Positions 1 through 64,000 of a stretch of 64,000 nt of DNA are shown here, one piece after another; position 1 is the stretch's first letter; the number at the start of each line of letters is the position of its first letter. This DNA comes from Chromobacterium violaceum ATCC 12472 (GTDB lineage Bacteria > Pseudomonadota > Gammaproteobacteria > Burkholderiales > Chromobacteriaceae): the NCBI RefSeq assembly GCF_000007705.1, contig NC_005085.1, positions 4,101,752 through 4,165,751 of the forward strand, in the 5' to 3' direction. The notes below the pieces were generated by a model. It saw only the letters and a program-made list of their open reading frames with translations. It was not told where the DNA came from and did no database searches. The position numbers and the translations under genes were made by a program.

Positions 1-614
1 ACGAAAACCGCGCCCACCGAGCCGCCCAGCGCCGCCGTCAGCTTGCGGCGGCGGCGGAAGGCCGCGGCCAGCTTGTCGCCCAGCAGGATCAGCATCGACA
101 GGTTGGCGATGCTGCAGCACTGGACGATGGCGCCCAGCGCGGCGAAGGTGACCGCCGGATGCGGGTAGACCGGATCGACGAACTGCACGAAGAAGGACAC
201 GAAGAACAGGATGGCCTTCGGGTTCATCAGGCTGATCAGCAGCGCCTTGCGGTAAGGATGGCCGCCGGACAGCGCCGACGGCCTCGTCGGCGACTCGTCG
301 CCGCGGCGCGCGCGGCGCCAGGCCAGGATGCCGGACTTCAGCATGTTGACGCCCAGCCAGGCCAGGTAGCCGCCGCCGATGTACTTGACCACCGCGAACA
401 ACGCCGGGTTGGCCTGCAGCAGGCCGGCCGCGCCGGTGGCCGCCAGCGTCATCAGGATGAAGTCGCCGCTGACCACGCCGCCGGCGGCGGCGAAGCCCGC
501 GCGCTTGCCGCGCTGCGCCGCCACCGACAACACGTACATGGCGTTCGGGCCCGGCAGCAGGATCACGATCAGCGTGCCGATCAGGTAGGTGGTAAGGTCG
601 GTAATGCCCAACAT
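1..614 (-). CDS. leuE: LeuE-type amino-acid exporter (LysE/RhtB superfamily), 3' end off window
   Basis: Inner-membrane exporter predicted to expel leucine or similar amino acids. The visible 204 codons cover nearly the whole family length of about 210 residues; roughly the last ten residues lie beyond position 1. The start is ATG at 614, 14 bases after the carA stop, so the gene is probably co-transcribed with carA. Features seen are the N-terminal LLPGPNAMYVLS motif typical of LysE/RhtB proteins, several hydrophobic helices, and the segment NPKAILFFVSFFVQFVDP, which closely resembles E. coli LeuE. Family assignment is firm; leucine specificity is inferred from overall resemblance. Confidence 0.85.
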   Translation of the reverse strand, partial: MLGITDLTTYLIGTLIVILLPGPNAMYVLSVAAQRGKRAGFAAAGGVVSGDFILMTLAATGAAGLLQANPALFAVVKYIGGGYLAWLGVNMLKSGILAWRRARRGDESPTRPSALSGGHPYRKALLISLMNPKAILFFVSFFVQFVDPVYPHPAVTFAALGAIVQCCSIANLSMLILLGDKLAAAFRRRRKLTAALGGSVGAVF

Positions 615-628
615 ATTGCTATCCCGCC

Positions 629-1756
<1,128 letters not shown>

Positions 1757-1789
1757 TGGCTGGCTCCTGTTGCATTGCTCGGGCGCTTA

Positions 1790-1814
1790 CACAAAAACCG
1801 GCAGCGGCCGGTTT
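1790..1814 (-). terminator. Intrinsic terminator-like hairpin in the carA leader
   Basis: An 8-bp perfect stem (AAACCGGC at 1795-1802 with GCCGGTTT at 1807-1814) and four-base loop, followed on the minus strand by a run of Ts. It lies only about 40 bases before the carA start and downstream of the best promoter, so it could attenuate carA transcription. If carA has a closer promoter that I missed, it is simply the end of the gsp transcript. Confidence 0.6.
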
Positions 1815-1853
1815 CGTTTTACACCCTGGGATTTTCAAAATTCTTATGTGAAT

Positions 1854-1885
1854 AACGGGACTCGGCGCCTTGCGCCTGTCCCGTT
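1854..1885 (-). terminator. Large GC-rich hairpin between gspN and carA
   Basis: Arms AACGGGAC (1854-1861) and GTCCCGTT (1878-1885), with an inner GGCGC/GCGCC stem and a three-base loop. The T-run after it on the minus strand is poor. It may terminate the gsp operon or be the first hairpin of the carA leader. Confidence 0.5.
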
Positions 1886-1900
1886 TGGTTAAACCTTTCT

Positions 1901-1929
1901 ATAGTACCGCGCATTTTGCACTTGCACAA
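1901..1929 (-). promoter_or_regulatory. Candidate sigma-70 promoter for carA
   Basis: TTGTGC (1924-1929) and TACTAT (1901-1906) on the minus strand, separated by 17 bases. A transcript starting near 1894 would carry a leader of about 140 bases containing both hairpins. Inferred from consensus fit only. Confidence 0.5.
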
Positions 1930-1958
1930 TACCGCAAATGCCATTTTTCAAAAAAACG

Positions 1959-2708
1959 TCACATGCCCGGCTTCACCTGCCAGCTGACGCTGGTCGGTCC
2001 GGCAGGTTGTCCCAGCATCAGCATCAAGGGCTTCAGCGCGTCGTATTTGTCCTGCGGACTGTCCGCGGTGCCGGCCATGTGGAAAGCCCCGCCGGCCGGC
2101 AAGACGCCCTGGCCGTTGATCATCAGCGGCCCCTCCAGCGTGGACAGCGTCAGATTCAGCCCCTGCGGCGCGCCGGCAACGTCCAGCTGGTAGCTGCCGA
2201 ACGGCAGCGCCGTGGTCAGCGGAGACGAAGCGCCGCGCCAAGCCAGCTGCATATTGCCGCTGATCTCCTTGCCCTGGCGCGCCAGCTGCGGAATGCTCAG
2301 CTGCAGCTCGCCGCCCAGGCGGGCCGCCTGCCAGGTCTTGGACAGATTGGCCAAGGCCGCCACCGGCAGCGACAAGGCCAGCCCCCTCACCTCCTGCTTG
2401 CCGAAGCCCAGCTGCAGCATGCCCGGCTGGCCGGCGCTGTCCAGATGCCAGACCATCAGGCCGGACAGCAACGCCTTGGGCTGCCATTTCCACGCCAGCG
2501 GACTCATGCTTTGCACCTCGCCTGCCGGCCCCAGGTAAACCAGCTTGGCGCCGCCGTCCCAGACCGTGCCCTTGGCCTCGCTGACGCCCCAGCGTCCATC
2601 GCTGTAGCGCGACACCGGCCAGGACAGCCAGCTCGCCGGCAATGATGACGCCAGCCCCGCCAACAGCAAGACGGCCAGGCCCAGCCATTTCACGATCCGC
2701 CGCTTCAT
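1959..2708 (-). CDS. gspN: Type II secretion system protein N
   Basis: Last gene of the gspC-N operon. The 249-residue protein has one N-terminal membrane anchor (about residues 9-27) and a periplasmic beta-rich region with repeated GxLxL-type strands, as in GspN/OutN/XcpN. GspN is an accessory subunit present in only some type II systems and its exact role is unsettled. The ATG at 2708 overlaps the gspM stop (ATGA), which fixes the start. Downstream lies the gsp/carA intergenic hairpin region. Confidence 0.88.
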   Translation of the reverse strand: MKRRIVKWLGLAVLLLAGLASSLPASWLSWPVSRYSDGRWGVSEAKGTVWDGGAKLVYLGPAGEVQSMSPLAWKWQPKALLSGLMVWHLDSAGQPGMLQLGFGKQEVRGLALSLPVAALANLSKTWQAARLGGELQLSIPQLARQGKEISGNMQLAWRGASSPLTTALPFGSYQLDVAGAPQGLNLTLSTLEGPLMINGQGVLPAGGAFHMAGTADSPQDKYDALKPLMLMLGQPAGPTSVSWQVKPGM

Positions 2709-3214
2709 GCCGCCGCCCCCGCATGCGCCAGCAGCGCCTTGATCTTCACCTGTCCCGGCACCGGCTGCGCCTCCGCCTTGACGTTGACCACCCTGACCTG
2801 CTGCTGCGCGGCCAGGACGCCGACAAAGCGCGCCCAGTCGTCGAAACCGACCACGCCCTCCATTGCTACGCCGGACTCGCCGTCGGCGTTGAACTGCAGC
2901 GCCGCGATGGGCAGGCCCTGGCTCTTGGCCGTCTGCTGCAGCAGCGGAATCAGCTCCTTGGCCGGCAGAGGCGTCTGCGCCGGCTGGCGCTTGAGCTTGG
3001 CGGCCTCGTCGGCCAGCGCGCCCACCGCGCCCAGCTCGGCCTGCAGCCGCGCGACCGAGGCGCGGTTGCGCTGCAGCGACTTGTCGGCCGGCTCCCACAC
3101 CGCTAGGTAAAGCAGCGCGACGCCCAGCACCGCGCCCATCGCCGCCAGCAGCCGCCGCTCGCGCGGGCTGCGCTGGCTCCAGTATTCGAGAAACTGTTGC
3201 TTGTAGGCTTTCAT
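2705..3214 (-). CDS. gspM: Type II secretion system protein M
   Basis: Bitopic inner-membrane protein that partners with GspL in the assembly platform. It is 169 residues long, with a short basic cytoplasmic head (QRSPRERRLLAA), one transmembrane helix at about residues 24-42, then a coiled region and a small ferredoxin-like periplasmic domain, matching the GspM plan. It starts at ATG 3214, two bases beyond the gspL stop, and ends overlapping gspN by 4 bases. Confidence 0.9.
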   Translation of the reverse strand: MKAYKQQFLEYWSQRSPRERRLLAAMGAVLGVALLYLAVWEPADKSLQRNRASVARLQAELGAVGALADEAAKLKRQPAQTPLPAKELIPLLQQTAKSQGLPIAALQFNADGESGVAMEGVVGFDDWARFVGVLAAQQQVRVVNVKAEAQPVPGQVKIKALLAHAGAAA

Positions 3215-3216
3215 CG

Positions 3217-4407
3217 TCACGGCTCCCGCGCCACCACCAATTGCTTGCTGCCGGGCTGGCTGCTCGTCGCGTCCAGCATGATCTGCCGCGCCGCCAGCTG
3301 CTTGCGCCAGCGGGCCAAGCTTTCCGCCGGCACCTCGGCCACCTGCAGTTTCAGCCTGCCGGCCTCGTACTCCAGCGTCCGCACCTGCAGTTCGCGGCCG
3401 CTGACCGCGGCCAGCGCGCCCATCAGCTCCACCAGGTCGTCGCGCGCGGGCAGGCCGTGGCTGAGCCTGAGCCTGTCCACCGCCCGCGTCATCGCCAGCG
3501 CGCTGCTGCCCGGCTGCGCCTGGCCGCCTATCCACGGCGTGGCCGCCGCGCGGATCTGCTGCGACAGGCTGTGCTTCTGCCACGCGTACCAGCCGGACTG
3601 GCCCAGCGTCAGCAGGATCTGCGCGGCCAGCAGGCCGCCCAGCAGCCAGCCGGTCTTTTTCAGCGACGGCGCCCAGTCGCGCCAGTAGCGGTTGGCAGCC
3701 AGATCGCCCTGGGCGAAGTCGTAGCCGCCGTGGCGGCGGGCGCTGCGCCAGTCGCAGGCTTCGCCGCGCGCGGTTTCGCCCTGCCAGCCCGGCAGGCGGG
3801 CAAGCACCTCTTCGGCGCTGTCCACCCCGCACAGCTGCAGCCGGGCCGGCATGGCCGTCGACAGCAGCGAGGCGAACAGCGCCTGCTCCTGCTGCCCGCC
3901 GCCTCGCGGCAGGCTGGCCGCGTACGGCGCGGCCGCGCGCACCAGCCAGCGGTCGGACAAGCGGGTCACGCTCCAACCGCCGGCCGGCGGCGGCGAGAGC
4001 AGGCACTCCTCCGGCACGATGCGGTCGCACAGGCGGCCCAGGCTCTTGAGCATGGCCACCGCGCGGCGCAGGCCGGCCGCCTCGGTCGCCGCCACCGCGC
4101 GCCGGCCGCCGGGCAAGGCCTCGCCCAATGCATAGAGATTGGCGCCCGGGTCGTTGGCCAAGCCCTCCTCCAGCGCGAAGCCGATCACGGCCGGAGTGGG
4201 CTGCTTGACCGCGTCCGGCAGCTTCACGTCGGTGAACAGGGTGCGGCCGGCCGGCAGCACCAGCTCGCACTGCTCGGCCTTGGGCCAGCCGCCCGGCGCG
4301 CTGTCGCCCTGGGCGGAGAGCTCGCCGCGGGCGCCCAGCAAGGCCCAGGGCAGGCCGGGCTCGCTATCGGGCCAGCCCGGACGCAGATAAAGTCGCAGCG
4401 TCGTCAT
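3217..4407 (-). CDS. gspL: Type II secretion system protein L
   Basis: Links the cytoplasmic ATPase GspE to the membrane platform. At 396 residues it carries an N-terminal actin-like cytoplasmic domain (about 1-235), one transmembrane helix near residues 250-270 (around LLGGLLAAQILLTLG), and a periplasmic ferredoxin-like domain. The start at ATG 4407 (MTTLRLYLRPGW) gives a natural GspL N-terminus, but it lies inside gspK, so the two genes overlap by 44 bases, the largest overlap in the operon. Confidence 0.92.
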   Translation of the reverse strand: MTTLRLYLRPGWPDSEPGLPWALLGARGELSAQGDSAPGGWPKAEQCELVLPAGRTLFTDVKLPDAVKQPTPAVIGFALEEGLANDPGANLYALGEALPGGRRAVAATEAAGLRRAVAMLKSLGRLCDRIVPEECLLSPPPAGGWSVTRLSDRWLVRAAAPYAASLPRGGGQQEQALFASLLSTAMPARLQLCGVDSAEEVLARLPGWQGETARGEACDWRSARRHGGYDFAQGDLAANRYWRDWAPSLKKTGWLLGGLLAAQILLTLGQSGWYAWQKHSLSQQIRAAATPWIGGQAQPGSSALAMTRAVDRLRLSHGLPARDDLVELMGALAAVSGRELQVRTLEYEAGRLKLQVAEVPAESLARWRKQLAARQIMLDATSSQPGSKQLVVAREP

Positions 4408-5353
4408 GTTTGTCTCCACCGGACCGCGCCTGCGGGCTGCGGCCGTCATTGCCTTCCTGTCGCCAAACCAGTTTGACGACGTTCTGATTGCTGTAGATCA
4501 TCGCCCGCATCGACAGCCTGGCCTTGTCGTAGCTGGCGCGGCTGTCGAGCTGGAAATAGCTGGACGCGGCGCCGATGTCCACATCCTGCAAGGACACGCC
4601 GCCGCCCGGCAGCCGGGCCTTGAAATCGTTGGCGTCCTTGAAATAATTGGTCTGCCGCTGCTTCATCAACACCATCATGTTGCCGTCGCCCAGGCCGAGA
4701 ACCATCGCCTTCAGCACCTCGCCGGTCGCGGTGTTGACGTTGATCTGCGTCACCGACGGCGGCAAGGCCGCGATGTGCGGCAGCAGCTTCTCCATCACCT
4801 CCGGCGTGTAGCCTGGCAGCCAGCGCAGCATCTCCACCCGCGCCAGCGGGCGGTTGGGCTGCGGCGCGGCGACCGCGCCATCCGCCGACGGCTTGTCGTC
4901 CTCGTCCTTGCCGCCGCGCAGCTCCTTGAGCAAGGGCTCGGACAGCTTGCTCGGCAGACCCAGCGAACTGAGCAGCCGCTTGTAGAATTTCAGCTGCTTG
5001 ACGTTGGTCTGGCCGTTGAGCACCAGCGAATTGACGTTGAAGCGGCCCTGCAAATCGGTCAGCGCCCCGCTCACCTTCACGCCCTGCGCCTCGGTCTGCG
5101 GCAACGGTTGCGCCCACAGCTGGGACAGCGCCACCACGCCGTTGCCGGCCGGGCCGTTGTTGAAGCGCAGTATCTCCATCGCCCAGCCCAGGCCGGCGTC
5201 GGCCACCAGGCGCAGTTGGGCGCGGCTCTTGTCGTTCTCCAACTGGTGCCACCAAAGCCCCTGCTGCCACAACACCAGGCTGGCGGCGGTGGTGGCCAGC
5301 GCGACGATCAGCAGCGCCATGATCACCGCCATGCCGGATTGGCGCCGCCTCAT
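4364..5353 (-). CDS. gspK: Type II secretion minor pseudopilin K
   Basis: Minor pseudopilin thought to cap the pseudopilus tip with GspI and GspJ. The 329-residue protein begins with a prepilin leader (MRRRQSG then MAVIMALLIVALATTAASLV). It lacks Glu at position +5, which is normal for GspK and distinguishes it from the other pseudopilins. A large globular domain follows, with the SAM-like insert containing QINVNTAT. The start at 5353 overlaps the gspJ stop as ATGA; an upstream in-frame ATG at 5365 is possible but less typical. Confidence 0.93.
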   Translation of the reverse strand: MRRRQSGMAVIMALLIVALATTAASLVLWQQGLWWHQLENDKSRAQLRLVADAGLGWAMEILRFNNGPAGNGVVALSQLWAQPLPQTEAQGVKVSGALTDLQGRFNVNSLVLNGQTNVKQLKFYKRLLSSLGLPSKLSEPLLKELRGGKDEDDKPSADGAVAAPQPNRPLARVEMLRWLPGYTPEVMEKLLPHIAALPPSVTQINVNTATGEVLKAMVLGLGDGNMMVLMKQRQTNYFKDANDFKARLPGGGVSLQDVDIGAASSYFQLDSRASYDKARLSMRAMIYSNQNVVKLVWRQEGNDGRSPQARSGGDKHDDAATLSASGLAR

Positions 5354-5934
5354 GGCAACACCCATATCCGCCGCGCCTGCCGCTTGCCCGGCATTTGCAC
5401 CCGCATCTCCAGCGCTCTCGGCACCCGTCCCTGGGCCGCGTCGCCCATCGGCCATGCCTGCTGCCAGCTGCCGTCGTTGAGCAAGACCCGCCAATCGACG
5501 CGCATGTCGCGTCCCAGCAAGGCGTAGACGACGGGCGAGGCCGCGCCCGCCTCTCCCGCAGACCAGCTGACGCCGCCCTCTCCGCTCTGGTAGACGATGC
5601 GCTCCCGTCCGCTCGGGTAACGCGTGGACACCGCCTCCAGCACCAGCGCCTGGCCCTTGCCGTCCTGCTGCAGCACCAGGCTGCTGGCGCCCAGCGTCAG
5701 GCCCTGCTGCTGCTCGGCGGCGTTCGCCGCCGGTTGCTGGCCGGACAGATCGCTTTCCAGCCGGCGGAAGGCCCGCGCCACGTCCACCCACTGCTCGCCG
5801 GTCTGCATCAGCCGCTCGCGGGCGATCAGCAGCGAGCCGAAAGCCTTGTAGCCCATCACCGACAGGATGGCCAACAGGCTCATCGCCACCAGGATTTCCA
5901 GCAGCGTCATGCCGCCCTGCCGCCGCGCGCTCAC
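5350..5934 (-). CDS. gspJ: Type II secretion minor pseudopilin J
   Basis: Minor pseudopilin of the secretion pseudopilus tip. It is 194 residues long, with a prepilin peptidase site after Gly in RRQGG, then MTLLEILVAMSLLAILSVM with Met +1 and Glu +5. The start is GTG at 5934, overlapping the gspI stop as GTGA. Processing would be done by PilD, encoded at 21760-22677 in this window, because the operon has no gspO. Confidence 0.93.
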   Translation of the reverse strand: MSARRQGGMTLLEILVAMSLLAILSVMGYKAFGSLLIARERLMQTGEQWVDVARAFRRLESDLSGQQPAANAAEQQQGLTLGASSLVLQQDGKGQALVLEAVSTRYPSGRERIVYQSGEGGVSWSAGEAGAASPVVYALLGRDMRVDWRVLLNDGSWQQAWPMGDAAQGRVPRALEMRVQMPGKRQARRIWVLP

Positions 5935-6311
5935 CCCCCGCCTCCCGCCTGCTGCCGGAGATAGCCGGTGATTTCCGCCAGCACGTAATGGCCGGCGCCG
6001 GGCGCCAGGATGCGCACCACCACCTTGCGGAAGTTGGGGTTGGGCGTGGGGGAGATTTCACGCTCCCAGCGCCACTCGACGCCGTCTTCCTTGCTTTCGC
6101 CGGCCTGCTGTCCCGGCTCCGGGAATTGCCGCAGCGCCTGCAGCATCGCGATCTGGTTCTGCGCCTCCCAATTGGCCTGCATGCGCCGCTCCATGCCCTC
6201 GGCGTTGTCGGCGGCGAGGCCGGTGGCGCGCAGCAGGGCGCCCAGCGCCACGGCGATGATGGCCAGCGCGACCAATACCTCGAACAGGGTGAAGCCTTGC
6301 TGCCGCTTCAT
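5931..6311 (-). CDS. gspI: Type II secretion minor pseudopilin I
   Basis: Minor pseudopilin that nucleates the tip complex. It is 126 residues long with a short leader KRQQG cleaved before FTLFEVLVALAIIAVALG (Glu +5). The ATG at 6311 overlaps the gspH stop as ATGA. The C-terminal half contains the usual beta-sheet with EWRWEREI, and ends in a Gly-rich tail before gspJ. Confidence 0.93.
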   Translation of the reverse strand: MKRQQGFTLFEVLVALAIIAVALGALLRATGLAADNAEGMERRMQANWEAQNQIAMLQALRQFPEPGQQAGESKEDGVEWRWEREISPTPNPNFRKVVVRILAPGAGHYVLAEITGYLRQQAGGGG

Positions 6312-6784
6312 GATCCGTCCGCCACCGTCACCCGGCCCAGCGGCGACTGCAAAACCGTCAGCTTGCGGCCGGCGCCGTCCAGCCTGAGCGCCAGCGCGGC
6401 GGCGCGGCCGTCCTGCCACAACAGCAGCGGCCGCTCGCCCCTCCAGGGCTGGCCATCCAGCAGCGCGCCCTCTCCCGATATGCCTTCGGGCCACTCGTGC
6501 GCGGCCAACAGCTCCTCGGTCACCGGCTGCCAGTCGCCGTCATCATCCAGCCGGCTGAAAGCGTAGCCCTTGCCGTTCCAGCGGAGCGCCAGCGTGTCGC
6601 CCATCTCGGCCAGATCGCCGGCCTGCTCCAGCACGCGCGCGAAGCGGTAGCCCTCGTCGTTCAGCTGGCGATGGGTGTCCGGCCTCAGGCTGAGCGTCAC
6701 CGTGGTGGCGAGCACGCCGATGATCAGCATCACCACCATCACTTCGATCAGCGTGAAGCCGCGCGCGCGCGCCGCAAAAGCCAC
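6308..6784 (-). CDS. gspH: Type II secretion minor pseudopilin H
   Basis: Minor pseudopilin connecting the tip to the GspG fibre. It is 158 residues long, with leader MAFAARARG and processed N-terminus FTLIEVMVVMLIIGVLATTV (Glu +5). The start is GTG at 6784. It sits 21 bases after gspG and overlaps gspI by 4 bases. Confidence 0.92.
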   Translation of the reverse strand: MAFAARARGFTLIEVMVVMLIIGVLATTVTLSLRPDTHRQLNDEGYRFARVLEQAGDLAEMGDTLALRWNGKGYAFSRLDDDGDWQPVTEELLAAHEWPEGISGEGALLDGQPWRGERPLLLWQDGRAAALALRLDGAGRKLTVLQSPLGRVTVADGS

Positions 6785-6805
6785 GGGCGTTCCTCCGCGT
6801 CCGGC

Positions 6806-7249
6806 TTACTTGCCGCTGTCCCAGTTGCCGATGTCGGCGTCGTTGCCCTCGCCGCCCGGCTCGCCGTCGGCGCCGAAGCTCCAGATGTCGATTTCGCCGT
6901 GAGTGCCCGGGTTGGCGTATTGATAGGCGTTGCCCCACGGATCCTTCGGCAGGCGCTCCAGGTAGCCGCCCGGTTTCCAGTTCTTAGGCTCCGGCGCGGC
7001 GGTCGGCTTCTGCACCAGCGCCGACAGGCCCTGGTCGGTGCTCGGATAGCGGCCGTTGTCCAGCCGGTACAGCTTCAGCGCCTGGCTGATCGCGCCGATG
7101 TCCTGCTTGGCGGCGACGATGCGCGCCTCGTCCGGGCGGCTCATCACCTTGGGCACCACCAGCGCGGCCAGCACGCCGAGGATGACGATCACCACCATGA
7201 TCTCGATCAGGGTAAAGCCGCGTTGGGCGGCGCGTTTGAGCTGTTTCAT
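6806..7249 (-). CDS. gspG: Major pseudopilin of the type II secretion system
   Basis: The major pseudopilin that polymerises into the piston-like pseudopilus. It is 147 residues long, with leader ending RG, processed N-terminus [20 protein letters not shown], and a C-terminal calcium-binding type loop ([20 protein letters not shown]) typical of GspG. I chose ATG 7249 rather than an in-frame ATG at 7267 because GGAG sits 5 bases before it. The 84-base gap to gspF is the longest inside the operon. Confidence 0.96.
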
Positions 7250-7333
7250 CGTATCTCCGTCTTTCATGTCCGGCGGGCTCGCCGCCGGGTTGCTTCAATG
7301 GGTAATCGGAATGCGTGCCGCCATGGCGGGCAC

Positions 7334-8545
7334 TCAATGCACCATCTGGTTCATGTCGATGATGGGCATCATGATGGCCAGCACGATCAACAGCACCATG
7401 CCGCCCATCACCAGGATCAGCAGCGGCTCCATCAGCGTGGTGAAGGTGGCCAGCTTGCGCTCCACCTCCTGCTCCTGCTGCTGGGCGGCGCGGTCCAGCA
7501 TGTGGGACAAGGTGCCGCTGGCCTCGCCGCTGGAAATCAGGTGGATCAGCACCGGCGGGAACTGGCGGCTGGCATTGAGCGCGCGCGACAAGGACACACC
7601 CTCGCGCACCTTGGCCATCGCATCGGCCACCGCGTCCTGCATCGGCAGCATGGTCATCAGGCCGCGCGCCGTCTCCAGCGCGGTCAGCAGCGGCACGCCG
7701 GAGCCGACCAGGATGGACAGGGTGCTGGCCATGCGCGCGGTGTTGAGCGCGCGGAACAGCCGGCCGAACACCGGCAGCTTCAGCACCCTGGCGTGGAAGC
7801 GCCGCTTCAGCGCCGGCGCGCGCAGGGCGCGGACGATCAGGAACGCCGCGGCGGCGATGCCGATCAGCAGCGCCACGCCCCACTGGCGCAGGAAATCGCT
7901 GCAGGCCACCAGCGCGCGGGTCAGGAAAGGCAGGCTCTGCTTGGTCTGGGCGAACACGCTGACCACCTGCGGCACCACGTAGCTCATCAGGCCGGCCACC
8001 ACCAGGATGGCCACCAGCGTCACCACCGCCGGATAGGCGAGCGCCAGCGTCACTTTCTGCTGGGTGTTCTGCCGCTTGTCCAGGTATTCGGCCAGCCGCG
8101 ACATCACCATGTCCAGGTGGCCGGATTGTTCGCCGGCCTGCACCAGCGAGCGGTACAGCGGCGAGAACACGCCGGGCGCCGACGACAGCGCCTGGGCGAA
8201 GCCCTTGCCTTCCAGGATGTCGCTGCGCAGCGCCGCCAGCACGGTGCGGCTGCGGGCGTTTTCCGATTGCTCGGTCACCGCGGTCAACGCCTTTTCCAGC
8301 GTCAGGCCGGCGTTGAGCAGCGTCGACAGCTGCTCGGTGATCATCACCAGCTCGGCGCGCGGCAGGCCGCGGCGCAACACATTGCTGCCGGCGCCGCCGG
8401 TCTTGGCGCTGACGCCGTCCACGGTGACCGGCAGCAGGCCGCGCTCCCTGAGCTGCGCGCGCGCGGCGCGCGCGGAGTCGGCCTCCAGCAGCCCGCTCTG
8501 CTCCTTGCCCGCCGCGTCGTAGGCGGTGTACTTGAACGCCGCCAT
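7334..8545 (-). CDS. gspF: Type II secretion inner-membrane platform protein
   Basis: Polytopic inner-membrane protein at the centre of the assembly platform; it couples ATPase motion to pseudopilus growth. It is 403 residues long, with two T2SSF domains (about 70-195 and 275-395), each followed by hydrophobic helices, including LILVMGGMVLLIVLAIMMPI at the C-terminus. Motifs ALAYPAVVTLVAILVVAGL and SGEASGTLSHMLDRAA are visible. The start ATG shares one base with the gspE stop (TGATG). Confidence 0.96.
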   Translation of the reverse strand: MAAFKYTAYDAAGKEQSGLLEADSARAARAQLRERGLLPVTVDGVSAKTGGAGSNVLRRGLPRAELVMITEQLSTLLNAGLTLEKALTAVTEQSENARSRTVLAALRSDILEGKGFAQALSSAPGVFSPLYRSLVQAGEQSGHLDMVMSRLAEYLDKRQNTQQKVTLALAYPAVVTLVAILVVAGLMSYVVPQVVSVFAQTKQSLPFLTRALVACSDFLRQWGVALLIGIAAAAFLIVRALRAPALKRRFHARVLKLPVFGRLFRALNTARMASTLSILVGSGVPLLTALETARGLMTMLPMQDAVADAMAKVREGVSLSRALNASRQFPPVLIHLISSGEASGTLSHMLDRAAQQQEQEVERKLATFTTLMEPLLILVMGGMVLLIVLAIMMPIIDMNQMVH

Positions 8546-10005
8546 CAGCTCCTCGTCACCCGCAGGATTTCTTCCAGGCTGGTCTCGCCGGCCTTGACCC
8601 AGCGCATGCCGTCGTCGCGCAGGCTGCGCATGCCGTGGCGGTCGGCGTGGTCGCGCAGCCTGTGCTCGGACGCGCGATCATGGATCAGCCGCTGCATGGT
8701 GTCGTCGACCAGCATCAATTCGTAGATGCCGTAGCGGCCCTTGTAACCAGACTGGCCGCAAGCCGGGCAGCCCACCGGCCGGTAATGGACAACTTCCGGC
8801 GCGTCTTCCAGCGGCACCGGGTGCGGCGCCTTGCACTGCGGGCAGACGCGGCGCACCAGCCGCTGCGCCATCACGCCCAGCAGGCTGGACGCCAGCAGGA
8901 AGGGCTCGACGCCCATGTCGGTGAGGCGGGTGACGGCGCTGGCGGCGTCGTTGGTGTGCAGCGTGGCCAACACCAGGTGGCCGGTCAAGGACGCCTGCAC
9001 CGCGATCTGCGCGGTTTCCAGGTCGCGGATCTCGCCTATCATCACCACATCCGGGTCCTGGCGCAGGATCGCGCGCAGCGCCTTGGCGAAGGTCATGTCG
9101 ATGCGGGCGTTGACCTGGGTCTGGCCGACGCCGTCCAGGTGGTACTCCACCGGGTCCTCCACCGTCATGATGTTGGTGTGGCTGGCGTCCAGCCGCGACA
9201 GGGCGGCGTACAAGGTCGTGGTCTTGCCGGAGCCGGTGGGGCCGGTCACCAGCAGGATGCCGTGCGGCTGGCGGATCAGCTTGTCCACTGAGGCCAGCGT
9301 GTCGGCGGCCATGCCCAGCGTGGCCAGGTCGAGCTTGGCGTTCTCCTTGTCCAACAGGCGCAGCACCACCCGCTCGCCGTGGCTGGTGGGCAGCGTCGAC
9401 ACGCGCACGTCCACCGGCCGGCCGCCCAGGCGCAGCGAGATGCGGCCGTCCTGCGGGATGCGCTTCTCGGCGATGTCCAGGTTGGCCATGATCTTGATCC
9501 GCGACACCATCGCCGCGTGCAGGGCGCGATGCGGGCTGACCACGTCGCGCAGCGTGCCGTCCAGCCGGAAGCGCACCACCGAGCGGTCCTCGAACGCCTC
9601 GATGTGGATGTCGGACGCGCCGTCTCGCAGCGCCTGGGTCAGCAGCGCGTTGATCATGCGGATGATGGGGGCGTCGCCCTCGCTCTCCAGCAGATCCTCG
9701 ACGGTGGGCAGCGACTCCACCATCTGGTTCAGATCCAGGTCCTGGCCGATGTCGTCCACCATTTCCGCCGCCGCGCCGTCGCGGCTGGCGTAATGCTCGG
9801 ACAGGCGCTTCTCGAACTGGGCGGCCGTCAGCGTCTCCACGCCGGACAGCTGGCCGCCATGCACCCGCAGCGCCTCGCCCCATGCCGCCGGCTTGGCATC
9901 CTCGCGCAGCAGCAGCACCCGCCCCGCCTCGCCGTCCAGCAGGATGACGCCGTTGGCGCGGGCGAAGGGAAAGGGCAGCAGCGTCGAGAACTTGGCTTGC
10001 ATCAT
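8545..10005 (-). CDS. gspE: Type II secretion ATPase
   Basis: Cytoplasmic hexameric ATPase that powers pseudopilus assembly. It is 486 residues long. The Walker A motif [10 protein letters not shown] is at about residues 255-264, followed by the Asp box (EDPVEY), Walker B ([12 protein letters not shown]) and His box ([14 protein letters not shown]). The zinc-binding tetracysteine is present (CPQC ... CPAC), as in GspE and PilB. Tandem ATGs at 10005 and 10002 make the exact start ambiguous; the second overlaps the gspD stop as ATGA. Confidence 0.97.
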
Positions 10006-12128
10006 TGCTTGGCCTTGGTGTTGTCTTCCGACTTGTTCAACGTATCCAGCGCGTTCAACGCGCCATGGATACTGCCGGCGGCCGGCGTCTTCAACTGGTC
10101 GTTGAGGCCAAGCGGCAACTTGCGGCCCACATTGCGCGCCGCATCCTCCATCACATAGCCGTAGCGCTCGCCGGCCACCGCTCGGTTGCCGATCTCGTCG
10201 CGGATGATGGTGGGACGGATGAAGATCATCAGATTGGTCTTCTTGCGCTCCTTGCCCTGGTACTTGAACAGGTTGCCGATGACCGGGATGTCTCCCAGCA
10301 GCGGCACCTTGTCCTCGGCGTTGCTCGTGGTTTCCTGGGTCAGGCCGCCCAGCGCCACTAGGCCGCCGTCGCCGACAGTCACCACCGTGTCCAGCGTGCG
10401 CCGGTTGAACGTCGGACCGGCGGCCGCGCTCAGCGTGGTCTGGTCGATGGAGTCGGCCGCCTGGCTGATCTTCATCCGGATGGTGCCGCCCTCGGATATC
10501 TGCGGAGTGATCTCCAAGCCGAAGCCCACCGTCTTGCGGTCATAGGTGCTGTAAGGCGCGTTGGAGGTGCCGTTGGTGCCGGCGGGATAGGTGGCGGTGG
10601 GCACCCCGATTTCCTGGCCGATCACGATCTTGGCTTTCTCGTTGTCCATGGTCACCAGTTGCGGACTGGCCACCAGATTGCCTTGCGCCTCCTGCTCCAA
10701 GGCCTGGGCCAGCAGGCCCAGCGTCGGAATCTGTTGCCCGCCGACGGTGATGGTATTGATGATGGCCGCGGTCAGGCCGCCGCCGGTCAGGCTGCTGACC
10801 AGGGAGCCCAATGCCGTGCCGGGGGTGTCGGAAGCGCCGGAGCCGCCCGGCACAAGCGGCTTGGACGGGCTAGGCAAGCTGTTGCCGATCAGGCCGTTGC
10901 CATGCACGTTGGCCGCCCATTGCACGCCGATCTTGGTGGCGCGGCTGGCCGTCACCTCCATCACCAGCGCCTCGACGTAAACCTGGGCGCGGCGCTTGTC
11001 CAGCAGGTCGATCACATTGCGCAGGTTCTGATACATCGGATCCGGCACGTTCAGGATCAGCGCGTTGCTGTTGCTGTCGGCCTGGATCATGGTGCCGACG
11101 CCGGCGCCGGACGGCGCGGAAGACGAGGACGCTGCCACGGCCGCGCCGGCGTCCGGCGACGACACCGGGTTCTGCGCCGAGGCGCCGCTGCCTGAGCCGG
11201 TTGTGGAAGGCATCAGGCTGGCGCTGCCGCCGGTGGACGTGGCGGTATTGATCGTGCTGCGCGTCTGCACCGGACTACCCTCGCTGGCCAGCAGCAGGCG
11301 CAGCGTCTTGGCCACCTCGGACGCCTGGGCGTTCTTCAAATACACCACGCGGACATTGGAGCCGGCCTGGCTGGGCTGGTCCAGCACTTTCAGCAGGCTC
11401 TTCACCTTGCCGATCTTGCCCGGCGTGTCGGCGCGCACCAGCAGCACGTTGGCGCGGGCGTCGGCCAGGATGGTGGTTTTGCCGCCATCGGCGCCTCCTT
11501 CCTGCATCAGCTTGTTCAGCGAGTTGGCCAACTCCACCGCCGAGCCGAACAGCACCGGGATCACCACGGTGTCACCCGCCGCCGCCGACTCTACGGACTC
11601 GATGATGGACTCGATGCGCTGGATGTTGTCGGCATAGTCGGTGACGATCAGCGCATTGGCCTGCGGATAGGCTGCCACCGTGTTGTTGGGCGACACCAGC
11701 GGGCGGATCACCGGCACCAGCTGGTTGGCGTTGCTGTTTCTCAGCGCGAACACCTTGGTGATCAGGCGGTCGCCGTCGCCACGCGGAATGCGCTTGCTGG
11801 CCTTGGCGTGCAGCTTGGCGTCCGCTTCCGGCACGATCTTGATCACGCCGTTGCCCTCCACCGCGGAAAAGCCCTGCAGGCGCAGCGAGGACAGCAGCAC
11901 CTGATAGGACAGCGCGCGCGGCACCGGCCGGCTGGACACGATGTTGACCGTACCCTTGACCCGCGGATCGATGATGAAATTCTTGCCGCTGATCTCGCCT
12001 ATCGCCTTGACCACGGTCTCGATGTCGGCATTGACGAAATTGAGCATGACCGTATCGTTCTGCGGCGCGGCGAGCAGATTGCAGCTGTAAATCAGGGACA
12101 GGGCGACGACGAGTTTGGAAATTCGCAT
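10002..12128 (-). CDS. gspD: Type II secretion outer-membrane secretin
   Basis: Forms the outer-membrane channel through which folded exoproteins leave. It is 708 residues long, with a signal peptide of about 20 residues (ends near LLAAPQ), periplasmic N0-N3 domains in the first half (N0 near [19 protein letters not shown]), a Ser/Ala/Gly-rich linker at about 305-345 inside N3, and a C-terminal secretin domain with [16 protein letters not shown]. No lipobox is present. No pilotin gene is visible in the window. Confidence 0.97.
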
Positions 12129-12137
12129 TGCATTCTC

Positions 12138-12752
12138 TTATTGGCGAATCATCGCGGCAGGGTCCACCGCGGGTTGAGGCTGGCCATCGGGGACGGCGTT
12201 CTGGCCCGGGATGGGAACGGGCACGGCTCCGGGCATCGGCTGGGCGGGTTGCATCGCGGGAGGTTGCTGCGGCGCGGACTGCGGCATGTCGCCGCCGGCT
12301 CCTCCGCTCCCCTGCCGCTGCAGCGGAACGAACTGCTCGTTGCCGCCGGAGCGCAGGGTGACACCATTGGGCGCGACCTTGACCAATTCCCAGCCGTCGG
12401 GGGTCTGCTTGCCCTGCAGCAGCGGCTCCGGATGGCCGTTGCTGTCGATGATGGCGAACCCCTGCACGCCGTCGCGGCTGGGCGCGTACACGCCCAGCAG
12501 GCGAACCGGGGGCAAGGCCGCCACCGGCTGCTGCGGCGCTTCGCCGAACCAGTGCCCTTGCGCGGCCGCGGCGGCGGCGGCCTGCGGCTGGGCCGGCGCC
12601 AGGTCGCGGTAAGCGCGCGAGGACGGCGCGATCAGCGCGCTCAACTGCTGCCCCAGCCAGAAGGCCGCCAGTCCCAGCGCCAGGACAGGCAAAGCCTTGT
12701 GCCACTGACGGCCCGGCAATCTCCAGCGACTGAAATCCGGCTTGCGGCGCAT
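12138..12752 (-). CDS. gspC: Type II secretion protein C
   Basis: Inner-membrane connector whose periplasmic homology region contacts the secretin. It is 204 residues long: cytoplasmic head, one transmembrane helix at about residues 20-38 (LPVLALGLAAFWLGQQ), an Ala/Gln linker, the homology region (about 75-150, with VRLLGVYA and GVTLRSGG), then a Pro/Gln/Met-rich tail instead of a PDZ or coiled-coil domain. ATG 12752 is preferred because AGGGGA lies about 10 bases upstream; ATG 12776 is the alternative. First gene of the operon. Confidence 0.88.
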   Translation of the reverse strand: MRRKPDFSRWRLPGRQWHKALPVLALGLAAFWLGQQLSALIAPSSRAYRDLAPAQPQAAAAAAAQGHWFGEAPQQPVAALPPVRLLGVYAPSRDGVQGFAIIDSNGHPEPLLQGKQTPDGWELVKVAPNGVTLRSGGNEQFVPLQRQGSGGAGGDMPQSAPQQPPAMQPAQPMPGAVPVPIPGQNAVPDGQPQPAVDPAAMIRQ

Positions 12753-12888
12753 GATTGTCTTGTCCCCTGAAACCATCAGCTTCCCGTATCGTAAATTATG
12801 CTGCGCAACTGTCACTGCAGGCACGCTAGATTAAGCAGCAAGAGGACGATTTTGCAATAGCCAGTACGAATATTTGATGACAGATAAA

Positions 12889-12917
12889 AATTTAGTCATC
12901 GTTAATATTTACGTCAA
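12889..12917 (-). promoter_or_regulatory. Candidate promoter of the gsp operon
   Basis: TTGACG (12912-12917) and TAAATT (12889-12894) on the minus strand with a 17-base spacer, in an AT-rich stretch quite unlike its surroundings. It predicts a leader of about 130 bases before gspC. No other convincing gene or site is seen in 12753-12997. Confidence 0.6.
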
Positions 12918-12997
12918 AGCAGCCTGGCAATTGATTTCTACCGCATATCGCCAAGGAATTTCCAATGGGAAAATGTAAACTTTCGGCATTCTCGCAT

Positions 12998-13024
12998 AAA
13001 AAACGCCGCGGCAAGACCGCGGCG
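12998..13024 (-). terminator. Intrinsic terminator after the acyl-CoA dehydrogenase gene
   Basis: Stem CGCCGCGG/CCGCGGCG (13004-13011 with 13017-13024), five-base loop, then six Ts on the minus strand. It separates the dehydrogenase from the gsp promoter. Confidence 0.9.
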
Positions 13025-13046
13025 TCGGAGGGTCGAATAAACAGGA

Positions 13047-14828
13047 TCAAAATTGATCGTCGCCAAGCGCCAGCGCGCTGTCCGCACCTTTCAAAATGGC
13101 CGCGGCCAGACCGGAAACCTGCGGCAGCAGATGCTCGGCGAAGAAGCGCGCGGTAACGATCTTGGCGTTCAGGAAATCGCTGTCCGCGTCCGCATCCTGC
13201 AGCTTGTCCTTGGCGATCAGCGCGGCGCGGCCCATCTGCCAGCCGCCCAGCACGATGCCCATCAGCTTCAGGAACGGCACCGATCCCGCGGCGGCCAGCT
13301 GGGGCTGGGCGCCGAAGGTCTCCAGGATGAAGGCGACGCAGCGCTCGGCATCGGCGATCGCCGACGACAGGTTGCCGGCGATGGAGTCGAAGCCGGCGGC
13401 CTGCAGCTTGCCCGCCGTCGACTGCGCCTCGGCCAGCAGCGCGCGGGCCACGACGCCGTGATCCATCGCCGTCTTGCGGCCGATCAGGTCCAGCGCCTGG
13501 ATGCCGGTGGTGCCTTCATAGATGGCGGTGATGCGGGCGTCGCGGTAATACTGGGCGACGCCGGTCTCCTCGATGTAGCCCATGCCGCCATGCACCTGGA
13601 CGGCGAGGCTGGTGATCTCGTTGGCCTGCTCGGTGTTCCAGCCCTTGACGATGGGAATCAGGAAATTCAGCAGCGCCTGGTTGCGCGCGGCCTCGGCCGC
13701 CACCGGATGGCGGGCGGCGCGGTCCAGCGCGGCCGCGGCGTAGAAAGTCAGCGCGCGCTGCGCTTCGATCTGGGCGCGCATCGTCATCAGCATGCGGCGC
13801 ACGTCAGGGTGCCGGATGATGGCCACGCCGGCCGGGTCCGGCGAGCCGATGGCGCGGCTCTGCACCCGATCGCGGGCGTACTCCACCGCTTTTTGATAGG
13901 CGCGCTCCGACACCGCCACGCCTTCGATGCCCACGCCCAGGCGGGCGTGGTTCATCATGGTGAACATGTAGTTCAGGCCCTTGTTCGGCTCGCCGACCAG
14001 GTAGCCGACCGCGCCGTCGTTGTCGCCGAAGCTCATCACCGCGGTCGGGCTGCCGTGTATGCCCAGCTTGTGCTCCAGCGACACGCAGCGCACGTCGTTG
14101 CGCGCGCCGAGCGAGCCGTCGGCGTTCACCAGGAACTTAGGCACAATGAACAGCGAGATGCCCTTCACCCCGGCTGGCGCGTCCGGCAGACGGGCCAGCA
14201 CCAGGTGGACGATGTTCTCGGCCATGTCGTGCTCGCCCCAGGTGATGAAGATCTTCTGGCCGCTGACGCGGTAGCTGCCGTCGGCGGCCGGCGCGGCCTT
14301 GGTTCGCACCTGGGCCAGGTCGGAGCCGGCCTGCGGCTCGGTCAGGTTCATGGTGCCGGTCCACTGGCCGCTGGCCATCATCGGCAGATAGATGTTCTTC
14401 AGCTCATCCGAGGCGTGATGGTGGATGGCCTCCACCGCGCCCAGCGTCAGCAGCGGCGCCAGCGAGAAGGCCAGGTTGGACGAACACCACATTTCCTCCA
14501 CCGCCGCCGCCACCAGCGCCGGCATGCCCTGGCCGCCATATTCCTCCGGCGCGCGCAGGCCCACCCAGCCGGACTCGACATACTGTTGCCAGGCGTCCTT
14601 GAAGCCCGGCGCGGCGCTCACTTCGCCGTCCTTCCACTTGGCGCCCTGGTCGCCCTGCTTGTTGATGGGCGCCAGCACGCCCTCGGCGAACTTGGCGCCC
14701 TCCTCCAGCACGGCGTCGGTCAGTTCCACCGAGCATTCGCCGTAGCCCGGCAGTCCGCAGATCGCCGCCAGGTCGGCCAGCTCGTTCAATGCAAATCGGA
14801 TGTCCTTGATTGGGGCGTGATAGATCAT
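13047..14828 (-). CDS. Large acyl-CoA dehydrogenase (DmdC-like subfamily)
   Basis: FAD-dependent dehydrogenase predicted to introduce the alpha-beta double bond in an acyl-CoA during beta-oxidation, passing electrons to EtfAB encoded just upstream. At 593 residues it belongs to the long subfamily with an extra C-terminal domain. Seen in order: N-terminal helical domain, FAD-contact motif TEPQAGSD, the MMNHARLGVGIEG segment, and the catalytic base Glu438 in YEGTTGIQALD. DmdC proteins acting on methylmercaptopropionyl-CoA share this layout, but long-chain acyl-CoA dehydrogenases of betaproteobacteria do too, so the substrate is undetermined. Confidence 0.9.
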   Translation of the reverse strand: MIYHAPIKDIRFALNELADLAAICGLPGYGECSVELTDAVLEEGAKFAEGVLAPINKQGDQGAKWKDGEVSAAPGFKDAWQQYVESGWVGLRAPEEYGGQGMPALVAAAVEEMWCSSNLAFSLAPLLTLGAVEAIHHHASDELKNIYLPMMASGQWTGTMNLTEPQAGSDLAQVRTKAAPAADGSYRVSGQKIFITWGEHDMAENIVHLVLARLPDAPAGVKGISLFIVPKFLVNADGSLGARNDVRCVSLEHKLGIHGSPTAVMSFGDNDGAVGYLVGEPNKGLNYMFTMMNHARLGVGIEGVAVSERAYQKAVEYARDRVQSRAIGSPDPAGVAIIRHPDVRRMLMTMRAQIEAQRALTFYAAAALDRAARHPVAAEAARNQALLNFLIPIVKGWNTEQANEITSLAVQVHGGMGYIEETGVAQYYRDARITAIYEGTTGIQALDLIGRKTAMDHGVVARALLAEAQSTAGKLQAAGFDSIAGNLSSAIADAERCVAFILETFGAQPQLAAAGSVPFLKLMGIVLGGWQMGRAALIAKDKLQDADADSDFLNAKIVTARFFAEHLLPQVSGLAAAILKGADSALALGDDQF

Positions 14829-14878
14829 CGCGCTTCTCCTCTGCTTCTCTCGCGTCGGCCCGCGTGCCGCGGGCCATG

Positions 14879-14908
14879 AAAAAACCGGCGCTCAACTCTG
14901 GGCGCCGG
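14879..14908 (-). terminator. Intrinsic terminator after etfA
   Basis: Stem CCGGCGC/GCGCCGG (14885-14891 with 14902-14908) and six Ts on the minus strand. It implies that the dehydrogenase gene downstream is largely transcribed from its own promoter or by read-through. Confidence 0.88.
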
Positions 14909-14982
14909 CTGCTGTTGTTGATTCCGGCGGCTATGCTGCCTGCTCGGTCGGGGGCGCTTGCGGCCGCGCCCCCGGCTGCCGC

Positions 14983-15915
14983 TTACTTCGACAGTTCGGC
15001 GATCAGCTCCGGCACCACGGTGAACAGGTCGCCGACGATGCCGTAGTCGGCCACCTGGAAGATCGGAGCTTCCTCGTCCTTGTTGATGGCGACGATCACC
15101 TTGGAGTCCTTCATGCCCGCCAGGTGCTGGATCGCGCCGGAGATGCCGACGGCGAAGTACAGCTGCGGTGCCACCACCTTGCCGGTCTGGCCGACCTGGT
15201 AGTCGTTCGGCGCGTAGCCAGCGTCGACCGCGGCGCGCGAGGCGCCGACGGCGGCGGACAGCTTGTCGGCCAGCGGGCCGATCACCGCCTTGAACTGCTC
15301 TTCCGAGCCCAATGCGCGGCCGCCGGACACGATCACCTTGGCCGAGCCCAGTTCCGGGCGGTCGGACTTGGTCAGTTCCTGGCCGACGAAGGCGGACAGC
15401 TGGCTGTCGGCGCCGGCGGCGATGGTTTCCACCGCGGCCGAACCGCCCTGGCCCGCCGCGTCGAAGGCGGTGGTACGCACGGTGATCACCTTGATGGCAT
15501 CGGCCGACTGCACGGTGGCCAGCACGTTACCGGCGTAGACCGGGCGCACGAAGGTGTCGGCGGATTCGATGGCGACGATTTCGGAAATCTGAGCGACGTC
15601 CAGCAACGCGGCGACGCGCGGCAGCAGATTCTTGCCGAAGGACGAAGCCGGGGCCAGCACGTGGCTATAGCCCTTGGCCAGGCCGACGATCAGCGCGGAC
15701 AGGCTTTCGGCCAGACCGTGCGCATAGTGGGCGGCGTCGGCCAGCAGCACCTTGGCCACGCCGGCCACGCTCTTGGCGGCGTCGGCGGCGGCGTCGGCGT
15801 TGTGGCCGGCCACCAGCACATGCACTTCGCCCAGCTTGGCCGCGGCGGTGATGGTGTTCAGGGTGCCTGCCTTCAGGCTCTGGTTGTCGTGTTCAGCGAT
15901 AACGAGAATAGCCAT
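14983..15915 (-). CDS. etfA: Electron transfer flavoprotein alpha subunit
   Basis: Alpha subunit of the FAD-containing heterodimer that collects electrons from acyl-CoA dehydrogenases and hands them to ETF-ubiquinone oxidoreductase. It is 310 residues long, with an N-terminal Rossmann-like domain and the C-terminal FAD domain (about 190-305), shown by [12 protein letters not shown], the ETF-alpha signature near [20 protein letters not shown], and [20 protein letters not shown]. It follows etfB by 3 bases, and the pair forms one transcription unit ending at the hairpin at 14879-14908. Confidence 0.97.
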
Positions 15916-15918
15916 GTC

Positions 15919-16668
15919 TTACAGCACCTTTGCTTCGTTCTTGAGTTTGGCGACCAGTTCGGCGGCGTTGGCCACCTTGATGCCGGCGGAACGCTTGGCC
16001 GGTTCGGCCACTTTCAGCGTCTTCAGGCGCGGCGCGGCGTCGACGCCCAGTTCGGCCGGCGTGGTCTTGTCCAGCGGCTTCTTCTTGGCGGCCATGATGT
16101 TGGGCAGCTTGATGAAGCGCGGCTCGTTCAGGCGCAGGTCGGCGGTGACCACGGCCGGCAGGCGCAGCTTGACGGTTTCCAGGCCACCGTCGATCTCGCG
16201 GATCACGTCCACGGTCTCGGCCGCCAGGTCGACCTTGGAGGCGAACGTGCCCTGGGACCAGCCCAGCAGCGCGGAAGTCATCTGGCCGGTCTGGTTGGCG
16301 TCGTCGTCGATCGCCTGCTTGCCCAGGATCACCAGTTGCGGTTGCTCCTTGTCGGCGACGGCCTTCAGCAGCTTGGCCACGGCCAGCGGCTGCAGCTCGA
16401 CGTCGGTTTCCACCAGGATGGCGCGGTCGGCGCCCATCGCCAGCGCGGTGCGCAGCGTTTCCTCGCACTGCTTGACGCCCATGGACACGGTGACGATCTC
16501 GCTCACCTTGCCGGCTTCCTTCAGACGCACCGCCTCTTCCACGGCGATCTCGTCGAAGGGATTCATCGACATCTTGACGTTGGCGATATCAACGTCGCTG
16601 CCGTCGGCTTTGACGCGGACTTTCACGTTGTAATCGACAACGCGTTTCACTGCGACTAGAACTTTCAT
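15919..16668 (-). CDS. etfB: Electron transfer flavoprotein beta subunit
   Basis: Beta subunit of ETF, which binds AMP structurally and docks on the dehydrogenases. It is 249 residues long and starts [14 protein letters not shown]. The recognition-loop region [20 protein letters not shown] and the upstream [12 protein letters not shown] match the ETF-beta signature. First gene of etfBA. A PsrA-like palindrome and a CATAAT -10 lie 65-100 bases upstream. Confidence 0.97.
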
Positions 16669-16732
16669 ATTCCTCCAGCAAACTTCTGTGGGTTAATCGA
16701 ACGCGGAAGGCAACGACGGCCAGCAGAGCCTG

Positions 16733-16766
16733 ATTATGCCCCAAGCAAAATTCAAACGAGCGTTTG
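16733..16766 (-). promoter_or_regulatory. etfBA promoter with overlapping PsrA-like operator
   Basis: On the minus strand, -10 CATAAT is at 16733-16738. At 16753-16766 lies the palindrome CAAACGAGCGTTTG, which fits the published form (C/G)AAAC-N2-4-GTTT(G/C) of PsrA, a TetR-family regulator of fatty-acid oxidation. Its position over the spacer/-35 region is what a repressor site would show. No regulator gene is in the window. Confidence 0.55.
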
Positions 16767-16908
16767 GTTTGTACGCATCGACGCGACGCGTGGTGAAAAT
16801 GCAACTCGGCGTCGATAGTACGTCATTTCCCTGCGGTTTGCATTTCAGGCCAAAGCTGTCACAATGCACTGCAACATTTCCCCGTCATAAATCTCGCAGG
16901 GAGTTGTC

Positions 16909-17325
16909 ATGACCGTCTATTTCGAGGATCTGGCCGTCGGCGCCAGCGCCGAATCGGGCAAAACCATCACTGAGGCCGACGTACTGCTGTTCTCCGCCGT
17001 CAGCGGAGACAACAATCCCGTGCATCTGGACCAGACCTACGCCGCCACCACGCCTTTCGAGACCCGCATCGCCCACGGCATGCTGACCGCCAGCCTGATC
17101 TCCGGCGTGATCGGCACCCGCCTGCCCGGCTACGGCACCGTCTACCTGTCTCAGTCCACCCGCTTCAAGGCGCCGGTGCGCATCGGCGAAACCGTCACCA
17201 CCCGCGTCACCGTCGAAGAGCTGATCCCGGAAAAGAAACGGGTGCGGCTCTCCACCCAATGCCGCGTCGGCGACAAGGTGGTGCTGGAAGGGGAATCGCT
17301 GGTGATCGCGCCGTCCCGCAATTGA
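16909..17325 (+). CDS. phaJ: MaoC-like (R)-specific enoyl-CoA hydratase
   Basis: A hot-dog fold hydratase predicted to hydrate 2-enoyl-CoA to (R)-3-hydroxyacyl-CoA, the step by which beta-oxidation intermediates feed polyhydroxyalkanoate synthesis. It is 138 residues long, the usual single-domain size. The catalytic Asp/His pair is in SGDNNPVHLD, followed by FETRIAHGMLTASLIS, both typical of PhaJ/MaoC. GGAG lies 5 bases before the ATG. It is divergent from etfBA, and its stop is only 2 bases from that of convergent queG. Symbol by resemblance only. Confidence 0.82.
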   Translation: MTVYFEDLAVGASAESGKTITEADVLLFSAVSGDNNPVHLDQTYAATTPFETRIAHGMLTASLISGVIGTRLPGYGTVYLSQSTRFKAPVRIGETVTTRVTVEELIPEKKRVRLSTQCRVGDKVVLEGESLVIAPSRN

Positions 17326-17327
17326 GC

Positions 17328-18404
17328 TCAACAGGACTGGCCGTGCCGGGCCAGCGCCCAGCGCACCGGCTCGGCCACCAGCTCGTCGGGAAAGTCCAGC
17401 CGTCTGCGCAGCGCGGCCACCACTTCCGGCGTGGTGGGCGAGTTGCCCAGGCCCACGGCCAGGTTGGACAGCCACTTGTGGTAGCCGATCCGATAGATCG
17501 GGCTGCCCGCCATCCGCTCGCGGAATTCGTCCGCGCTCCAGTCGAACAGTTCTACCAGACTGGCGCAATCCAGGCCATGACGCACCGCAAAATCAGCTTC
17601 CGCTGTTAAAGCGCCGAAACGATTCCACGGACAGAACAGCTGGCAATCGTCGCAGCCGTAAACGCGATTGCCGATCAAGGGCCGCAGCGGTTCCGGGATC
17701 GCGCCCTTCAACTCGATGGTCAGGTAGGAAATGCAACGCCGCGCGTCCACCGTATAGGGTTCGACGATGGCGCCGGTGGGGCACACGTCCAGGCAACGCG
17801 TGCAGCGGCCGCAGTGCCCATCCTCGGCCTCGTCGGGCGGCAGCGGCAGATCGGTCAGGATCTCGCCGAGGAAGAACAGCGAGCCCTGGCGTTTGGTCAG
17901 CAGCAGCGTGTGCTTGCCGCGCCAGCCCAGGCCAGCCTGGGAGGCCAGCGCCACTTCGGCCAGCGGCGCGCTGTCGGTGAACACCCGATAGCCGAACGAT
18001 CCGACCGCGCCCTCGATGCGCTCAGCCAGTTTCTGCAGCCGGTTGCGCAGCACCTTGTGATAGTCGCGCCCCAGCGCGTAACGCGACAAATAGGCGCGCG
18101 ACGGGTCGGCCAGCACCCGTTCGGCCGGCTCGGATCCCGGCCAGTAATTCATCCGCAGCGAAATCACCGACAGCGTGCCCGGCACCAGCTCCGCGGGGCG
18201 GACGCGCAGCGCGCCATGGCGCGCCATGTAGTCCATCTCGCCGTGATGGCCGGCCGCCAGCCAGGCTTCCAGCCGTTGCTCCGCCTCCGGCGGCAGCGCC
18301 GCGCGCGTGACGCGGGCATCGGCGAAACCGGCTTCGCGCGCCCAGGCTTTGATTTGGCGCGACAATTCGGGATAATCCGGTTTTTGAGGAGGATTCTCAG
18401 TCAT
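17328..18404 (-). CDS. queG: Epoxyqueuosine reductase
   Basis: Last enzyme of queuosine synthesis: a cobalamin- and 4Fe-4S-dependent reductase that converts epoxyqueuosine to queuosine in the wobble position of GUN-anticodon tRNAs. It is 358 residues long. The N-terminal domain contains YHGEMDYMARH-like sequence (HHGEMDYMARHGALR) and the cobalamin-contact region; two ferredoxin-type clusters follow in CGRCTRCLDVCP and CDDCQLFCPW, then a short HEAT-like tail. Its ATG (18404-18402) overlaps that of tsaE on the other strand, and no clear ribosome site precedes it. Confidence 0.96.
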   Translation of the reverse strand: MTENPPQKPDYPELSRQIKAWAREAGFADARVTRAALPPEAEQRLEAWLAAGHHGEMDYMARHGALRVRPAELVPGTLSVISLRMNYWPGSEPAERVLADPSRAYLSRYALGRDYHKVLRNRLQKLAERIEGAVGSFGYRVFTDSAPLAEVALASQAGLGWRGKHTLLLTKRQGSLFFLGEILTDLPLPPDEAEDGHCGRCTRCLDVCPTGAIVEPYTVDARRCISYLTIELKGAIPEPLRPLIGNRVYGCDDCQLFCPWNRFGALTAEADFAVRHGLDCASLVELFDWSADEFRERMAGSPIYRIGYHKWLSNLAVGLGNSPTTPEVVAALRRRLDFPDELVAEPVRWALARHGQSC

Positions 18405-18894
18405 GGCGATGGATGATACCAGCGTTCAAAGCGGCAGCCTGCCCGACGAGAGCGCGACCCTGGCGCTGGGCGCAGCCTTCGCCGCCGCCGCGCAACCCGG
18501 CCTGACCGTGCACCTGCTGGGCGACCTCGGGGCCGGCAAGACCACCTTCACCCGCGGCCTGCTGGCCGCGCTGGGCCACCGCGGCAAAGTGAAAAGTCCC
18601 ACCTACACCCTGGTGGAAAGCTACGCCTTTCCTGAATATAGTGTCCATCACTTCGACCTGTACCGCTTCGCCGATCCCGAGGAATGGAACGACGCCGGCT
18701 TCAGCGAATATTTCGGCCAGGACAGCCTATGCTTGGTGGAGTGGCCGGACAAGGCCCGCGGACTCGCGCCCGCGCCCGACATCGTGCTGGAACTTGCCGT
18801 CGACGGAGATGGTCGCACCTATCACTTTCAAGCCCTGAGCCAAACCGGACAGTCATGCCTGATTCGACTTTCGACCCCACACGCCGCGCGCTGA
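18403..18894 (+). CDS. tsaE: tRNA threonylcarbamoyladenosine ATPase subunit
   Basis: ATPase of the TsaBDE complex needed for t6A37 formation in ANN-decoding tRNAs. It is 163 residues long, with P-loop [13 protein letters not shown] at about residues 41-53, [11 protein letters not shown], the Walker B-like HFDLYRF, and the conserved [13 protein letters not shown] lies 10 bases before ATG 18403; an ATG two codons later is the alternative. The coding region overlaps amiC by 40 bases, the same tsaE-amidase order found in many proteobacteria. Confidence 0.95.
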
Positions 18895-20096
18895 TAGGCG
18901 CGGCAGCCGCCACCTTCCTGTTCGCCGTCAGCCGCAAGGGCTGGGCGGCCGGCAGCCAGATCGTCGCCCTGCGGATCTGGCCGTCGTCCACCTACACCCG
19001 CATCACGCTGGAGTCCAGCGCCGCCATCCAGTACAAGCAGTTCACGCTGGCCAATCCCAACCGGCTGGTGATAGACCTGCAAGGCGTGCAGCTGAACGGC
19101 GTGCTGAAGGACATCAGCGGCCAGATCGCCGCCGCCGATCCCTATATCCGCACCGCCCGCGCCGGCCAGTTCGATCCGGACACCGTGCGCCTGGTGCTGG
19201 ACCTGAAAACCGACGTCAAGCCGCAGGCCTTCACCCTGGCCCCGGTGGCCGAATACCAGCACCGGCTGGTAGTGGACCTGTACCCGGCCAGCGGCCAGCA
19301 GGACGATCCGCTGCTGGCGCTGCTGCAGGACTACAACAAGGGCAAGATGGAGCAGCCGCCCGCCCAGATCAAGCCCAAGTCCAAGAACACCGACCGGCCC
19401 ATCATCGTGATGCTGGACCCCGGCCACGGCGGCGAAGATCCCGGCGCCATCGGCCTGCAGGGCAACCGCGAGAAAGACGTGGTGCTGAAGATAGGCCATC
19501 AGCTGAAGCAGCTGATCGACGCCGAATCCAACATGAAGGCCTACATGACGCGCAGCGACGACGTGTTCATCCCGCTGGGCGTGCGCGTGGCCAAGGCGCG
19601 CAAGCTGAACGCCGACCTGTTCGTCTCCATCCACGCCGATGCCGCGCCCAACCGCGCCGCGCGCGGCTCCTCGGTGTTCGCGCTGTCCGAGAAAGGCGCC
19701 ACCAGCGCCTTCGCCAAGGCGCTGGCGCAGACCGAGAACAATTCCGACCTGGTCGGCGGCGTCAAGATCGGCAGCAAGGACAAATACCTGGCGCACACGC
19801 TGCTGGACCTGACGCAGACCGCCACCATCAATGACAGCCTCAAGCTGGGCAAGACGGTGCTGGGCCAGCTGGGCGGCTTGAACAAGCTGCACAAGAACGC
19901 GGTGGAGCAGGCGGGGTTCGCGGTGCTGAAGGCGCCGGACATCCCGTCCATCCTGGTGGAAACCGCCTTCATCTCCAATCCGGAAGAGGAACAGCGGCTG
20001 ATCACCGCCGAGTTCCAGCAGCAGATGGCCAACGCCATCTTCAGCGGCGTCAAGCGCTACTTCGCGTCGGGCGCGGCGCTGGCCGCGCGCGCCTGA
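18855..20096 (+). CDS. amiC: N-acetylmuramoyl-L-alanine amidase, Tat-exported
   Basis: Periplasmic zinc amidase that cuts septal peptidoglycan during daughter-cell separation. It is 413 residues long. A twin-arginine signal ([16 protein letters not shown]) occupies the first 35 residues, as for E. coli AmiA/AmiC. An AMIN targeting domain follows at about 38-130, then an amidase_3 domain from about 175. Zinc and catalytic residues are visible in [12 protein letters not shown] (His about 187), the REKD Glu, SIHADA, and the last Glu in [12 protein letters not shown] (about 369). ATG 18855 is used because it begins the signal peptide; the frame stays open upstream inside tsaE. Confidence 0.94.
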
Positions 20097-20116
20097 ACGG
20101 GCGTCCAGCCGCCAAA

Positions 20117-20152
20117 ACAAAACCGCCGGCCATTTGGCCTGGCGGTTTTTTT
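20117..20152. terminator. Bidirectional terminator between amiC and yacG
   Basis: Stem AACCGCC/GGCGGTT (20121-20127 with 20141-20147), with an inner GGCC/GGCC stem and seven Ts on the plus strand. The converse strand has TTTTGTTTT, so it can serve convergent yacG as well. Confidence 0.9.
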
Positions 20153-20168
20153 GTCTGTCAGCCAGCGC

Positions 20169-20360
20169 TCAATGCGTCGGCGGCGTTTCCCCGGGAGGAT
20201 GATCCTCCTCTGCCGGCACCCGATAACTCTCGCTGGCCCACTGCCCCAGGTCGATCAGGCGGCAGCGCTCGCTGCAGAACGGGCGATAACGGCTCTGCGG
20301 CTCCCAGCGCACTTCGGCTTTGCAGGTGGGGCAGGCGACGATGCGTACGGACTCGGACAT
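20169..20360 (-). CDS. yacG: DNA gyrase inhibitor YacG (zinc protein)
   Basis: A 63-residue zinc-binding protein; E. coli YacG binds GyrB and inhibits gyrase. The four Cys ligands are in CPTCKAEV and [15 protein letters not shown], exactly as in the family, followed by an acidic, Pro-rich tail. The start is ATG 20360. It is the last gene of the pilBCD-coaE-zapD-yacG block, an order conserved in many proteobacteria. Confidence 0.95.
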
Positions 20361-20365
20361 GATGC

Positions 20366-21124
20366 TCAAAACTTGCAGTTGGTCAGTTGGAATTCGACAT
20401 CCTGTTCGGTCTGCCGCGGCCGGGCCTCGCCGGTCACCGCGCTGACGAAGCGGATGTTGAGCGCGTATTTGTTGGCGGACAATTCGGGCAGCAGTTCCAG
20501 ATTGTCGTCGTAAGCCACCTGGATCAGCTGCACCACCTTGCCGCCGGACATCTGCTGGAACGCGCCCTTGCGCGCCACGTAATGGTAGGTCTTGCCGCTG
20601 TCGCGCAGCAGATGCAGCAGGATTTCGGCCGCGTCGGCGGTGGGCATCAGCGGCGCGGCCCAGCGGCGCAGATCCTGGCGCCGCACTTCGGCCGAGCGCT
20701 GCTGCCACAGGTGGTAGGACGGCAGGTCGAACTGGCAGGTGCCGCCCGGAATGCCGGCGCGCTGCTTGATCGCCATCAGCCACTCGTTCTCGCGCAGGTT
20801 CTGGCCGAACTTGCCGGTCAGCGCCAGCAGCTGCGACGACGCGCGCTCGATCTCCTCCAGCACGCCTTCCAGCGTTTCTTCCGCGACGTTGGGATTGTCG
20901 CGCAAGGCCTCCAGCATCTGCTTCTGCCGCTCCAGCTCCTGCAGCAGGTCGGCTTTCAGGTCGGCGCGGGACGCCGTCTCCATCAACTCGAACAGCACCT
21001 GCAGCGCGGCATGGTGATCGTGGGGATGATCCTTGCCGATGAAGTAGGCCAGCCGCCCGTACAGATACTCCAGACGGAGCAGAATACGGGTGCGCTCGGT
21101 GACAGGAAATTCGAAACTGATCAC
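20366..21124 (-). CDS. zapD: Cell division protein ZapD
   Basis: Stabilises the Z ring by cross-linking FtsZ filaments. It is 252 residues long if it starts at GTG 21124 ([12 protein letters not shown]), which aligns with the E. coli ZapD N-terminus (VLFEHPLNEKMR). The reading frame is open back to TTG 21157 and GTG 21145, so up to 11 extra residues are possible. The conserved [16 protein letters not shown] and the alpha-helical first half are clear. It sits between coaE and yacG. Confidence 0.92.
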
Positions 21125-21160
21125 GGCAGATCTGCCCTTCTCCACGGCTTGCAGCAAGCC

Positions 21161-21775
21161 TTATAACATTGCTTTGACAAGATTTGCCAGATAATAACTG
21201 TGTTTGGCATCAACTTGAAGCCTCAATTCTGCCAAGCCGCCGCTATTGTCGATGACATCGTCGGCGCGGCGCAGCCTCTCCGACCTCGGCAGTTGGGCGG
21301 CCATGATCGCGCGCACCGCGTCCGCGCTCAACTTGCTGCGCCGCATCACCCGCTCCACCTGGACTTCCTCGCTGCAGTCGACCACCAGAGCGCGCGCCAG
21401 CAGCGGCGCGTAGCGGTCGCTCTCAAACAGCAAAGGCACCACCAGCACCGCGTAGTCTCCGACCGCCGCCTGCAGGCGCCGCACGCTCTCCGCGTGAATG
21501 GCCGGATGCAGGATGGCCTCCAGCCGCTTTCTCTCCTCCGGCGCGGCGAACACCCGCGCCCGCATCGCCGCGCGGTCCAGCGAACCGTCACCGGCGACGA
21601 CGCCCGGGCCAAAGACGCGGACGATCTCGGTCATTGCCGCGCCGCCCGGCCCCGTCAACTGGTGGGCGATGCTGTCGGTATCGATGACCGGCACGCCCAG
21701 CTCGGCGAAGCGGTCCGCCGCCGCGCTCTTGCCTGAGCCGATGCCGCCGGTCAGCCCCACTACCGGGATAGCCAT
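21161..21775 (-). CDS. coaE: Dephospho-CoA kinase
   Basis: Final step of coenzyme A synthesis, phosphorylating the 3'-hydroxyl of dephospho-CoA. It is 204 residues long with P-loop [14 protein letters not shown] at about 7-20, the DTDSIAHQL substrate motif, and the VPLLFES lid motif. The ATG at 21775 lies inside the end of pilD (16-base overlap), so translation is probably coupled. Confidence 0.97.
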
Positions 21776-22677
21776 GTCAAATATCCATTCATGATCTGCG
21801 GCCCCCACACCAGCGCGATCCAGCCGGCGGCCGAAAGATAGGGGCCGAACGGGATTTCCTGCCCCCGGCCAACGCGCGAGGCGGACATCATGGCGATGCC
21901 GCAAACCGCTCCAACCAAAGACGACAACAATATGATCAGCGGCAGCATGGTCCATCCCAGCCAGGCGCCCAGCGCCGCCAGCAGCTTGAAATCACCGCCC
22001 CCCATGCCATGCCGTCCCGCCACCAGCTTGTAGGCATGCGACACCAGCCATAGCGTCATGTAACCATAAACCGCCCCCAACACCGCGGCCGACAGCGGCA
22101 CCAGCCCCGTCATCAGGTTGAACAGCAAGCCGCCCCACAGCAGCGGCAGGGTCAGGCCATCCGGCAGCAGCTTGGTGTCGAAATCGATGAAGGCCAGCGC
22201 CAGCAGGACAGCCGTCAGCGCCAGCGCGCCGGCCAGCGGCCAGCCCCAGCCCAGCTTCCACGCCAGGAAACCGTACAGTGCGCCGCACAGCAGCTCCACC
22301 AGCGGATATCGCCGGCTGATAGCTTCGCCGCAATCGCCGCAGCGGCCGTGCAGCAGCAGGTAACTGAGCAAGGGCACATTGTGCCAGGGCCGCACCGGCG
22401 CGCGGCAAGCGGGGCAATGCGAGGCGGGCCGCCACAGATTGTAGCCGCCATCGTCCAGCTCGTGCCTGGCCTGCTCCGCGGCCAAGCGCAGCGCGGCAGG
22501 CGCGCCCCCTTCCGCCAGGTACTCCACGCTGTCGGCCAGGAACTCCCGCTCCAGCATCCTGGGCAGCCTGTGGATCACCACGTTCAGAAAACTCCCCACC
22601 ATCAATCCGAACACAAGCGCCGCGCCTGCCAGCCAAGCGGGGTGAGTGGCCAGCAGCCATGTCATGTCATCCAGCAT
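21760..22677 (-). CDS. pilD: Prepilin leader peptidase / N-methyltransferase
   Basis: Inner-membrane aspartyl protease that cleaves prepilin leaders and methylates the new N-terminus. It is 305 residues long. The N-terminal cytoplasmic domain holds the zinc tetracysteine (CPAC and CGDC), then eight helices. Catalytic Asps are in AFIDFDTKLLPD and the GMGGGDFKLLAALG motif. ATG 22677 shares one base with the pilC stop (TGATG). As no gspO exists in the secretion operon at 1959-12752, this enzyme probably serves both systems. Confidence 0.97.
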   Translation of the reverse strand: MLDDMTWLLATHPAWLAGAALVFGLMVGSFLNVVIHRLPRMLEREFLADSVEYLAEGGAPAALRLAAEQARHELDDGGYNLWRPASHCPACRAPVRPWHNVPLLSYLLLHGRCGDCGEAISRRYPLVELLCGALYGFLAWKLGWGWPLAGALALTAVLLALAFIDFDTKLLPDGLTLPLLWGGLLFNLMTGLVPLSAAVLGAVYGYMTLWLVSHAYKLVAGRHGMGGGDFKLLAALGAWLGWTMLPLIILLSSLVGAVCGIAMMSASRVGRGQEIPFGPYLSAAGWIALVWGPQIMNGYLTWLSR

Positions 22678-23900
22678 CAACCCACCACCTGGCCCATCTT
22701 GAAAATCGGCATGTACATCGCGATCACCAACCCGCCTATCAATATCCCCAGAATCACCATGATCGCCGGCTCCAGCAGGCTGGACAGCGCGGCCACCGCA
22801 TTATCCACTTCTTCCTCGTAAAAGTCGGCCACCTTGTCCAGCATCTGGTCGAGCGAGCCGGACTCTTCGCCTATCGAAGTCATCTGCAGCACCATGTTAG
22901 GGAACAAGTCGGTGCGCTGCATCGAGTAATTGAGGCTGGAACCGGTGCTGACATCGGCCTGGATGCGCCGCGTCGCCTCGGCGTAAACCTGATTGCCGGC
23001 CGCCCCGCCGACCGAGTCCAGCGCCTCCACCAGCGGGACGCCGGCGGAAAACAGCGTGGACAAGGTGCGCGCCCAGCGCGCGATGGTGGCCTTGCGTATG
23101 ATGTCGCCGATCACCGGCAAGCGCAGCAGGATGCGGTCCATCTGCTCCTGCATCTTGGGCGTGCGCTTGAACGCGTAGAAAAAGGCGAATATCGCGCCGA
23201 ACAGCGTGCCGAAGATCAGCCACCAGAAATGGACGAACTGGTCCGACAGCCAGATCACGAACAGCGTCGGCGCCGGCAGATTGGCGCCGAAGCTGGAGAA
23301 CAGGTCCTTGAACGCCGGGATCACGTAAATCATGATCACCGCGGTGATGATGAAGGCGGTGCCGACGATGGCCGACGGATAGATCATCGCCGACTTGATC
23401 TTGGACTTGATGGCCATCACCTTTTCCTTATAGGTGGCCAGCTTGTCCAGCAAGGTATCCAGCACGCCGCCCGCCTCGCCGGCCGCGATGATGTTGCAGA
23501 ACAGCTTGTCGAAATACAGCGGGCGCTTGCGGAAGGCCTCGGCCAGCGACAGGCCGGTTTCGACATCCGCCCGCACCTCCAGCAGCATCCGCGTCACCGC
23601 TGGATTGCTGTGGCCCTTGGCCGCGATGTCGAAGGCCTGCAGCAGCGGCACGCCGGCGCGCATCATCGTCGACAATTGGCGGGTGAACAGCGTGATGTCC
23701 TTTTCGGTGATCTTCTTGCCGAAACCGCTGCGCCGCCGGCGGATCTTGGCGACATTGATGCCCTGCCGCCGCAACTGGGTCTTGGCGACGGCCTCCGACT
23801 CGGCGCGCAGCTCGCCCCGTATCATCTTGCCGGACTTGTCCTTGCCTTCCCATTCCCAGATGTAGCCCGGATTCGCCTTTTTGGCTGCCGTGGTCGCCAT
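22677..23900 (-). CDS. pilC: Type IV pilus platform protein PilC (PilG of Neisseria)
   Basis: Polytopic inner-membrane protein on which pilins are assembled. It is 407 residues long with an N-terminal cytoplasmic segment, two T2SSF domains (about 75-200 and 280-400), and the characteristic helices, including MVILGILIGGLVIAMYMPIF near the end. Motif ITEKDITLFTRQLSTMMRAGVPL is typical of PilC. It is separated from pilB by 125 bases that contain no gene. Confidence 0.96.
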   Translation of the reverse strand: MATTAAKKANPGYIWEWEGKDKSGKMIRGELRAESEAVAKTQLRRQGINVAKIRRRRSGFGKKITEKDITLFTRQLSTMMRAGVPLLQAFDIAAKGHSNPAVTRMLLEVRADVETGLSLAEAFRKRPLYFDKLFCNIIAAGEAGGVLDTLLDKLATYKEKVMAIKSKIKSAMIYPSAIVGTAFIITAVIMIYVIPAFKDLFSSFGANLPAPTLFVIWLSDQFVHFWWLIFGTLFGAIFAFFYAFKRTPKMQEQMDRILLRLPVIGDIIRKATIARWARTLSTLFSAGVPLVEALDSVGGAAGNQVYAEATRRIQADVSTGSSLNYSMQRTDLFPNMVLQMTSIGEESGSLDQMLDKVADFYEEEVDNAVAALSSLLEPAIMVILGILIGGLVIAMYMPIFKMGQVVG

Positions 23901-24025
23901 CGCCCCATTCCTTTTAATTTAGCGCCGCCCACAAAACCCCTGATCCTGCCGGCGCCGCGCTCTTGCCGCGCGGCACATGCGCGCCTTGGCCCAGGGCGGA
24001 GGCGGAGCTTTGCCGGCGGGGCCGT

Positions 24026-25732
24026 TCAATCGTTGGTTACCGCTTCGACCTCGGCCAGCGAAGTCACTCCGCTCATCACCTTCAACAGGCCGGCGCGGCG
24101 CAGATCGACCATGCCCTCCTCCTTGGCCAGATCGGAGATGTCGACCGAGGTGCCGTTCTTCATGATCAAGCGCATCATCGCGTCGCTGATCGGCATGGCT
24201 TCGAAAATGCCGACCCGGCCTTTGTAGCCGGTATTCCGGCACTCCTCGCAGCCAACCGGCCCGTACGGATGCCAGCCGCCCGCCAGGTCCTCTTTGGTAA
24301 AACCCGCGCGCAGCAGCGCTTCCTTCGGGATCTCCACCGGCTGCTTGCAATGGCTGCACAAGCGGCGCGCCAGGCGCTGCGCCATGATCAGCAACACCGA
24401 ACTGGCGATGTTGAACGGCGCCACGCCCATATTCAGCATCCGGGTCAGCGTGGACGGGGCGTCATTGGTATGCAGCGTGGAAAACACCATGTGGCCGGTC
24501 TGAGCCGCCTTGATGGCGATGTCGGCGGTTTCGAAATCGCGGATTTCGCCGACCATGATCACGTCCGGATCCTGCCGCAAGAAGGCTTTCAGCGCCGACG
24601 CGAAGGTCAGCCCGGCCTTCTCGTTGACGTTGACTTGGTTGATGCCGGGAAGGTTGATTTCAACCGGATCCTCCGCCGTGGAGATATTGGTGTCCGGCTT
24701 GTTCAGGATGTTCAGGCAGGTGTACAGCGACACAGTCTTGCCGCTGCCCGTCGGACCGGTCACCAGCACCATGCCGTACGGCCTGGCGATCGCCTTCAGC
24801 AGATGCGCCTTCTGCTCCGGCTCGAAACCCAGCTGGTCGATATCCAGCGAGGCGCCGGACGAGTCCAGGATACGCATGACGATCTTCTCGCCGTACAGCG
24901 TGGGCAGCGTGCTGACGCGGAAATCTATCGCCCGGGTCTTGGAAATCACCAGCTTCAAGCGGCCATCCTGCGGCAAGCGCTTTTCCGAAATGTCCAGCCT
25001 GGAAATCACCTTGATGCGGGAGGCGATCTTTTCCTTCAGCAGCAAGGGCGGCTGCGCCACCTCCTTCAGCACGCCGTCCACTCGGTAGCGGATGCGGTAA
25101 TATTTCTCGTAAGGTTCGAAGTGGATGTCGGACGCGCCGATGCCTATCGCGTCCAGCAGCATCTTGTGAATGAACTTGACCACCGGCGCGTCGTCGACCT
25201 CGGTCTGCGGGCCGCTGTCGAGCTGGGCGTCCGGATCGGCGAACTCCAGGTCGCCGAAGTCCTCGCTCTCCAGCTCCTTCAAAGCCGAGGTCGAATTGTC
25301 CTGGTAACGGCCGATCAGCTTGGACAGCTTGTCCTCTTCCACCACCACCACCTCGACCGTCAAGCCGGTCTTGAAGGTGATCGCATGATAGGCCGAGGTC
25401 TGGGTAGGATCGGAAGTGCCGATATACAGCTTGTTGCCGCGCTTCAGCAACGGCAAAAGGCGGCGGCTGGCGATCACCTCGTCGTCCACCAACCCTTTGG
25501 GCAATTGTTCGGTGTCCAGCGAAGCCAAATCCAGCAGCGGATAGCCGAAAACCCGCGATGAAAACATCGCGATATCGCGCGACGTCATCTTCTTGCTCTG
25601 GATCAGTTGCTCGACGAAGCTGAGATGCGACGTCGTCGCCTGTTTTGAGATGGCATCCGCATCTTGCTGCAATAGCATATTGTGCTGAACCAGGGCTCTG
25701 CCCAGGCCGGAAATTCCTGCCGTAGCTTCCAT
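24026..25732 (-). CDS. pilB: Type IV pilus extension ATPase PilB (PilF of Neisseria)
   Basis: Cytoplasmic hexameric ATPase for pilus extension. It is 568 residues long with an N-terminal MshEN-type domain (about 50-150), Walker [12 protein letters not shown] at about 325-335, Asp box EDPVEI, Walker [13 protein letters not shown], His box [14 protein letters not shown], and the zinc tetracysteine CSHC ... CEEC. It starts at ATG 25732 and is first in the pilBCD operon. Confidence 0.97.
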
Positions 25733-25790
25733 AAGCGAAATCGATCCAGTTCGGACCTTGCGGTCGTGATCAGGTACAGGCTGCCACGGT

Positions 25791-25796
25791 ATTATA
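25791..25796 (-). promoter_or_regulatory. Perfect -10 element upstream of pilB
   Basis: TATAAT on the minus strand, about 58 bases before the pilB ATG. No good -35 hexamer is visible 16-18 bases further up, so it may depend on an activator. No convincing sigma-54 GG/GC pair was found nearby. Confidence 0.5.
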
Positions 25797-25849
25797 TGCG
25801 AATCGGGCTGGCAAATCCCTGTCTATCAAGGCTTCCCGGCGGCTTGGAC

Positions 25850-25878
25850 AAAAAAAGGGCTGCCGAGGCAGCCCTTTT
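25850..25878. terminator. Bidirectional terminator after the porin gene
   Basis: A 12-base arm AAAAGGGCTGCC with its complement GGCAGCCCTTTT, separated by GA, and T-runs on both strands. It terminates the porin transcript just upstream of the pilB promoter region. Confidence 0.92.
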
Positions 25879-25900
25879 CAGACCAAGCAGATACTGCTTA

Positions 25901-27007
25901 TTAGAAGCGGTGGATCAGGCCCAGGCCGAAGGAGCTTTCGCTGGCAACGCCATCGGCCTTCCAGTTCACATGGCCGTAAGAAGTGTAAACATCGGTGCGC
26001 TTGGACAGCGCGTAGTCCAGACCCAGCACGAACTGGTCATAACCAGACTTGGAGACGGTATTTCCGCCGGCGCTGAGGTCATACCCCTTGGCATAGCTCA
26101 GGTAGGGAGTAAACGCACCAAAGGTATAGCCGCCAGTCAAAGCCAGCTCTTTGGTCTTAACCTGCTGATTGGAACCAAGGGACGAACCACTGGCATTCAA
26201 CGCCTTTACGTTATACAGCACGCCAGTCGTATCGGAATATGCTCCAGCCACTCCGCCCACATAACCGCGAACTTGCTGATAACCAAACGCGGCATAAATA
26301 TTGTTGGCGTTGTAACCCGCCTCCAAGCGATGCCAATCCTTCAGCCCCGCCCCAAGCTTGTTGGAGTCGCCCATATTGACGAAACTGTACTTGGCAAAGT
26401 AGCCCGAATTCTCGTAGCTCAAACCGATGTTGATCAGTTGATTGTTGGTGCGAGAACCAGAGCCGTCAGTCGCTACATTTCTGGCTTCATCAACACCCCA
26501 CAAGGCCATATAGCTGAAGCCAGACCAATTCGGGCTGTCATAGCGTATGGAGTTGTTCACTCGAGTATCCAAGCGAGTGAACATGCCCAAGCCGCCTACG
26601 CTTTGCGAGCTGTAGTAGCCCGGATCCACCTGCTCCATATCCATGTTCGGATAGTTGGACAGGCGGCCCAAGCGAACCTGGCCCCAGCTGTCGCCGGCCA
26701 AGCCGATAAAGGTGTCGCGCGTGCCGAAACCAGTGGAGTTGGTGCCATCAACACTGATCGCGCTTTCCACCTGCCAGATCGCCTTCAGGCCATTGCCCAG
26801 ACTTTCGCCGCCCTTGAAGCCCAGACGCGAAGTCCAGTCATTGATCTCGGAGCTGCCCTGGGGTTTGCCGTTAGCATCCTTGCTCAGCGTGGAGTTATAA
26901 GTCTTGTTGTACTCATAACCGCCACGAATCTGACCGTAGATGGTCACGTCTGCCATGGCGGCCGCGGGCAGGGCTGCCAGCGCCAAGGCGATGAGCTTCT
27001 TGTTCAT
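25901..27007 (-). CDS. Outer-membrane general porin (Neisseria/Burkholderia type)
   Basis: Trimeric beta-barrel porin. It is 368 residues long, with signal peptide MNKKLIALALAALPAAAMA, mature start DVTIYGQIRGGYEY, the PEFRG-like VRLGRLSNYP region in loop 3, and a C-terminal aromatic residue (GLGLIHRF) used for barrel assembly. ATG 27007 is preceded by AAAGGA. It is monocistronic, with its own promoter and terminator. GC content is lower than that of the neighbours, as is common for highly expressed porins. Confidence 0.95.
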   Translation of the reverse strand: MNKKLIALALAALPAAAMADVTIYGQIRGGYEYNKTYNSTLSKDANGKPQGSSEINDWTSRLGFKGGESLGNGLKAIWQVESAISVDGTNSTGFGTRDTFIGLAGDSWGQVRLGRLSNYPNMDMEQVDPGYYSSQSVGGLGMFTRLDTRVNNSIRYDSPNWSGFSYMALWGVDEARNVATDGSGSRTNNQLINIGLSYENSGYFAKYSFVNMGDSNKLGAGLKDWHRLEAGYNANNIYAAFGYQQVRGYVGGVAGAYSDTTGVLYNVKALNASGSSLGSNQQVKTKELALTGGYTFGAFTPYLSYAKGYDLSAGGNTVSKSGYDQFVLGLDYALSKRTDVYTSYGHVNWKADGVASESSFGLGLIHRF

Positions 27008-27112
27008 TGCAGATCCTTTCAAGTCAGTTGATTTTGTCCTGTTGGCTTCCCGGCTGAGCCGTTTGCCCGGACATTTATGTGCCGACGGTATATTCCGTCG
27101 ATCGCTGTAGCC

Positions 27113-27141
27113 AATATAAGACTGGCGTTGCAAAAAAACAA
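27113..27141 (-). promoter_or_regulatory. Candidate porin promoter
   Basis: TTGTTT (27136-27141) and TATATT (27113-27118) on the minus strand with a 17-base spacer, about 105 bases before the porin ATG. Consensus-based. Confidence 0.5.
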
Positions 27142-27349
27142 AGACAGCCCCGACATGACAGGCAAAAATCGGCAAAAAAACAACAAGACAGCGCTATCCA
27201 TTTGTTTACAAAATACTTCCAACCCTCAACCAAGCGAGCGACAGACGCGCAAAAACAACAGAAACGTCACATTGTTGCTAGTTAACAACAAAAACCACCC
27301 GAACCAAAGCAGCCAGACTGTCAGACATTCAACAGAAGACGCTGAAAAT
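27142..27349. other. AT-rich intergenic stretch without a recognised gene
   Basis: Between the porin promoter and the comEA terminator. It has several A/C-rich runs (AACAACAA-type) but no open frame with a ribosome site, no RNA gene and no clear hairpin. I see nothing functional beyond upstream promoter DNA. Confidence 0.6.
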
Positions 27350-27381
27350 GAAAAACCGCCATCCGTGGCGGCATGGCGGTT
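27350..27381 (-). terminator. Intrinsic terminator after comEA
   Basis: Stem AACCGCCAT/ATGGCGGTT (27354-27362 with 27373-27381) followed by five Ts on the minus strand. Confidence 0.85.
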
Positions 27382-27413
27382 GCGATGTGATGCCGGCGCT
27401 TGCCGGCAGGATG

Positions 27414-27731
27414 TCATTTGGCTGCGGGCTTGGCGGCTGCGGGTTTCGCGGCGGCAGGCTTGGCCGCCGGAACGGCGGCGCCGCCCACGGTGACTTCCTT
27501 GCGCAGGCTTTCCAGCGTCTTGTCGCCGATGCCGGAAACCTTTTTCAGGTCATCCACGGTCTTGAACGGACCGTTCTTGGTCCGGTAATCGACGATGGCC
27601 TTGGCCTTGGCCGGACCGATGCCCTTCAGCGCTTCCAGCTGCTGCGGGGTGGCGGTATTGAGATTGACGGCGGCCCAGGCGACATTGCACAGCAGCAACA
27701 GAGCGGCGAATACGGCGAACAGCTTCTTCAT
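27414..27731 (-). CDS. comEA: ComEA-family helix-hairpin-helix DNA-binding protein
   Basis: Periplasmic DNA-binding protein of the natural-transformation type. It is 105 residues long with signal peptide ending NVAWA, then a double helix-hairpin-helix (VNLNTATPQQLEALKGIG and DDLKKVSGIGDKTLESL). The last 25 residues are a Lys-Pro-Ala repeat (AAKPAAAKPAAAKPAAK), an added basic tail that could give extra DNA contacts. In Neisseria, ComE of this size is needed for DNA uptake with the type IV pilus, whose genes lie nearby. Confidence 0.9.
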   Translation of the reverse strand: MKKLFAVFAALLLLCNVAWAAVNLNTATPQQLEALKGIGPAKAKAIVDYRTKNGPFKTVDDLKKVSGIGDKTLESLRKEVTVGGAAVPAAKPAAAKPAAAKPAAK

Positions 27732-27799
27732 GGCTAACTCCTAAGTGAAAGTGCAGTCGTGAAAGCGAATGGGTATGCGTCAGCGACAGACGAGCGGAC

Positions 27800-28621
27800 T
27801 CATCCGCGCTGCAGGATCAATTCTAAGACCACCTTGCTGCCCACGTATGCCAGCATCAATGACAGGAAACCCGCCAGCGCCCAGCGTATCGCCACCTTGC
27901 CGCGCCAGCCCTTGAGCCGGCGGCCGAGCAGCAGGCCGGCGAAGATCAGCCACGAAATCACGCCGAACACCGTCTTGTGCGTCAGCGCGGCGGCCTGGCC
28001 GAACACTTCCTCGGAAAACAGCACGCCAGTCAGCAGCGTCAGCGTCAACAGCAGGAAGCCGACGGCGATCACCTGGAACATCATTTTTTCCAGCGTCAGC
28101 AGCGGCGGCAGCTGCCTGGCCAGCATCGACACCCGCCGGTGGTGCAACGCCCGCTCCAGGATCAGCATCAGCACCGCGATCAGCGCGCCGATCGCGAACA
28201 GGCTGTAAGCCAGCATCGACACCAGGATGTGCAGCACGAAAGCCGGGTTGGACAAGTCGCTGACCATGTGCCGGCCCGGGAAGGCGATGGCGAAGGCCAG
28301 CGCGGCCATCGCCAGCGGCATCATGAACAGCTGCAGGCCCTCCACCTTATAGAAGAAGCTGCAGGTCCAGTAGATCAGCAACATGATCCACACCATCACG
28401 CTCAGCGCGTGGCCGACTCCTAGCGACAGGCCTCCGCTGGCGCTCAGCGGCACCACCACCACGAAAGCCTGCACCAGCAGCAGCAGGCCGAGCAGGCTGT
28501 GCTCTAGCCGCGGGTTGCGCGGCCAGCGGGCCGAGCCTTTCCAGTTGGCCAGGTAATGCCAGGTGAAGGCCCCGTAGGAGAGGATGAGAAGCAGGGACAG
28601 AACGAGCAATAGGCTGGTCAT
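27800..28621 (-). CDS. ypjD: Cytochrome c assembly-family membrane protein YpjD
   Basis: Inner-membrane protein of the CcmC/CcsA-related family, 273 residues with about eight helices. It sits divergent from ffh, the conserved location of ypjD in proteobacteria. The tryptophan-rich motif of true haem-handling proteins is not obvious, so a haem role is not supported by sequence alone. Its molecular role is not known to me. Confidence 0.85.
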   Translation of the reverse strand: MTSLLLVLSLLLILSYGAFTWHYLANWKGSARWPRNPRLEHSLLGLLLLVQAFVVVVPLSASGGLSLGVGHALSVMVWIMLLIYWTCSFFYKVEGLQLFMMPLAMAALAFAIAFPGRHMVSDLSNPAFVLHILVSMLAYSLFAIGALIAVLMLILERALHHRRVSMLARQLPPLLTLEKMMFQVIAVGFLLLTLTLLTGVLFSEEVFGQAAALTHKTVFGVISWLIFAGLLLGRRLKGWRGKVAIRWALAGFLSLMLAYVGSKVVLELILQRG

Positions 28622-28734
28622 ATCGGGTATGTGATCAAATCCGGGCGCGGCCCGGGCGGCTCGTGGTAAAATCGACGGATTTGAGAGTCTACACCAAGCT
28701 GCCGCTCGTTGGCAGAGAGTAAGGACAGCACCCC

Positions 28735-30090
28735 ATGCTAGACAACTTGACCAGCCGCCTGTCCGGCGTGATGAAAACCTTGCGCGGCAACGCGCGGCTG
28801 ACGGAATCGAACATCCAGGACGCGATGCGCGAAGTGCGCATGGCGCTGTTGGAAGCCGACGTGGCGCTGCCCGTCGTCAAAACCTTCATCGCCCAGGTGA
28901 AGGAGCGCGCGCTGGGCCAGGACGTGATGGGCAGCCTGACCCCGGGCCAAGCGCTGGTGGGCGTGGTCAACGAAGAGCTCGTCAAGCTGATGGGCGACAA
29001 GAACGACGAGCTCAACCTGGCTGCCGTGCCGCCCGCCATCGTGCTGATGGCCGGCCTGCAGGGCGCCGGCAAGACCACCACCGTCGGCAAGCTGGCCAAA
29101 AGGCTGAAGGAAACCCAGAAGAAGAAGGTGCTGGTGGTTTCCGCCGACGTCTACCGCCCCGCCGCCATCGAGCAGCTGAAGCTGCTGGCCTCGCAGGTGG
29201 GCGTGGAATGGTTCCCGTCCGACGAGAAGCAGAAACCGGTCGACATCGCCCGCGCCGCGATCGACCACGCGCGCCGCCACTTCTTCGACGTGCTGCTGGT
29301 CGACACCGCCGGCCGCCTCGCCATCGACGAGGCGATGATGGAGGAGATCAAGGCGCTGCACGCGGCGATCAACCCGGTGGAGACGCTGTTCGTGGTGGAC
29401 GCGATGCAGGGCCAGGACGCGGTCAACACCGCCAAGGCCTTCAATGAAGCGCTGCCGCTGACCGGCGTCATCCTCACCAAGATGGACGGCGATTCGCGCG
29501 GCGGCGCCGCGCTGTCGGTGCGCCACGTCACCGGCAAGCCGATCAAGTTCATCGGCGTCGGCGAAAAGGTCGCCGCCATCGAACCGTTCCACCCCGACCG
29601 CATCGCCAGCCGCATCCTGGGCATGGGCGATGTGCTGTCGCTGATCGAAGAAGTCCAGAAGGGCATCGATCAGAAGGAAGCGGAGGCGATGGCCAAGAAG
29701 CTGAAGTCCGGCAAGGGTTTCGACCTGGAGGACTTCAAGGCTCAGATGCAGCAAATGAAGAAGATGGGCGGCATGGCCAACCTGCTGGAAAAGATGCCGG
29801 GCCAGCTGGGCGAGATGGCCAAGGGCGTGCAGGGCGCGGAGGCCGAGAAGGCGATGCGCCGCGTCGAAGGCATCATCAACTCGATGACGCCGGAAGAGCG
29901 CCGCAAGCCGGAACTGCTGAAGGCCAGCCGCAAACGCCGCATCGCCGCCGGCTCCGGCGTGACGGTGCAAGAGGTGAACCGCCTGCTCAACCAGTTCGAA
30001 CAGATGCAGAAGATGATGAAGCAGTTCTCGTCCAAGGGCGGGATGATGAAGATGATGCGCGGCATGAAGGGCATGATGCCCGGCATGTAA
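28735..30090 (+). CDS. ffh: Signal recognition particle GTPase
   Basis: Protein component of SRP; targets nascent membrane proteins to FtsY and SecYEG. It is 451 residues long: N domain (1-90), G domain with GLQGAGKTTTVGKLA (about 104-118), DTAGR, TKMDGD, and a Met-rich M domain ending GGMMKMMRGMKGMMPGM that binds 4.5S RNA and signal peptides. It is monocistronic, with a strong terminator 9 bases after the stop. Confidence 0.98.
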   Translation: MLDNLTSRLSGVMKTLRGNARLTESNIQDAMREVRMALLEADVALPVVKTFIAQVKERALGQDVMGSLTPGQALVGVVNEELVKLMGDKNDELNLAAVPPAIVLMAGLQGAGKTTTVGKLAKRLKETQKKKVLVVSADVYRPAAIEQLKLLASQVGVEWFPSDEKQKPVDIARAAIDHARRHFFDVLLVDTAGRLAIDEAMMEEIKALHAAINPVETLFVVDAMQGQDAVNTAKAFNEALPLTGVILTKMDGDSRGGAALSVRHVTGKPIKFIGVGEKVAAIEPFHPDRIASRILGMGDVLSLIEEVQKGIDQKEAEAMAKKLKSGKGFDLEDFKAQMQQMKKMGGMANLLEKMPGQLGEMAKGVQGAEAEKAMRRVEGIINSMTPEERRKPELLKASRKRRIAAGSGVTVQEVNRLLNQFEQMQKMMKQFSSKGGMMKMMRGMKGMMPGM

Positions 30091-30098
30091 GCAAAACC

Positions 30099-30125
30099 AA
30101 CGGGCGCTAGTCGCCCGTTTCTTTT
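30099..30125 (+). terminator. Intrinsic terminator after ffh
   Basis: Stem AACGGGCG/CGCCCGTT (30099-30106 with 30112-30119), then TTTCTTTT. Confidence 0.9.
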
Positions 30126-30176
30126 GAGATGAAGACAAGCTGCCGGCAAGATGGCAGCCAGCCGCTACATTGATAG

Positions 30177-31637
<1,461 letters not shown>

Positions 31638-31661
31638 CGCCATCCCCGCAGCCTCCCGCCG

Positions 31662-31686
31662 CGCCGCCCTCCCGGGCGGCGTTTTT
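31662..31686 (+). terminator. Intrinsic terminator after purB
   Basis: Stem GCCGCCC/GGGCGGC (31663-31669 with 31674-31680), four-base loop, then GTTTTT. Confidence 0.9.
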
Positions 31687-31903
31687 CATGTCCCGCTCCG
31701 CCGGCCTCCCCGCCATTTGGCAAGTTAGCCGCACCTCGCCCTCGTCCCGCCATCCATTCCGCAAAATTTAGTGGTCAAAATACCAATTGGACCTGACAAT
31801 GGTATGTGAATAACACCAAAACACCATAAGCATCGCTGCTGAAAGGAAAGGCCGGCCACGCCGGCCCGACCGCCCCCCAAGGGTAACCTTGAAGAGAGAA
31901 TGG

Positions 31904-34072
31904 ATGATCATGCAATCTATGTACGACCAGTCCTCGAATCCCCCGACAACCCCCGACGAACCGACCGCCGCTCCCCCGCAGGCGGTCACCACGCGCCAGT
32001 TGCTGAATCTGAACGAGCGCGGCCAGCACGGGTTGTACCAATACTTCATCGAACACGACACCAACCGCATCCTGCAGCACCTGGACACGCTGCGCGGCAT
32101 GGCCTTTTCCCGCGACGCGGAAGACGGCCAAAGCGGTCCGACCGAGAAGCCTTTCCCCTCGGTCTGCCTGATCGGCCTGGGGCGCTGCGGTTCCAATATC
32201 GCGCTCGACGTGGCGACGCTGGTCTACAACGCGCGCAAGTTCTACCTGAACGAGTTCAACCAGGACGACAAGAGCGCGCCGGAGCAGGAGCAGCGCCGGC
32301 CGCGCAGATGGCTGCACCGCAACCTGCTGGCCCAGCACAAGGCGGCCAAGCCGGCCTTCCTGATCGAACCGATGGTGATGCTGGGCGACCTGGACAAGGA
32401 CATCAAGGGCCGCATCCGCTTCTCCCGCCGCGGCGAGCAGGGCGACTTCATCAACAACTACAACAAGCTGAAGATCATGGACCTGGCCGAGGTCCACGCC
32501 GGCGGCGCCGGCAACGCGCCCATTCTGGGCCAGTACCTGGCCAAGATCATTCTCAACAAGGACACGCTGAGCTTCTCCGACCCGGACTGGACGCTGATCC
32601 ACTCCTACCTGGTGGACTCCTGCGGCATCAAGGCCAACCAGTCGCGGCTGTATTTCTACATCTTCAGCGCCGGCGGCGGCACCGGCTCCGGCATGGCGTC
32701 CGAATTCGGCCTGGCCCAGCAGTACGCCTACATGAGCAAGACCTTCGAGACCCGCAACGAAGGCAAGGCCGACCAGGGCGACGACTACGGCTTCGTGTTC
32801 GAACCCATCTTCACCAGCGGCATCTGCATCCTGCCCAACATCTCCGGCCAGCACGCCGAAGGCTCTGAAGCGCTGCACATCAACGCCGGCCGGCTGCTGT
32901 GCAAATACCTGTCGGAAGAGTGGGACTTCTCCTACAACTTCGACAACGAGGAAGCCGGCGCCGAAAGCGTGATGCGCCGCATCCGGCCGTGGAACGCGAT
33001 GATGCTGATCTCCAACGACATCATGCGCTACGCCGAGGAGAGCGAAGGCGGCAACATCGAGCACCTCGACGTCAACGCGATGGAGCGCCACGCCAACCAG
33101 TACATCTCGCAGCAGATCTTCAACATCCTGACCGCGCAGGCTGTCACCAGCGACTACGACGAGAACTACTTCCTGCGCGCCGGCATCGACATGGGCGAGA
33201 CGATACGGCTGGACGCCAACGACCTGTTCATGAGCCTGGCCGGCCCGGTGGCCGTCGCCTACGCCGAATCGGTGGTGTCAGACCCGCTGGGCTCGGACGG
33301 CTTCGTCAACAAGCTGGACATCGACGATCTGTTCTACCGCTCGATCGACCTCCCGCACTTCAACCAGCAGACCCAGGCGATAGAAGGCATCAGCCTGCTG
33401 CCGATCGAATCGGCCAGCTACCGCGCGGCGCTGGCCGACTACAAGCAGTCCGGCTACGCGGCGGAAAAGCTGAACCAGCTGTTCTTCTTCCAGAATTGCT
33501 CGTCGGTGGTGGCCATCCTGTCGCTGCCCAAGGGCTACAAGCTGTCCTACCTGGACCTGAACCGGCTGAAGCGCCACCTGAACGACCTGTTCCCCAGCAC
33601 CACGCTGAAGCGCTACGCGCTGGTGATCGGCGCGTCCACCAATCTGTCGCTGACCACGCTGGTGGCCAAGAGCCCCTGCCTGAGCGACGACTTCCTGACG
33701 CTGATCGTCGCCTACATCAAGCGCTGCTTCGCCCACGGCAACCACCGCTTCGACGACAGCCTGGACAACGTGATACTGGACCTGATCACCGCTGACACCT
33801 TCGACGAAACGGTGCTGGAACGCCTGCTCAACGAGTACGAAAACCCGGCCAAGATCCTGGACACCAACTGGTTCGCGATCAAGCCGATGTACGAGAAGAA
33901 ATACCGCGAGCTGATCCGCGACAGCAAGCGCTTCGTGTCGATCAACGACATCCGGCTGACCCGCGAGCACGTGCAGAAAGCGGTGTGCTACCTGCGCGAG
34001 ATCTACCGCCACCGCATCGGCAAGACCCGGGTGGTCTCGCTCAACAGCTACTCGCGCAAACACCACGCCTAA
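31904..34072 (+). CDS. Tubulin/FtsZ-superfamily GTPase-like protein of unknown role
   Basis: A 722-residue soluble protein with no signal peptide. Near residues 87-98 is VCLIGLGRCGSN, like the FtsZ T1 loop. AGGAGNAPILG (about 199-209) resembles the T3 loop. GGGTGSG (about 257-263) is the tubulin/FtsZ signature loop T4. MLISNDI resembles the guanine-binding Asn helix, and GETIRLDANDLF (about 430-441) sits where the T7 activating Asp loop would be. About 280 residues follow with no domain I recognise. It stands alone between purB and an efflux operon, with its own terminator. TTG 31889 and ATG 31910 are alternative starts; GAGAG precedes 31904. Fold assignment is from motifs; function is unknown. 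Confidence 0.75.
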   Translation: MIMQSMYDQSSNPPTTPDEPTAAPPQAVTTRQLLNLNERGQHGLYQYFIEHDTNRILQHLDTLRGMAFSRDAEDGQSGPTEKPFPSVCLIGLGRCGSNIALDVATLVYNARKFYLNEFNQDDKSAPEQEQRRPRRWLHRNLLAQHKAAKPAFLIEPMVMLGDLDKDIKGRIRFSRRGEQGDFINNYNKLKIMDLAEVHAGGAGNAPILGQYLAKIILNKDTLSFSDPDWTLIHSYLVDSCGIKANQSRLYFYIFSAGGGTGSGMASEFGLAQQYAYMSKTFETRNEGKADQGDDYGFVFEPIFTSGICILPNISGQHAEGSEALHINAGRLLCKYLSEEWDFSYNFDNEEAGAESVMRRIRPWNAMMLISNDIMRYAEESEGGNIEHLDVNAMERHANQYISQQIFNILTAQAVTSDYDENYFLRAGIDMGETIRLDANDLFMSLAGPVAVAYAESVVSDPLGSDGFVNKLDIDDLFYRSIDLPHFNQQTQAIEGISLLPIESASYRAALADYKQSGYAAEKLNQLFFFQNCSSVVAILSLPKGYKLSYLDLNRLKRHLNDLFPSTTLKRYALVIGASTNLSLTTLVAKSPCLSDDFLTLIVAYIKRCFAHGNHRFDDSLDNVILDLITADTFDETVLERLLNEYENPAKILDTNWFAIKPMYEKKYRELIRDSKRFVSINDIRLTREHVQKAVCYLREIYRHRIGKTRVVSLNSYSRKHHA

Positions 34073-34431
34073 CCCATCCGGCAGCGCCTTCCAACCCCGC
34101 CCCGCCCCCGCGCGCGGCGGGGTTTCTGCTGCCCGCGCCCCGCGGCGGATTATTTTTGTCGCCACCAGACTGAAAGTGTCAACGCCTTGGCCAATTGACC
34201 AGTTCATCCTGCTGGCAGGCCAATGAATATGCCAACGCGCTGCAAGCCGCGCCGCCGCATCACTCCTTAACAAAACCCCGCTTCCGCCCCGCGCAATCCG
34301 GCCACAGAACGCCGTGAGGCTGGCATAAGCTGCAACAAGGCGCCCCGGGAATCGCAAGAGACGCCCCTGGAGGTCCGGAAGCGGATGCCGCCGTCCGGAC
34401 GCGCAATCGGAGAGAGGACAAGCCGTCCAAT
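34073..34431. other. 359-base intergenic region upstream of the efflux operon
   Basis: After the terminator at 34093-34125 there is an inverted pair TTGGCC/GGCCAA (about 34187 and 34217) in a less GC-rich stretch, which could be an operator or part of the efflux promoter. No gene and no regulator are encoded here. Confidence 0.4.
34093..34125 (+). terminator. Probable terminator after the tubulin-like gene
   Basis: Arms AACCCCGCC and GGCGGGGTT (34093-34101 with 34116-34124) with a GC-rich loop and a short T-run. Confidence 0.7.
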
Positions 34432-37400
34432 ATGTGGATCGTCGAAACGGCCCTGAAACGGCCTTACACCTTCATCGTGATGGCCATCGTCATCCTGCTG
34501 GCCACCCCGCTGGCGATCATGCGCACGCCGGTGGACGTGCTGCCGGAAATCGACATCCCGGTGATCAGCGTGATCTGGGGCTACGGCGGCCTGGCGCCGC
34601 AGCAGATGGCCGACCGCATCACGCAGACGCATGAGCGGATACTGACCACCACCGTCAACGACATCGAGCACATCGAGTCGCAGTCGCTGGCCGGCATCGC
34701 CATCATCAAGATCTTCTTCCAGCCGGGCGTCAACATCCAGACCGCCATCGCCCAGGTGGTGTCGGTGTCGCAGGCGGTGGTCAAGCAGATGCCGCCCGGC
34801 GCGACGCCGCCGCTGGTCATCAAGTACACCGCCTCCAGCGTGCCGGTGATCCAGATCGGCATGGCCAGCAAGTCGATGTCGGAACAGGACGTGTTCGACG
34901 CCGCCATCAACACGCTCAGGCCGCAGCTGGTGACGATACCGGGCATCGCCATCCCCTATCCCTACGGCGGCAAGGTGCGGCTGCTGTCGGTGGACCTGGA
35001 CACGCGCGCCATCGCCGCCAAGGGCCTGACCCCGGCCGACGTGATCAACGCGGTCAACAGCCAGAACCTGGCGCTGCCGTCCGGCACCGCCAAGATCGGC
35101 GGCAGCGAGTACAATGTCGAGCTGAACGGCTCGCCCGACACCATCGCCGGCCTGAACGACATCCCGGTGCGATCGGCCAACGGCGCCACGGTCTTTCTGC
35201 GCGAGGTGGCCCATGTTCGCGACGGCTACTCGCCGCAAACCAATATCGTCAAGCAGAACGGCCAGCGCGGCCTGATGATGTCCATCTACAAGAACGGCGG
35301 CGCGTCGACGCTGGACGTGGTGGGCCACCTGAAGGAAAAACTGCCGGGCCTGCTGCCGCTGCTGCCCAATGACCTGCGCGTCAGCCTGCTGGCCGACCAA
35401 TCCATCTTCGTGAAAACGGCAGTGGCAGGCGTGATCCACGAGGCGCTGGTGGCCGCCGCGCTGACCGCGGCGATGCTGTTGCTGTTCCTCGGCAACTGGC
35501 GCACCACCTCCATCATCGCCGTCTCCATTCCGCTGTCCATCTTCTCTTCCATCGTCGCGCTGCACATGATAGGCGAAACCATCAATGTGATGACGCTGGG
35601 CGGCTTGGCGCTGGCGGTGGGCATCCTGGTGGACGACGCCACGGTGACCATCGAAAACATCGAGCGCCACCTGCACATGGGGTCGCCGCTGTACACCGCC
35701 ATCCTGGACGGCGCCGGCGAGATCGCCGTGCCCGCCTTCGTCTCCACGCTGTGCATCTGCATCGTGTTCGTGCCGATGTTCTTCCTGGAGGGCGTGGCGC
35801 GCTACCTGTTCGTGCCGATGGCCGAGGCGGTGGTGTTCGCGATGCTGGCCTCCTACGTGCTGTCTCGGACGCTGGTGCCGACGCTGGCGCTGCTGCTGAT
35901 GGGCCACCGCCATCGGGACGGCCGCATCGAGGCCTGGATACGCCGCGCTCACCAGGGCTTCAACGCCCGCTTCGAGCGGCTGCGCGCGCTGTACGTGCAT
36001 CTGCTCAGCCACCTGCTCACCCGCCGCAAGGGCTTCATCGCCGTCTTCCTCGGTTTCTGCCTGGCGTCCTGCGGCTTGTATCTGTTGCTGGGCCGCGACC
36101 TGTTTCCCGAGGTGGACGCGGGCCAGATCAAGCTGCACCTGCGCGCGCCCACCGGCACCCGCATCGAGAACACCGCCATCCTGGCCGACCAGGTGGACGC
36201 GGAAATCCGCAAGGTGATCCCGCCGGAAGACCTGGACGCCATCATCGACAACATCGGCCTGCCCTACAGCGGCATCAACCTGTCGTACAGCAACTCCGGC
36301 ACCATAGGCACGCTGGACACCGACGCGCTGATCTCGCTGAAGCCCGGCCACCAGCCCAGCGCCGGCTACATCGCCGCGCTGCCGGCCAGGCTGGAGCGCC
36401 GCTTTCCCGGCGTGGAATTCTTCTTCCAGCCGGCGGACATCATCACCCAGATTCTGAACTTCGGCTCGCCAGCCGCCATCGACGTGCAGATCTTCGGCAA
36501 GAATCTGAAGGAAAACGCGGCCTTCGCCGGCCGCCTGCAGGCGCGCCTCAAAACGATTCCGGGCGCCGCCGACATCCACATCCACCAGCGGCTGGACGCG
36601 CCGGCGATCAAGCTGGCCATGGACCGCGCCCGGCTGCAGAGCATGGGCATCGCGCCGCTCGACGTCGCGCAGAACCTGCTGCTGCCGCTGTCCGGCAGCC
36701 AGCAGACCCAGCCCGCGTTCTGGCTGAACCCGGCCAACAGCATCGTCTACAACCTGCAGGCGCAGGCGCCGCAATACTGGATCGGCACGCTGGACCAGCT
36801 GCTGCAGCTGCCGGTCAACGCGCCCGGCGGCCGCGGCGCCGGCGCGCAGACGCTGGGCAATCTGGTCAGCGCCGCGCCCGGCCGCGAAGCCGCCATCGTC
36901 ACCCGCTACAACATCCTGCCGTCTATCGACATCTACGCCAGCGCGCGCGGCCGGGATCTGGGCTCGGTGGCCGCGGACATCCAGCAGGCGATCCGCGCGG
37001 AACAGGCCCATCTGCCCAAGGGCAGCCGCATCGGCCTGCGCGGCCAGGCGGAGACGATGCGCTCGTCCTACATCGGCCTTGGCGTCGGCATTCTCGGCGC
37101 CATCGTGCTGGTCTACCTGCTGATCGTGGTGAATTTCCAGTCGTGGCTGGATCCCTTCATCATCATCAGCGCGCTGCCGGCGGCGCTGGCTGGCATCGCC
37201 TGGATGCTGATCGTCACCGGCACCGGCCTGTCGGTGCCGGCGCTGACCGGCGCCATCATGACCATGGGGGTGGCCACCGCCAACAGCATCCTGGTGGTGT
37301 CGTTCGCGCGCCACCGGATGCAGGACGGCCTGCCGCCGCTGTCGGCGGCGCTGGAGGCCGGCACCACCCGGCTGCGGCCGGTGCTGATGACGGCGCTGGC

Positions 37401-37614
37401 GATGATCATCGGCATGATCCCGATGGCGATCGGCATCGGCGAGGGCTCGGAACAGAACGCCCCGCTCGGCCGCGCGGTGATCGGCGGCCTCCTGTTCGCC
37501 ACCGTTTCCACCCTGCTGTTCGTACCGGTGGTGTTCGCCAGCTTCCACCGCTACCTGGCTCAACGCAAACAACACGCGGCGGACGCGGCAAGCTCCGCCG
37601 CGCAGGACGCATGA
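34432..37614 (+). CDS. RND efflux transporter, HAE1-like inner-membrane pump
   Basis: Proton-driven drug or solvent exporter of the AcrB class. It is 1060 residues long with 12 helices and two large periplasmic loops. Helix 4 keeps the paired Asp401/Asp402 in GILVDDATVTIENIERH. In helix 10, however, the segment MGVATANSILVVSFA has Ala950 where AcrB has the proton-relay Lys940. It is first in the operon, with the adaptor and outer-membrane genes behind it, the reverse of the usual adaptor-pump order. Substrate unknown. Confidence 0.92.
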   Translation: MWIVETALKRPYTFIVMAIVILLATPLAIMRTPVDVLPEIDIPVISVIWGYGGLAPQQMADRITQTHERILTTTVNDIEHIESQSLAGIAIIKIFFQPGVNIQTAIAQVVSVSQAVVKQMPPGATPPLVIKYTASSVPVIQIGMASKSMSEQDVFDAAINTLRPQLVTIPGIAIPYPYGGKVRLLSVDLDTRAIAAKGLTPADVINAVNSQNLALPSGTAKIGGSEYNVELNGSPDTIAGLNDIPVRSANGATVFLREVAHVRDGYSPQTNIVKQNGQRGLMMSIYKNGGASTLDVVGHLKEKLPGLLPLLPNDLRVSLLADQSIFVKTAVAGVIHEALVAAALTAAMLLLFLGNWRTTSIIAVSIPLSIFSSIVALHMIGETINVMTLGGLALAVGILVDDATVTIENIERHLHMGSPLYTAILDGAGEIAVPAFVSTLCICIVFVPMFFLEGVARYLFVPMAEAVVFAMLASYVLSRTLVPTLALLLMGHRHRDGRIEAWIRRAHQGFNARFERLRALYVHLLSHLLTRRKGFIAVFLGFCLASCGLYLLLGRDLFPEVDAGQIKLHLRAPTGTRIENTAILADQVDAEIRKVIPPEDLDAIIDNIGLPYSGINLSYSNSGTIGTLDTDALISLKPGHQPSAGYIAALPARLERRFPGVEFFFQPADIITQILNFGSPAAIDVQIFGKNLKENAAFAGRLQARLKTIPGAADIHIHQRLDAPAIKLAMDRARLQSMGIAPLDVAQNLLLPLSGSQQTQPAFWLNPANSIVYNLQAQAPQYWIGTLDQLLQLPVNAPGGRGAGAQTLGNLVSAAPGREAAIVTRYNILPSIDIYASARGRDLGSVAADIQQAIRAEQAHLPKGSRIGLRGQAETMRSSYIGLGVGILGAIVLVYLLIVVNFQSWLDPFIIISALPAALAGIAWMLIVTGTGLSVPALTGAIMTMGVATANSILVVSFARHRMQDGLPPLSAALEAGTTRLRPVLMTALAMIIGMIPMAIGIGEGSEQNAPLGRAVIGGLLFATVSTLLFVPVVFASFHRYLAQRKQHAADAASSAAQDA

Positions 37615-37615
37615 C

Positions 37616-38776
37616 ATGACCGACCCGCGCCACGCCCACCAGGGCCTGCCCGAACTCCATCTGCACCACACCCGCCGCGGCATGGTGGCGCGCAAGGCCC
37701 GCATCGCCGCCGTCATCGCCGTCGCGCTGCTGCTGCTGGGACTCGGCCGCACGCTGCTGGCGCGCCACGCCAACGCCGAGGCGCTGGCCCGCGAAGCGGC
37801 ACGCAGCGCGGTGCTCACCGTCAGCGTGGTCACGCCGCGCCAGGGCCACGGCGAAGCTTCGCTGACGCTGCCGGCCACGCTGCAGGGCATGGCGGAGGCG
37901 CAGATCTACGCCCGCACCAACGGCTACATCAAACGCTGGCACAAGGACATCGGCCAGCCGGTGAAGAAGGGCGAACTGCTGGCAGAGCTGGACATTCCCG
38001 ACATCGACAAGCAGGTGCAGGAGGCGCAGGCCAATTTCAGCCTGGCCAAAACCGCCTACCTGCGCTGGAAAGCGCTGCGCGCGCAGGACGCGGTGCCGCA
38101 GCAGGAATTCGACGAGAAGCAGGCCGCCTACCGGCAAACCGAGGCCGAGCTGAAGCGGCTGCGCGACCAGCAGGACTTCGCCCGCGTCGTCGCGCCGTTC
38201 GACGGCATCGTCACCCGCCGCAATATCGACACCGGCAGCCTGGTCAACGCCGGCAACGGCGGCAGCGCGCAAGCGCTGTTCGCCACCGCCCAGATCGACA
38301 AGCTGCACCTGTACGCTTACGTGCCGCAGTCGCGCGCCGCCGACGTCCGCGTCGGCGAAACCGTCAGCATCGCGCGCCAGGAAGCGCCTGGCCATCCGGC
38401 CTCCGGCAAGGTGGTTCGCACCGCCGGCGCCCTGGACCCGTCCACCCGCACGCTGCAAGTGGAGGTGGTGGTGGCCAATGCCGGCCACGGCCTGATGCCC
38501 GGCCAATACGTCGATGTCTCGTTCAAGCTGCCCGCCGGCGACAGCCTGACCCTGCCCACCAACACGCTGCAGTTCGGCGCCAAGGGCAGCCGCGTCGCGC
38601 TGGCCGGCGCCGACGGCAAGGTCCATCTGCGGCCGGTGGCGATAGGCGTCGATTACGGCCACGAGGTGGAAATCCGCGCCGGCCTGAAGCCGGACGACAA
38701 GGTGATCGTCAACCCGCCGGACTCGATCAACGATGGACAAGCGGTGACCGTGGTGCCCGCCGCCAAGGGGGAGTGA
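37616..38776 (+). CDS. Periplasmic adaptor (membrane fusion protein) of RND pump
   Basis: Connects the pump to its outer-membrane channel. It is 386 residues long with an N-terminal membrane anchor (about residues 29-47) rather than a lipobox, lipoyl halves around YARTNGYIKRWHKDIGQPV and VVAPFDGIVTRRNIDTGSLV, a coiled-coil hairpin between them, then beta-barrel and membrane-proximal domains. The ATG is one base after the pump stop, so the genes are tightly coupled. It begins with a His-rich stretch (RHAHQGLPELHLHHTRR), which is unusual. Confidence 0.93.
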   Translation: MTDPRHAHQGLPELHLHHTRRGMVARKARIAAVIAVALLLLGLGRTLLARHANAEALAREAARSAVLTVSVVTPRQGHGEASLTLPATLQGMAEAQIYARTNGYIKRWHKDIGQPVKKGELLAELDIPDIDKQVQEAQANFSLAKTAYLRWKALRAQDAVPQQEFDEKQAAYRQTEAELKRLRDQQDFARVVAPFDGIVTRRNIDTGSLVNAGNGGSAQALFATAQIDKLHLYAYVPQSRAADVRVGETVSIARQEAPGHPASGKVVRTAGALDPSTRTLQVEVVVANAGHGLMPGQYVDVSFKLPAGDSLTLPTNTLQFGAKGSRVALAGADGKVHLRPVAIGVDYGHEVEIRAGLKPDDKVIVNPPDSINDGQAVTVVPAAKGE

Positions 38777-38780
38777 GGCG

Positions 38781-40211
38781 ATGCGCGCGCTTCCCCTGCT
38801 GCTCGCCGCCGCGCTGTCCGGCTGCGCCGCCGTCGGCCCCGACTACCGCCCCCCGGCCAGCGAATTGCCGGCGCAGTGGAAGAGCGACGCCGGCTGGCTG
38901 CCGGCTGCGCCCGCCGATGCGCTGCCCAAACGCGACTGGTGGCGGATGTTCGGCGACGAGGGTCTGAACCGCCTGGAAGCCGACGCGCTGGCCCGCAGCC
39001 CGACGCTGCAGCTGGCGCTGGCCAGGCTGGACCAGGCCCAGGCGCAAAGCCGCATCCGCGGCGCCGCCGCGCTGCCCGCCGCCAGCCTGGGCGCGGCGGC
39101 CTCGCGCAGCCGCGTCTCCGCCGACCGCCCCTTGTCCAGCTATGGCGCCAGCAACGCCAGCGCGGTGCAGAGCGATCTGAAGCCCATGCTCAGCGTCAGC
39201 TACGAGATCGACTGGCTGGGCCGGGTGCGGCGCGACATCGAAAGCGCGCGCGCCGGCGCCGAACAGGCCGCCTCCGATCGCGCCAACGTCGAACTACTGC
39301 TGACCGCCCAGCTGGCCAGCGCCTATCTGCAACTGCGCCAAGAGGACGAAGAAATCCGGCTGCTGGACGGCATCCTGGACGCGCAGCAGCGGGTGCTGGA
39401 GCTGACCCGCATCCGCCACCTGGCCGGCCTCGCGTCCGCCGGCGACGAAGCGCAGCAGGCCGCCGCCTCCGCCGCCAGCCGCGCCCAGCGCGAACTGCTG
39501 CTCAACCAGCGCCGCGCCAATGAGGATCTGCTGGCCACACTCAGCGGCGCGCCGGCGCCCTCGTTCCGGCTGGCATCCGGCTCGCTGCCCGCCGCCTTGC
39601 CGGCTTTGCCGAACGGCGCGCCCAGCGATCTGCTGCAGCGCCGCCCCGACATCGCCTCGGCCGAACGGGCGATGGCCGCCGCCAACGCCCAGATCGGCGT
39701 CGCCAAGGCCGCGTATTTCCCTCAACTGACGCTGGCGCCGACCTATCTTGGCAGCGAATCGACCGGCCTCGGCAAGCTGTTCTCCACGCCGGCGCTGATC
39801 TGGGGCGTGGGCCTGCAGGCGACGCAAACGCTGTTCGACAACGGCAAGGCCCGCGCCGGCGTCGATTACGCCGCAGCCGGCTACCGCGCCGCGCTGGCCG
39901 CCTATCGCCAGACTGTGCTGCAAGCGCTGCAAGAAGCCCAGGACGCGCTGGGCTCGCTGCACGGGCTGGACCAGGCGCGCCGCCAGCAGGACGAGGCGGC
40001 GCGCAACCAGGACAAGGCCTACGCCGTCATCCAGTTGCGCTATCGCGAAGGCCTGGACAGCGCGCTGACGCTGGCTTCCGCCCGCCAAAGCCAGCTGGCG
40101 GCGCAACGGACGCTGGCGCAGCTGCGCGGCGCCCAGCTGGCCGCCAGCGTCAGCTTGCTGAAGGCGCTGGGCGGCGGCTGGCAAGCGCCATTCCCTCGCC
40201 AACCGTTTTAA
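38781..40211 (+). CDS. Outer-membrane efflux lipoprotein, NodT family
   Basis: TolC-like trimeric outer-membrane channel of the OprM/NodT group. It is 476 residues long. The lipobox LSGC at residues 12-15 predicts an acylated Cys15. Two OEP repeats (about 60-260 and 275-465) are visible, with the motif LLQRRPDIASAERAMAAANAQIGVAKAAYFPQ shortened here to its family-typical RRPDI core. It follows the adaptor gene by 4 bases. Confidence 0.93.
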   Translation: MRALPLLLAAALSGCAAVGPDYRPPASELPAQWKSDAGWLPAAPADALPKRDWWRMFGDEGLNRLEADALARSPTLQLALARLDQAQAQSRIRGAAALPAASLGAAASRSRVSADRPLSSYGASNASAVQSDLKPMLSVSYEIDWLGRVRRDIESARAGAEQAASDRANVELLLTAQLASAYLQLRQEDEEIRLLDGILDAQQRVLELTRIRHLAGLASAGDEAQQAAASAASRAQRELLLNQRRANEDLLATLSGAPAPSFRLASGSLPAALPALPNGAPSDLLQRRPDIASAERAMAAANAQIGVAKAAYFPQLTLAPTYLGSESTGLGKLFSTPALIWGVGLQATQTLFDNGKARAGVDYAAAGYRAALAAYRQTVLQALQEAQDALGSLHGLDQARRQQDEAARNQDKAYAVIQLRYREGLDSALTLASARQSQLAAQRTLAQLRGAQLAASVSLLKALGGGWQAPFPRQPF

Positions 40212-40489
40212 TGGACACATCTCCAAATCGTAATAAAACTGCTACAAATAACTGGACGGGCCGGCGGGATGCCCCGCCGCCTGCCGGTTAGCCGCAGCGG
40301 CCTGGCCCATTCCCCGCCATCGCCCCATCCCTCCGCCCCAGGCTCCCCGCGTCGTCCGTCAAAGCCATGTCAATAAGGTGGTCATTAAGGCCGCCGCGGA
40401 GTAGCATAAAAAAGTAAAAAACGCTGCAAGGCTGTCATTTTGGATATCCAGCGCCGCAAAGCGGCGCGATGTCCTGGAGGAGATGGACG
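40212..40489. other. Intergenic region upstream of formate dehydrogenase
   Basis: 278 bases. A GC-rich hairpin near 40258-40288 (CCGGCGGG with CCCGCCG) could end the efflux transcript but lacks a T-run. Before the formate dehydrogenase gene the DNA turns A-rich (TAGCATAAAAAAG near 40403), probably the promoter. I could not assign a regulator site. Confidence 0.4.
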
Positions 40490-43400
40490 ATGCAAGTCAC
40501 CCGACGTCAGCTGTTCAAGCTGACCGCGGCGCAGCTGGGCGCATCCAGCCTGGTCGCCATGGGCTTCGCGCCGCAACAGGCGCTGGCCGAAGTCCGCCAG
40601 TTCAAACTGTTGGGCGCGCGCGAAACCCGCAACACCTGTACCTACTGCTCCGTCGGCTGCGGCCTGATCCTGTACGGACTGGGCGACGGCGCCAAGAACG
40701 CCCACGGCGAGATCTACCACATCGAGGGCGACCCGGACCATCCGGTCAGCCGCGGCTCGCTCTGTCCCAAGGGCGCCGGCCTGCTGGATTTCATCCACAG
40801 CCCCAAGCGGCTGAAATATCCGGAAGTGCGCGAGCCGGGCAGCGGCGAATGGAAGCGCATCGGCTGGGACGAGGCGATTTCCCGCATCGCCCGGCTGATG
40901 AAGGATGACCGCGACGCGCACATCGTCGAGAAAAACGCCGCCGGCGTGCCGATCAACCGCTGGCTGTCCACCGCGATGCTGACCGCGTCGGCCGGCTCCA
41001 ACGAAACCGGCATCATCTCGCAGAAATTCATCCGCAGCCTGGGCATCGTCGCCACCGACGCCCAGGCCCGCGTCTGCCACGGCCCGACCGTGTCGGCGCT
41101 GGCCTCCACCTTCGGCCGCGGCGCGATGACCAACAGCTGGGTGGACATCAAGAACGCCGACTTCATCCTGGTGATGGGCGGCAACGCCGCCGAGGCCCAC
41201 CCGGTGGGCTTCAAATGGGCGATAGAGGCGAAGAAGACCCGCGGCACGCGGCTGATCGTGGTGGACCCGCGCTACAACCGCACCGCCTCGGTGTCCGACC
41301 TCTACCTGCCGATCCGCGTCGGCTCGGACATCGCCTTCCTCGGCGGCGTGATCAACTGGCTGATCCAGCACGACAAAATCCACTGGGACTACGTCAAGGC
41401 CTACACCAACGCCGCGCTGATCGTCCGCGACGACTACCGCTTCGACGAAGGCCTGTTCTCCGGCTACGACGCCGCCAAGGGCAAGTACGACAAGAGCAGC
41501 TGGAACTACGAGCTGGGCGACGACGGCTACGCCAAGACCGACCCTTCGCTGCAACACCCGCGCTGTGTCTGGCAGCTGTTGAAGCAGCACTATTCGCGCT
41601 ACACGCCGGAAATGGTCAACACCATCTGCGGCACGCCGGTGGACGGCTTCCTGCAGGTATGCAAGGAGCTGGGCGAGACCGCCCGCCCGGACAAGGCCGG
41701 CACCATCCTCTACGCGCTGGGCTGGACCCAGCACACCACCGGCTCGCAGAACATCCGCACCATGGCGATGATCCAGCTCCTGCTCGGCAACATCGGCATG
41801 CCCGGCGGCGGCGTCAACGCGCTGCGCGGCCACTCCAACATCCAGGGCCTGTCCGACCTGGGCCTGCTGTCCACCCAGCTGCCCGGCTACCTGACGCTGC
41901 CGAGCGAAGCCGACCACCCGGACCTGGCGACCTATCTGGCCAAGACCACGCCCAAGGCCCTGCAGGCGAACCAGTTCAACTACTGGAGCAACACCCCCAA
42001 GTTCTTCGTCAGCCTGATGAAGTGGATGTGGGGCGACAACGCGGGCAAGGACAACGACTGGGGCTACGACTGGCTGCCCAAGTGGGACAAGATGTACGAC
42101 GTGCTGCACATGGCCGAGCTGATGTACCAGGGCAAGATGAACGGCTTCATCGTGCAGGGCTTCAACCCGCTGGCCAGCTTCCCGGACGCCGCCAAAGTGA
42201 CCGAGGCCTTCTCCAAGCTCAAGTACATGGTGATCATCGACCCGATCGCCACCGAGACCTCCACCTTCTGGCAGAACCACGGCGACGCGCACGACGTCGA
42301 TCCGGCCAAGATCCAGACCACGGTGTTCCGGCTGCCGTCCACCTGTTTCGCCGAAGAGGACGGCTCCATCGTCAACTCCGCGCGCTGGCTGCAATGGCAC
42401 TGGAAAGGCGCCCAGCCGCCGGGCGAGGCCAGGGGCGACAACGAGATCATCGGCGAGCTGTTCGTCGCCATCCGCGACCTTTACCGCAAGGAAGGCGGCA
42501 AGCTGGCCGATCCCATCCTCAAGGTCAACTGGAACTACCGCAATCCGAAGGCCCCGACGCCCAGCGAGCTGGCGATGGAAATGAACGGCAAGGCGCTGGC
42601 CGACTTGCCGGACCCGGCCGACCCAAGCAAGACACTGGTGAAGAAGGGCGAGCAGCTACCCGGCTTCGCCGCGCTGCAGGACGACGGCCGCACCGCCTGC
42701 GCCTGCTGGATTTTCTCCGGCTGCTGGACCCAGGCCGGCAACCAGATGGCGCGGCGCGACAACACCGACACCGGCCTCGGCAACACGCCGGGCTGGTCGT
42801 GGTCATGGCCGGCCAACCGCCGCATCCTGTACAACCGCGCCTCCTGCGACCCGGCCGGCAAGCCGTGGGACCCCGCGCGCAAGCTGATCAGCTGGAACGG
42901 CGAGAAATGGGTGGGCGGCGACGTGCCGGACTTCAAGGCCGACGCCGCGCCGGACTCCGGCATGCAGCCCTTCATCATGAATCCCGAGGGCGTGGGCCGG
43001 CTGTTCTGCGCCGACAAGCTGGTGGACGGCCCCTTCCCCGAGCATTACGAGCCGATGGAAAGCCCGATCGGCACCAATCCGCTGCACCCCAAGGTGGTGT
43101 CCAGCCCGGCGGTGCGGCTGTTCGACAGCGACAGGAAGCGCCTGGGCACGCACAAAGACTTCCCCTATGTCGGGACCACTTACCGGCTGACCGAGCATTT
43201 CCAGTTCTGGACCAAGTCGGTGCTCTTGAGCGCCATCGCCCAGCCCGAGCAGTTTGTCGAGATCGGCGAAGCCTTGGCCCGCGAAAAAGGCATCGCCCAG
43301 GGCGACATGGTCAAGGTCAGCTCCAACCGCGGCTTCGTCAAGGCCAAGGCGGTGGTCACCAAGCGGCTGATGGCGCTGAAGGTCAACGGCCAGACCGTGC

Positions 43401-43546
43401 ACCAGATCGGCATCCCGCTGCACTGGGGCTGGGAGGGTGTGGCGCGGCCGGGCTACCTGACCAATGCGCTGCCGCCCGCGGTCGGCGACTGCAACACCCA
43501 GACACCCGAGTACAAGGCCTTCCTGGTCAAGCTGGAAAAACTGTAA
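40490..43546 (+). CDS. fdnG: Respiratory formate dehydrogenase major subunit (Cys form)
   Basis: Molybdenum/tungsten bis-MGD catalytic subunit oxidising formate to CO2 in the periplasm, with electrons passing to quinone. It is 1018 residues long. A twin-arginine signal (TRRQLFKLTAAQLG) starts the protein. A 4Fe-4S site lies in CTYCSVGCGLILYG with the fourth Cys in CPKGAG. The active-site residue is Cys196 in RVCHGPTVSAL, where the E. coli enzyme has selenocysteine, so no recoding is needed. ATG 40490 has GGAGGAG about 8 bases upstream. First of fdnGHI; whether it is the fdn or fdo type cannot be told. Confidence 0.96.
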   Translation: MQVTRRQLFKLTAAQLGASSLVAMGFAPQQALAEVRQFKLLGARETRNTCTYCSVGCGLILYGLGDGAKNAHGEIYHIEGDPDHPVSRGSLCPKGAGLLDFIHSPKRLKYPEVREPGSGEWKRIGWDEAISRIARLMKDDRDAHIVEKNAAGVPINRWLSTAMLTASAGSNETGIISQKFIRSLGIVATDAQARVCHGPTVSALASTFGRGAMTNSWVDIKNADFILVMGGNAAEAHPVGFKWAIEAKKTRGTRLIVVDPRYNRTASVSDLYLPIRVGSDIAFLGGVINWLIQHDKIHWDYVKAYTNAALIVRDDYRFDEGLFSGYDAAKGKYDKSSWNYELGDDGYAKTDPSLQHPRCVWQLLKQHYSRYTPEMVNTICGTPVDGFLQVCKELGETARPDKAGTILYALGWTQHTTGSQNIRTMAMIQLLLGNIGMPGGGVNALRGHSNIQGLSDLGLLSTQLPGYLTLPSEADHPDLATYLAKTTPKALQANQFNYWSNTPKFFVSLMKWMWGDNAGKDNDWGYDWLPKWDKMYDVLHMAELMYQGKMNGFIVQGFNPLASFPDAAKVTEAFSKLKYMVIIDPIATETSTFWQNHGDAHDVDPAKIQTTVFRLPSTCFAEEDGSIVNSARWLQWHWKGAQPPGEARGDNEIIGELFVAIRDLYRKEGGKLADPILKVNWNYRNPKAPTPSELAMEMNGKALADLPDPADPSKTLVKKGEQLPGFAALQDDGRTACACWIFSGCWTQAGNQMARRDNTDTGLGNTPGWSWSWPANRRILYNRASCDPAGKPWDPARKLISWNGEKWVGGDVPDFKADAAPDSGMQPFIMNPEGVGRLFCADKLVDGPFPEHYEPMESPIGTNPLHPKVVSSPAVRLFDSDRKRLGTHKDFPYVGTTYRLTEHFQFWTKSVLLSAIAQPEQFVEIGEALAREKGIAQGDMVKVSSNRGFVKAKAVVTKRLMALKVNGQTVHQIGIPLHWGWEGVARPGYLTNALPPAVGDCNTQTPEYKAFLVKLEKL

Positions 43547-43558
43547 GGAGCCCCGGCC

Positions 43559-44446
43559 ATGCCATTGCAATCCCTGGATATCCACCGCCGCTCCGCCAGC
43601 CCGACCGAAAGCCCCAAGGTCCGCCAGACGCTGGAAGTGGCCAAGCTGATCGACACCTCCACCTGCATAGGCTGCAAGGCCTGCCAGGTGGCTTGTTCCG
43701 AATGGAACGACATCCGCGAGGAAGTCGGCCACAACATCGGGGTCTACGACAACCCCACCGACCTGTCCGCCAAGGCCTGGACGGTGATGCGCTTCGCCGA
43801 GGAGGAAAGCAACGGCAAGCTGGAGTGGCTGATCCGCAAGGACGGCTGCATGCACTGCGCCGACCCCGGCTGTTTGAAAGCCTGTCCGTCGCCGGGCGCC
43901 ATCGTGCAGTACAGCAACGGCATCGTCGACTTCCACCAGGAAAACTGCATCGGCTGCGGTTACTGCATCGCCGGCTGTCCGTTCAATATTCCGCGCATCA
44001 GCAAGGAAGACAACAAGGCTTACAAGTGCACGCTGTGCTCGGACCGCGTCGCCGTCGGCCTGGAGCCGGCTTGCGTCAAGACCTGTCCCACCGGGGCCAT
44101 CCAGTTCGGCTCCAAGGAAGACATGAAGGAAGTGGCGGCGGAACGGGTGGCGGATCTGAAGCGGCGCGGCTATCAACACGCCGGCCTGTACGATCCGCAA
44201 GGCGTGGGCGGCACCCACGTGATGTACGTGCTGCACCACGCCGACAAGCCGGAACAGTACTCCGGCCTGCCGAACAACCCCGAAATCAGCCCCACCGTGC
44301 AGCTGTGGAAGGGCTTGCTCAAGCCGCTGGCGACGATAGGCATCGCCGCCGCCGGCCTGTTCGGCTTCCTGCACTACATCACCGTCGGGCCCAACCGCGC
44401 CGATGACGAAGCGGAAAGCGAAACCCGCGAGGAGGACAAGCAATGA
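43559..44446 (+). CDS. fdnH: Formate dehydrogenase iron-sulfur subunit
   Basis: Electron-transfer subunit carrying four 4Fe-4S clusters. It is 295 residues long with cysteine motifs [37 protein letters not shown] and CTLCSDRV...CVKTCP. One C-terminal membrane helix (about 255-275) anchors it to the gamma subunit. It lies 12 bases after the alpha gene, and its stop overlaps fdnI by 4 bases. Confidence 0.97.
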
Positions 44447-45060
44447 AGGAGAAACTGCTGCAGCGCTACAGCGCGGCGGAACGGATCAACCACTGGATCG
44501 TCGCCATCTGCTTCGTGCTGCTGGCGCTGTCCGGGCTGGCGCTGTTCTACCCGGCCTTCTTCTGGCTGACCGGCGTGTTCGGCACGCCGCAGCTGGCGCG
44601 GATGGTGCATCCCTTCGTCGGCGTGCTGATGTTCCTGGGCTTCTTCCGCCAGTTTTTCCGCTACTGGCGGCGCAACCTGATCAATAGCCAGGACATCCAG
44701 TGGATGCTGGCGGTGAAGGACGTGCTGCGCGGCCATGAGACCGTGGAAGTGGGCAAGTACAACGGCGGCCAGAAGGCGATGTTCTGGATCATGACCCTGT
44801 GCGTGGCCGTGATGCTGGTCACCGGCATCATCGCCTGGCGCCAGTACTTCTCCGGCTATTTCCCCATCCCGGTGATCCGGCTGGCGCTGCTGCTGCACGC
44901 CTGGGCCGCCACCGCGCTGATCGCCAGCATCATCGTCCACGTCTATGCCGCGCTGTGGGTGAAGGGCACGATACGGGCGATGGTGGAGGGCGTGGTCACC
45001 CACGCCTGGGCCAAGAAGCATCATCCGGGCTGGTATAAGGAAATGATGGGGAAGAAATAG
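44443..45060 (+). CDS. fdnI: Formate dehydrogenase cytochrome b556 subunit
   Basis: Membrane anchor with two b haems that reduces quinone. It is 205 residues long with four helices; haem-ligand histidines are visible in [19 protein letters not shown] and [21 protein letters not shown]. The ATG overlaps the fdnH stop as ATGA. It ends in a basic tail [15 protein letters not shown]. Confidence 0.96.
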
Positions 45061-45317
45061 CGAGTGTCCGCTGCGCGGACGACATGTTTAGGTGCCGGTT
45101 CCGCCCGGCAGACGGGCCAGGGGCTGAGCGGCCAGCCCTATCGCTGAGTGAATCGAAGATTCACACGCAGAGGCCATCCCAAGCCGCCCCAACAGCGCGG
45201 CGAAACCCCGGCTTGCGCTGATGGGGAATCCGTTGCATCGACTCGATCCTAGTGCCGATAAAGGCCGATTTCTTACCATGTAAATAGCAAAACCACCTCA
45301 GAGCCTCAATACCCACC
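45061..45317. other. Intergenic region with three short hairpins before fdhE
   Basis: Three inverted repeats: GTCCGC/GCGGAC at 45066-45080, GGGCTG/CAGCCC at 45121-45138, and GTGAATC/GATTCAC at 45148-45164 with a GAA loop. None has a T-run. They may punctuate or stabilise the fdn transcript. The rest (45165-45317) shows no gene; fdhE probably starts from a promoter here. Confidence 0.45.
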
Positions 45318-46205
45318 ATGACCCCCACCCAACCCATCCTGCCGGCTGAGCAGATCCGCGCCGGCGACGCCCCGCTGATGAGCCTGCCCGTGCAGCGGCC
45401 GCCGGCCGACCTCTTCTCCCGCCGCGCCGACCGGCTGCTGCGATTGGCCGACGGCCACGCGATGGCCGGCTTTCTGCGGCTGTGCGCCGCCATCTGCCAA
45501 CAACAGCAGGCGCTGCACGACGCGTCGCGGCTCGATCCGCGCGCCGCGCTGGAAAAGCTTGCCGAAGCCTTAACGCCTCAGCTTCCCGTGCCGGCGCAAG
45601 CCGCTTTGGATCTTTTGCTGGCGCAGGACGCCGCCGCGCTCAGCCGCCTGGCCGAGCGCCTGATCAACGGCGACTATCCGGCGGACGGTCCCTTGTTCGC
45701 CGCGCTGCCGCTGCTGGGCGCCGCGCTGCAGGCGCAGGCCACCCGCAGCGTCCGCCAGCGGCCGCTGCCGGAGCCGCAAAGCCAGGAGCCGCGCTGCCCA
45801 TGCTGCGGCGGCCTGCCGCTAGCCTCGCTGCTGCTGCGCGGCGACAGCGGCCACGCCCAACGCTACGTGGTATGCTCGATGTGCAGCCACGCCTGGCCGG
45901 TGGGCCGGGTGCGCTGCCTGTCCTGCGGCAACAGCCGGGATTTGCATTACTACTCGCTGGCGGCGCGCGACTACCTTCCGCCGGAGCCCGACCATCAACG
46001 CCCGCACCAGGCGCGCGGCGCGCGCGAAGTGGAAGCCTGCGATCAATGCCACGGCGCGCTGAAACAGATCTCGCTGCTGCTGGACGCCGACGCGGAGGCC
46101 GGCGCCGACGACCTGGCCAGCCTGGCGCTGGATCTGCTGGCCGGCGAGGCCGGTTACGCCCGCATCGGCTTCAATCCGCTGTTCCTGCCCGGCGACCCGG
46201 CCTGA
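45318..46205 (+). CDS. fdhE: Formate dehydrogenase accessory protein FdhE
   Basis: Cytoplasmic rubredoxin-like factor needed for activity of Tat-exported formate dehydrogenase; E. coli FdhE binds the catalytic subunit. It is 295 residues long, with paired Cys motifs CPCCGG, CSMCSHAW, CLSCGN and CDQCHG in the second half providing the metal sites. The N-terminal half is helical and Leu/Ala-rich. It lies downstream of fdnGHI, consistent with its client. Confidence 0.94.
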   Translation: MTPTQPILPAEQIRAGDAPLMSLPVQRPPADLFSRRADRLLRLADGHAMAGFLRLCAAICQQQQALHDASRLDPRAALEKLAEALTPQLPVPAQAALDLLLAQDAAALSRLAERLINGDYPADGPLFAALPLLGAALQAQATRSVRQRPLPEPQSQEPRCPCCGGLPLASLLLRGDSGHAQRYVVCSMCSHAWPVGRVRCLSCGNSRDLHYYSLAARDYLPPEPDHQRPHQARGAREVEACDQCHGALKQISLLLDADAEAGADDLASLALDLLAGEAGYARIGFNPLFLPGDPA

Positions 46206-46323
46206 GCGCCGGTTCGCGGTCTTTGCCCGGTCCGGCCTGTCCGAGACGGCCCCGCACTTGAGCGGCGGGGCCGGGCGCGCGATACTTGCCGGCGAACCGC
46301 CAATCAACCGCATGGATACCCGC

Positions 46324-47037
46324 ATGACCCATCGCATCGTATTCGTCGAAGACGACGCCGACCTCGCCGAACTGATCAGCGATTTCCTGTCCCGCCACGA
46401 AATGGAAGTGGTGATCGAACCGCGCGGCGACACCGCGCTGGACACCATCGCCCGCGAAGCGCCGGACCTGGTGCTGCTGGACATCATGCTGCCGGGCAAG
46501 GACGGCCTGTCCATCTGCCGCGAACTGCGGCCCAAGTTCGACGGGCCCATCATCATGCTGACCTCGCTGGACAGCGACATGAACCAGATCCTGGGCCTGG
46601 AGCTCGGCGCCAACGACTACATCCTGAAAACCACGCCGCCGTCGGTGCTAGTGGCCAGGCTGCGCGCCCAGCTGCGCAACCTGCGGCCGGCCCAGGCCGC
46701 CGAGGCGCTGCCGGCCAAGGGCTCGCGCAAGGCGGTGTTCGGCCAGCTGTCGATCGATCCGGTCAGCCGCGACGTGGTGCTCTGCGGCGAAAAGATCCCG
46801 CTGTCCACCTCGGACTTCGACCTGCTGTGGCTGCTGGCCAGCCACGCCGGCGAGACGCTGAACCGCGACCTGCTGCTGAAGGAAATGCGCGGCGTCGACT
46901 ACGACGGCCTGGACCGCAGCATAGACGTGGCCATCTCCCGCCTGCGCAAGAAACTGGGCGACAACCCCAGCGAGCCGTTCCGCATCAAGACTGTGCGCAA
47001 CCGCGGCTACCTGTTCTCGCTGTCGGGCTGGGAGTAA
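46324..47037 (+). CDS. rstA: Response regulator RstA
   Basis: OmpR-family DNA-binding regulator. It is 237 residues long and matches E. coli RstA over its whole length, with PDLVLLDIMLPGKDG, TSLDSDMNQIL, YILKTTPPSVL and SRLRKKLGDNPSEP nearly identical. Phosphoacceptor Asp is about residue 53; the C-terminal winged helix spans about 140-235. ATG 46324 gives the E. coli-like N-terminus; ATG 46312 is an alternative. A hairpin at 46248-46272 separates it from fdhE. It precedes rstB by 6 bases. Confidence 0.95.
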   Translation: MTHRIVFVEDDADLAELISDFLSRHEMEVVIEPRGDTALDTIAREAPDLVLLDIMLPGKDGLSICRELRPKFDGPIIMLTSLDSDMNQILGLELGANDYILKTTPPSVLVARLRAQLRNLRPAQAAEALPAKGSRKAVFGQLSIDPVSRDVVLCGEKIPLSTSDFDLLWLLASHAGETLNRDLLLKEMRGVDYDGLDRSIDVAISRLRKKLGDNPSEPFRIKTVRNRGYLFSLSGWE

Positions 47038-47043
47038 GCGCGG

Positions 47044-48318
47044 ATGCGCCGTCTTTTCGTCCAGTTCTACCTGCTGCTGATGGCCTGCTTCCTGGTGGCC
47101 GTCATCATGGTCGGCCTGGTGTACAAGCAAGCGTCGAACGAGAAGGGCGAACGCTACCTGTCCGACCTCCTGCGCACCACGCTGTCGCTGATCGAGGCCG
47201 ATCTGCGCGGCGTGCCGGAGGACCGCTGGAGCGAGACCCTGGCCAACTCCGACTACGGCTTCACCTTCCGCGTGAAGGTGGAGAAGATGAGCAACTACAT
47301 CCTGGACGAGGAATCCAAGCAGGCGCTGGACCGCGGCGAAATCGTGATGCTGGAGGACAAGTACCTGTTCCTGCAGAAGCTGCAGGACAGCAACTACCTG
47401 CTGGTGGCCGGACCGCTGCGCTACCTGTTCTTCCTGCACCAGCTCAAGTGGGTGGACTACGCGCTGCTCGCCCTGCTGGGACTGTCGCTGGCGATCCCGG
47501 TGTTCCTGTGGATGCGGCCGCACTGGCGCGACCTGGTGGCGCTGGAGCGCACCGCCGGCCGGCTGGCCAGCGGCGACCTGGCCGCCCGCGTCGACCTGCC
47601 GCCGCATTCCGGCGTCCACCACCTGGGGATCGCCTTCAACCACATGGCCGACAACATCGGCGCGCTGATCAACAGCAAGAAAACGCTGACCAACGCCGTC
47701 GCCCACGAGCTGCGCACGCCGCTGGCGCGGCTGCGCTACCGGCTGGCCCTGCTGGAGGGCGACGAGGATACGCCGGAGCGCCAAGCCATAGAGCGCGACC
47801 TCACCGCCATCGACAAGCTGGTGGAAGAATTGCTGTTCCATGCCAGGCTGGACCGTCCCGAGGCGCCGCTGAAGCCGGTCAGCTTCAACGCCCTGCCCTG
47901 GGCGCGCGACCGCATCGCCGGCCAAGCCGCGCTGGCGCAGGAGATCCACTGGATCGAGCCCGCGGGCGAGGAGCTGACCATCACCGCCGACGAGCACCTG
48001 ATCACCCGCGCGCTGGACAATCTGCTGTCCAACGCCCGCCGCCACGCCAACGGCGTCGTCGCCACCCATATCCTGGTCGACAAGCAACAATACTGCATCA
48101 TCGTCGACGACGACGGCCCCGGCATCCCGGAAGAGGACCGCGAACGGGTGTTCGACCCCTTCGTCCGCCTGGACGAAAGCCGCGGCCGCAAGACCGGCGG
48201 CCATGGCTTGGGACTGGCCATCGTCGCCGGCATCGCCCGCGCCCACCGCGGCAGCATCAAGGTGGAAAGCTCGCCCATGGGCGGCGCGCGCTTCGTGCTG
48301 CGTTGGCCTACAGGCTGA
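47044..48318 (+). CDS. rstB: Sensor histidine kinase RstB
   Basis: Inner-membrane sensor for RstA. It is 424 residues long, with two membrane helices (about 5-27 and 139-158), a compact periplasmic domain between them, then HAMP. The HisKA box has His221 in AVAHELRTPLARLRYRL, and the ATPase domain has N box DNLLSNARRH, DDGPGIPEED and GGHGLGLAI. In E. coli the RstAB pair is activated by PhoP and acts in acid and low-Mg conditions; the signal here is not known. Confidence 0.95.
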   Translation: MRRLFVQFYLLLMACFLVAVIMVGLVYKQASNEKGERYLSDLLRTTLSLIEADLRGVPEDRWSETLANSDYGFTFRVKVEKMSNYILDEESKQALDRGEIVMLEDKYLFLQKLQDSNYLLVAGPLRYLFFLHQLKWVDYALLALLGLSLAIPVFLWMRPHWRDLVALERTAGRLASGDLAARVDLPPHSGVHHLGIAFNHMADNIGALINSKKTLTNAVAHELRTPLARLRYRLALLEGDEDTPERQAIERDLTAIDKLVEELLFHARLDRPEAPLKPVSFNALPWARDRIAGQAALAQEIHWIEPAGEELTITADEHLITRALDNLLSNARRHANGVVATHILVDKQQYCIIVDDDGPGIPEEDRERVFDPFVRLDESRGRKTGGHGLGLAIVAGIARAHRGSIKVESSPMGGARFVLRWPTG

Positions 48319-48320
48319 TG

Positions 48321-48334
48321 TACATTTTGTAACA
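48321..48334 (+). promoter_or_regulatory. RstA box upstream of asr
   Basis: TACATTTTGTAACA, directly after the rstB stop, matches the published E. coli RstA box TACATNTNGTTACA at all fixed positions but one. It lies about 115 bases before the asr start. No strong sigma-70 -35 follows (TTGCCA...GAATTA at 48367-48395 is the best), which suits an activated promoter. Confidence 0.7.
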
Positions 48335-48449
48335 TTGAGATACAAGCCTCCCCTAGACGCTCCCCCTTGCCACCGATAGCATTCGCCCTGAATTAGGACT
48401 TCTTCGGGTCCGTTTCAACCCAATCGAAAGAAACTTAGGAGTTTCGTAA

Positions 48450-49355
48450 ATGAAAAAGCTGGCTCTGCTCGCCCTGACCGCTGCTTTCAGCCTGGTGTCC
48501 GCCAACGGCTTCGCCGCTGAAAAAGCTGCTGCTTCCGCTCCGGCCATCCACAAGGCCAAGAAAGCCGAAAAGAAAAAAGTAGCTTCCGCTCAAAAGGCTC
48601 AAGCTGCCAAGGCTGACGCTTCCGCTCCGAAGGCCAAGAAGGCCAAGAAGCACGTAGCCAAGAAGGACGCTTCCGCAGCTCAGAAGGCTCAAGCCGCCAA
48701 GGCCGACGCTTCCGCTCCGAAGGCCAAGAAGGCACACAAGCACGCTGCCAAGAAGCATGCCGCCAAGAAAGAAGCTTCCGCTGCTCAAAAAGCCCAAGCC
48801 GCCAAGGCCGACGCTTCCGCTCCGAAAGCCAAGAAGGCCAAGAAGCACGTAGCCAAGAAGGAAGCCTCCGCTCAGAAGGCTCAAGCCGCTAAGGCCGACG
48901 CTTCCGCTCCGAAGGCCAAGAAGGCTCACAAGCACCACGCCAAGAAGCACGCTGCCAAGAAAGAAGCTTCCGCTGCTCAAAAAGCCCAAGCCGCCAAGGC
49001 CGACGCTTCCGCTCCGAAAGCCAAGAAGGCCAAGAAGCACGTAGCCAAGAAGGAAGCCTCCGCTCAGAAGGCTCAAGCCGCCAAGGCCGACGCTTCCGCT
49101 CCGAAGGCCAAGAAGGCTCACAAGCACCACGCCAAGAAGCACGCTGCCAAGAAAGAAGCTTCCGCTGCTCAGAAAGCCCAAGCCGCTAAGGCCGACGCTT
49201 CCGCTCCGGCTAAGAAGGCTGCCCACAAGCACGCCAAAAAGCACGTAGCCAAGAAAGAAGCTTCCGCTGCTCAAAAGGCTCAAGCCGCCAAGAAAGAAGC
49301 TTCCGCTCCGGCCAAGAAAGCCGGCAAGAAGAAGGCCGCTTCCGCTGCCAAGTAA
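48450..49355 (+). CDS. asr: Asr-like acid-shock protein, expanded repeat form
   Basis: A 301-residue, Lys/Ala-rich, probably disordered protein. The signal peptide ends near NGFAA (residue 22-23), so it is exported. The mature part has eight copies of QKAQAAK, the exact heptad found in E. coli Asr, within longer units such as ADASAPKAKKAKKHVAKK. E. coli Asr is about 100 residues, so this form is roughly three times longer. AGGAG lies 8 bases before the ATG. Placement behind rstAB with an RstA box supports the name; automated annotation could mistake it for a histone H1-like protein. Confidence 0.85.
   Translation: MKKLALLALTAAFSLVSANGFAAEKAAASAPAIHKAKKAEKKKVASAQKAQAAKADASAPKAKKAKKHVAKKDASAAQKAQAAKADASAPKAKKAHKHAAKKHAAKKEASAAQKAQAAKADASAPKAKKAKKHVAKKEASAQKAQAAKADASAPKAKKAHKHHAKKHAAKKEASAAQKAQAAKADASAPKAKKAKKHVAKKEASAQKAQAAKADASAPKAKKAHKHHAKKHAAKKEASAAQKAQAAKADASAPAKKAAHKHAKKHVAKKEASAAQKAQAAKKEASAPAKKAGKKKAASAAK
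48771..49154 (+). repeat. 192-base tandem repeat inside asr
   Basis: 48771-48962 and 48963-49154 are almost identical at the DNA level, each 192 bases (64 codons), each beginning GAAGCTTCCGCTGC. A third, partial copy starts at 49155. Near-identity at synonymous sites points to recent duplication. Confidence 0.9.
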
Positions 49356-49400
49356 TTCCAGTGCCGACGCCGTCTGATCACTCAGCGGCTTAGCATTGCA

Positions 49401-49424
49401 CGGGGCGCTTCGGCGCCCCGTTTC
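49401..49424 (+). terminator. Terminator with UUCG loop between asr and ydgD
   Basis: CGGGGCGC-TTCG-GCGCCCCG then TTT. The short T-run could let some transcripts read through into ydgD. Confidence 0.8.
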
Positions 49425-49444
49425 CATTTCCAGGTGCCACCACG

Positions 49445-50254
49445 ATGAAGCTGCCGCGCATTGCCCTCTGCCTCGCCCTGATCCCCGCCCTCGCCCAATC
49501 CGCTCCGCTGAGCAAAGAGCACAAGATCCTGTTCTTCGGCAAGGACGACCGCGTGCTGGAAAAGCCCGAGCGCGCGCCCTGGCGCAGCGTGGGCCAGCTG
49601 GAAACCCGCTCCCGCACCATCTGCACCGGCACCCTGGTCGCCCCCGACGTGGTGCTGACCGCCGGCCATTGCTTCGTCGACGAGAAGGGACGCTTCGATC
49701 CCGCCACCAGCTTCACCGTCGGCCTGTGGGGCGACGAATACACGGCGCTGAGCCGCATACAGGAAGTGCAGGTGGACAAGGCCTTTCTCAAAGGCCTGAT
49801 CCGAAAGCGCGACGGCCTGTACATCCCGCCGCGCATCGCGCCGCGCGACTTCGCCTTCGTGCGGCTGGCCACGCCGCTGGGCAATAGCCAGGGCACGGTG
49901 CCGGTGTTCTCCGGCGACGCCCAGGCGCTGAAAGCGCTGTTGGCCAAGCAGAATTGGACCCTCACCCAGGGCGGCTACCCGGTGGACGACCAGCGCCACC
50001 TGCGCGCGCATCACGGCTGCAAGGCCACCGCGCTGCGCGAAGACGGCCGCCTGACCCACCGCTGCGACACGCTGGAAGGCAACAGCGGCTCGCCGATCTT
50101 CGTCATCGACGCCAAGGGCCAGGCCACCATCGTCGCGGTGCAGAGTTCGGCGCCGCCGGCAGCGCGCCGCAAGCTGGAAGACAATATGAGCGTGTCCGCG
50201 CCGGTGTTCCGGCAAGCGCTGCAGGCCTTCATCGCCAAATCCGCCAAGAAATGA
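49445..50254 (+). CDS. ydgD: Trypsin-like periplasmic serine protease, YdgD-like
   Basis: A secreted chymotrypsin-fold protease of 269 residues. The signal peptide ends near LAQSA. The catalytic triad is visible: His in VLTAGHCFVD, Asp in PRDFAFVRLA, and Ser in GNSGSPIFVID; CTGTLVAPDVV is the usual strand before it. It follows asr, the same neighbour order as asr-ydgD in E. coli. A job in processing Lys-rich Asr is an inference from position and trypsin-like fold, not proven by sequence. Confidence 0.85.
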   Translation: MKLPRIALCLALIPALAQSAPLSKEHKILFFGKDDRVLEKPERAPWRSVGQLETRSRTICTGTLVAPDVVLTAGHCFVDEKGRFDPATSFTVGLWGDEYTALSRIQEVQVDKAFLKGLIRKRDGLYIPPRIAPRDFAFVRLATPLGNSQGTVPVFSGDAQALKALLAKQNWTLTQGGYPVDDQRHLRAHHGCKATALREDGRLTHRCDTLEGNSGSPIFVIDAKGQATIVAVQSSAPPAARRKLEDNMSVSAPVFRQALQAFIAKSAKK

Positions 50255-50280
50255 AAAAGCCGCCCCGAGGCGGCTTTTTT
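50255..50280. terminator. Bidirectional terminator between ydgD and rph
   Basis: Stem AAAAGCCGCC/GGCGGCTTTT with a CCGA loop and six Ts; the A-run on the other side gives Ts for rph on the minus strand. Confidence 0.93.
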
Positions 50281-50308
50281 CTGTGCAACGGACTTCAAAC
50301 CCTGGGCT

Positions 50309-51025
50309 TCATACGTTCAGCGCCTGCCGCTGATGCGCCAGCAATTCGGCAATGCCCTTGCGCGCCAGCCCCAACATCGCCGCCATCTCCTCCTCGCTGA
50401 ACGGCTCGCCTTCGGCGGTGCCCTGCACTTCGACGAAGCGGCCGCTGCCGGTCATCACCACGTTCATATCGGTCTCGCAGTCGGAATCCTCCAGATAGTC
50501 CAGATCCAGCACCGGCTGACCCTTGTACACGCCCACCGACACCGCGGCGACCTGGTCGCGCAATGGGGTGGCGCTCAGCTTGCCGGCATCGATCAGCCCG
50601 CGGATCGCGTCGGCCAGCGCCACATAGGCGCCGGTGATGCTGGCGGTACGGGTGCCGCCGTCGGCCTGGATCACGTCGCAGTCGATGACGATCTGGCGCT
50701 CGCCCAGCTTGGCCAGATCGGTCACCGCGCGCAGCGAGCGGCCGATCAGACGCTGGATTTCCTGGGTGCGGCCGGACTGCTTGCCGGCGGCCGACTCGCG
50801 GCGCATGCGGCTGCCGGTGGAGCGCGGCAGCATGCCGTATTCGGCGGTCACCCAGCCCTGTCCCTTGCCCTTGAGAAAGGACGGCACCGTTTCCTCGACG
50901 CTGGCGGTGCAGATCACCTTGGTGTCGCCGAACTCCACCAGCACCGAACCCTCGGCGTGCTTGGTGTAAGAGCGGGTCAGACGCACGACGCGCATCGCGT
51001 CGGCACTACGTTGGGAAGGTCGCAT
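50309..51025 (-). CDS. rph: Ribonuclease PH
   Basis: Phosphorolytic 3'-5' exonuclease that trims tRNA 3' ends. It is 238 residues long, full length. It begins [18 protein letters not shown] and carries [16 protein letters not shown], the phosphate/RNA-contact Arg in STGSRMRRE, and [19 protein letters not shown]. The order rph then a PP2C phosphatase, kinase and divergent yicC resembles other betaproteobacteria. Confidence 0.97.
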
Positions 51026-51077
51026 GATGGCCCTGGGGATAAAGAAGATCGACGGCGATTATAACAGCCGCCCGCGC

Positions 51078-51956
51078 TCAGCTGTCCTTGTCCACCTGGC
51101 TGGCCAGGATTTCCTGGTGCATGGTCGCCAGGTTGGACTCCAGGATCAGCCGGCCGGCCTTTTGCGGCGGCGTCTTTTCGGTATCCAGCACGTCGTCGCG
51201 CTCGCCCAGCTCCAGGCTATCCTCCAGCAGCGTCACCGCCACCGCCGACAGATTGTCGCCGCCGTTGCCGGCGCGCCGCTCCGCCACATTGATCAGCGCC
51301 GGCATCACCTGGTTGACGCTGCGCCCGGCGAACACCTTTTCCAGCTCGGCGTCCTGCACTTGCGACCACAAGCCGTCGGTGCACAACAGAATGGAACACC
51401 CCGGGCCGATTACCTGCCGCTCGCCGATGTCGATGTCGGGCTCGCCCGCGGCGCCCAGGCAGTTGTAGATCTTGTTGCGTTCGGGATGGGTCTTGGCGCC
51501 CTCCTCGGTCAGCAGGCCCTGGTCTATCAGCCGCTGCACCTGGGAATGGTCGCGCGAGCGAAGCCTCAGCCCGCCGCCGTCGAGCAGGTACAGCCGCGAA
51601 TCCCCGACATGGCACCAATACAGCTGGCCGTGCTGCAGGATGGCCACCACCACCGTGGTGCTCGGCACATCGGGCAGCCGGTGGTCGGCCGCATACTCCA
51701 GGATCACTTGGTGCACCGAACTGATGGCGTTCACCAGGAAACGGTTGGGGTGGCTGATCGTAGGCGTCGCCTGCTGGTAGAACAGTTCGCTGAGCAGGTC
51801 CACCGTGATCTGGGCGGCCACCTCGCCGCGCATGTGCCCGCCCATGCCGTCGGCCATCACCAGCATCACCGCCTCGCGCGAATGGGCGATGGCCAGCCGG
51901 TCCTGGTTATAGCTGCGCCCGCCGATCCGGCTTTCCTGAAAGATGGACAGTTTCAT
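51078..51956 (-). CDS. PP2C-type protein serine/threonine phosphatase
   Basis: Metal-dependent phosphatase, 292 residues. Motifs with the metal-binding Asps are visible: SYNQDR, VMADGMGGHMRGE, CHVGDSRLYLLDGG, LCTDGLW and GGDNLSAVAV. About 45 residues after the domain form a charged tail with no recognised motif. The ATG overlaps the kinase stop as ATGA, so the two are coupled and probably act on the same substrates. Confidence 0.93.
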   Translation of the reverse strand: MKLSIFQESRIGGRSYNQDRLAIAHSREAVMLVMADGMGGHMRGEVAAQITVDLLSELFYQQATPTISHPNRFLVNAISSVHQVILEYAADHRLPDVPSTTVVVAILQHGQLYWCHVGDSRLYLLDGGGLRLRSRDHSQVQRLIDQGLLTEEGAKTHPERNKIYNCLGAAGEPDIDIGERQVIGPGCSILLCTDGLWSQVQDAELEKVFAGRSVNQVMPALINVAERRAGNGGDNLSAVAVTLLEDSLELGERDDVLDTEKTPPQKAGRLILESNLATMHQEILASQVDKDS

Positions 51957-52927
51957 TCCGACCCCTCTCGATGCCGGCCACCGGCCAGCCCCTTGATCCA
52001 GCCGACCAGGCGGCTGCCCTCTCCCGCAGGCGGGCGTTCCGGCTGGCTGTATTCCGTCTGCTGCAGGCTCTTCTGGATTTCCAGCACCGACGCCGGCCTC
52101 AGGTTGGGCTCCAGCGACAGGCAACGATCGCACAAGCCGGTCAACTCGCGCGAATACCGGTGGCGGAAAACCTGGCTGGCCGGCGCCAACAGATCCTGCT
52201 CGCACCGCTCTCTCGACGGCTGCGGCGTAGCGCCGCCCATGCAGACATACAGACAGGCGCCGATCGCGTAGATATCGGTCCACGGTCCAAGCGGCTGGCT
52301 TTTGTCGTACTGCTCCGGCGCGGCGAAACCCGGCGTGTACATCGCGGCGAAATGCTTGTCCTGCCGCGCCAGGGTCTGCCTCGACGCGCCGAAATCCAGC
52401 AGCAGCGGCACGCCGTTGCGCCGCAGATAGATATTGGCAGGCTTGATGTCCAGATGCAGCAAGCGACGGCTGTGCACCTCCCTCAAACCGGACAGCAGGG
52501 CCGCGAACCACTTGCGGATCAGCCTCTCCTCCATCCGCCCCCCGGCCAGCTCCAGCTCGCGCCCCAGCGAGCGGCCATCGGCATACTCCATCACCATGTA
52601 GACCGTCTGATTCGCGCGGAAGAAATTGCTCACCCGCACCACCGCTGGATGGGAAATGCCGGACAGCACCCGGCCTTCCTCGAAAAAACACTTCAACCCC
52701 AGGTTGAAGGCATCCCGGTCCAAGTCGTGCGGCACCGTCACCCCGCCGTCGTCCTTGCGCTCGGCCAGGTTGCGCGGCAGGTATTCCTTGATGGCGAACT
52801 TGCGGTCGTCGTCATCCAAAGCCAGATACACGACGCTGAAACCGCCCATCGACAGTTGTCGCACGATCGTGTATTCGGCGAGCCGGTAGCCTGCCGGAAG
52901 CGGGGTCTGCTTGCTGGATTGAGTCAT
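51953..52927 (-). CDS. Eukaryotic-type serine/threonine protein kinase
   Basis: Soluble Hanks-type kinase, 324 residues. Seen: Gly loop LSMGGFSVVYLA, catalytic Lys in KFAIKEYLP, HRD-like LHLDIKPANIYL (His-Leu-Asp replaces His-Arg-Asp), DFGAS, and APE-like FAAPEQYD. No membrane helix or sensor domain follows the kinase domain. Its partner phosphatase overlaps it. HLD in place of HRD often marks kinases not regulated by activation-loop phosphorylation; that is a family generalisation. Confidence 0.93.
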   Translation of the reverse strand: MTQSSKQTPLPAGYRLAEYTIVRQLSMGGFSVVYLALDDDDRKFAIKEYLPRNLAERKDDGGVTVPHDLDRDAFNLGLKCFFEEGRVLSGISHPAVVRVSNFFRANQTVYMVMEYADGRSLGRELELAGGRMEERLIRKWFAALLSGLREVHSRRLLHLDIKPANIYLRRNGVPLLLDFGASRQTLARQDKHFAAMYTPGFAAPEQYDKSQPLGPWTDIYAIGACLYVCMGGATPQPSRERCEQDLLAPASQVFRHRYSRELTGLCDRCLSLEPNLRPASVLEIQKSLQQTEYSQPERPPAGEGSRLVGWIKGLAGGRHREGSE

Positions 52928-53022
52928 CGGATGGCAGTTGTTATAGTGTTCACTGGCCCTGAATTGAGCTTAGCAAAGCAATTCGGGCCCAGCATTCGAA
53001 AATACCGATACAGGAGCTCCGC

Positions 53023-53889
53023 ATGATATTGAGCATGACCGGCTTCGCCGCCGCCACCCGGGAATTCCCTGGCGGCATGTTGAGCCTGGAAGTCCGCGCC
53101 GTCAATCACCGTTACCTGGACGTGCAGATGCGCTTGCCGGAAGAGCTGCGCATCATCGAACCCCAGCTGCGCGAGCAGATCGCCGCCCGCGTCACCCGCG
53201 GCAAGCTGGAATGCCGCGTCGGCCTCAACCAGGTGGACAGCGCCGCCCCCACGCTGGAAGTGAACCAGGCCTTCCTCGCCCGCCTGCTGGAAGTCTCCCG
53301 CGACGTGCAAAAACAGTGCGGCGAAGGCAAGGGACTGTCGGTCGGCGAACTGATGCGCTGGCCCGGCGTGCTGAAGAGCAACGAGCTGGCGCCGGAAGTG
53401 CTGCACCAGCTGTGCCTGGACGCGCTGCAAACCGCGCTGGCCGACTTCAACGCCTCGCGCGGCCGCGAGGGCGAAAAGCTGAAGGCCGTGCTGATCGAGC
53501 GCATCGAGGCGATGGAAGCCATCGTCGCCGCGATCAAACCCAAGCTGCCGCAAATCCTGGAAAACTACATGGCCAAACTGTCCGGCCGCCTGCAGGAGGC
53601 GCTGGGCAGCGTCGATGAAGACCGCTTGAAACAGGAATTCGCGCTGTTCGCGCAGAAGATAGACGTGGACGAGGAACTGTCGCGCCTGACCACCCACCTC
53701 TCAGAAGTGCGACGCATCCTGAAATCCGGCGGCCAATCCGGCAAGCGCCTGGACTTCCTGATGCAGGAGCTGAACCGCGAAGCCAACACCCTGGGCTCCA
53801 AGTCGGTCTCCACCGACACCACCCAGGCCTCGGTGGAGCTGAAAGTGCTGATCGAGCAGATGCGCGAGCAAATTCAAAACATAGAGTAA
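53023..53889 (+). CDS. yicC: YicC-family endoribonuclease
   Basis: YicC proteins are conserved hexameric RNases implicated in small-RNA turnover. It is 288 residues long, full length, starting MILSMTGFAAATREFPGG, with the conserved C-terminus SGKRLDFLMQELNREANTLGSK and KVLIEQMREQIQNIE. In proteobacteria it is usually followed by gmk; here the integrated element begins instead. Confidence 0.96.
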   Translation: MILSMTGFAAATREFPGGMLSLEVRAVNHRYLDVQMRLPEELRIIEPQLREQIAARVTRGKLECRVGLNQVDSAAPTLEVNQAFLARLLEVSRDVQKQCGEGKGLSVGELMRWPGVLKSNELAPEVLHQLCLDALQTALADFNASRGREGEKLKAVLIERIEAMEAIVAAIKPKLPQILENYMAKLSGRLQEALGSVDEDRLKQEFALFAQKIDVDEELSRLTTHLSEVRRILKSGGQSGKRLDFLMQELNREANTLGSKSVSTDTTQASVELKVLIEQMREQIQNIE

Positions 53890-53898
53890 GCATTCACT

Positions 53899-53980
53899 AC
53901 GTGTCACAACGTGTCAGCGAAACCACAAAAGCCCCGTCAACCGGGGCTTTCTTCATTTCATAACGTGTCACTACGTGTCA
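53899..53980. repeat. Two pairs of ACGTGTCA direct repeats around the yicC terminator
   Basis: ACGTGTCA at 53899-53906, 53909-53916, 53963-53970 and 53973-53980. Within each pair the start-to-start distance is exactly 10 bases, one helical turn. A fifth copy is at 56709-56716 just before the alpA-like gene. They look like arm-type integrase sites or directionality-factor sites. Confidence 0.75.
53928..53950 (+). terminator. Intrinsic terminator after yicC
   Basis: Stem AAAGCCCCG/CGGGGCTTT with loop TCAAC, then CTTC. It lies between the two ACGTGTCA pairs. Confidence 0.85.
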
Positions 53981-54000
53981 ACAAAGCGCATACTTACCGT

Positions 54001-54052
54001 GTACCCAAGGGTGTACCCTAGGCGTTTTTCGCAGGGGCGTTTGGGTACACCC
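54001..54052. repeat. GTGTACCC repeats upstream of the integrase
   Basis: GTGTACCC at 54001-54008 and 54013-54020, and the inverted copy GGGTACAC at 54045-54052. The outer arms GTGTACCCAA and TTGGGTACAC are perfect 10-base inverted repeats. They end about 80 bases before the integrase start and could be core-type binding sites or its operator. Confidence 0.7.
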
Positions 54053-54132
54053 CCTCTATTCGCTGTTCAGATTTTTCCCGATCCAGCAGCGGTGCGGGTT
54101 TAAGGGGGCTACTCAGTATTCGAGGTGCAAAC

Positions 54133-55404
54133 ATGGGCAAGCTGACCGACATGCAGATCAAGGCCTGGATCAAGGCCGGGGAACGATTCGAGGGCCGCGG
54201 CGACGGTGATGGGCTCTGGCTGCGCTTCCGCGAGAATGACAAGGTGCCGGTCTGGCGCTACCGCTACAAGTTCGCCGGCAAGTCCCGCACCATGCAGATC
54301 GGCAGCTACGCAGAGTTGTCGCTTGCCAAAGCCAGAGAAGCCGTCAAATCCCTCTCCGCCCGCGTGGCGCTGGGCCATGATGTTGCCGCGGAGAAGCAGG
54401 AGAAAAAGTCCGCAGCCCTGGCCAAGATCGAGGAAGAGAAGAACGCCGTCACCATGTTGGCGCTGGCGAATGAGTACTACGAGCGGATGATCCTGGGCCG
54501 CTGGAAGCACCCGGACATCGTGCGGCGCCGGATCGACAAAGACATCGGCCCCATGCTGGGCAAGATGAAGGTAGAGGACATCAAGCCCCGCCACATCGAC
54601 GACATGCTGCAGACCATCGTCAAGCGCGGCGCGCCTACCATCGCCAACGACGTGCTGCGCTGGACCCGCCGCATGTTCGACTACGCCATCAAGCGCCACA
54701 TCATCGAGATCAACCCGGCCAGCGCCTTCGATCTGGGCGACGCCGGTGGCAAGGAAGAGGCCCGCGAGCGCGCGCTGAGCCGCGACGAGCTGGCCAAGCT
54801 GTTCCAGGCCATGAAGCTAGCCCGCGGCTTCAGCGTGGAAAACGACCTCGCCATCCGCCTGCTGCTGTTGCTCTGCGTCCGCAAGATGGAGCTGTGCGCC
54901 GCGCGCAAGGAAGAGTTCGACTTGCCGGCCGGCGTCTGGCACCTGCCAGGCGAGCGCAGCAAGACCGGCAAGCCTATCGACATCCCCTTGCCCGCCTTGG
55001 CGGTGGAATGGCTGCAGCAGCTGTTCGACCTGGCCGGCCCCAGCGCCTGGCTGCTGCCGGCCCGCAAGATGCAGCACCGCATGGTGCCGCACATCCACGA
55101 GGGCACCATCGGCACCGCACTGGGCAAGGTTAAGCCGCACATGCCGGACGTGGCGGCCTTCACCATCCACGACCTGCGCCGCACCGCGCGCACCCACCTG
55201 GCGGAATTGGGCGTCGACCCGGTGGTGGCCGAGCGCTGCCTGAATCACAAGATCAAGGGCGTGGAAGGCATCTACAACCGTCACGACTACTTCAACGAGC
55301 GCCGCGACGCCCTGAACAAGTGGGCCGGGCTGCTTGATGCCCTGGACAAGGGAGAGGCCTACAACGTGACGCCAATTACCAAGGGTCGGATCAAGACGGC
55401 CTGA
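54133..55404 (+). CDS. int: P4-type tyrosine integrase
   Basis: Site-specific recombinase that inserts and excises the element. It is 423 residues long. The N-terminal DUF4102-type domain (about 1-90) has GDGDGLWLRFREN and ARVALGHDVAAEKQ. A core-binding domain follows, then the catalytic domain with Arg250 (CVRKMEL), Lys in RSKTGKPIDIPL, His346/Arg349 (HDLRRTAR), His in CLNHKIKGVEG, and nucleophile Tyr381 (IYNRHDY). Upstream repeats are probably its own sites. It reads away from yicC into the element. Confidence 0.96.
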   Translation: MGKLTDMQIKAWIKAGERFEGRGDGDGLWLRFRENDKVPVWRYRYKFAGKSRTMQIGSYAELSLAKAREAVKSLSARVALGHDVAAEKQEKKSAALAKIEEEKNAVTMLALANEYYERMILGRWKHPDIVRRRIDKDIGPMLGKMKVEDIKPRHIDDMLQTIVKRGAPTIANDVLRWTRRMFDYAIKRHIIEINPASAFDLGDAGGKEEARERALSRDELAKLFQAMKLARGFSVENDLAIRLLLLLCVRKMELCAARKEEFDLPAGVWHLPGERSKTGKPIDIPLPALAVEWLQQLFDLAGPSAWLLPARKMQHRMVPHIHEGTIGTALGKVKPHMPDVAAFTIHDLRRTARTHLAELGVDPVVAERCLNHKIKGVEGIYNRHDYFNERRDALNKWAGLLDALDKGEAYNVTPITKGRIKTA

Positions 55405-55505
55405 CACCAGCTTTGCCACGCCTAGATCGGCCAATCGAAAAGCGGGAAACCCTGCCCGCCTGGCGCGGCAACCCATTCTCAGGGTTGCGCAAAGGGAGCG
55501 CATGA

Positions 55506-56558
55506 ATGACTATTCACGAGTCAGTCCTTGCAACACTTAATAAATGGAACATAGACCTAAGTGATTTCGCAAATATAGAACCAGGCAAATGGAACGGGCA
55601 AGAATATTGCAAAACAACAAAATCAATCAAAGAAAGAATAAAAGCAGAGAAAATAAACAACATAGGCCTATATGCAATACTATTCTCAGCAGAGATATTT
55701 GAGAACACGGCAAAGATCACTAATAAGGATGATGAGCTCATAAGCCTAAAGCAATGGCTTGATCGTTCACTCTCATTCTCTCTGAAGCACTTTTTATTTC
55801 TTCCGGAAAATGCTGCCAATGTGGAAAAATGGCAACCCATTAATGGAAAACCATCAGATCTAGCTCTAGTATCAGAAGAAATAGCAGAGCAGTTTTCGCT
55901 TGATTTACATTGCTCCTCTGATGATGCTGCTCTAGGCATACCATTTTTCACCAAAAATGATAATAATGACTTTTTGCCTTTACTACCCAACTCAAAGCTT
56001 CATAAAGCAATAACATCACTACATTACCTTGGCAGTGACCTTACCCTTAATCACATTCCAAATTGGATCGAAAAGGCTTATTTTCGACCATATGACCGCA
56101 GCCTCTTTCTGGACATGATGGGAAACAATCCAGAAGATGAATCTCGGCTAGAGCTTTATTTCTCATGCCTAAAGCATAAGCATGGAGAAAAGGCTGGCAC
56201 ATTGACCTCGCCGGAGAGAATTACTAGTACGCTATCCGACGAGCTATCGGTAGCGCGTAGAGAATCGGAAAAATATCGCCAAGAAATAGAAGAGTTAAGG
56301 TCGGAAATCAACAATACAACTTGTACGCCCCTGCCACCACTTGTTCAAATAGCCATGGACATTTTCCGTATCCATTGGCACAGCCAGCTTACTCCTCAAG
56401 ATGATGTCCGGTCTCGAGCCAATCAAGAGGCGATAGTTAAAAACCTGAAGGAAAAGTACCCCGGCATGACGGACGCTATCGCGAAAGCCATCGACAAGGT
56501 AGCCTCCCCAATTGATAGAGACCCTAGAAATGCAAGCGGAAAGTACCGCTTGCGCTAA
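55506..56558 (+). CDS. Unknown AT-rich cargo protein next to the integrase
   Basis: A 350-residue protein that I do not recognise. Base composition is markedly AT-rich compared with everything around it, with many AAA, AAT and ATA codons, pointing to separate acquisition. No signal peptide or membrane helix. Residues about 245-268 (SVARRESEKYRQEIEELRSE) predict a short coiled coil, followed by a C-terminal helical segment (KNLKEKYPGMTDAIAKAIDK) that resembles small DNA-binding or oligomerisation tails of prophage cargo proteins. AGGGAG lies 7 bases before ATG 55506. Position between int and alpA is a common spot for defence or fitness genes, but nothing in the sequence proves a function. Confidence 0.8.
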   Translation: MTIHESVLATLNKWNIDLSDFANIEPGKWNGQEYCKTTKSIKERIKAEKINNIGLYAILFSAEIFENTAKITNKDDELISLKQWLDRSLSFSLKHFLFLPENAANVEKWQPINGKPSDLALVSEEIAEQFSLDLHCSSDDAALGIPFFTKNDNNDFLPLLPNSKLHKAITSLHYLGSDLTLNHIPNWIEKAYFRPYDRSLFLDMMGNNPEDESRLELYFSCLKHKHGEKAGTLTSPERITSTLSDELSVARRESEKYRQEIEELRSEINNTTCTPLPPLVQIAMDIFRIHWHSQLTPQDDVRSRANQEAIVKNLKEKYPGMTDAIAKAIDKVASPIDRDPRNASGKYRLR

Positions 56559-56575
56559 TTTGATAGACGGCGCCA

Positions 56576-56629
56576 ACCCTCAGGGAAAACTCTCTTATGG
56601 CTACAAGGTTTCTACATAACCCTGAGGGT
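56576..56629. repeat. Perfect 10-base inverted repeat after the cargo gene
   Basis: ACCCTCAGGG (56576-56585) and CCCTGAGGGT (56620-56629), 34 bases apart. The right arm overlaps a palindrome ACCCTGAGGGT (56619-56629), and another related palindrome, CCCTAGGG, follows at 56667-56673. There is no T-run. Together they suggest an operator cluster upstream of alpA. Confidence 0.6.
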
Positions 56630-56730
56630 AGATATTTCCCTACCCCTCAGCCCTTTTAGTATTGCCCCTAGGGTAATCTCATGCGCTTTCATTTGACCGT
56701 CAACCACGACGTGTCATAAGGAATCGCAAC

Positions 56731-56961
56731 ATGCCACCCCATGTCATCACACTCCCTGAAACCGGCTACATTCGTCAGCCTCTACTGGTCGGTGAGGCCA
56801 AGTCCGGCAAGCCTGGCATCCTGCCATTCTCAGTCTCAACATTATGGCGCCGCGTCCGCGCCGGCACTTTTCCCGCCCCTATCAAGCTGTCCGATCGTGT
56901 TACCGCCTGGAAAGCTGAGGACATACGCGAGTGGCTGGACAGCCAGAACCGTGCGGCATGA
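56731..56961 (+). CDS. AlpA-family transcriptional regulator / excisionase-like protein
   Basis: A 76-residue MerR-like winged helix. Core FSVSTLWRRVRAGTFPAPIKL then VTAWKAEDIREWLDSQ is diagnostic of AlpA/Vis/Cox small regulators, which control integrase expression and excision in P4-like elements. The ATG is at 56731; one ACGTGTCA copy lies 15 bases before it, consistent with self-regulation if the protein binds that motif. An inverted near-copy (TGACACGC) lies just after the stop. Confidence 0.9.
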   Translation: MPPHVITLPETGYIRQPLLVGEAKSGKPGILPFSVSTLWRRVRAGTFPAPIKLSDRVTAWKAEDIREWLDSQNRAA

Positions 56962-57053
56962 GGTGACACGCAATGACACTTGCCACCCCACACCAGCCGC
57001 GCCATAATTCCCTTGTGCTGGTCAATCCCAGCGCCAGGCTTGGCGGCCTGTTA

Positions 57054-57090
57054 GACTCAAGGCGGATTGCCGCCATATGCGGCATTTTTT
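57054..57090 (+). promoter_or_regulatory. Terminator/antiterminator switch with a C4-type target site
   Basis: GACTCAAGG (57054-57062) is complementary to the loop of the RNA at 57127-57207. Immediately after it, GGCGG-ATTG-CCGCC (57061-57074) competes with the intrinsic terminator TGCCGC-CATAT-GCGGCA-TTTTTT (57068-57090). Pairing of the antisense RNA could therefore favour termination. Confidence 0.65.
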
Positions 57091-57119
57091 ATGTCCGTCA
57101 ATTGCCATTGGTGCGCCCT

Positions 57120-57225
57120 TTTCTATGGGCTGGCCATGGCAGGAGCGTGCTTGCACGCGCCGGTCACCTTGAGTCCCGGTCCGCCAATCCTGCCATTGTG
57201 CCAGCCCACCCCGCTTGGCGGCGGG
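57120..57225 (+). ncRNA. C4/CI-like antisense immunity RNA
   Basis: Closing stem: GGGCTGG and ATGGCAGGA (57127-57133, 57136-57144) pair with CCAGCCC and TCCTGCCAT (57201-57207, 57188-57196). Inside are two hairpins: GCGTG-CTTG-CACGC (57145-57158) and CCGG-loop-CCGG (57160-57179), whose loop exposes CCTTGAGTC (57167-57175). That loop is complementary to GACTCAAGG at 57054-57062 and at 57241-57249, the latter overlapping the ribosome site of the next gene. This is the layout of phage P1 C4 and P4 CI RNAs. A GC hairpin at 57210-57225 may form the 3' end. The open frame through it containing FYGLAMAG is probably not translated. Confidence 0.75.
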
Positions 57226-57260
57226 AGGCTGGTGAAACCAGACTCAAGGAGACATGCACC

Positions 57261-57539
57261 ATGTCTAGCATCTCCCTGCGCGCTCCCCGCGCCCATCTCT
57301 CAGTTCACCCTGTCCCAGAAAAAGCTACCACTGCTCTGATAAAGCAGAGCAAGTCTTCCAATGCCAACGGTATCGGTATCCCGTTTGCCTTGCGCCAAAT
57401 GTCGATGGTCGACATCACGCGCTATCAGCCCATTGGGAGGCAAATCATGATCACCAGTAAATCCATCCTGGCCCAGATCGAACAAGCCTTGTTCTCCGTA
57501 GGCCATACCACCCAACAACAAGAGGAGGCCCGCATATGA
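57261..57539 (+). CDS. Small protein under C4-like RNA control
   Basis: A 92-residue unknown protein starting MSSISLRAPRAHLSV at ATG 57261. Its ribosome site CAAGGAG (57245-57251) lies inside the antisense target GACTCAAGG, and a small hairpin CTGGT-GAA-ACCAG (57229-57241) precedes it. The equivalent gene in P1 (icd) or P4 (ash/kil region) encodes a cell-division inhibitor or antirepressor, but this protein shows no recognisable homology by eye. Its stop overlaps the next ATG (ATGA), so it may also serve as a leader for translation coupling. Confidence 0.65.
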   Translation: MSSISLRAPRAHLSVHPVPEKATTALIKQSKSSNANGIGIPFALRQMSMVDITRYQPIGRQIMITSKSILAQIEQALFSVGHTTQQQEEARI

Positions 57540-57925
57540 ACCGCGAACTCCCCCAATTCCAAGCAGGTACAGCAATGCTGATCGAGAACAGCCACCTGCT
57601 TCAACAAATTGGATATGACGAAGCCGCTGGCGGCTCAGAACTCGTGGGCTCGGCATACCAGCTTGGTCTTATCGAGAGCTCGGCAGAGGTGTCAATCGGC
57701 CACCTCTCCCGAGGTCTCAAAGCTATTGGTCTGCTGATCCGTAGTCATGACAATACGATCGGGGATGAAGCTGAAATCTTATACGGCTTGGCCGGCTTAC
57801 TTCAGGAAACCGGCGACACCATCTGCGCATTACAAAACGCAGTGCAGATGGCCGGCGATGGATATCGAGTTGCTCAAGCAAGGGAAGCCAAACAGCAGTC
57901 GAAGCACAAGGAGGCCAACTCATGA
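57536..57925 (+). CDS. Unknown phage-type protein, 129 residues
   Basis: Not recognised. It has no signal or membrane helix, and is predicted largely helical with an acidic middle (GDEAEILYGLAGLLQETGDT) and a basic C-terminus (REAKQQSKHKEANS). It overlaps both neighbours by ATGA, so the three genes 57261-58263 form a coupled cassette leading to the primase-helicase. Confidence 0.7.
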   Translation: MNRELPQFQAGTAMLIENSHLLQQIGYDEAAGGSELVGSAYQLGLIESSAEVSIGHLSRGLKAIGLLIRSHDNTIGDEAEILYGLAGLLQETGDTICALQNAVQMAGDGYRVAQAREAKQQSKHKEANS

Positions 57926-58263
57926 GTCCCGTTCACTTCAACCCCGCTGCCGGCTCTCGCCTGCTCCCTGCCGTGGAGAACCTTCGCCATGAGGCCGATG
58001 AGCTGATCCACGAAAGCATCGATACCCAGGCTTACCTCTTGGGTGCGCTCGAAGGAGAGTTGATCTTCGCCTTGTCAGTAGATAAAGACAGCCCGAGCAG
58101 CACTCTGACTCGCTGCAAGTCGCAGCTGCTGCTACGCCTTGGTCTGGAGGGCCGCAGCCTGACGCTGGAGCAACAGCGCCTGCGCGGCTGGATCGTGGGT
58201 ATGCTGGAAAGCATCGCCTCCACACTGGATCCCGACGACTGGGATAACCCGACCTCCACTTAA
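57922..58263 (+). CDS. Unknown phage-type protein, 113 residues
   Basis: Not recognised. A soluble helical protein (ENLRHEADELIHESIDTQAY, then LTLEQQRLRGWIVGMLESIA) with an acidic end DPDDWDNPTST. It starts at ATG 57922, overlapping the previous stop, with GGAGG 8 bases upstream. Proximity to the primase-helicase suggests an early gene, but no function can be assigned. Confidence 0.7.
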   Translation: MSPVHFNPAAGSRLLPAVENLRHEADELIHESIDTQAYLLGALEGELIFALSVDKDSPSSTLTRCKSQLLLRLGLEGRSLTLEQQRLRGWIVGMLESIASTLDPDDWDNPTST

Positions 58264-58285
58264 GCACACCACAACCTAGACACGG

Positions 58286-58331
58286 GGAGGCCCTGACCCA
58301 CGAACGGACACGTTTCCGGGCGCGGGCCTCC
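58286..58331 (+). repeat. Inverted repeat before the primase-helicase gene
   Basis: GGAGGCCC (58286-58293) and GGGCCTCC (58324-58331), 30 bases apart, ending 21 bases before the ATG. It could form a leader hairpin; there is no T-run. Confidence 0.45.
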
Positions 58332-58351
58332 TTACGCCCAAAGGGTACGCA

Positions 58352-61228
58352 ATGAGCAATACATCCGAGCAGATCCGCGCCGCGCTGGCCCACATCGATG
58401 CCCACGAGCGGGGAACCTGGGTGGCCATGGCGATGGCGATTAAGTTCGAGCTGGGCGAAGCCGGCTTCCCGATCTGGGACGACTGGAGCCAGACGGCGAA
58501 GAACTACCAGGCCAAGGCCGCGCACAGCGTCTGGAAGTCGATCAAGCCAGCCGGCCGCGTCACCATCTCCAGCCTGTTCGCGCTGGCCATCCAGCAGGGA
58601 TACCGGCCCGAGCAGCCCTACCAAGCCCCCAGCCCAGAAGAGCGGGCGCGGCTGGACGCCGAGCGCGCCGCGGCCCAGGCCGAAGCCGAAGCGCTGGCCG
58701 AGCAGCAACGCCAACAGGCCAGGACCAAGGCCGGCCGCTTGTGGGAGCGCGGCCACAGCGTCAGCGCCGAGCATGGATACCTGACCTGCAAGGGTATCGT
58801 GCCGGCCGGCGCCGCCCAGCTGCGCGACATGCTGCTGATCCCGCTGCGCGCCGGCGGCGAGCTGGTCAACCTGCAGATCATCAGCGCAGATGGCAGCAAG
58901 CGCTTCCTGACCGGCGGCCAGGTCAAGGGCGCATCGCTGGTGCTGGGCAAGCTGCGCGACGCCGCCCAGGTGCTGCTGTGCGAGGGCTGGGCCACCGGCT
59001 GCAGCCTGCACCAGGCGACAGGCCAGCCTGTCGTCGTCTCCTTCAACGCCCACAACCTGGTAACAGTTGCCGGGCGCCTGGCCGCCACCTTGCCGCCGGC
59101 GGTGGAAGTGATCGTCTGCGGCGACAGCGACGAAAGCCTGACCGGCCAGCAGGCCGCCGGCCGCGCTGCCCAGCTGCTCCAGCCGCGGGGACGCTCCGTG
59201 GTCCCGGTCTTCACCACTGAGCAGGTGGAGCAGCATCGCCAGCAGCATGGCGACAAACTGCCATCCGACTTCAACGACCTGCACCAGCTCGCCGGCCTGG
59301 AGGCTGTCACCGAGAGCGTTTTTCCGGGTGATTCAAAAATGGTGGGAACACTGGGAACAGTGGGAACAGAACCGCTGAAACCATTGCCAGATAAGGGTTC
59401 TAGCCGTTCCCAGTTTTCCGTTCCCACTTCCGAGTGTTCCCACTTTCTCCCCGAAAATACCCCGTCGGCGCCGGCTGACGGCTCCCCTTTCTTCGTAGTG
59501 GAGGGCATTCCCGGCCAGCGCGATGGCGTGTATTGGCTGCCGCCGGCGGAGGATGGCAAAGACCCGGCCACGCCGTGGTGGCTGTGCTCGCCGCTGCACG
59601 TCCTGGCCGAGACCCGCGACGCCAGCCAATCGAATTGGGGCCGGCTGCTGGAGTGGCGCGACAACGACGGCCACCCGCACCGCTGGGCCTGCCCGGTGGA
59701 GATGCTGGCCGCCAGCGACACCGCTGAGTTCCGCCGCGAGCTGGTGCGCGGCGGGCTGACCATGTCGACCAGCCAGAAGGCCCGGCAAAAGCTGGTGGAC
59801 TACGTGTTGAGCCACCGCCAGGCCGCCGCGACGCGCCTGCGCTGCGTCTCCCGCATTGGCTGGCACGACGTGCGCTATGTGCTGCCCGGGGAGGTCCACG
59901 GCGAGCAGGACGGCGAAGGCGTGATCTACCAGGGTGCCGACAGCGGCGACTTCGACCGCGCCGGCACGCTGCAGGAGTGGCAAACCCACATCGCCGCCGC
60001 CGCGGCCGGCAACAGCCGCATCGTGTTCGCCATCTCGGTGGCCTTCGCTGGCGTGCTGGCAGACATGGCCGGCGAGTCGGGCGGCGGCTTCCACTTCGTC
60101 GGCACCACCAGCAAGGGCAAGACATCCACCTTGCTGGATCCGGCCGCCAGCGTCTGGGGCAATCCCGACCAGTTCGCCAAGAAGTGGCGTACCACCCAGA
60201 ACGGGCTCGAGGGCCTATGCCTGGGCCGCAACGACAATCTGCTGATCCTGGACGAGCTGGCCCAGATCGCCCCGGCCGACGCCGGCGGCGCCGCCTACCT
60301 GATCGCCAACGGCCAGGCCAAGGCGCGCATGACCAAGGAGGGCGGCAACCGGCCGGCGCACACCTGGCGCGTGATGCTGCTGTCAGCCGGCGAGATCGAC
60401 CTGGCCCAGCACATGGCCGAAGCCGGCAAGAGCGCCAAAGGCGGCCAGATCGCCCGCTTACCCGCCATCCCCGCCGATGCCGGCGCCGGCATGGGCACCC
60501 TGGAGCAGTTACACCAGCACCCCAGCGGCCAGGCCTTCGCCGACGCCATGAAGGCCTACTCCCGCCAGTACTACGGCACCGCGGGCCCGGCCTTCCTCGC
60601 CGCGCTGACACCTCCGGAATGCATGGACGAGATCCGGCGCGACATCAAAGACGGCGTCACCGGCCTGATCGAGTATCTGGGCGTTCCGGCTGGCGCCGCG
60701 CAGGAGGTGGGCCGCGTGGCCGCGCGCTTTGCGCTGGTGGCTTTCGCCGGCGAACTGGCCACGCGCTACGGCGTCACCGGCTGGAAACCCGGCGAGGCGG
60801 TACAGGCGGCCCGGCGTTGCTTCCGCGAATGGCTGGCCGAGAACCATACCGGAATGGCCGCCGACGACCGCGCGCTGTTCGCCCAGGTCAGCGGTTTCAT
60901 GCAGACCCACAGCTCCACCCGCTTCCCACCGCACGACGCAGCTCCAGAAGTGCTGGCCCGCTACCTGAACCGCGCTGGCTTCACCTTCATCGACGAGCAA
61001 GGCACGCAGCAATTCTGGGTGTTGTCCGAGCCCTTCAAGAAGGAGCTGTGCCGCGGCTACACCCCGCTGATCGCCGCCCGCTCGCTGCTGCGCGCCGGCT
61101 GGCTGCTCGCCGGCGACACCGAAGGCAACACGCGGCGCCACACCCGCAAGAAGCGGATCAAGGCGCTGGATTCCGCAACCGTGAACGTCTACGTGCTGAC
61201 CAGCACAGTACTGGAGGGCGAAGAATGA
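58352..61228 (+). CDS. Primase-helicase with Toprim-like and DUF927 ATPase domains
   Basis: Replication protein of the element, 958 residues. An N-terminal PriCT-2-like helical domain (about 1-75; WDDWSQTAKNY) is followed by a charged linker, a Toprim-like region (about 150-310; VLLCEGWATGCSLHQA and VIVCGDSDES), a low-complexity linker at about 325-375, and a DUF927 superfamily-3-like ATPase (about 380-860). The Walker A is GTTSKGKTS at 584-592 and Walker B LLILDELAQI. Analogous to the P4 alpha protein, which primes, unwinds and binds the origin. The linker DNA carries iteron cluster A. Confidence 0.9.
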   Translation: MSNTSEQIRAALAHIDAHERGTWVAMAMAIKFELGEAGFPIWDDWSQTAKNYQAKAAHSVWKSIKPAGRVTISSLFALAIQQGYRPEQPYQAPSPEERARLDAERAAAQAEAEALAEQQRQQARTKAGRLWERGHSVSAEHGYLTCKGIVPAGAAQLRDMLLIPLRAGGELVNLQIISADGSKRFLTGGQVKGASLVLGKLRDAAQVLLCEGWATGCSLHQATGQPVVVSFNAHNLVTVAGRLAATLPPAVEVIVCGDSDESLTGQQAAGRAAQLLQPRGRSVVPVFTTEQVEQHRQQHGDKLPSDFNDLHQLAGLEAVTESVFPGDSKMVGTLGTVGTEPLKPLPDKGSSRSQFSVPTSECSHFLPENTPSAPADGSPFFVVEGIPGQRDGVYWLPPAEDGKDPATPWWLCSPLHVLAETRDASQSNWGRLLEWRDNDGHPHRWACPVEMLAASDTAEFRRELVRGGLTMSTSQKARQKLVDYVLSHRQAAATRLRCVSRIGWHDVRYVLPGEVHGEQDGEGVIYQGADSGDFDRAGTLQEWQTHIAAAAAGNSRIVFAISVAFAGVLADMAGESGGGFHFVGTTSKGKTSTLLDPAASVWGNPDQFAKKWRTTQNGLEGLCLGRNDNLLILDELAQIAPADAGGAAYLIANGQAKARMTKEGGNRPAHTWRVMLLSAGEIDLAQHMAEAGKSAKGGQIARLPAIPADAGAGMGTLEQLHQHPSGQAFADAMKAYSRQYYGTAGPAFLAALTPPECMDEIRRDIKDGVTGLIEYLGVPAGAAQEVGRVAARFALVAFAGELATRYGVTGWKPGEAVQAARRCFREWLAENHTGMAADDRALFAQVSGFMQTHSSTRFPPHDAAPEVLARYLNRAGFTFIDEQGTQQFWVLSEPFKKELCRGYTPLIAARSLLRAGWLLAGDTEGNTRRHTRKKRIKALDSATVNVYVLTSTVLEGEE
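59343..59442. repeat. Iteron cluster A inside the primase-helicase gene
   Basis: Three TGGGAACA copies at exact 9-base spacing (59343, 59352, 59361), then three inverted copies, (C/T)GTTCCCA, at 59405, 59419 and 59435. They encode only the non-conserved linker (VGTLGTVGT and related), so selection appears to be on DNA. Candidate origin or cis-replication region. Confidence 0.8.
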
Positions 61229-62046
61229 ACATGCCGCAATGGCTCAATGCCACCATCCACCAGTCAGGGAAAAGCAGCCCAGAAGAGGCCAAAAGTGGGA
61301 ACACGGGAACGTGGGAACAAAAAACGGGAACACCGGAAAGCCTTATCCAGCAAGGGATTCAGGAAGTTGTTCCCACTGTTCCCACTGTTCCCACCGAAAA
61401 ACAGTCACCCCAGAAAACGCTCTCAAGCCTCCCTCTGGAGGGGGGCGCTATCCCTTCGGCCGGCGATTTTGCCGCCGGCATCGTCACCGCGCTGGTGATG
61501 AAGCAGCCGATGCCGCCGGCCGCCCTGCCCGCCGATCTGCTGGAGCGGGTCAGCCTGATCTGCAACCTGGAACGCTGGCCGAGCGCCGGCCGTGTCGAGT
61601 GGCTGGGGATGCTGCGCGCGCAAATCGAGCGCGACGGTGTGCCGGTGGCTGAGCTGGTGGCCGCCCTCGATGCCCACCTGAACCGCCACCATGCCGGCGC
61701 GACGGCTGACGATGACCGGGAAGCCATCGAGGAGCGAGCCGCGATCATGGAGCACGACGGCGGCTTGTCGCGCGCCGAAGCTGAGCACCGCGCCAAGCAG
61801 GCGAACGATTGCATGAACTGCCGGCACTGGAAGGGAGAAGCCACCGTGCCGGATGCACGCCAGCGCGCGGCGCAGATGGTGGGCCTGCAGACGCCGCACC
61901 GCGGCAACGCCACCCAAGGGATGTGCGGCGCCCGTTACCGGCCCTGGCGCATCTCCAACATGGCCAGCGAGGCCGATTACACCCGGTGGCACTTCATCGG
62001 GCAATGCGCCTTCCAGCCGGCGCACATTCAGGAGCACGCCGCATGA
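61225..62046 (+). CDS. Unknown protein following the primase-helicase
   Basis: A 273-residue protein, not recognised. ATG 61225 overlaps the helicase stop. The first 70 residues are low complexity because they are encoded by iteron cluster B (VPTVPTVPTEK). A helical middle follows, with acidic region GATADDDREAIEERAAIMEHDGG. The C-terminal part has four spaced Cys residues (NDCMNCRHWKG ... GMCGARY ... IGQCAFQ), suggesting a metal site. Such proteins often accompany DUF927 helicases in prophages; their role is unknown to me. Confidence 0.8.
   Translation: MNMPQWLNATIHQSGKSSPEEAKSGNTGTWEQKTGTPESLIQQGIQEVVPTVPTVPTEKQSPQKTLSSLPLEGGAIPSAGDFAAGIVTALVMKQPMPPAALPADLLERVSLICNLERWPSAGRVEWLGMLRAQIERDGVPVAELVAALDAHLNRHHAGATADDDREAIEERAAIMEHDGGLSRAEAEHRAKQANDCMNCRHWKGEATVPDARQRAAQMVGLQTPHRGNATQGMCGARYRPWRISNMASEADYTRWHFIGQCAFQPAHIQEHAA
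61296..61393. repeat. Iteron cluster B, mirror image of cluster A
   Basis: Forward copies, (T/C)GGGAAC(A/G), at 61296, 61304, 61312 and 61325, then three TGTTCCCA copies at exact 9-base spacing (61368, 61377, 61386). The arrangement is the reverse complement of cluster A, 1.9 kb away. Confidence 0.8.
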
Positions 62047-62396
62047 AGCCCTTCCGCCTCGAAGACCACTTCCGCCCCATCCCCGATGACCCGGAGGGCG
62101 GGCTTTACCTCAGCGCCGCGGCTACCATCTGGCTGGCTTACGATGCGCTGTTCGACATGGAAGACGGCAGCGAACAAGGCCGCGCCAATGCCCGCGAGTT
62201 GATCCGGGCTTGCATGGCAGTTTTCAGGGCCGCCCGTTTTCCGAAGGTGGGCTATCTCGAAACCTGGCTGGACCGCCCAGGCGCGGATGTATGCCGCGTC
62301 CTGCCGGTGTTGGCCGAAGCCTGCGACGCTGTGGACAGCATGCGCTTGATGGAATCCATGAACCGCGCCATGCGGGATGATGACAGCGCCACCTGA
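62043..62396 (+). CDS. Unknown small phage-type protein, 117 residues
   Basis: Not recognised. It starts at ATG 62043, overlapping the previous stop (ATGA). Soluble, helical, acidic; begins MKPFRLEDHFRPIPDDPEGG and ends MNRAMRDDDSAT. It is the last gene of the replication operon before a non-coding palindrome. Confidence 0.75.
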   Translation: MKPFRLEDHFRPIPDDPEGGLYLSAAATIWLAYDALFDMEDGSEQGRANARELIRACMAVFRAARFPKVGYLETWLDRPGADVCRVLPVLAEACDAVDSMRLMESMNRAMRDDDSAT

Positions 62397-62444
62397 TCTA
62401 CCCCCGCCCTCACGATAGCCGCGATCTATCCGTATCAACCCAAA

Positions 62445-62494
62445 TGATTGACTTTTGCTATTTTTAGCCAAAAAATAATAGCCTAAGTCAATCA
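62445..62494. repeat. Long AT-rich palindrome between replication and tail genes
   Basis: Arms TGATTGACTT (62445-62454) and AAGTCAATCA (62485-62494), with an inner GCTATT/AATAGC pair, giving 16 of 18 paired positions and a 14-base loop. Each arm contains TTGACT facing inward. It could be an operator with promoter elements; there is no T-run for termination. Confidence 0.7.
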
Positions 62495-62530
62495 ATAGCC
62501 TGCAGACGGTAGGCGGCAGAAGGGGGTGGC

Positions 62531-62743
62531 ATGAAGCTGATCGAAGCGGCCCGGTCCATGGGAAAGCATGTTTTCAGCACCAGAGAGGCGGCCGCCATCC
62601 TTGGGCGCAAACCTCAGACCTTGCGCAAGTGGGCCTGCAGTCAAGCCGGGCCGCTGCGCCCAGTTCGTATCGGTGGCCGTCTGGGCTGGCCGGTGGAAGA
62701 AGTGGCGGCTCTGGCTGGCCAGGTCATGAAGGACGGAGACTAA
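62531..62743 (+). CDS. Small helix-turn-helix DNA-binding protein
   Basis: A 70-residue MerR/excisionase-like protein: FSTREAAAILGRKPQTLRKW is a winged-helix recognition segment, followed by GGRLGWPVEEVAAL. It starts at ATG 62531, 37 bases after the palindrome, which may be its own operator, and ends 3 bases before the tail gene. A role as a regulator of the following genes is inferred from position. Confidence 0.8.
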   Translation: MKLIEAARSMGKHVFSTREAAAILGRKPQTLRKWACSQAGPLRPVRIGGRLGWPVEEVAALAGQVMKDGD

Positions 62744-62746
62744 GCC

Positions 62747-64000
62747 ATGGCGTTTGAATCCTATTCGGTAGCGGTAAAAATCAGCCTTCTGAACGAGATC
62801 AGTTCAGGCTTGCGGCTGCTGTCGTCCGATCTGGCACGCTCGCAAAAGGGCGTTGACCAGCTGCAGGGGAAGCTCGACAAACTGCGTGACTTCGCCAAGT
62901 CGGGCGCGCTGGCAATTGGCGCGGGCGCCGGCATCACGCTGATGTTCAAGCAGCCGCTGGAGGATGCACGCAAGCTGCAGACGGAGATCGCGCGCTTCTC
63001 CACATTGGGCTTTGGCGATAACGTCAACCGGCAGGCGCAGCAATTCGCACTGGGCATGAAGACCTTCGGCACCAGCCTGACCGACAACATGACGCTGTTG
63101 TCTGACGCCATGGCGGTCTTCAAAGACTTGCACCATGCCGAGTTTGCCGCGCCGATCATGGCCAGGATGAAGTTTGCCAACGAAACGTTGTATGGCAAGG
63201 CCGGCGGCGAAGCCAATGAACGCAAGTTCATGGATCTGCTGAAGGTGATTGAGCTGCGCGGCGGCACGCTGAGCGAAAAGGTTTTTGCGGAACAGGCCGA
63301 CTTTGCGCAGAAAGTCATTACCGGCAGCCGCAACCGGGTGGACGCTTCCCAGATGCTGCAGGCGCTGAAAACCGGCGGCCTGGCGCTCACCCGTCGCAGC
63401 AATGAGGCCTTCTACCTGGGCGCCGAGCCACTGATCCAGGAGTTTGGCGGATCGCGCTATGGCACCGGCACCATGTCGCTGTATCAAAACCTGGTGCAGA
63501 TGCGAGGCACCATCACGTCACAGCAAGAGATGTTCCGCCTGGGCCTGCTCAATCCCGCCATGGTCCAGTTCAATAAGCTGGGCAAGCTCAAGAAGGCCAA
63601 GGCCGGCGCGTTCATCGGCTCCAACATTCTGGAGGAACGGGGCGAACTCGCTTTCCTCAAAGAAGTCTTGCTACCGGCCTTCAAGCGGCACGGCATCACA
63701 GGCGATGAGGCCATCATCCGCGAGCTGGGCATGATCCTGAGCAACCGCACCGGTTCCGCGCTGCTGGGCCGGATCTACCAGCAGATGCCGACACTGGAAC
63801 GTCAGATTCAGGCCAACAAGTCCGCCATGGGAATTGGCCAGAGCGAGAAGGCCGCGCGCGGCACGGTGGACGGCCAGATGCTGGAACTGCACAAGCAGTG
63901 GAACACCTTGATGACCCAACTGGGCGTTTCCATCCTGCCATCCGCCATCAGCGTGCTGAAGGAGCTGAACAGCTTCCTCAGCGTGACCAACGAGCTGATG
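62747..64000 (+). CDS. Phage tail tape-measure-like protein, partial
   Basis: The first 418 codons of a longer protein, open to the window edge. The N-terminus MAFESYSVAVKISLLNEISSG, helical repeats with ARSQKGVDQLQGKLDKLRDF, and the Gly/Ala membrane-like stretch SGALAIGAGAGITLMF fit tape-measure proteins, which span the tail tube and often carry such helices. It could instead be an injected or minor tail protein. No major tail, capsid or terminase gene lies between it and the replication genes. Confidence 0.7.
   Translation, partial: MAFESYSVAVKISLLNEISSGLRLLSSDLARSQKGVDQLQGKLDKLRDFAKSGALAIGAGAGITLMFKQPLEDARKLQTEIARFSTLGFGDNVNRQAQQFALGMKTFGTSLTDNMTLLSDAMAVFKDLHHAEFAAPIMARMKFANETLYGKAGGEANERKFMDLLKVIELRGGTLSEKVFAEQADFAQKVITGSRNRVDASQMLQALKTGGLALTRRSNEAFYLGAEPLIQEFGGSRYGTGTMSLYQNLVQMRGTITSQQEMFRLGLLNPAMVQFNKLGKLKKAKAGAFIGSNILEERGELAFLKEVLLPAFKRHGITGDEAIIRELGMILSNRTGSALLGRIYQQMPTLERQIQANKSAMGIGQSEKAARGTVDGQMLELHKQWNTLMTQLGVSILPSAISVLKELNSFLSVTNELM

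What the first reader, a model, noticed from the sequence alone, without database searches (positions are those of the whole stretch)
59343..61393. Mirror-image iteron clusters in and after the primase-helicase gene
Core TGGGAACA occurs six times in cluster A and seven in cluster B, including one exact 9-base tandem triplet in each. B is arranged as the reverse complement of A. Both fall in low-complexity linkers of two different proteins, so the protein sequence appears shaped by the DNA. P4 likewise has paired ori and crr regions bound by its alpha protein. I infer an origin plus partner site that could loop together.
Basis: partly seen in the sequence, partly recalled or inferred. Interest (0 to 1): 0.8.

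Follow-up and report, generated by a model that had tools for sequence, protein, structure and literature searches.

The report
Split replication origin flanking its helicase
A mobile element in a Chromobacterium-like bacterium seems to carry its DNA replication start site in two mirror-image halves about two thousand bases apart, one hidden inside the gene for the replication enzyme thought to read it, and relatives show that enzyme and DNA sites changing together.

Summary
The repeats are real (counts slightly off: the 8-mer TGGGAACA occurs 4+5 times, its core GGGAAC 6+7). They are very probably the two mirror-image halves of one iteron origin, read by the C-terminal winged helix of the DUF927 primase-helicase. 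All 14 split loci checked keep the mirror order, while the iteron sequence varies by clade. In two separate branches every recognisable iteron is GGGTAC instead of GGGAAC, and the same three C-terminal residues differ (930 N, K933Q, T943K). The linker peptide follows the DNA, read in different frames in orthologues. Of 78 DUF927 loci, 48 have an iteron cluster just after the gene; control stretch 1 of 78. Fifteen of 78 have 10 or more copies there, like the known adjacent PICI layout; L138 has the window's half-geometry with the halves 33 bp apart. P4 and EcCICFT073, with another helicase family, share the half-origin spacing. I call it a new variant of a known kind: a split PICI-type origin with one half embedded in coding sequence, plus a natural specificity-switch experiment.

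The parts
59342..59442 (+). half-origin A: tandem triple of 9-bp iterons (59342-59368), spacer, three inverted iterons (59405-59412, 59419-59426, 59435-59442)
   Evidence: conserved in split relatives
59326..59342 (+). outer flank of A, GGGTGAYT plus A-tract, shared with the outer flank of B
59378..59399 (.). spacer dyad of A (AAnCC-N12-GGnTT)
   Evidence: A/B spacer identity 65% in the window against 34% for random stretches
61296..61394 (-). half-origin B, mirror image of A: spaced iterons (starting 61296, 61304, 61312, 61325), spacer, tandem triple (61368-61394)
61338..61359 (.). spacer dyad of B (AAnCC-N12-GGnTT)
61395..61411 (-). outer flank of B (reverse complement GGGTGACT plus T-tract)
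58352..61228 (+). primase-helicase gene, 958 aa: PriCT_2, Toprim_3, linker that holds A, DUF927 helicase, C-terminal winged helix
60842..61225 (+). C-terminal winged-helix domain (aa 831-958), proposed iteron reader
61139..61180 (+). residues 930, 933 and 943 that differ together with the iteron; 933 and 943 on the wing strands, 930 just before them
61225..62046 (+). downstream ORF (273 aa, no Pfam family) whose N-terminal part overlies B
54133..55404 (+). integrase of the element
56731..56961 (+). AlpA-like regulator
53997..54018 (.). candidate left attachment repeat (21 of 22 bases match a copy about 13 kb to the right, L174:2990-3011)
   Evidence: compared by eye, not tested further

Best explanation
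A and B are the two halves of one replication origin of an integrated satellite-like element of about 13 kb. The helicase reads each 9-bp iteron with the wing of its C-terminal winged helix. Each half is a tandem of three iterons, a spacer with a short dyad, then further iterons, the first of them inverted and on a fixed helical phase; the halves face each other as mirror images. In many relatives both halves sit side by side after the gene, as in known PICI origins; here the left half lies about 2 kb upstream, at the primase-helicase junction, so it is translated as the linker. Inferred steps: helicase assembles on both halves, probably as two opposed hexamers, the halves are bridged by looping, the flanking A/T tracts melt, and the fused primase primes both strands. 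Shown here by comparison: conservation, mirror order, geometry, covariation, predicted fold. Not shown: binding, replication, looping, melting site.
For: Clusters conserved with changed sequence: in L033/L056 11 of 11 and in L058 12 of 12 recognisable iterons are GGGTAC, none GGGAAC. Window against L033 and L004 against L058: 16 columns differ in both pairs, 7 to the same residue: 323, three that the iteron DNA encodes (340, 353, 363), and 930, 933, 943 at the wing. Position 933 in the alignment: K in the 9 GGGAAC-type rows, Q in the 3 GGGTAC rows, A in L064 (GCGAAC); by eye R in L101 (GGGAAC). Mantel-type test, 64 loci: iteron against wing given ATPase r 0.13, 0 of 500 permutations; iteron against ATPase given wing -0.03. 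Downstream cluster in 48 of 78 loci, control 1 of 78. Cluster of the same motif upstream in 17 of 50 loci, while at most 2 of 29 foreign motifs do as well. Mirror order in 14 of 14 loci; core in frame 2 in the window clade, frame 0 in L005, L157, L006, L062-L064. L138: both halves 33 bp apart with the window's spacings. Fold: SaPIBov1 Rep and TcpK; TcpK reads 9-nt tandem repeats by its wing (PMC6137059, abstract and passages). PMC7581432 (passages): SaPI Rep recognises iterons directly downstream through its C-terminal domain. PMC6092414 (passages): PICI origins are two iteron sets 3' of rep; an EcCICFT073 rep-ori segment maintains a plasmid. That origin has the same mirrored spacing.
Against: No binding or replication data. 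30 of 78 loci show no significant downstream cluster, so the rule is not universal at this sensitivity. The relative L161 has decayed repeats, and L034/L060 have a frameshifted helicase with intact iterons. The broad covariation is weak (r 0.13). The paired GGGTAC difference could reflect gene conversion from an unsampled donor rather than two independent changes. EcCICFT073 and P4 use another helicase family.
Confidence: 0.83

Rival explanations
1. B alone is the origin; A is a control or incompatibility site of the same protein (handcuffing, autoregulation, copy control) and not half of the origin.
For: B holds the known PICI ori position directly 3' of rep. At least eleven loci (L014, L018, L020, L024, L027, L028, L036, L041, L042, L045, L047) have five to seven copies downstream and no second cluster of three or more in the stretch held. 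Iteron plasmids use handcuffing (recalled).
Against: A and the reverse complement of B share outer flank, spacer and phase beyond the iterons in the close clade, and together they equal the adjacent double cluster of L138.
Confidence: 0.25
2. The sites are read by another element protein (AlpA-like, HTH or the downstream ORF) for partition, packaging or regulation.
For: The element encodes two small HTH proteins. VapE-type elements carry the same triplet.
Against: The iteron covaries with the helicase wing and not with its ATPase domain; the downstream ORF is not detected by tblastn in 5 of the 17 relatives searched: L005, L157, L064, L026, L040.
Confidence: 0.07
3. A nucleic-acid hairpin (transcript attenuator or cruciform) formed by the inverted repeats.
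For: Opposed repeats lie within each cluster of the window clade, and the A/T difference keeps them complementary.
Against: In half A of L005, L006 and L064 direct copies replace most or some of the distal inverted ones, yet the gap to the first inverted copy is kept. Spacer folds are mostly weak and the dyad's middle base is often mismatched.
Confidence: 0.04
4. Protein-level low-complexity linkers that share codons by chance or by repeat slippage; no DNA function.
For: VGT and VPT tripeptide repeats lie in flexible-looking parts.
Against: Different frames in orthologues, concerted silent differences (GGA/GGT, GTT/GTA), mirror copies on the other strand.
Confidence: 0.02

Closest known systems
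Gram-negative PICI rep-ori (EcCICFT073) and SaPI rep-ori
   Same: int, AlpA and fused or paired pri-rep; iterons directly 3' of rep; two iteron sets; mirrored half geometry [tandem]46[inverted]22[tandem] in EcCICFT073
   Different: There both sets lie side by side after the gene and the EcCICFT073 helicase is D5-family; here one set is about 2 kb upstream inside the coding sequence and the helicase is DUF927
Satellite phage P4 alpha protein with ori and crr
   Same: Two separate iteron sites, crr just behind the helicase gene; 8-bp repeats at 9-11 bp pitch, 43-bp gap to the inverted repeat (record annotation)
   Different: Alpha is D5_N/Pox_D5, not DUF927; the annotated ori lies about 2.1 kb beyond the gene start, not inside the helicase gene
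SCCmec Cch and SaPIBov1 Rep helicases
   Same: DUF927 core and C-terminal winged helix
   Different: Shorter chains (580-603 aa) without the N-terminal primase part; distant in sequence (E 8e-12 and 3e-8)
TcpK of pCW3
   Same: Winged helix of similar fold; binds 9-nt tandem repeats with its wing
   Different: Stand-alone relaxosome protein, no helicase; fold likeness only
Phage lambda ori in gene O, and SPP1 oriL/oriR (recalled, from no call)
   Same: Initiator sites inside the initiator's own gene; SPP1 has two sites
   Different: Unrelated initiators
PLE RepA-ori modules of Vibrio cholerae (PMC8263062, abstract and passages)
   Same: Initiator and origin swap together repeatedly; an origin-cutting phage nuclease appears to select for change
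   Different: Unrelated RepA; about 30-bp iterons; swaps of whole modules

Membership tests
DUF927 (Cch/SaPIBov1 Rep-like) self-loading helicase | DUF927 domain match | tested here: met
   PF06048 E 1.9e-77, aa 391-668
DUF927 (Cch/SaPIBov1 Rep-like) self-loading helicase | Fold of the helicase core and C-terminal winged helix | tested here: met
DUF927 (Cch/SaPIBov1 Rep-like) self-loading helicase | C-terminal domain binds downstream iterons; helicase activity | not testable with these tools
   needs experiments; only comparative support
PICI rep-ori | Iterons immediately 3' of rep | tested here: met
   B, about 68-166 bp after the stop
PICI rep-ori | Two iteron sets side by side around an AT-rich region | tested here: not met
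   Second set lies about 2 kb upstream inside the gene
PICI (whole element) | int, AlpA, pri-rep gene order | tested here: met
PICI (whole element) | Phage-dependent induction, packaging, interference | not testable with these tools
   needs experiments
P4 alpha/ori/crr | D5-type (D5_N, Pox_D5) helicase | tested here: not met
   no D5 family; P4 alpha has D5_N and Pox_D5
P4 alpha/ori/crr | Two separated sites with repeats of one type and the same gap | tested here: met
   annotated P4 repeats
P4 alpha/ori/crr | Both sites required in cis and bridged by the protein (recalled) | not testable with these tools
   needs experiments
TcpK-like winged helix | Fold | tested here: inconclusive

The most novel reading that the evidence does not exclude
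Satellite origins are built from an interchangeable mirrored half-module whose spacing is kept across unrelated helicases (D5 and DUF927) while the 9-bp iteron is rewritten by a few wing residues. The two halves can drift apart by kilobases and still act as one origin by looping. Where they end up on both sides of the helicase, one half becomes the linker of the primase-helicase fusion, so initiator and origin cannot be separated by recombination.
Probability: 0.35. Interest if true: 0.8.

Novelty: new variant of a known kind. Interest (0 to 1): 0.62.

Why it matters
It extends what is known of SaPI Rep to a large and mostly unstudied helicase family, with a named candidate reading surface, and natural pairs (the window or L004 against L033 or L058) allow a clean test of how an initiator changes specificity together with a dozen sites. 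It also suggests that the two halves of a satellite origin can separate and hide in coding sequence, where searches of intergenic DNA would miss them. A selective reason for switching is known in another satellite, where a phage nuclease imitates the initiator (PMC8263062, passages).

Tried and rejected
Hairpin idea: spacers folded as DNA; most z-scores weak, dyad middle base often unpaired, direct distal copies in some clades. Exceptions: L101 left (z -5.5), L138 right (-3.7), L033 B (-3.4), L095 (-3.0). Priming-hairpin idea (like RSF1010 ssi sites, recalled): not supported by the same data as a whole. Invertible-segment idea: A and B are inverted repeats around about 2 kb, but all 14 split loci have the same orientation. 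Viral contigs and genome-contig scans with the single protein found 0 and 2 loci. A profile of the C-terminal domain found no relevant PDB sequence, so the fold match rests on structure alone. P4's own origin-binding domain was not among the rows shown; this is inconclusive. The AAnCC...GGnTT dyad was not found in the EcCICFT073 origin or in P4's crr and ori. No 16-bp attachment repeat was found; an 11-bp one was, extended by eye to 22 bp. PADLOC gave nothing for six element proteins. Literature: ten searches listed no report of a split DUF927 origin; only open-licence papers are held.

Limits of the statistics: rows are not dereplicated (L033/L056 identical in helicase, L034/L060 alike). One search used 78 of 123 loci with enough downstream DNA, thinned to 64; 9 of the 78 and 6 of the 64 had been found through the repeat itself. 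The gap values were picked by hand (19 clade values; left out among others L046 and L096, whose next repeat is in the same orientation, L062 and a copy in L087/L093 at 62, L098, L044); its null was maximised over 13 periods and the data over 60, so its 0 of 5000 is optimistic; best period 11.1, R 0.83; R 0.79 at 10.5. The layout labels of the tree were set by hand; 43 of 118 rows had one and were used, 75 were dropped; L056, L060, L153 and L160 were left out as copies and L159 by oversight.
Full report
Observation. All nine exact TGGGAACA of the 64-kb window lie in the two clusters, and 13 of its 20 GGGAAC do; the triplet occurs nowhere else in the genome. A is in the Toprim-DUF927 linker of a 958-aa PriCT_2/Toprim/DUF927 protein; B begins about 68 bp after its stop, inside the start of the next ORF. 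The window lies in a one-contig genome; a same-genus genome holds L056, whose helicase is identical to that of Chromobacterium sinusclupearum L033, so the host is probably a Chromobacterium. Integrase, AlpA, primase-helicase and a tape-measure gene suggest an integrated satellite-like element of about 13 kb with a candidate 22-bp end repeat.

Conservation with change. In relatives about 50-88% identical the clusters keep their place: in members of the close clade with an intact gene the A triple starts 1880-1886 bp before the end of the gene and the B triple 138-140 bp after it. L033/L056 and L058 carry GGGTAC in 11 of 11 and 12 of 12 recognisable copies and no GGGAAC in either cluster. L058 is 95.8% identical to L004, and L033 is 88.1% identical to the window. 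The ATPase tree puts the window with L033 (SH-aLRT 100) and L058 with L004 and L035 (85), so the change occurred or was acquired at least twice. Between the two pairs 16 protein columns differ in both and 7 take the same residue: V323I, three residues that the iteron DNA itself encodes (340, 353, 363), and 930 to N, 933 K to Q, 943 T to K. In the predicted winged helix 933 and 943 lie on the two strands of the wing and 930 two residues before the first (model residues 103, 113, 100; strands 102-106 and 112-120). DNA of L058 stays close to L004 (81-100% per full 100-column block) and is nowhere nearer to L033, so L033 was not the donor; an unsampled donor is possible. The direction of change is by parsimony only.

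DNA before protein. A is read as VGTVGTVGT in most of the window clade (VGTLGTVGT in the window), GNKGNTGN in L005, GNNGNNGN in L006, ANHANHAN in L064, VTAVTAVT in L040: the same kind of repeat in different frames of orthologous linkers (frame 2 in the window clade, L026 and L040; frame 0 for the triples of L005, L157, L006, L062-L064). The A/T difference is silent in the triples (GGA/GGT, GTT/GTA). A and the reverse complement of B also share the outer flank GGGTGACT with an A/T tract and 53-71% of the spacer, against about 34% for random stretches, in the six closest loci; the spacer likeness is lost in L005 (35%) and weaker in L157, L006 and L064 (44, 47, 53%).

General rule in DUF927 helicases. 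A de novo 6-mer test found a cluster within 330 bp after the stop in 48 of 78 loci (at most 1 of 100 shuffles as good) and in 1 of 78 control stretches of coding sequence. Thirty loci did not pass. Fifteen of the 78 have 10 or more copies there. Of 50 loci with a motif (at most 2 of 100 shuffles), 17 have a second cluster of the same motif (3 or more copies) upstream, 16 of them at -1.7 to -1.9 kb; motifs from other loci do as well in at most 2 of 29 cases each. All 14 split loci given, and L034, L056, L060 and L007, have the A tandem on + and the B tandem on -. L037 has its second module 1.3 kb downstream and L146 about 5 kb upstream. On the ATPase tree split and adjacent layouts, labelled by hand, need 4 changes: L026/L040 (split, with an unrelated iteron) group with adjacent L019 (98), and L037 with L030 (100). 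A search for the bare triplet GTGGGNACA x3 in viral contigs gave 19 loci: 11 with a DUF927 match by tblastn (4 of them at only 25-28% identity), 3 with a VapE-like helicase, and 5 with no helicase in the ORFs scanned (none was scanned in L106).

Grammar. L138 has + 9 + 8 + 43 - 14 - 16 - 33 - 14 + 16 + 14 + 42 - 9 - 9 -. Its left half equals the window's A (+ 9 + 9 + 44 - 14 - 16 -) and its right half B of L059 and L034 (- 14 + 16 + 13 + 43 - 9 - 9 -) within one base. Thus the window's pair looks like one such origin pulled apart. Gaps from tandem to first inverted copy fall near 31, 42 and 53 bp, as helical phasing would give (hand-picked values). P4's annotated repeats show a 43-bp gap and 9-11 bp pitch; the EcCICFT073 origin shows [--]46[+]22[---]31[++]22[-]46[++], and a rep-ori segment of that island was shown to maintain a plasmid (PMC6092414, passages; I matched the island by its capsid and decoration genes). 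Both use D5-family helicases, so the grammar is shared across helicase families. A loose dyad AAnCC-N11-13-GGnTT sits in many DUF927 spacers (49 hits, including 11 one-base-shifted doubles, in 35 of 124 loci within 400 bp after the gene; 12 in the -1950 to -1700 stretch; 69 in the remaining 731 kb) but not in P4 or EcCICFT073; its reader is unknown.

Mechanism proposed. Supported by comparison: two mirrored half-origins, one translated as a linker; covariation with the wing; phase. Inferred: helicase binds each half, two opposed hexamers form, the halves are bridged by looping, an A/T tract melts, and the fused primase starts both strands. Alternative kept open: B is the origin and A a control site. 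Selection for switching could come from incompatibility between sibling elements (inference) or from origin-directed nucleases as in PLE (PMC8263062, abstract and passages).

Verdict. A split variant of the PICI-type origin, functionally like P4's ori and crr, in a DUF927 element. New variant of a known kind; interest 0.62.

Noticed in passing
62747-64000 and L174:1-906: A tail tape-measure-like gene (phrog_28) lies in the element; no other structural gene was recognised among the ORFs scanned, the following small ORFs have no Pfam family, and then chromosomal-type genes begin.
   Followed up: partly
53899-53980 and 56709: Four ACGTGTCA copies before the integrase and one before alpA, none elsewhere in the window: candidate integrase arm sites.
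   Followed up: no
55506-56558: Low-GC ORF (350 aa) between integrase and alpA with no Pfam, PHROG or PADLOC match: possible cargo gene.
   Followed up: partly
L092:3874-3992 and L106:6550-6668: Two 7.1-kb contigs, probably one circular element, with mixed GGGTAC and GGGAAC triples and no family found in the two L092 proteins scanned.
   Followed up: no
L089, L099, L105: VapE-like helicases beside the same 9-bp triplet, suggesting that the reading domain or the motif is shared between helicase families.
   Followed up: no
L100:8512-11381: GGGTACA triplet next to a phage-type RNA polymerase split over two ORFs.
   Followed up: no
L034:5959-8872 and L060: Helicase frame broken while both iteron clusters remain intact.
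   Followed up: no
L161: Relative of L007 whose iterons in both places look decayed.
   Followed up: partly
L021:555-751: Twenty 10-bp GCCACCC tandem copies upstream of a Toprim-type match.
   Followed up: no
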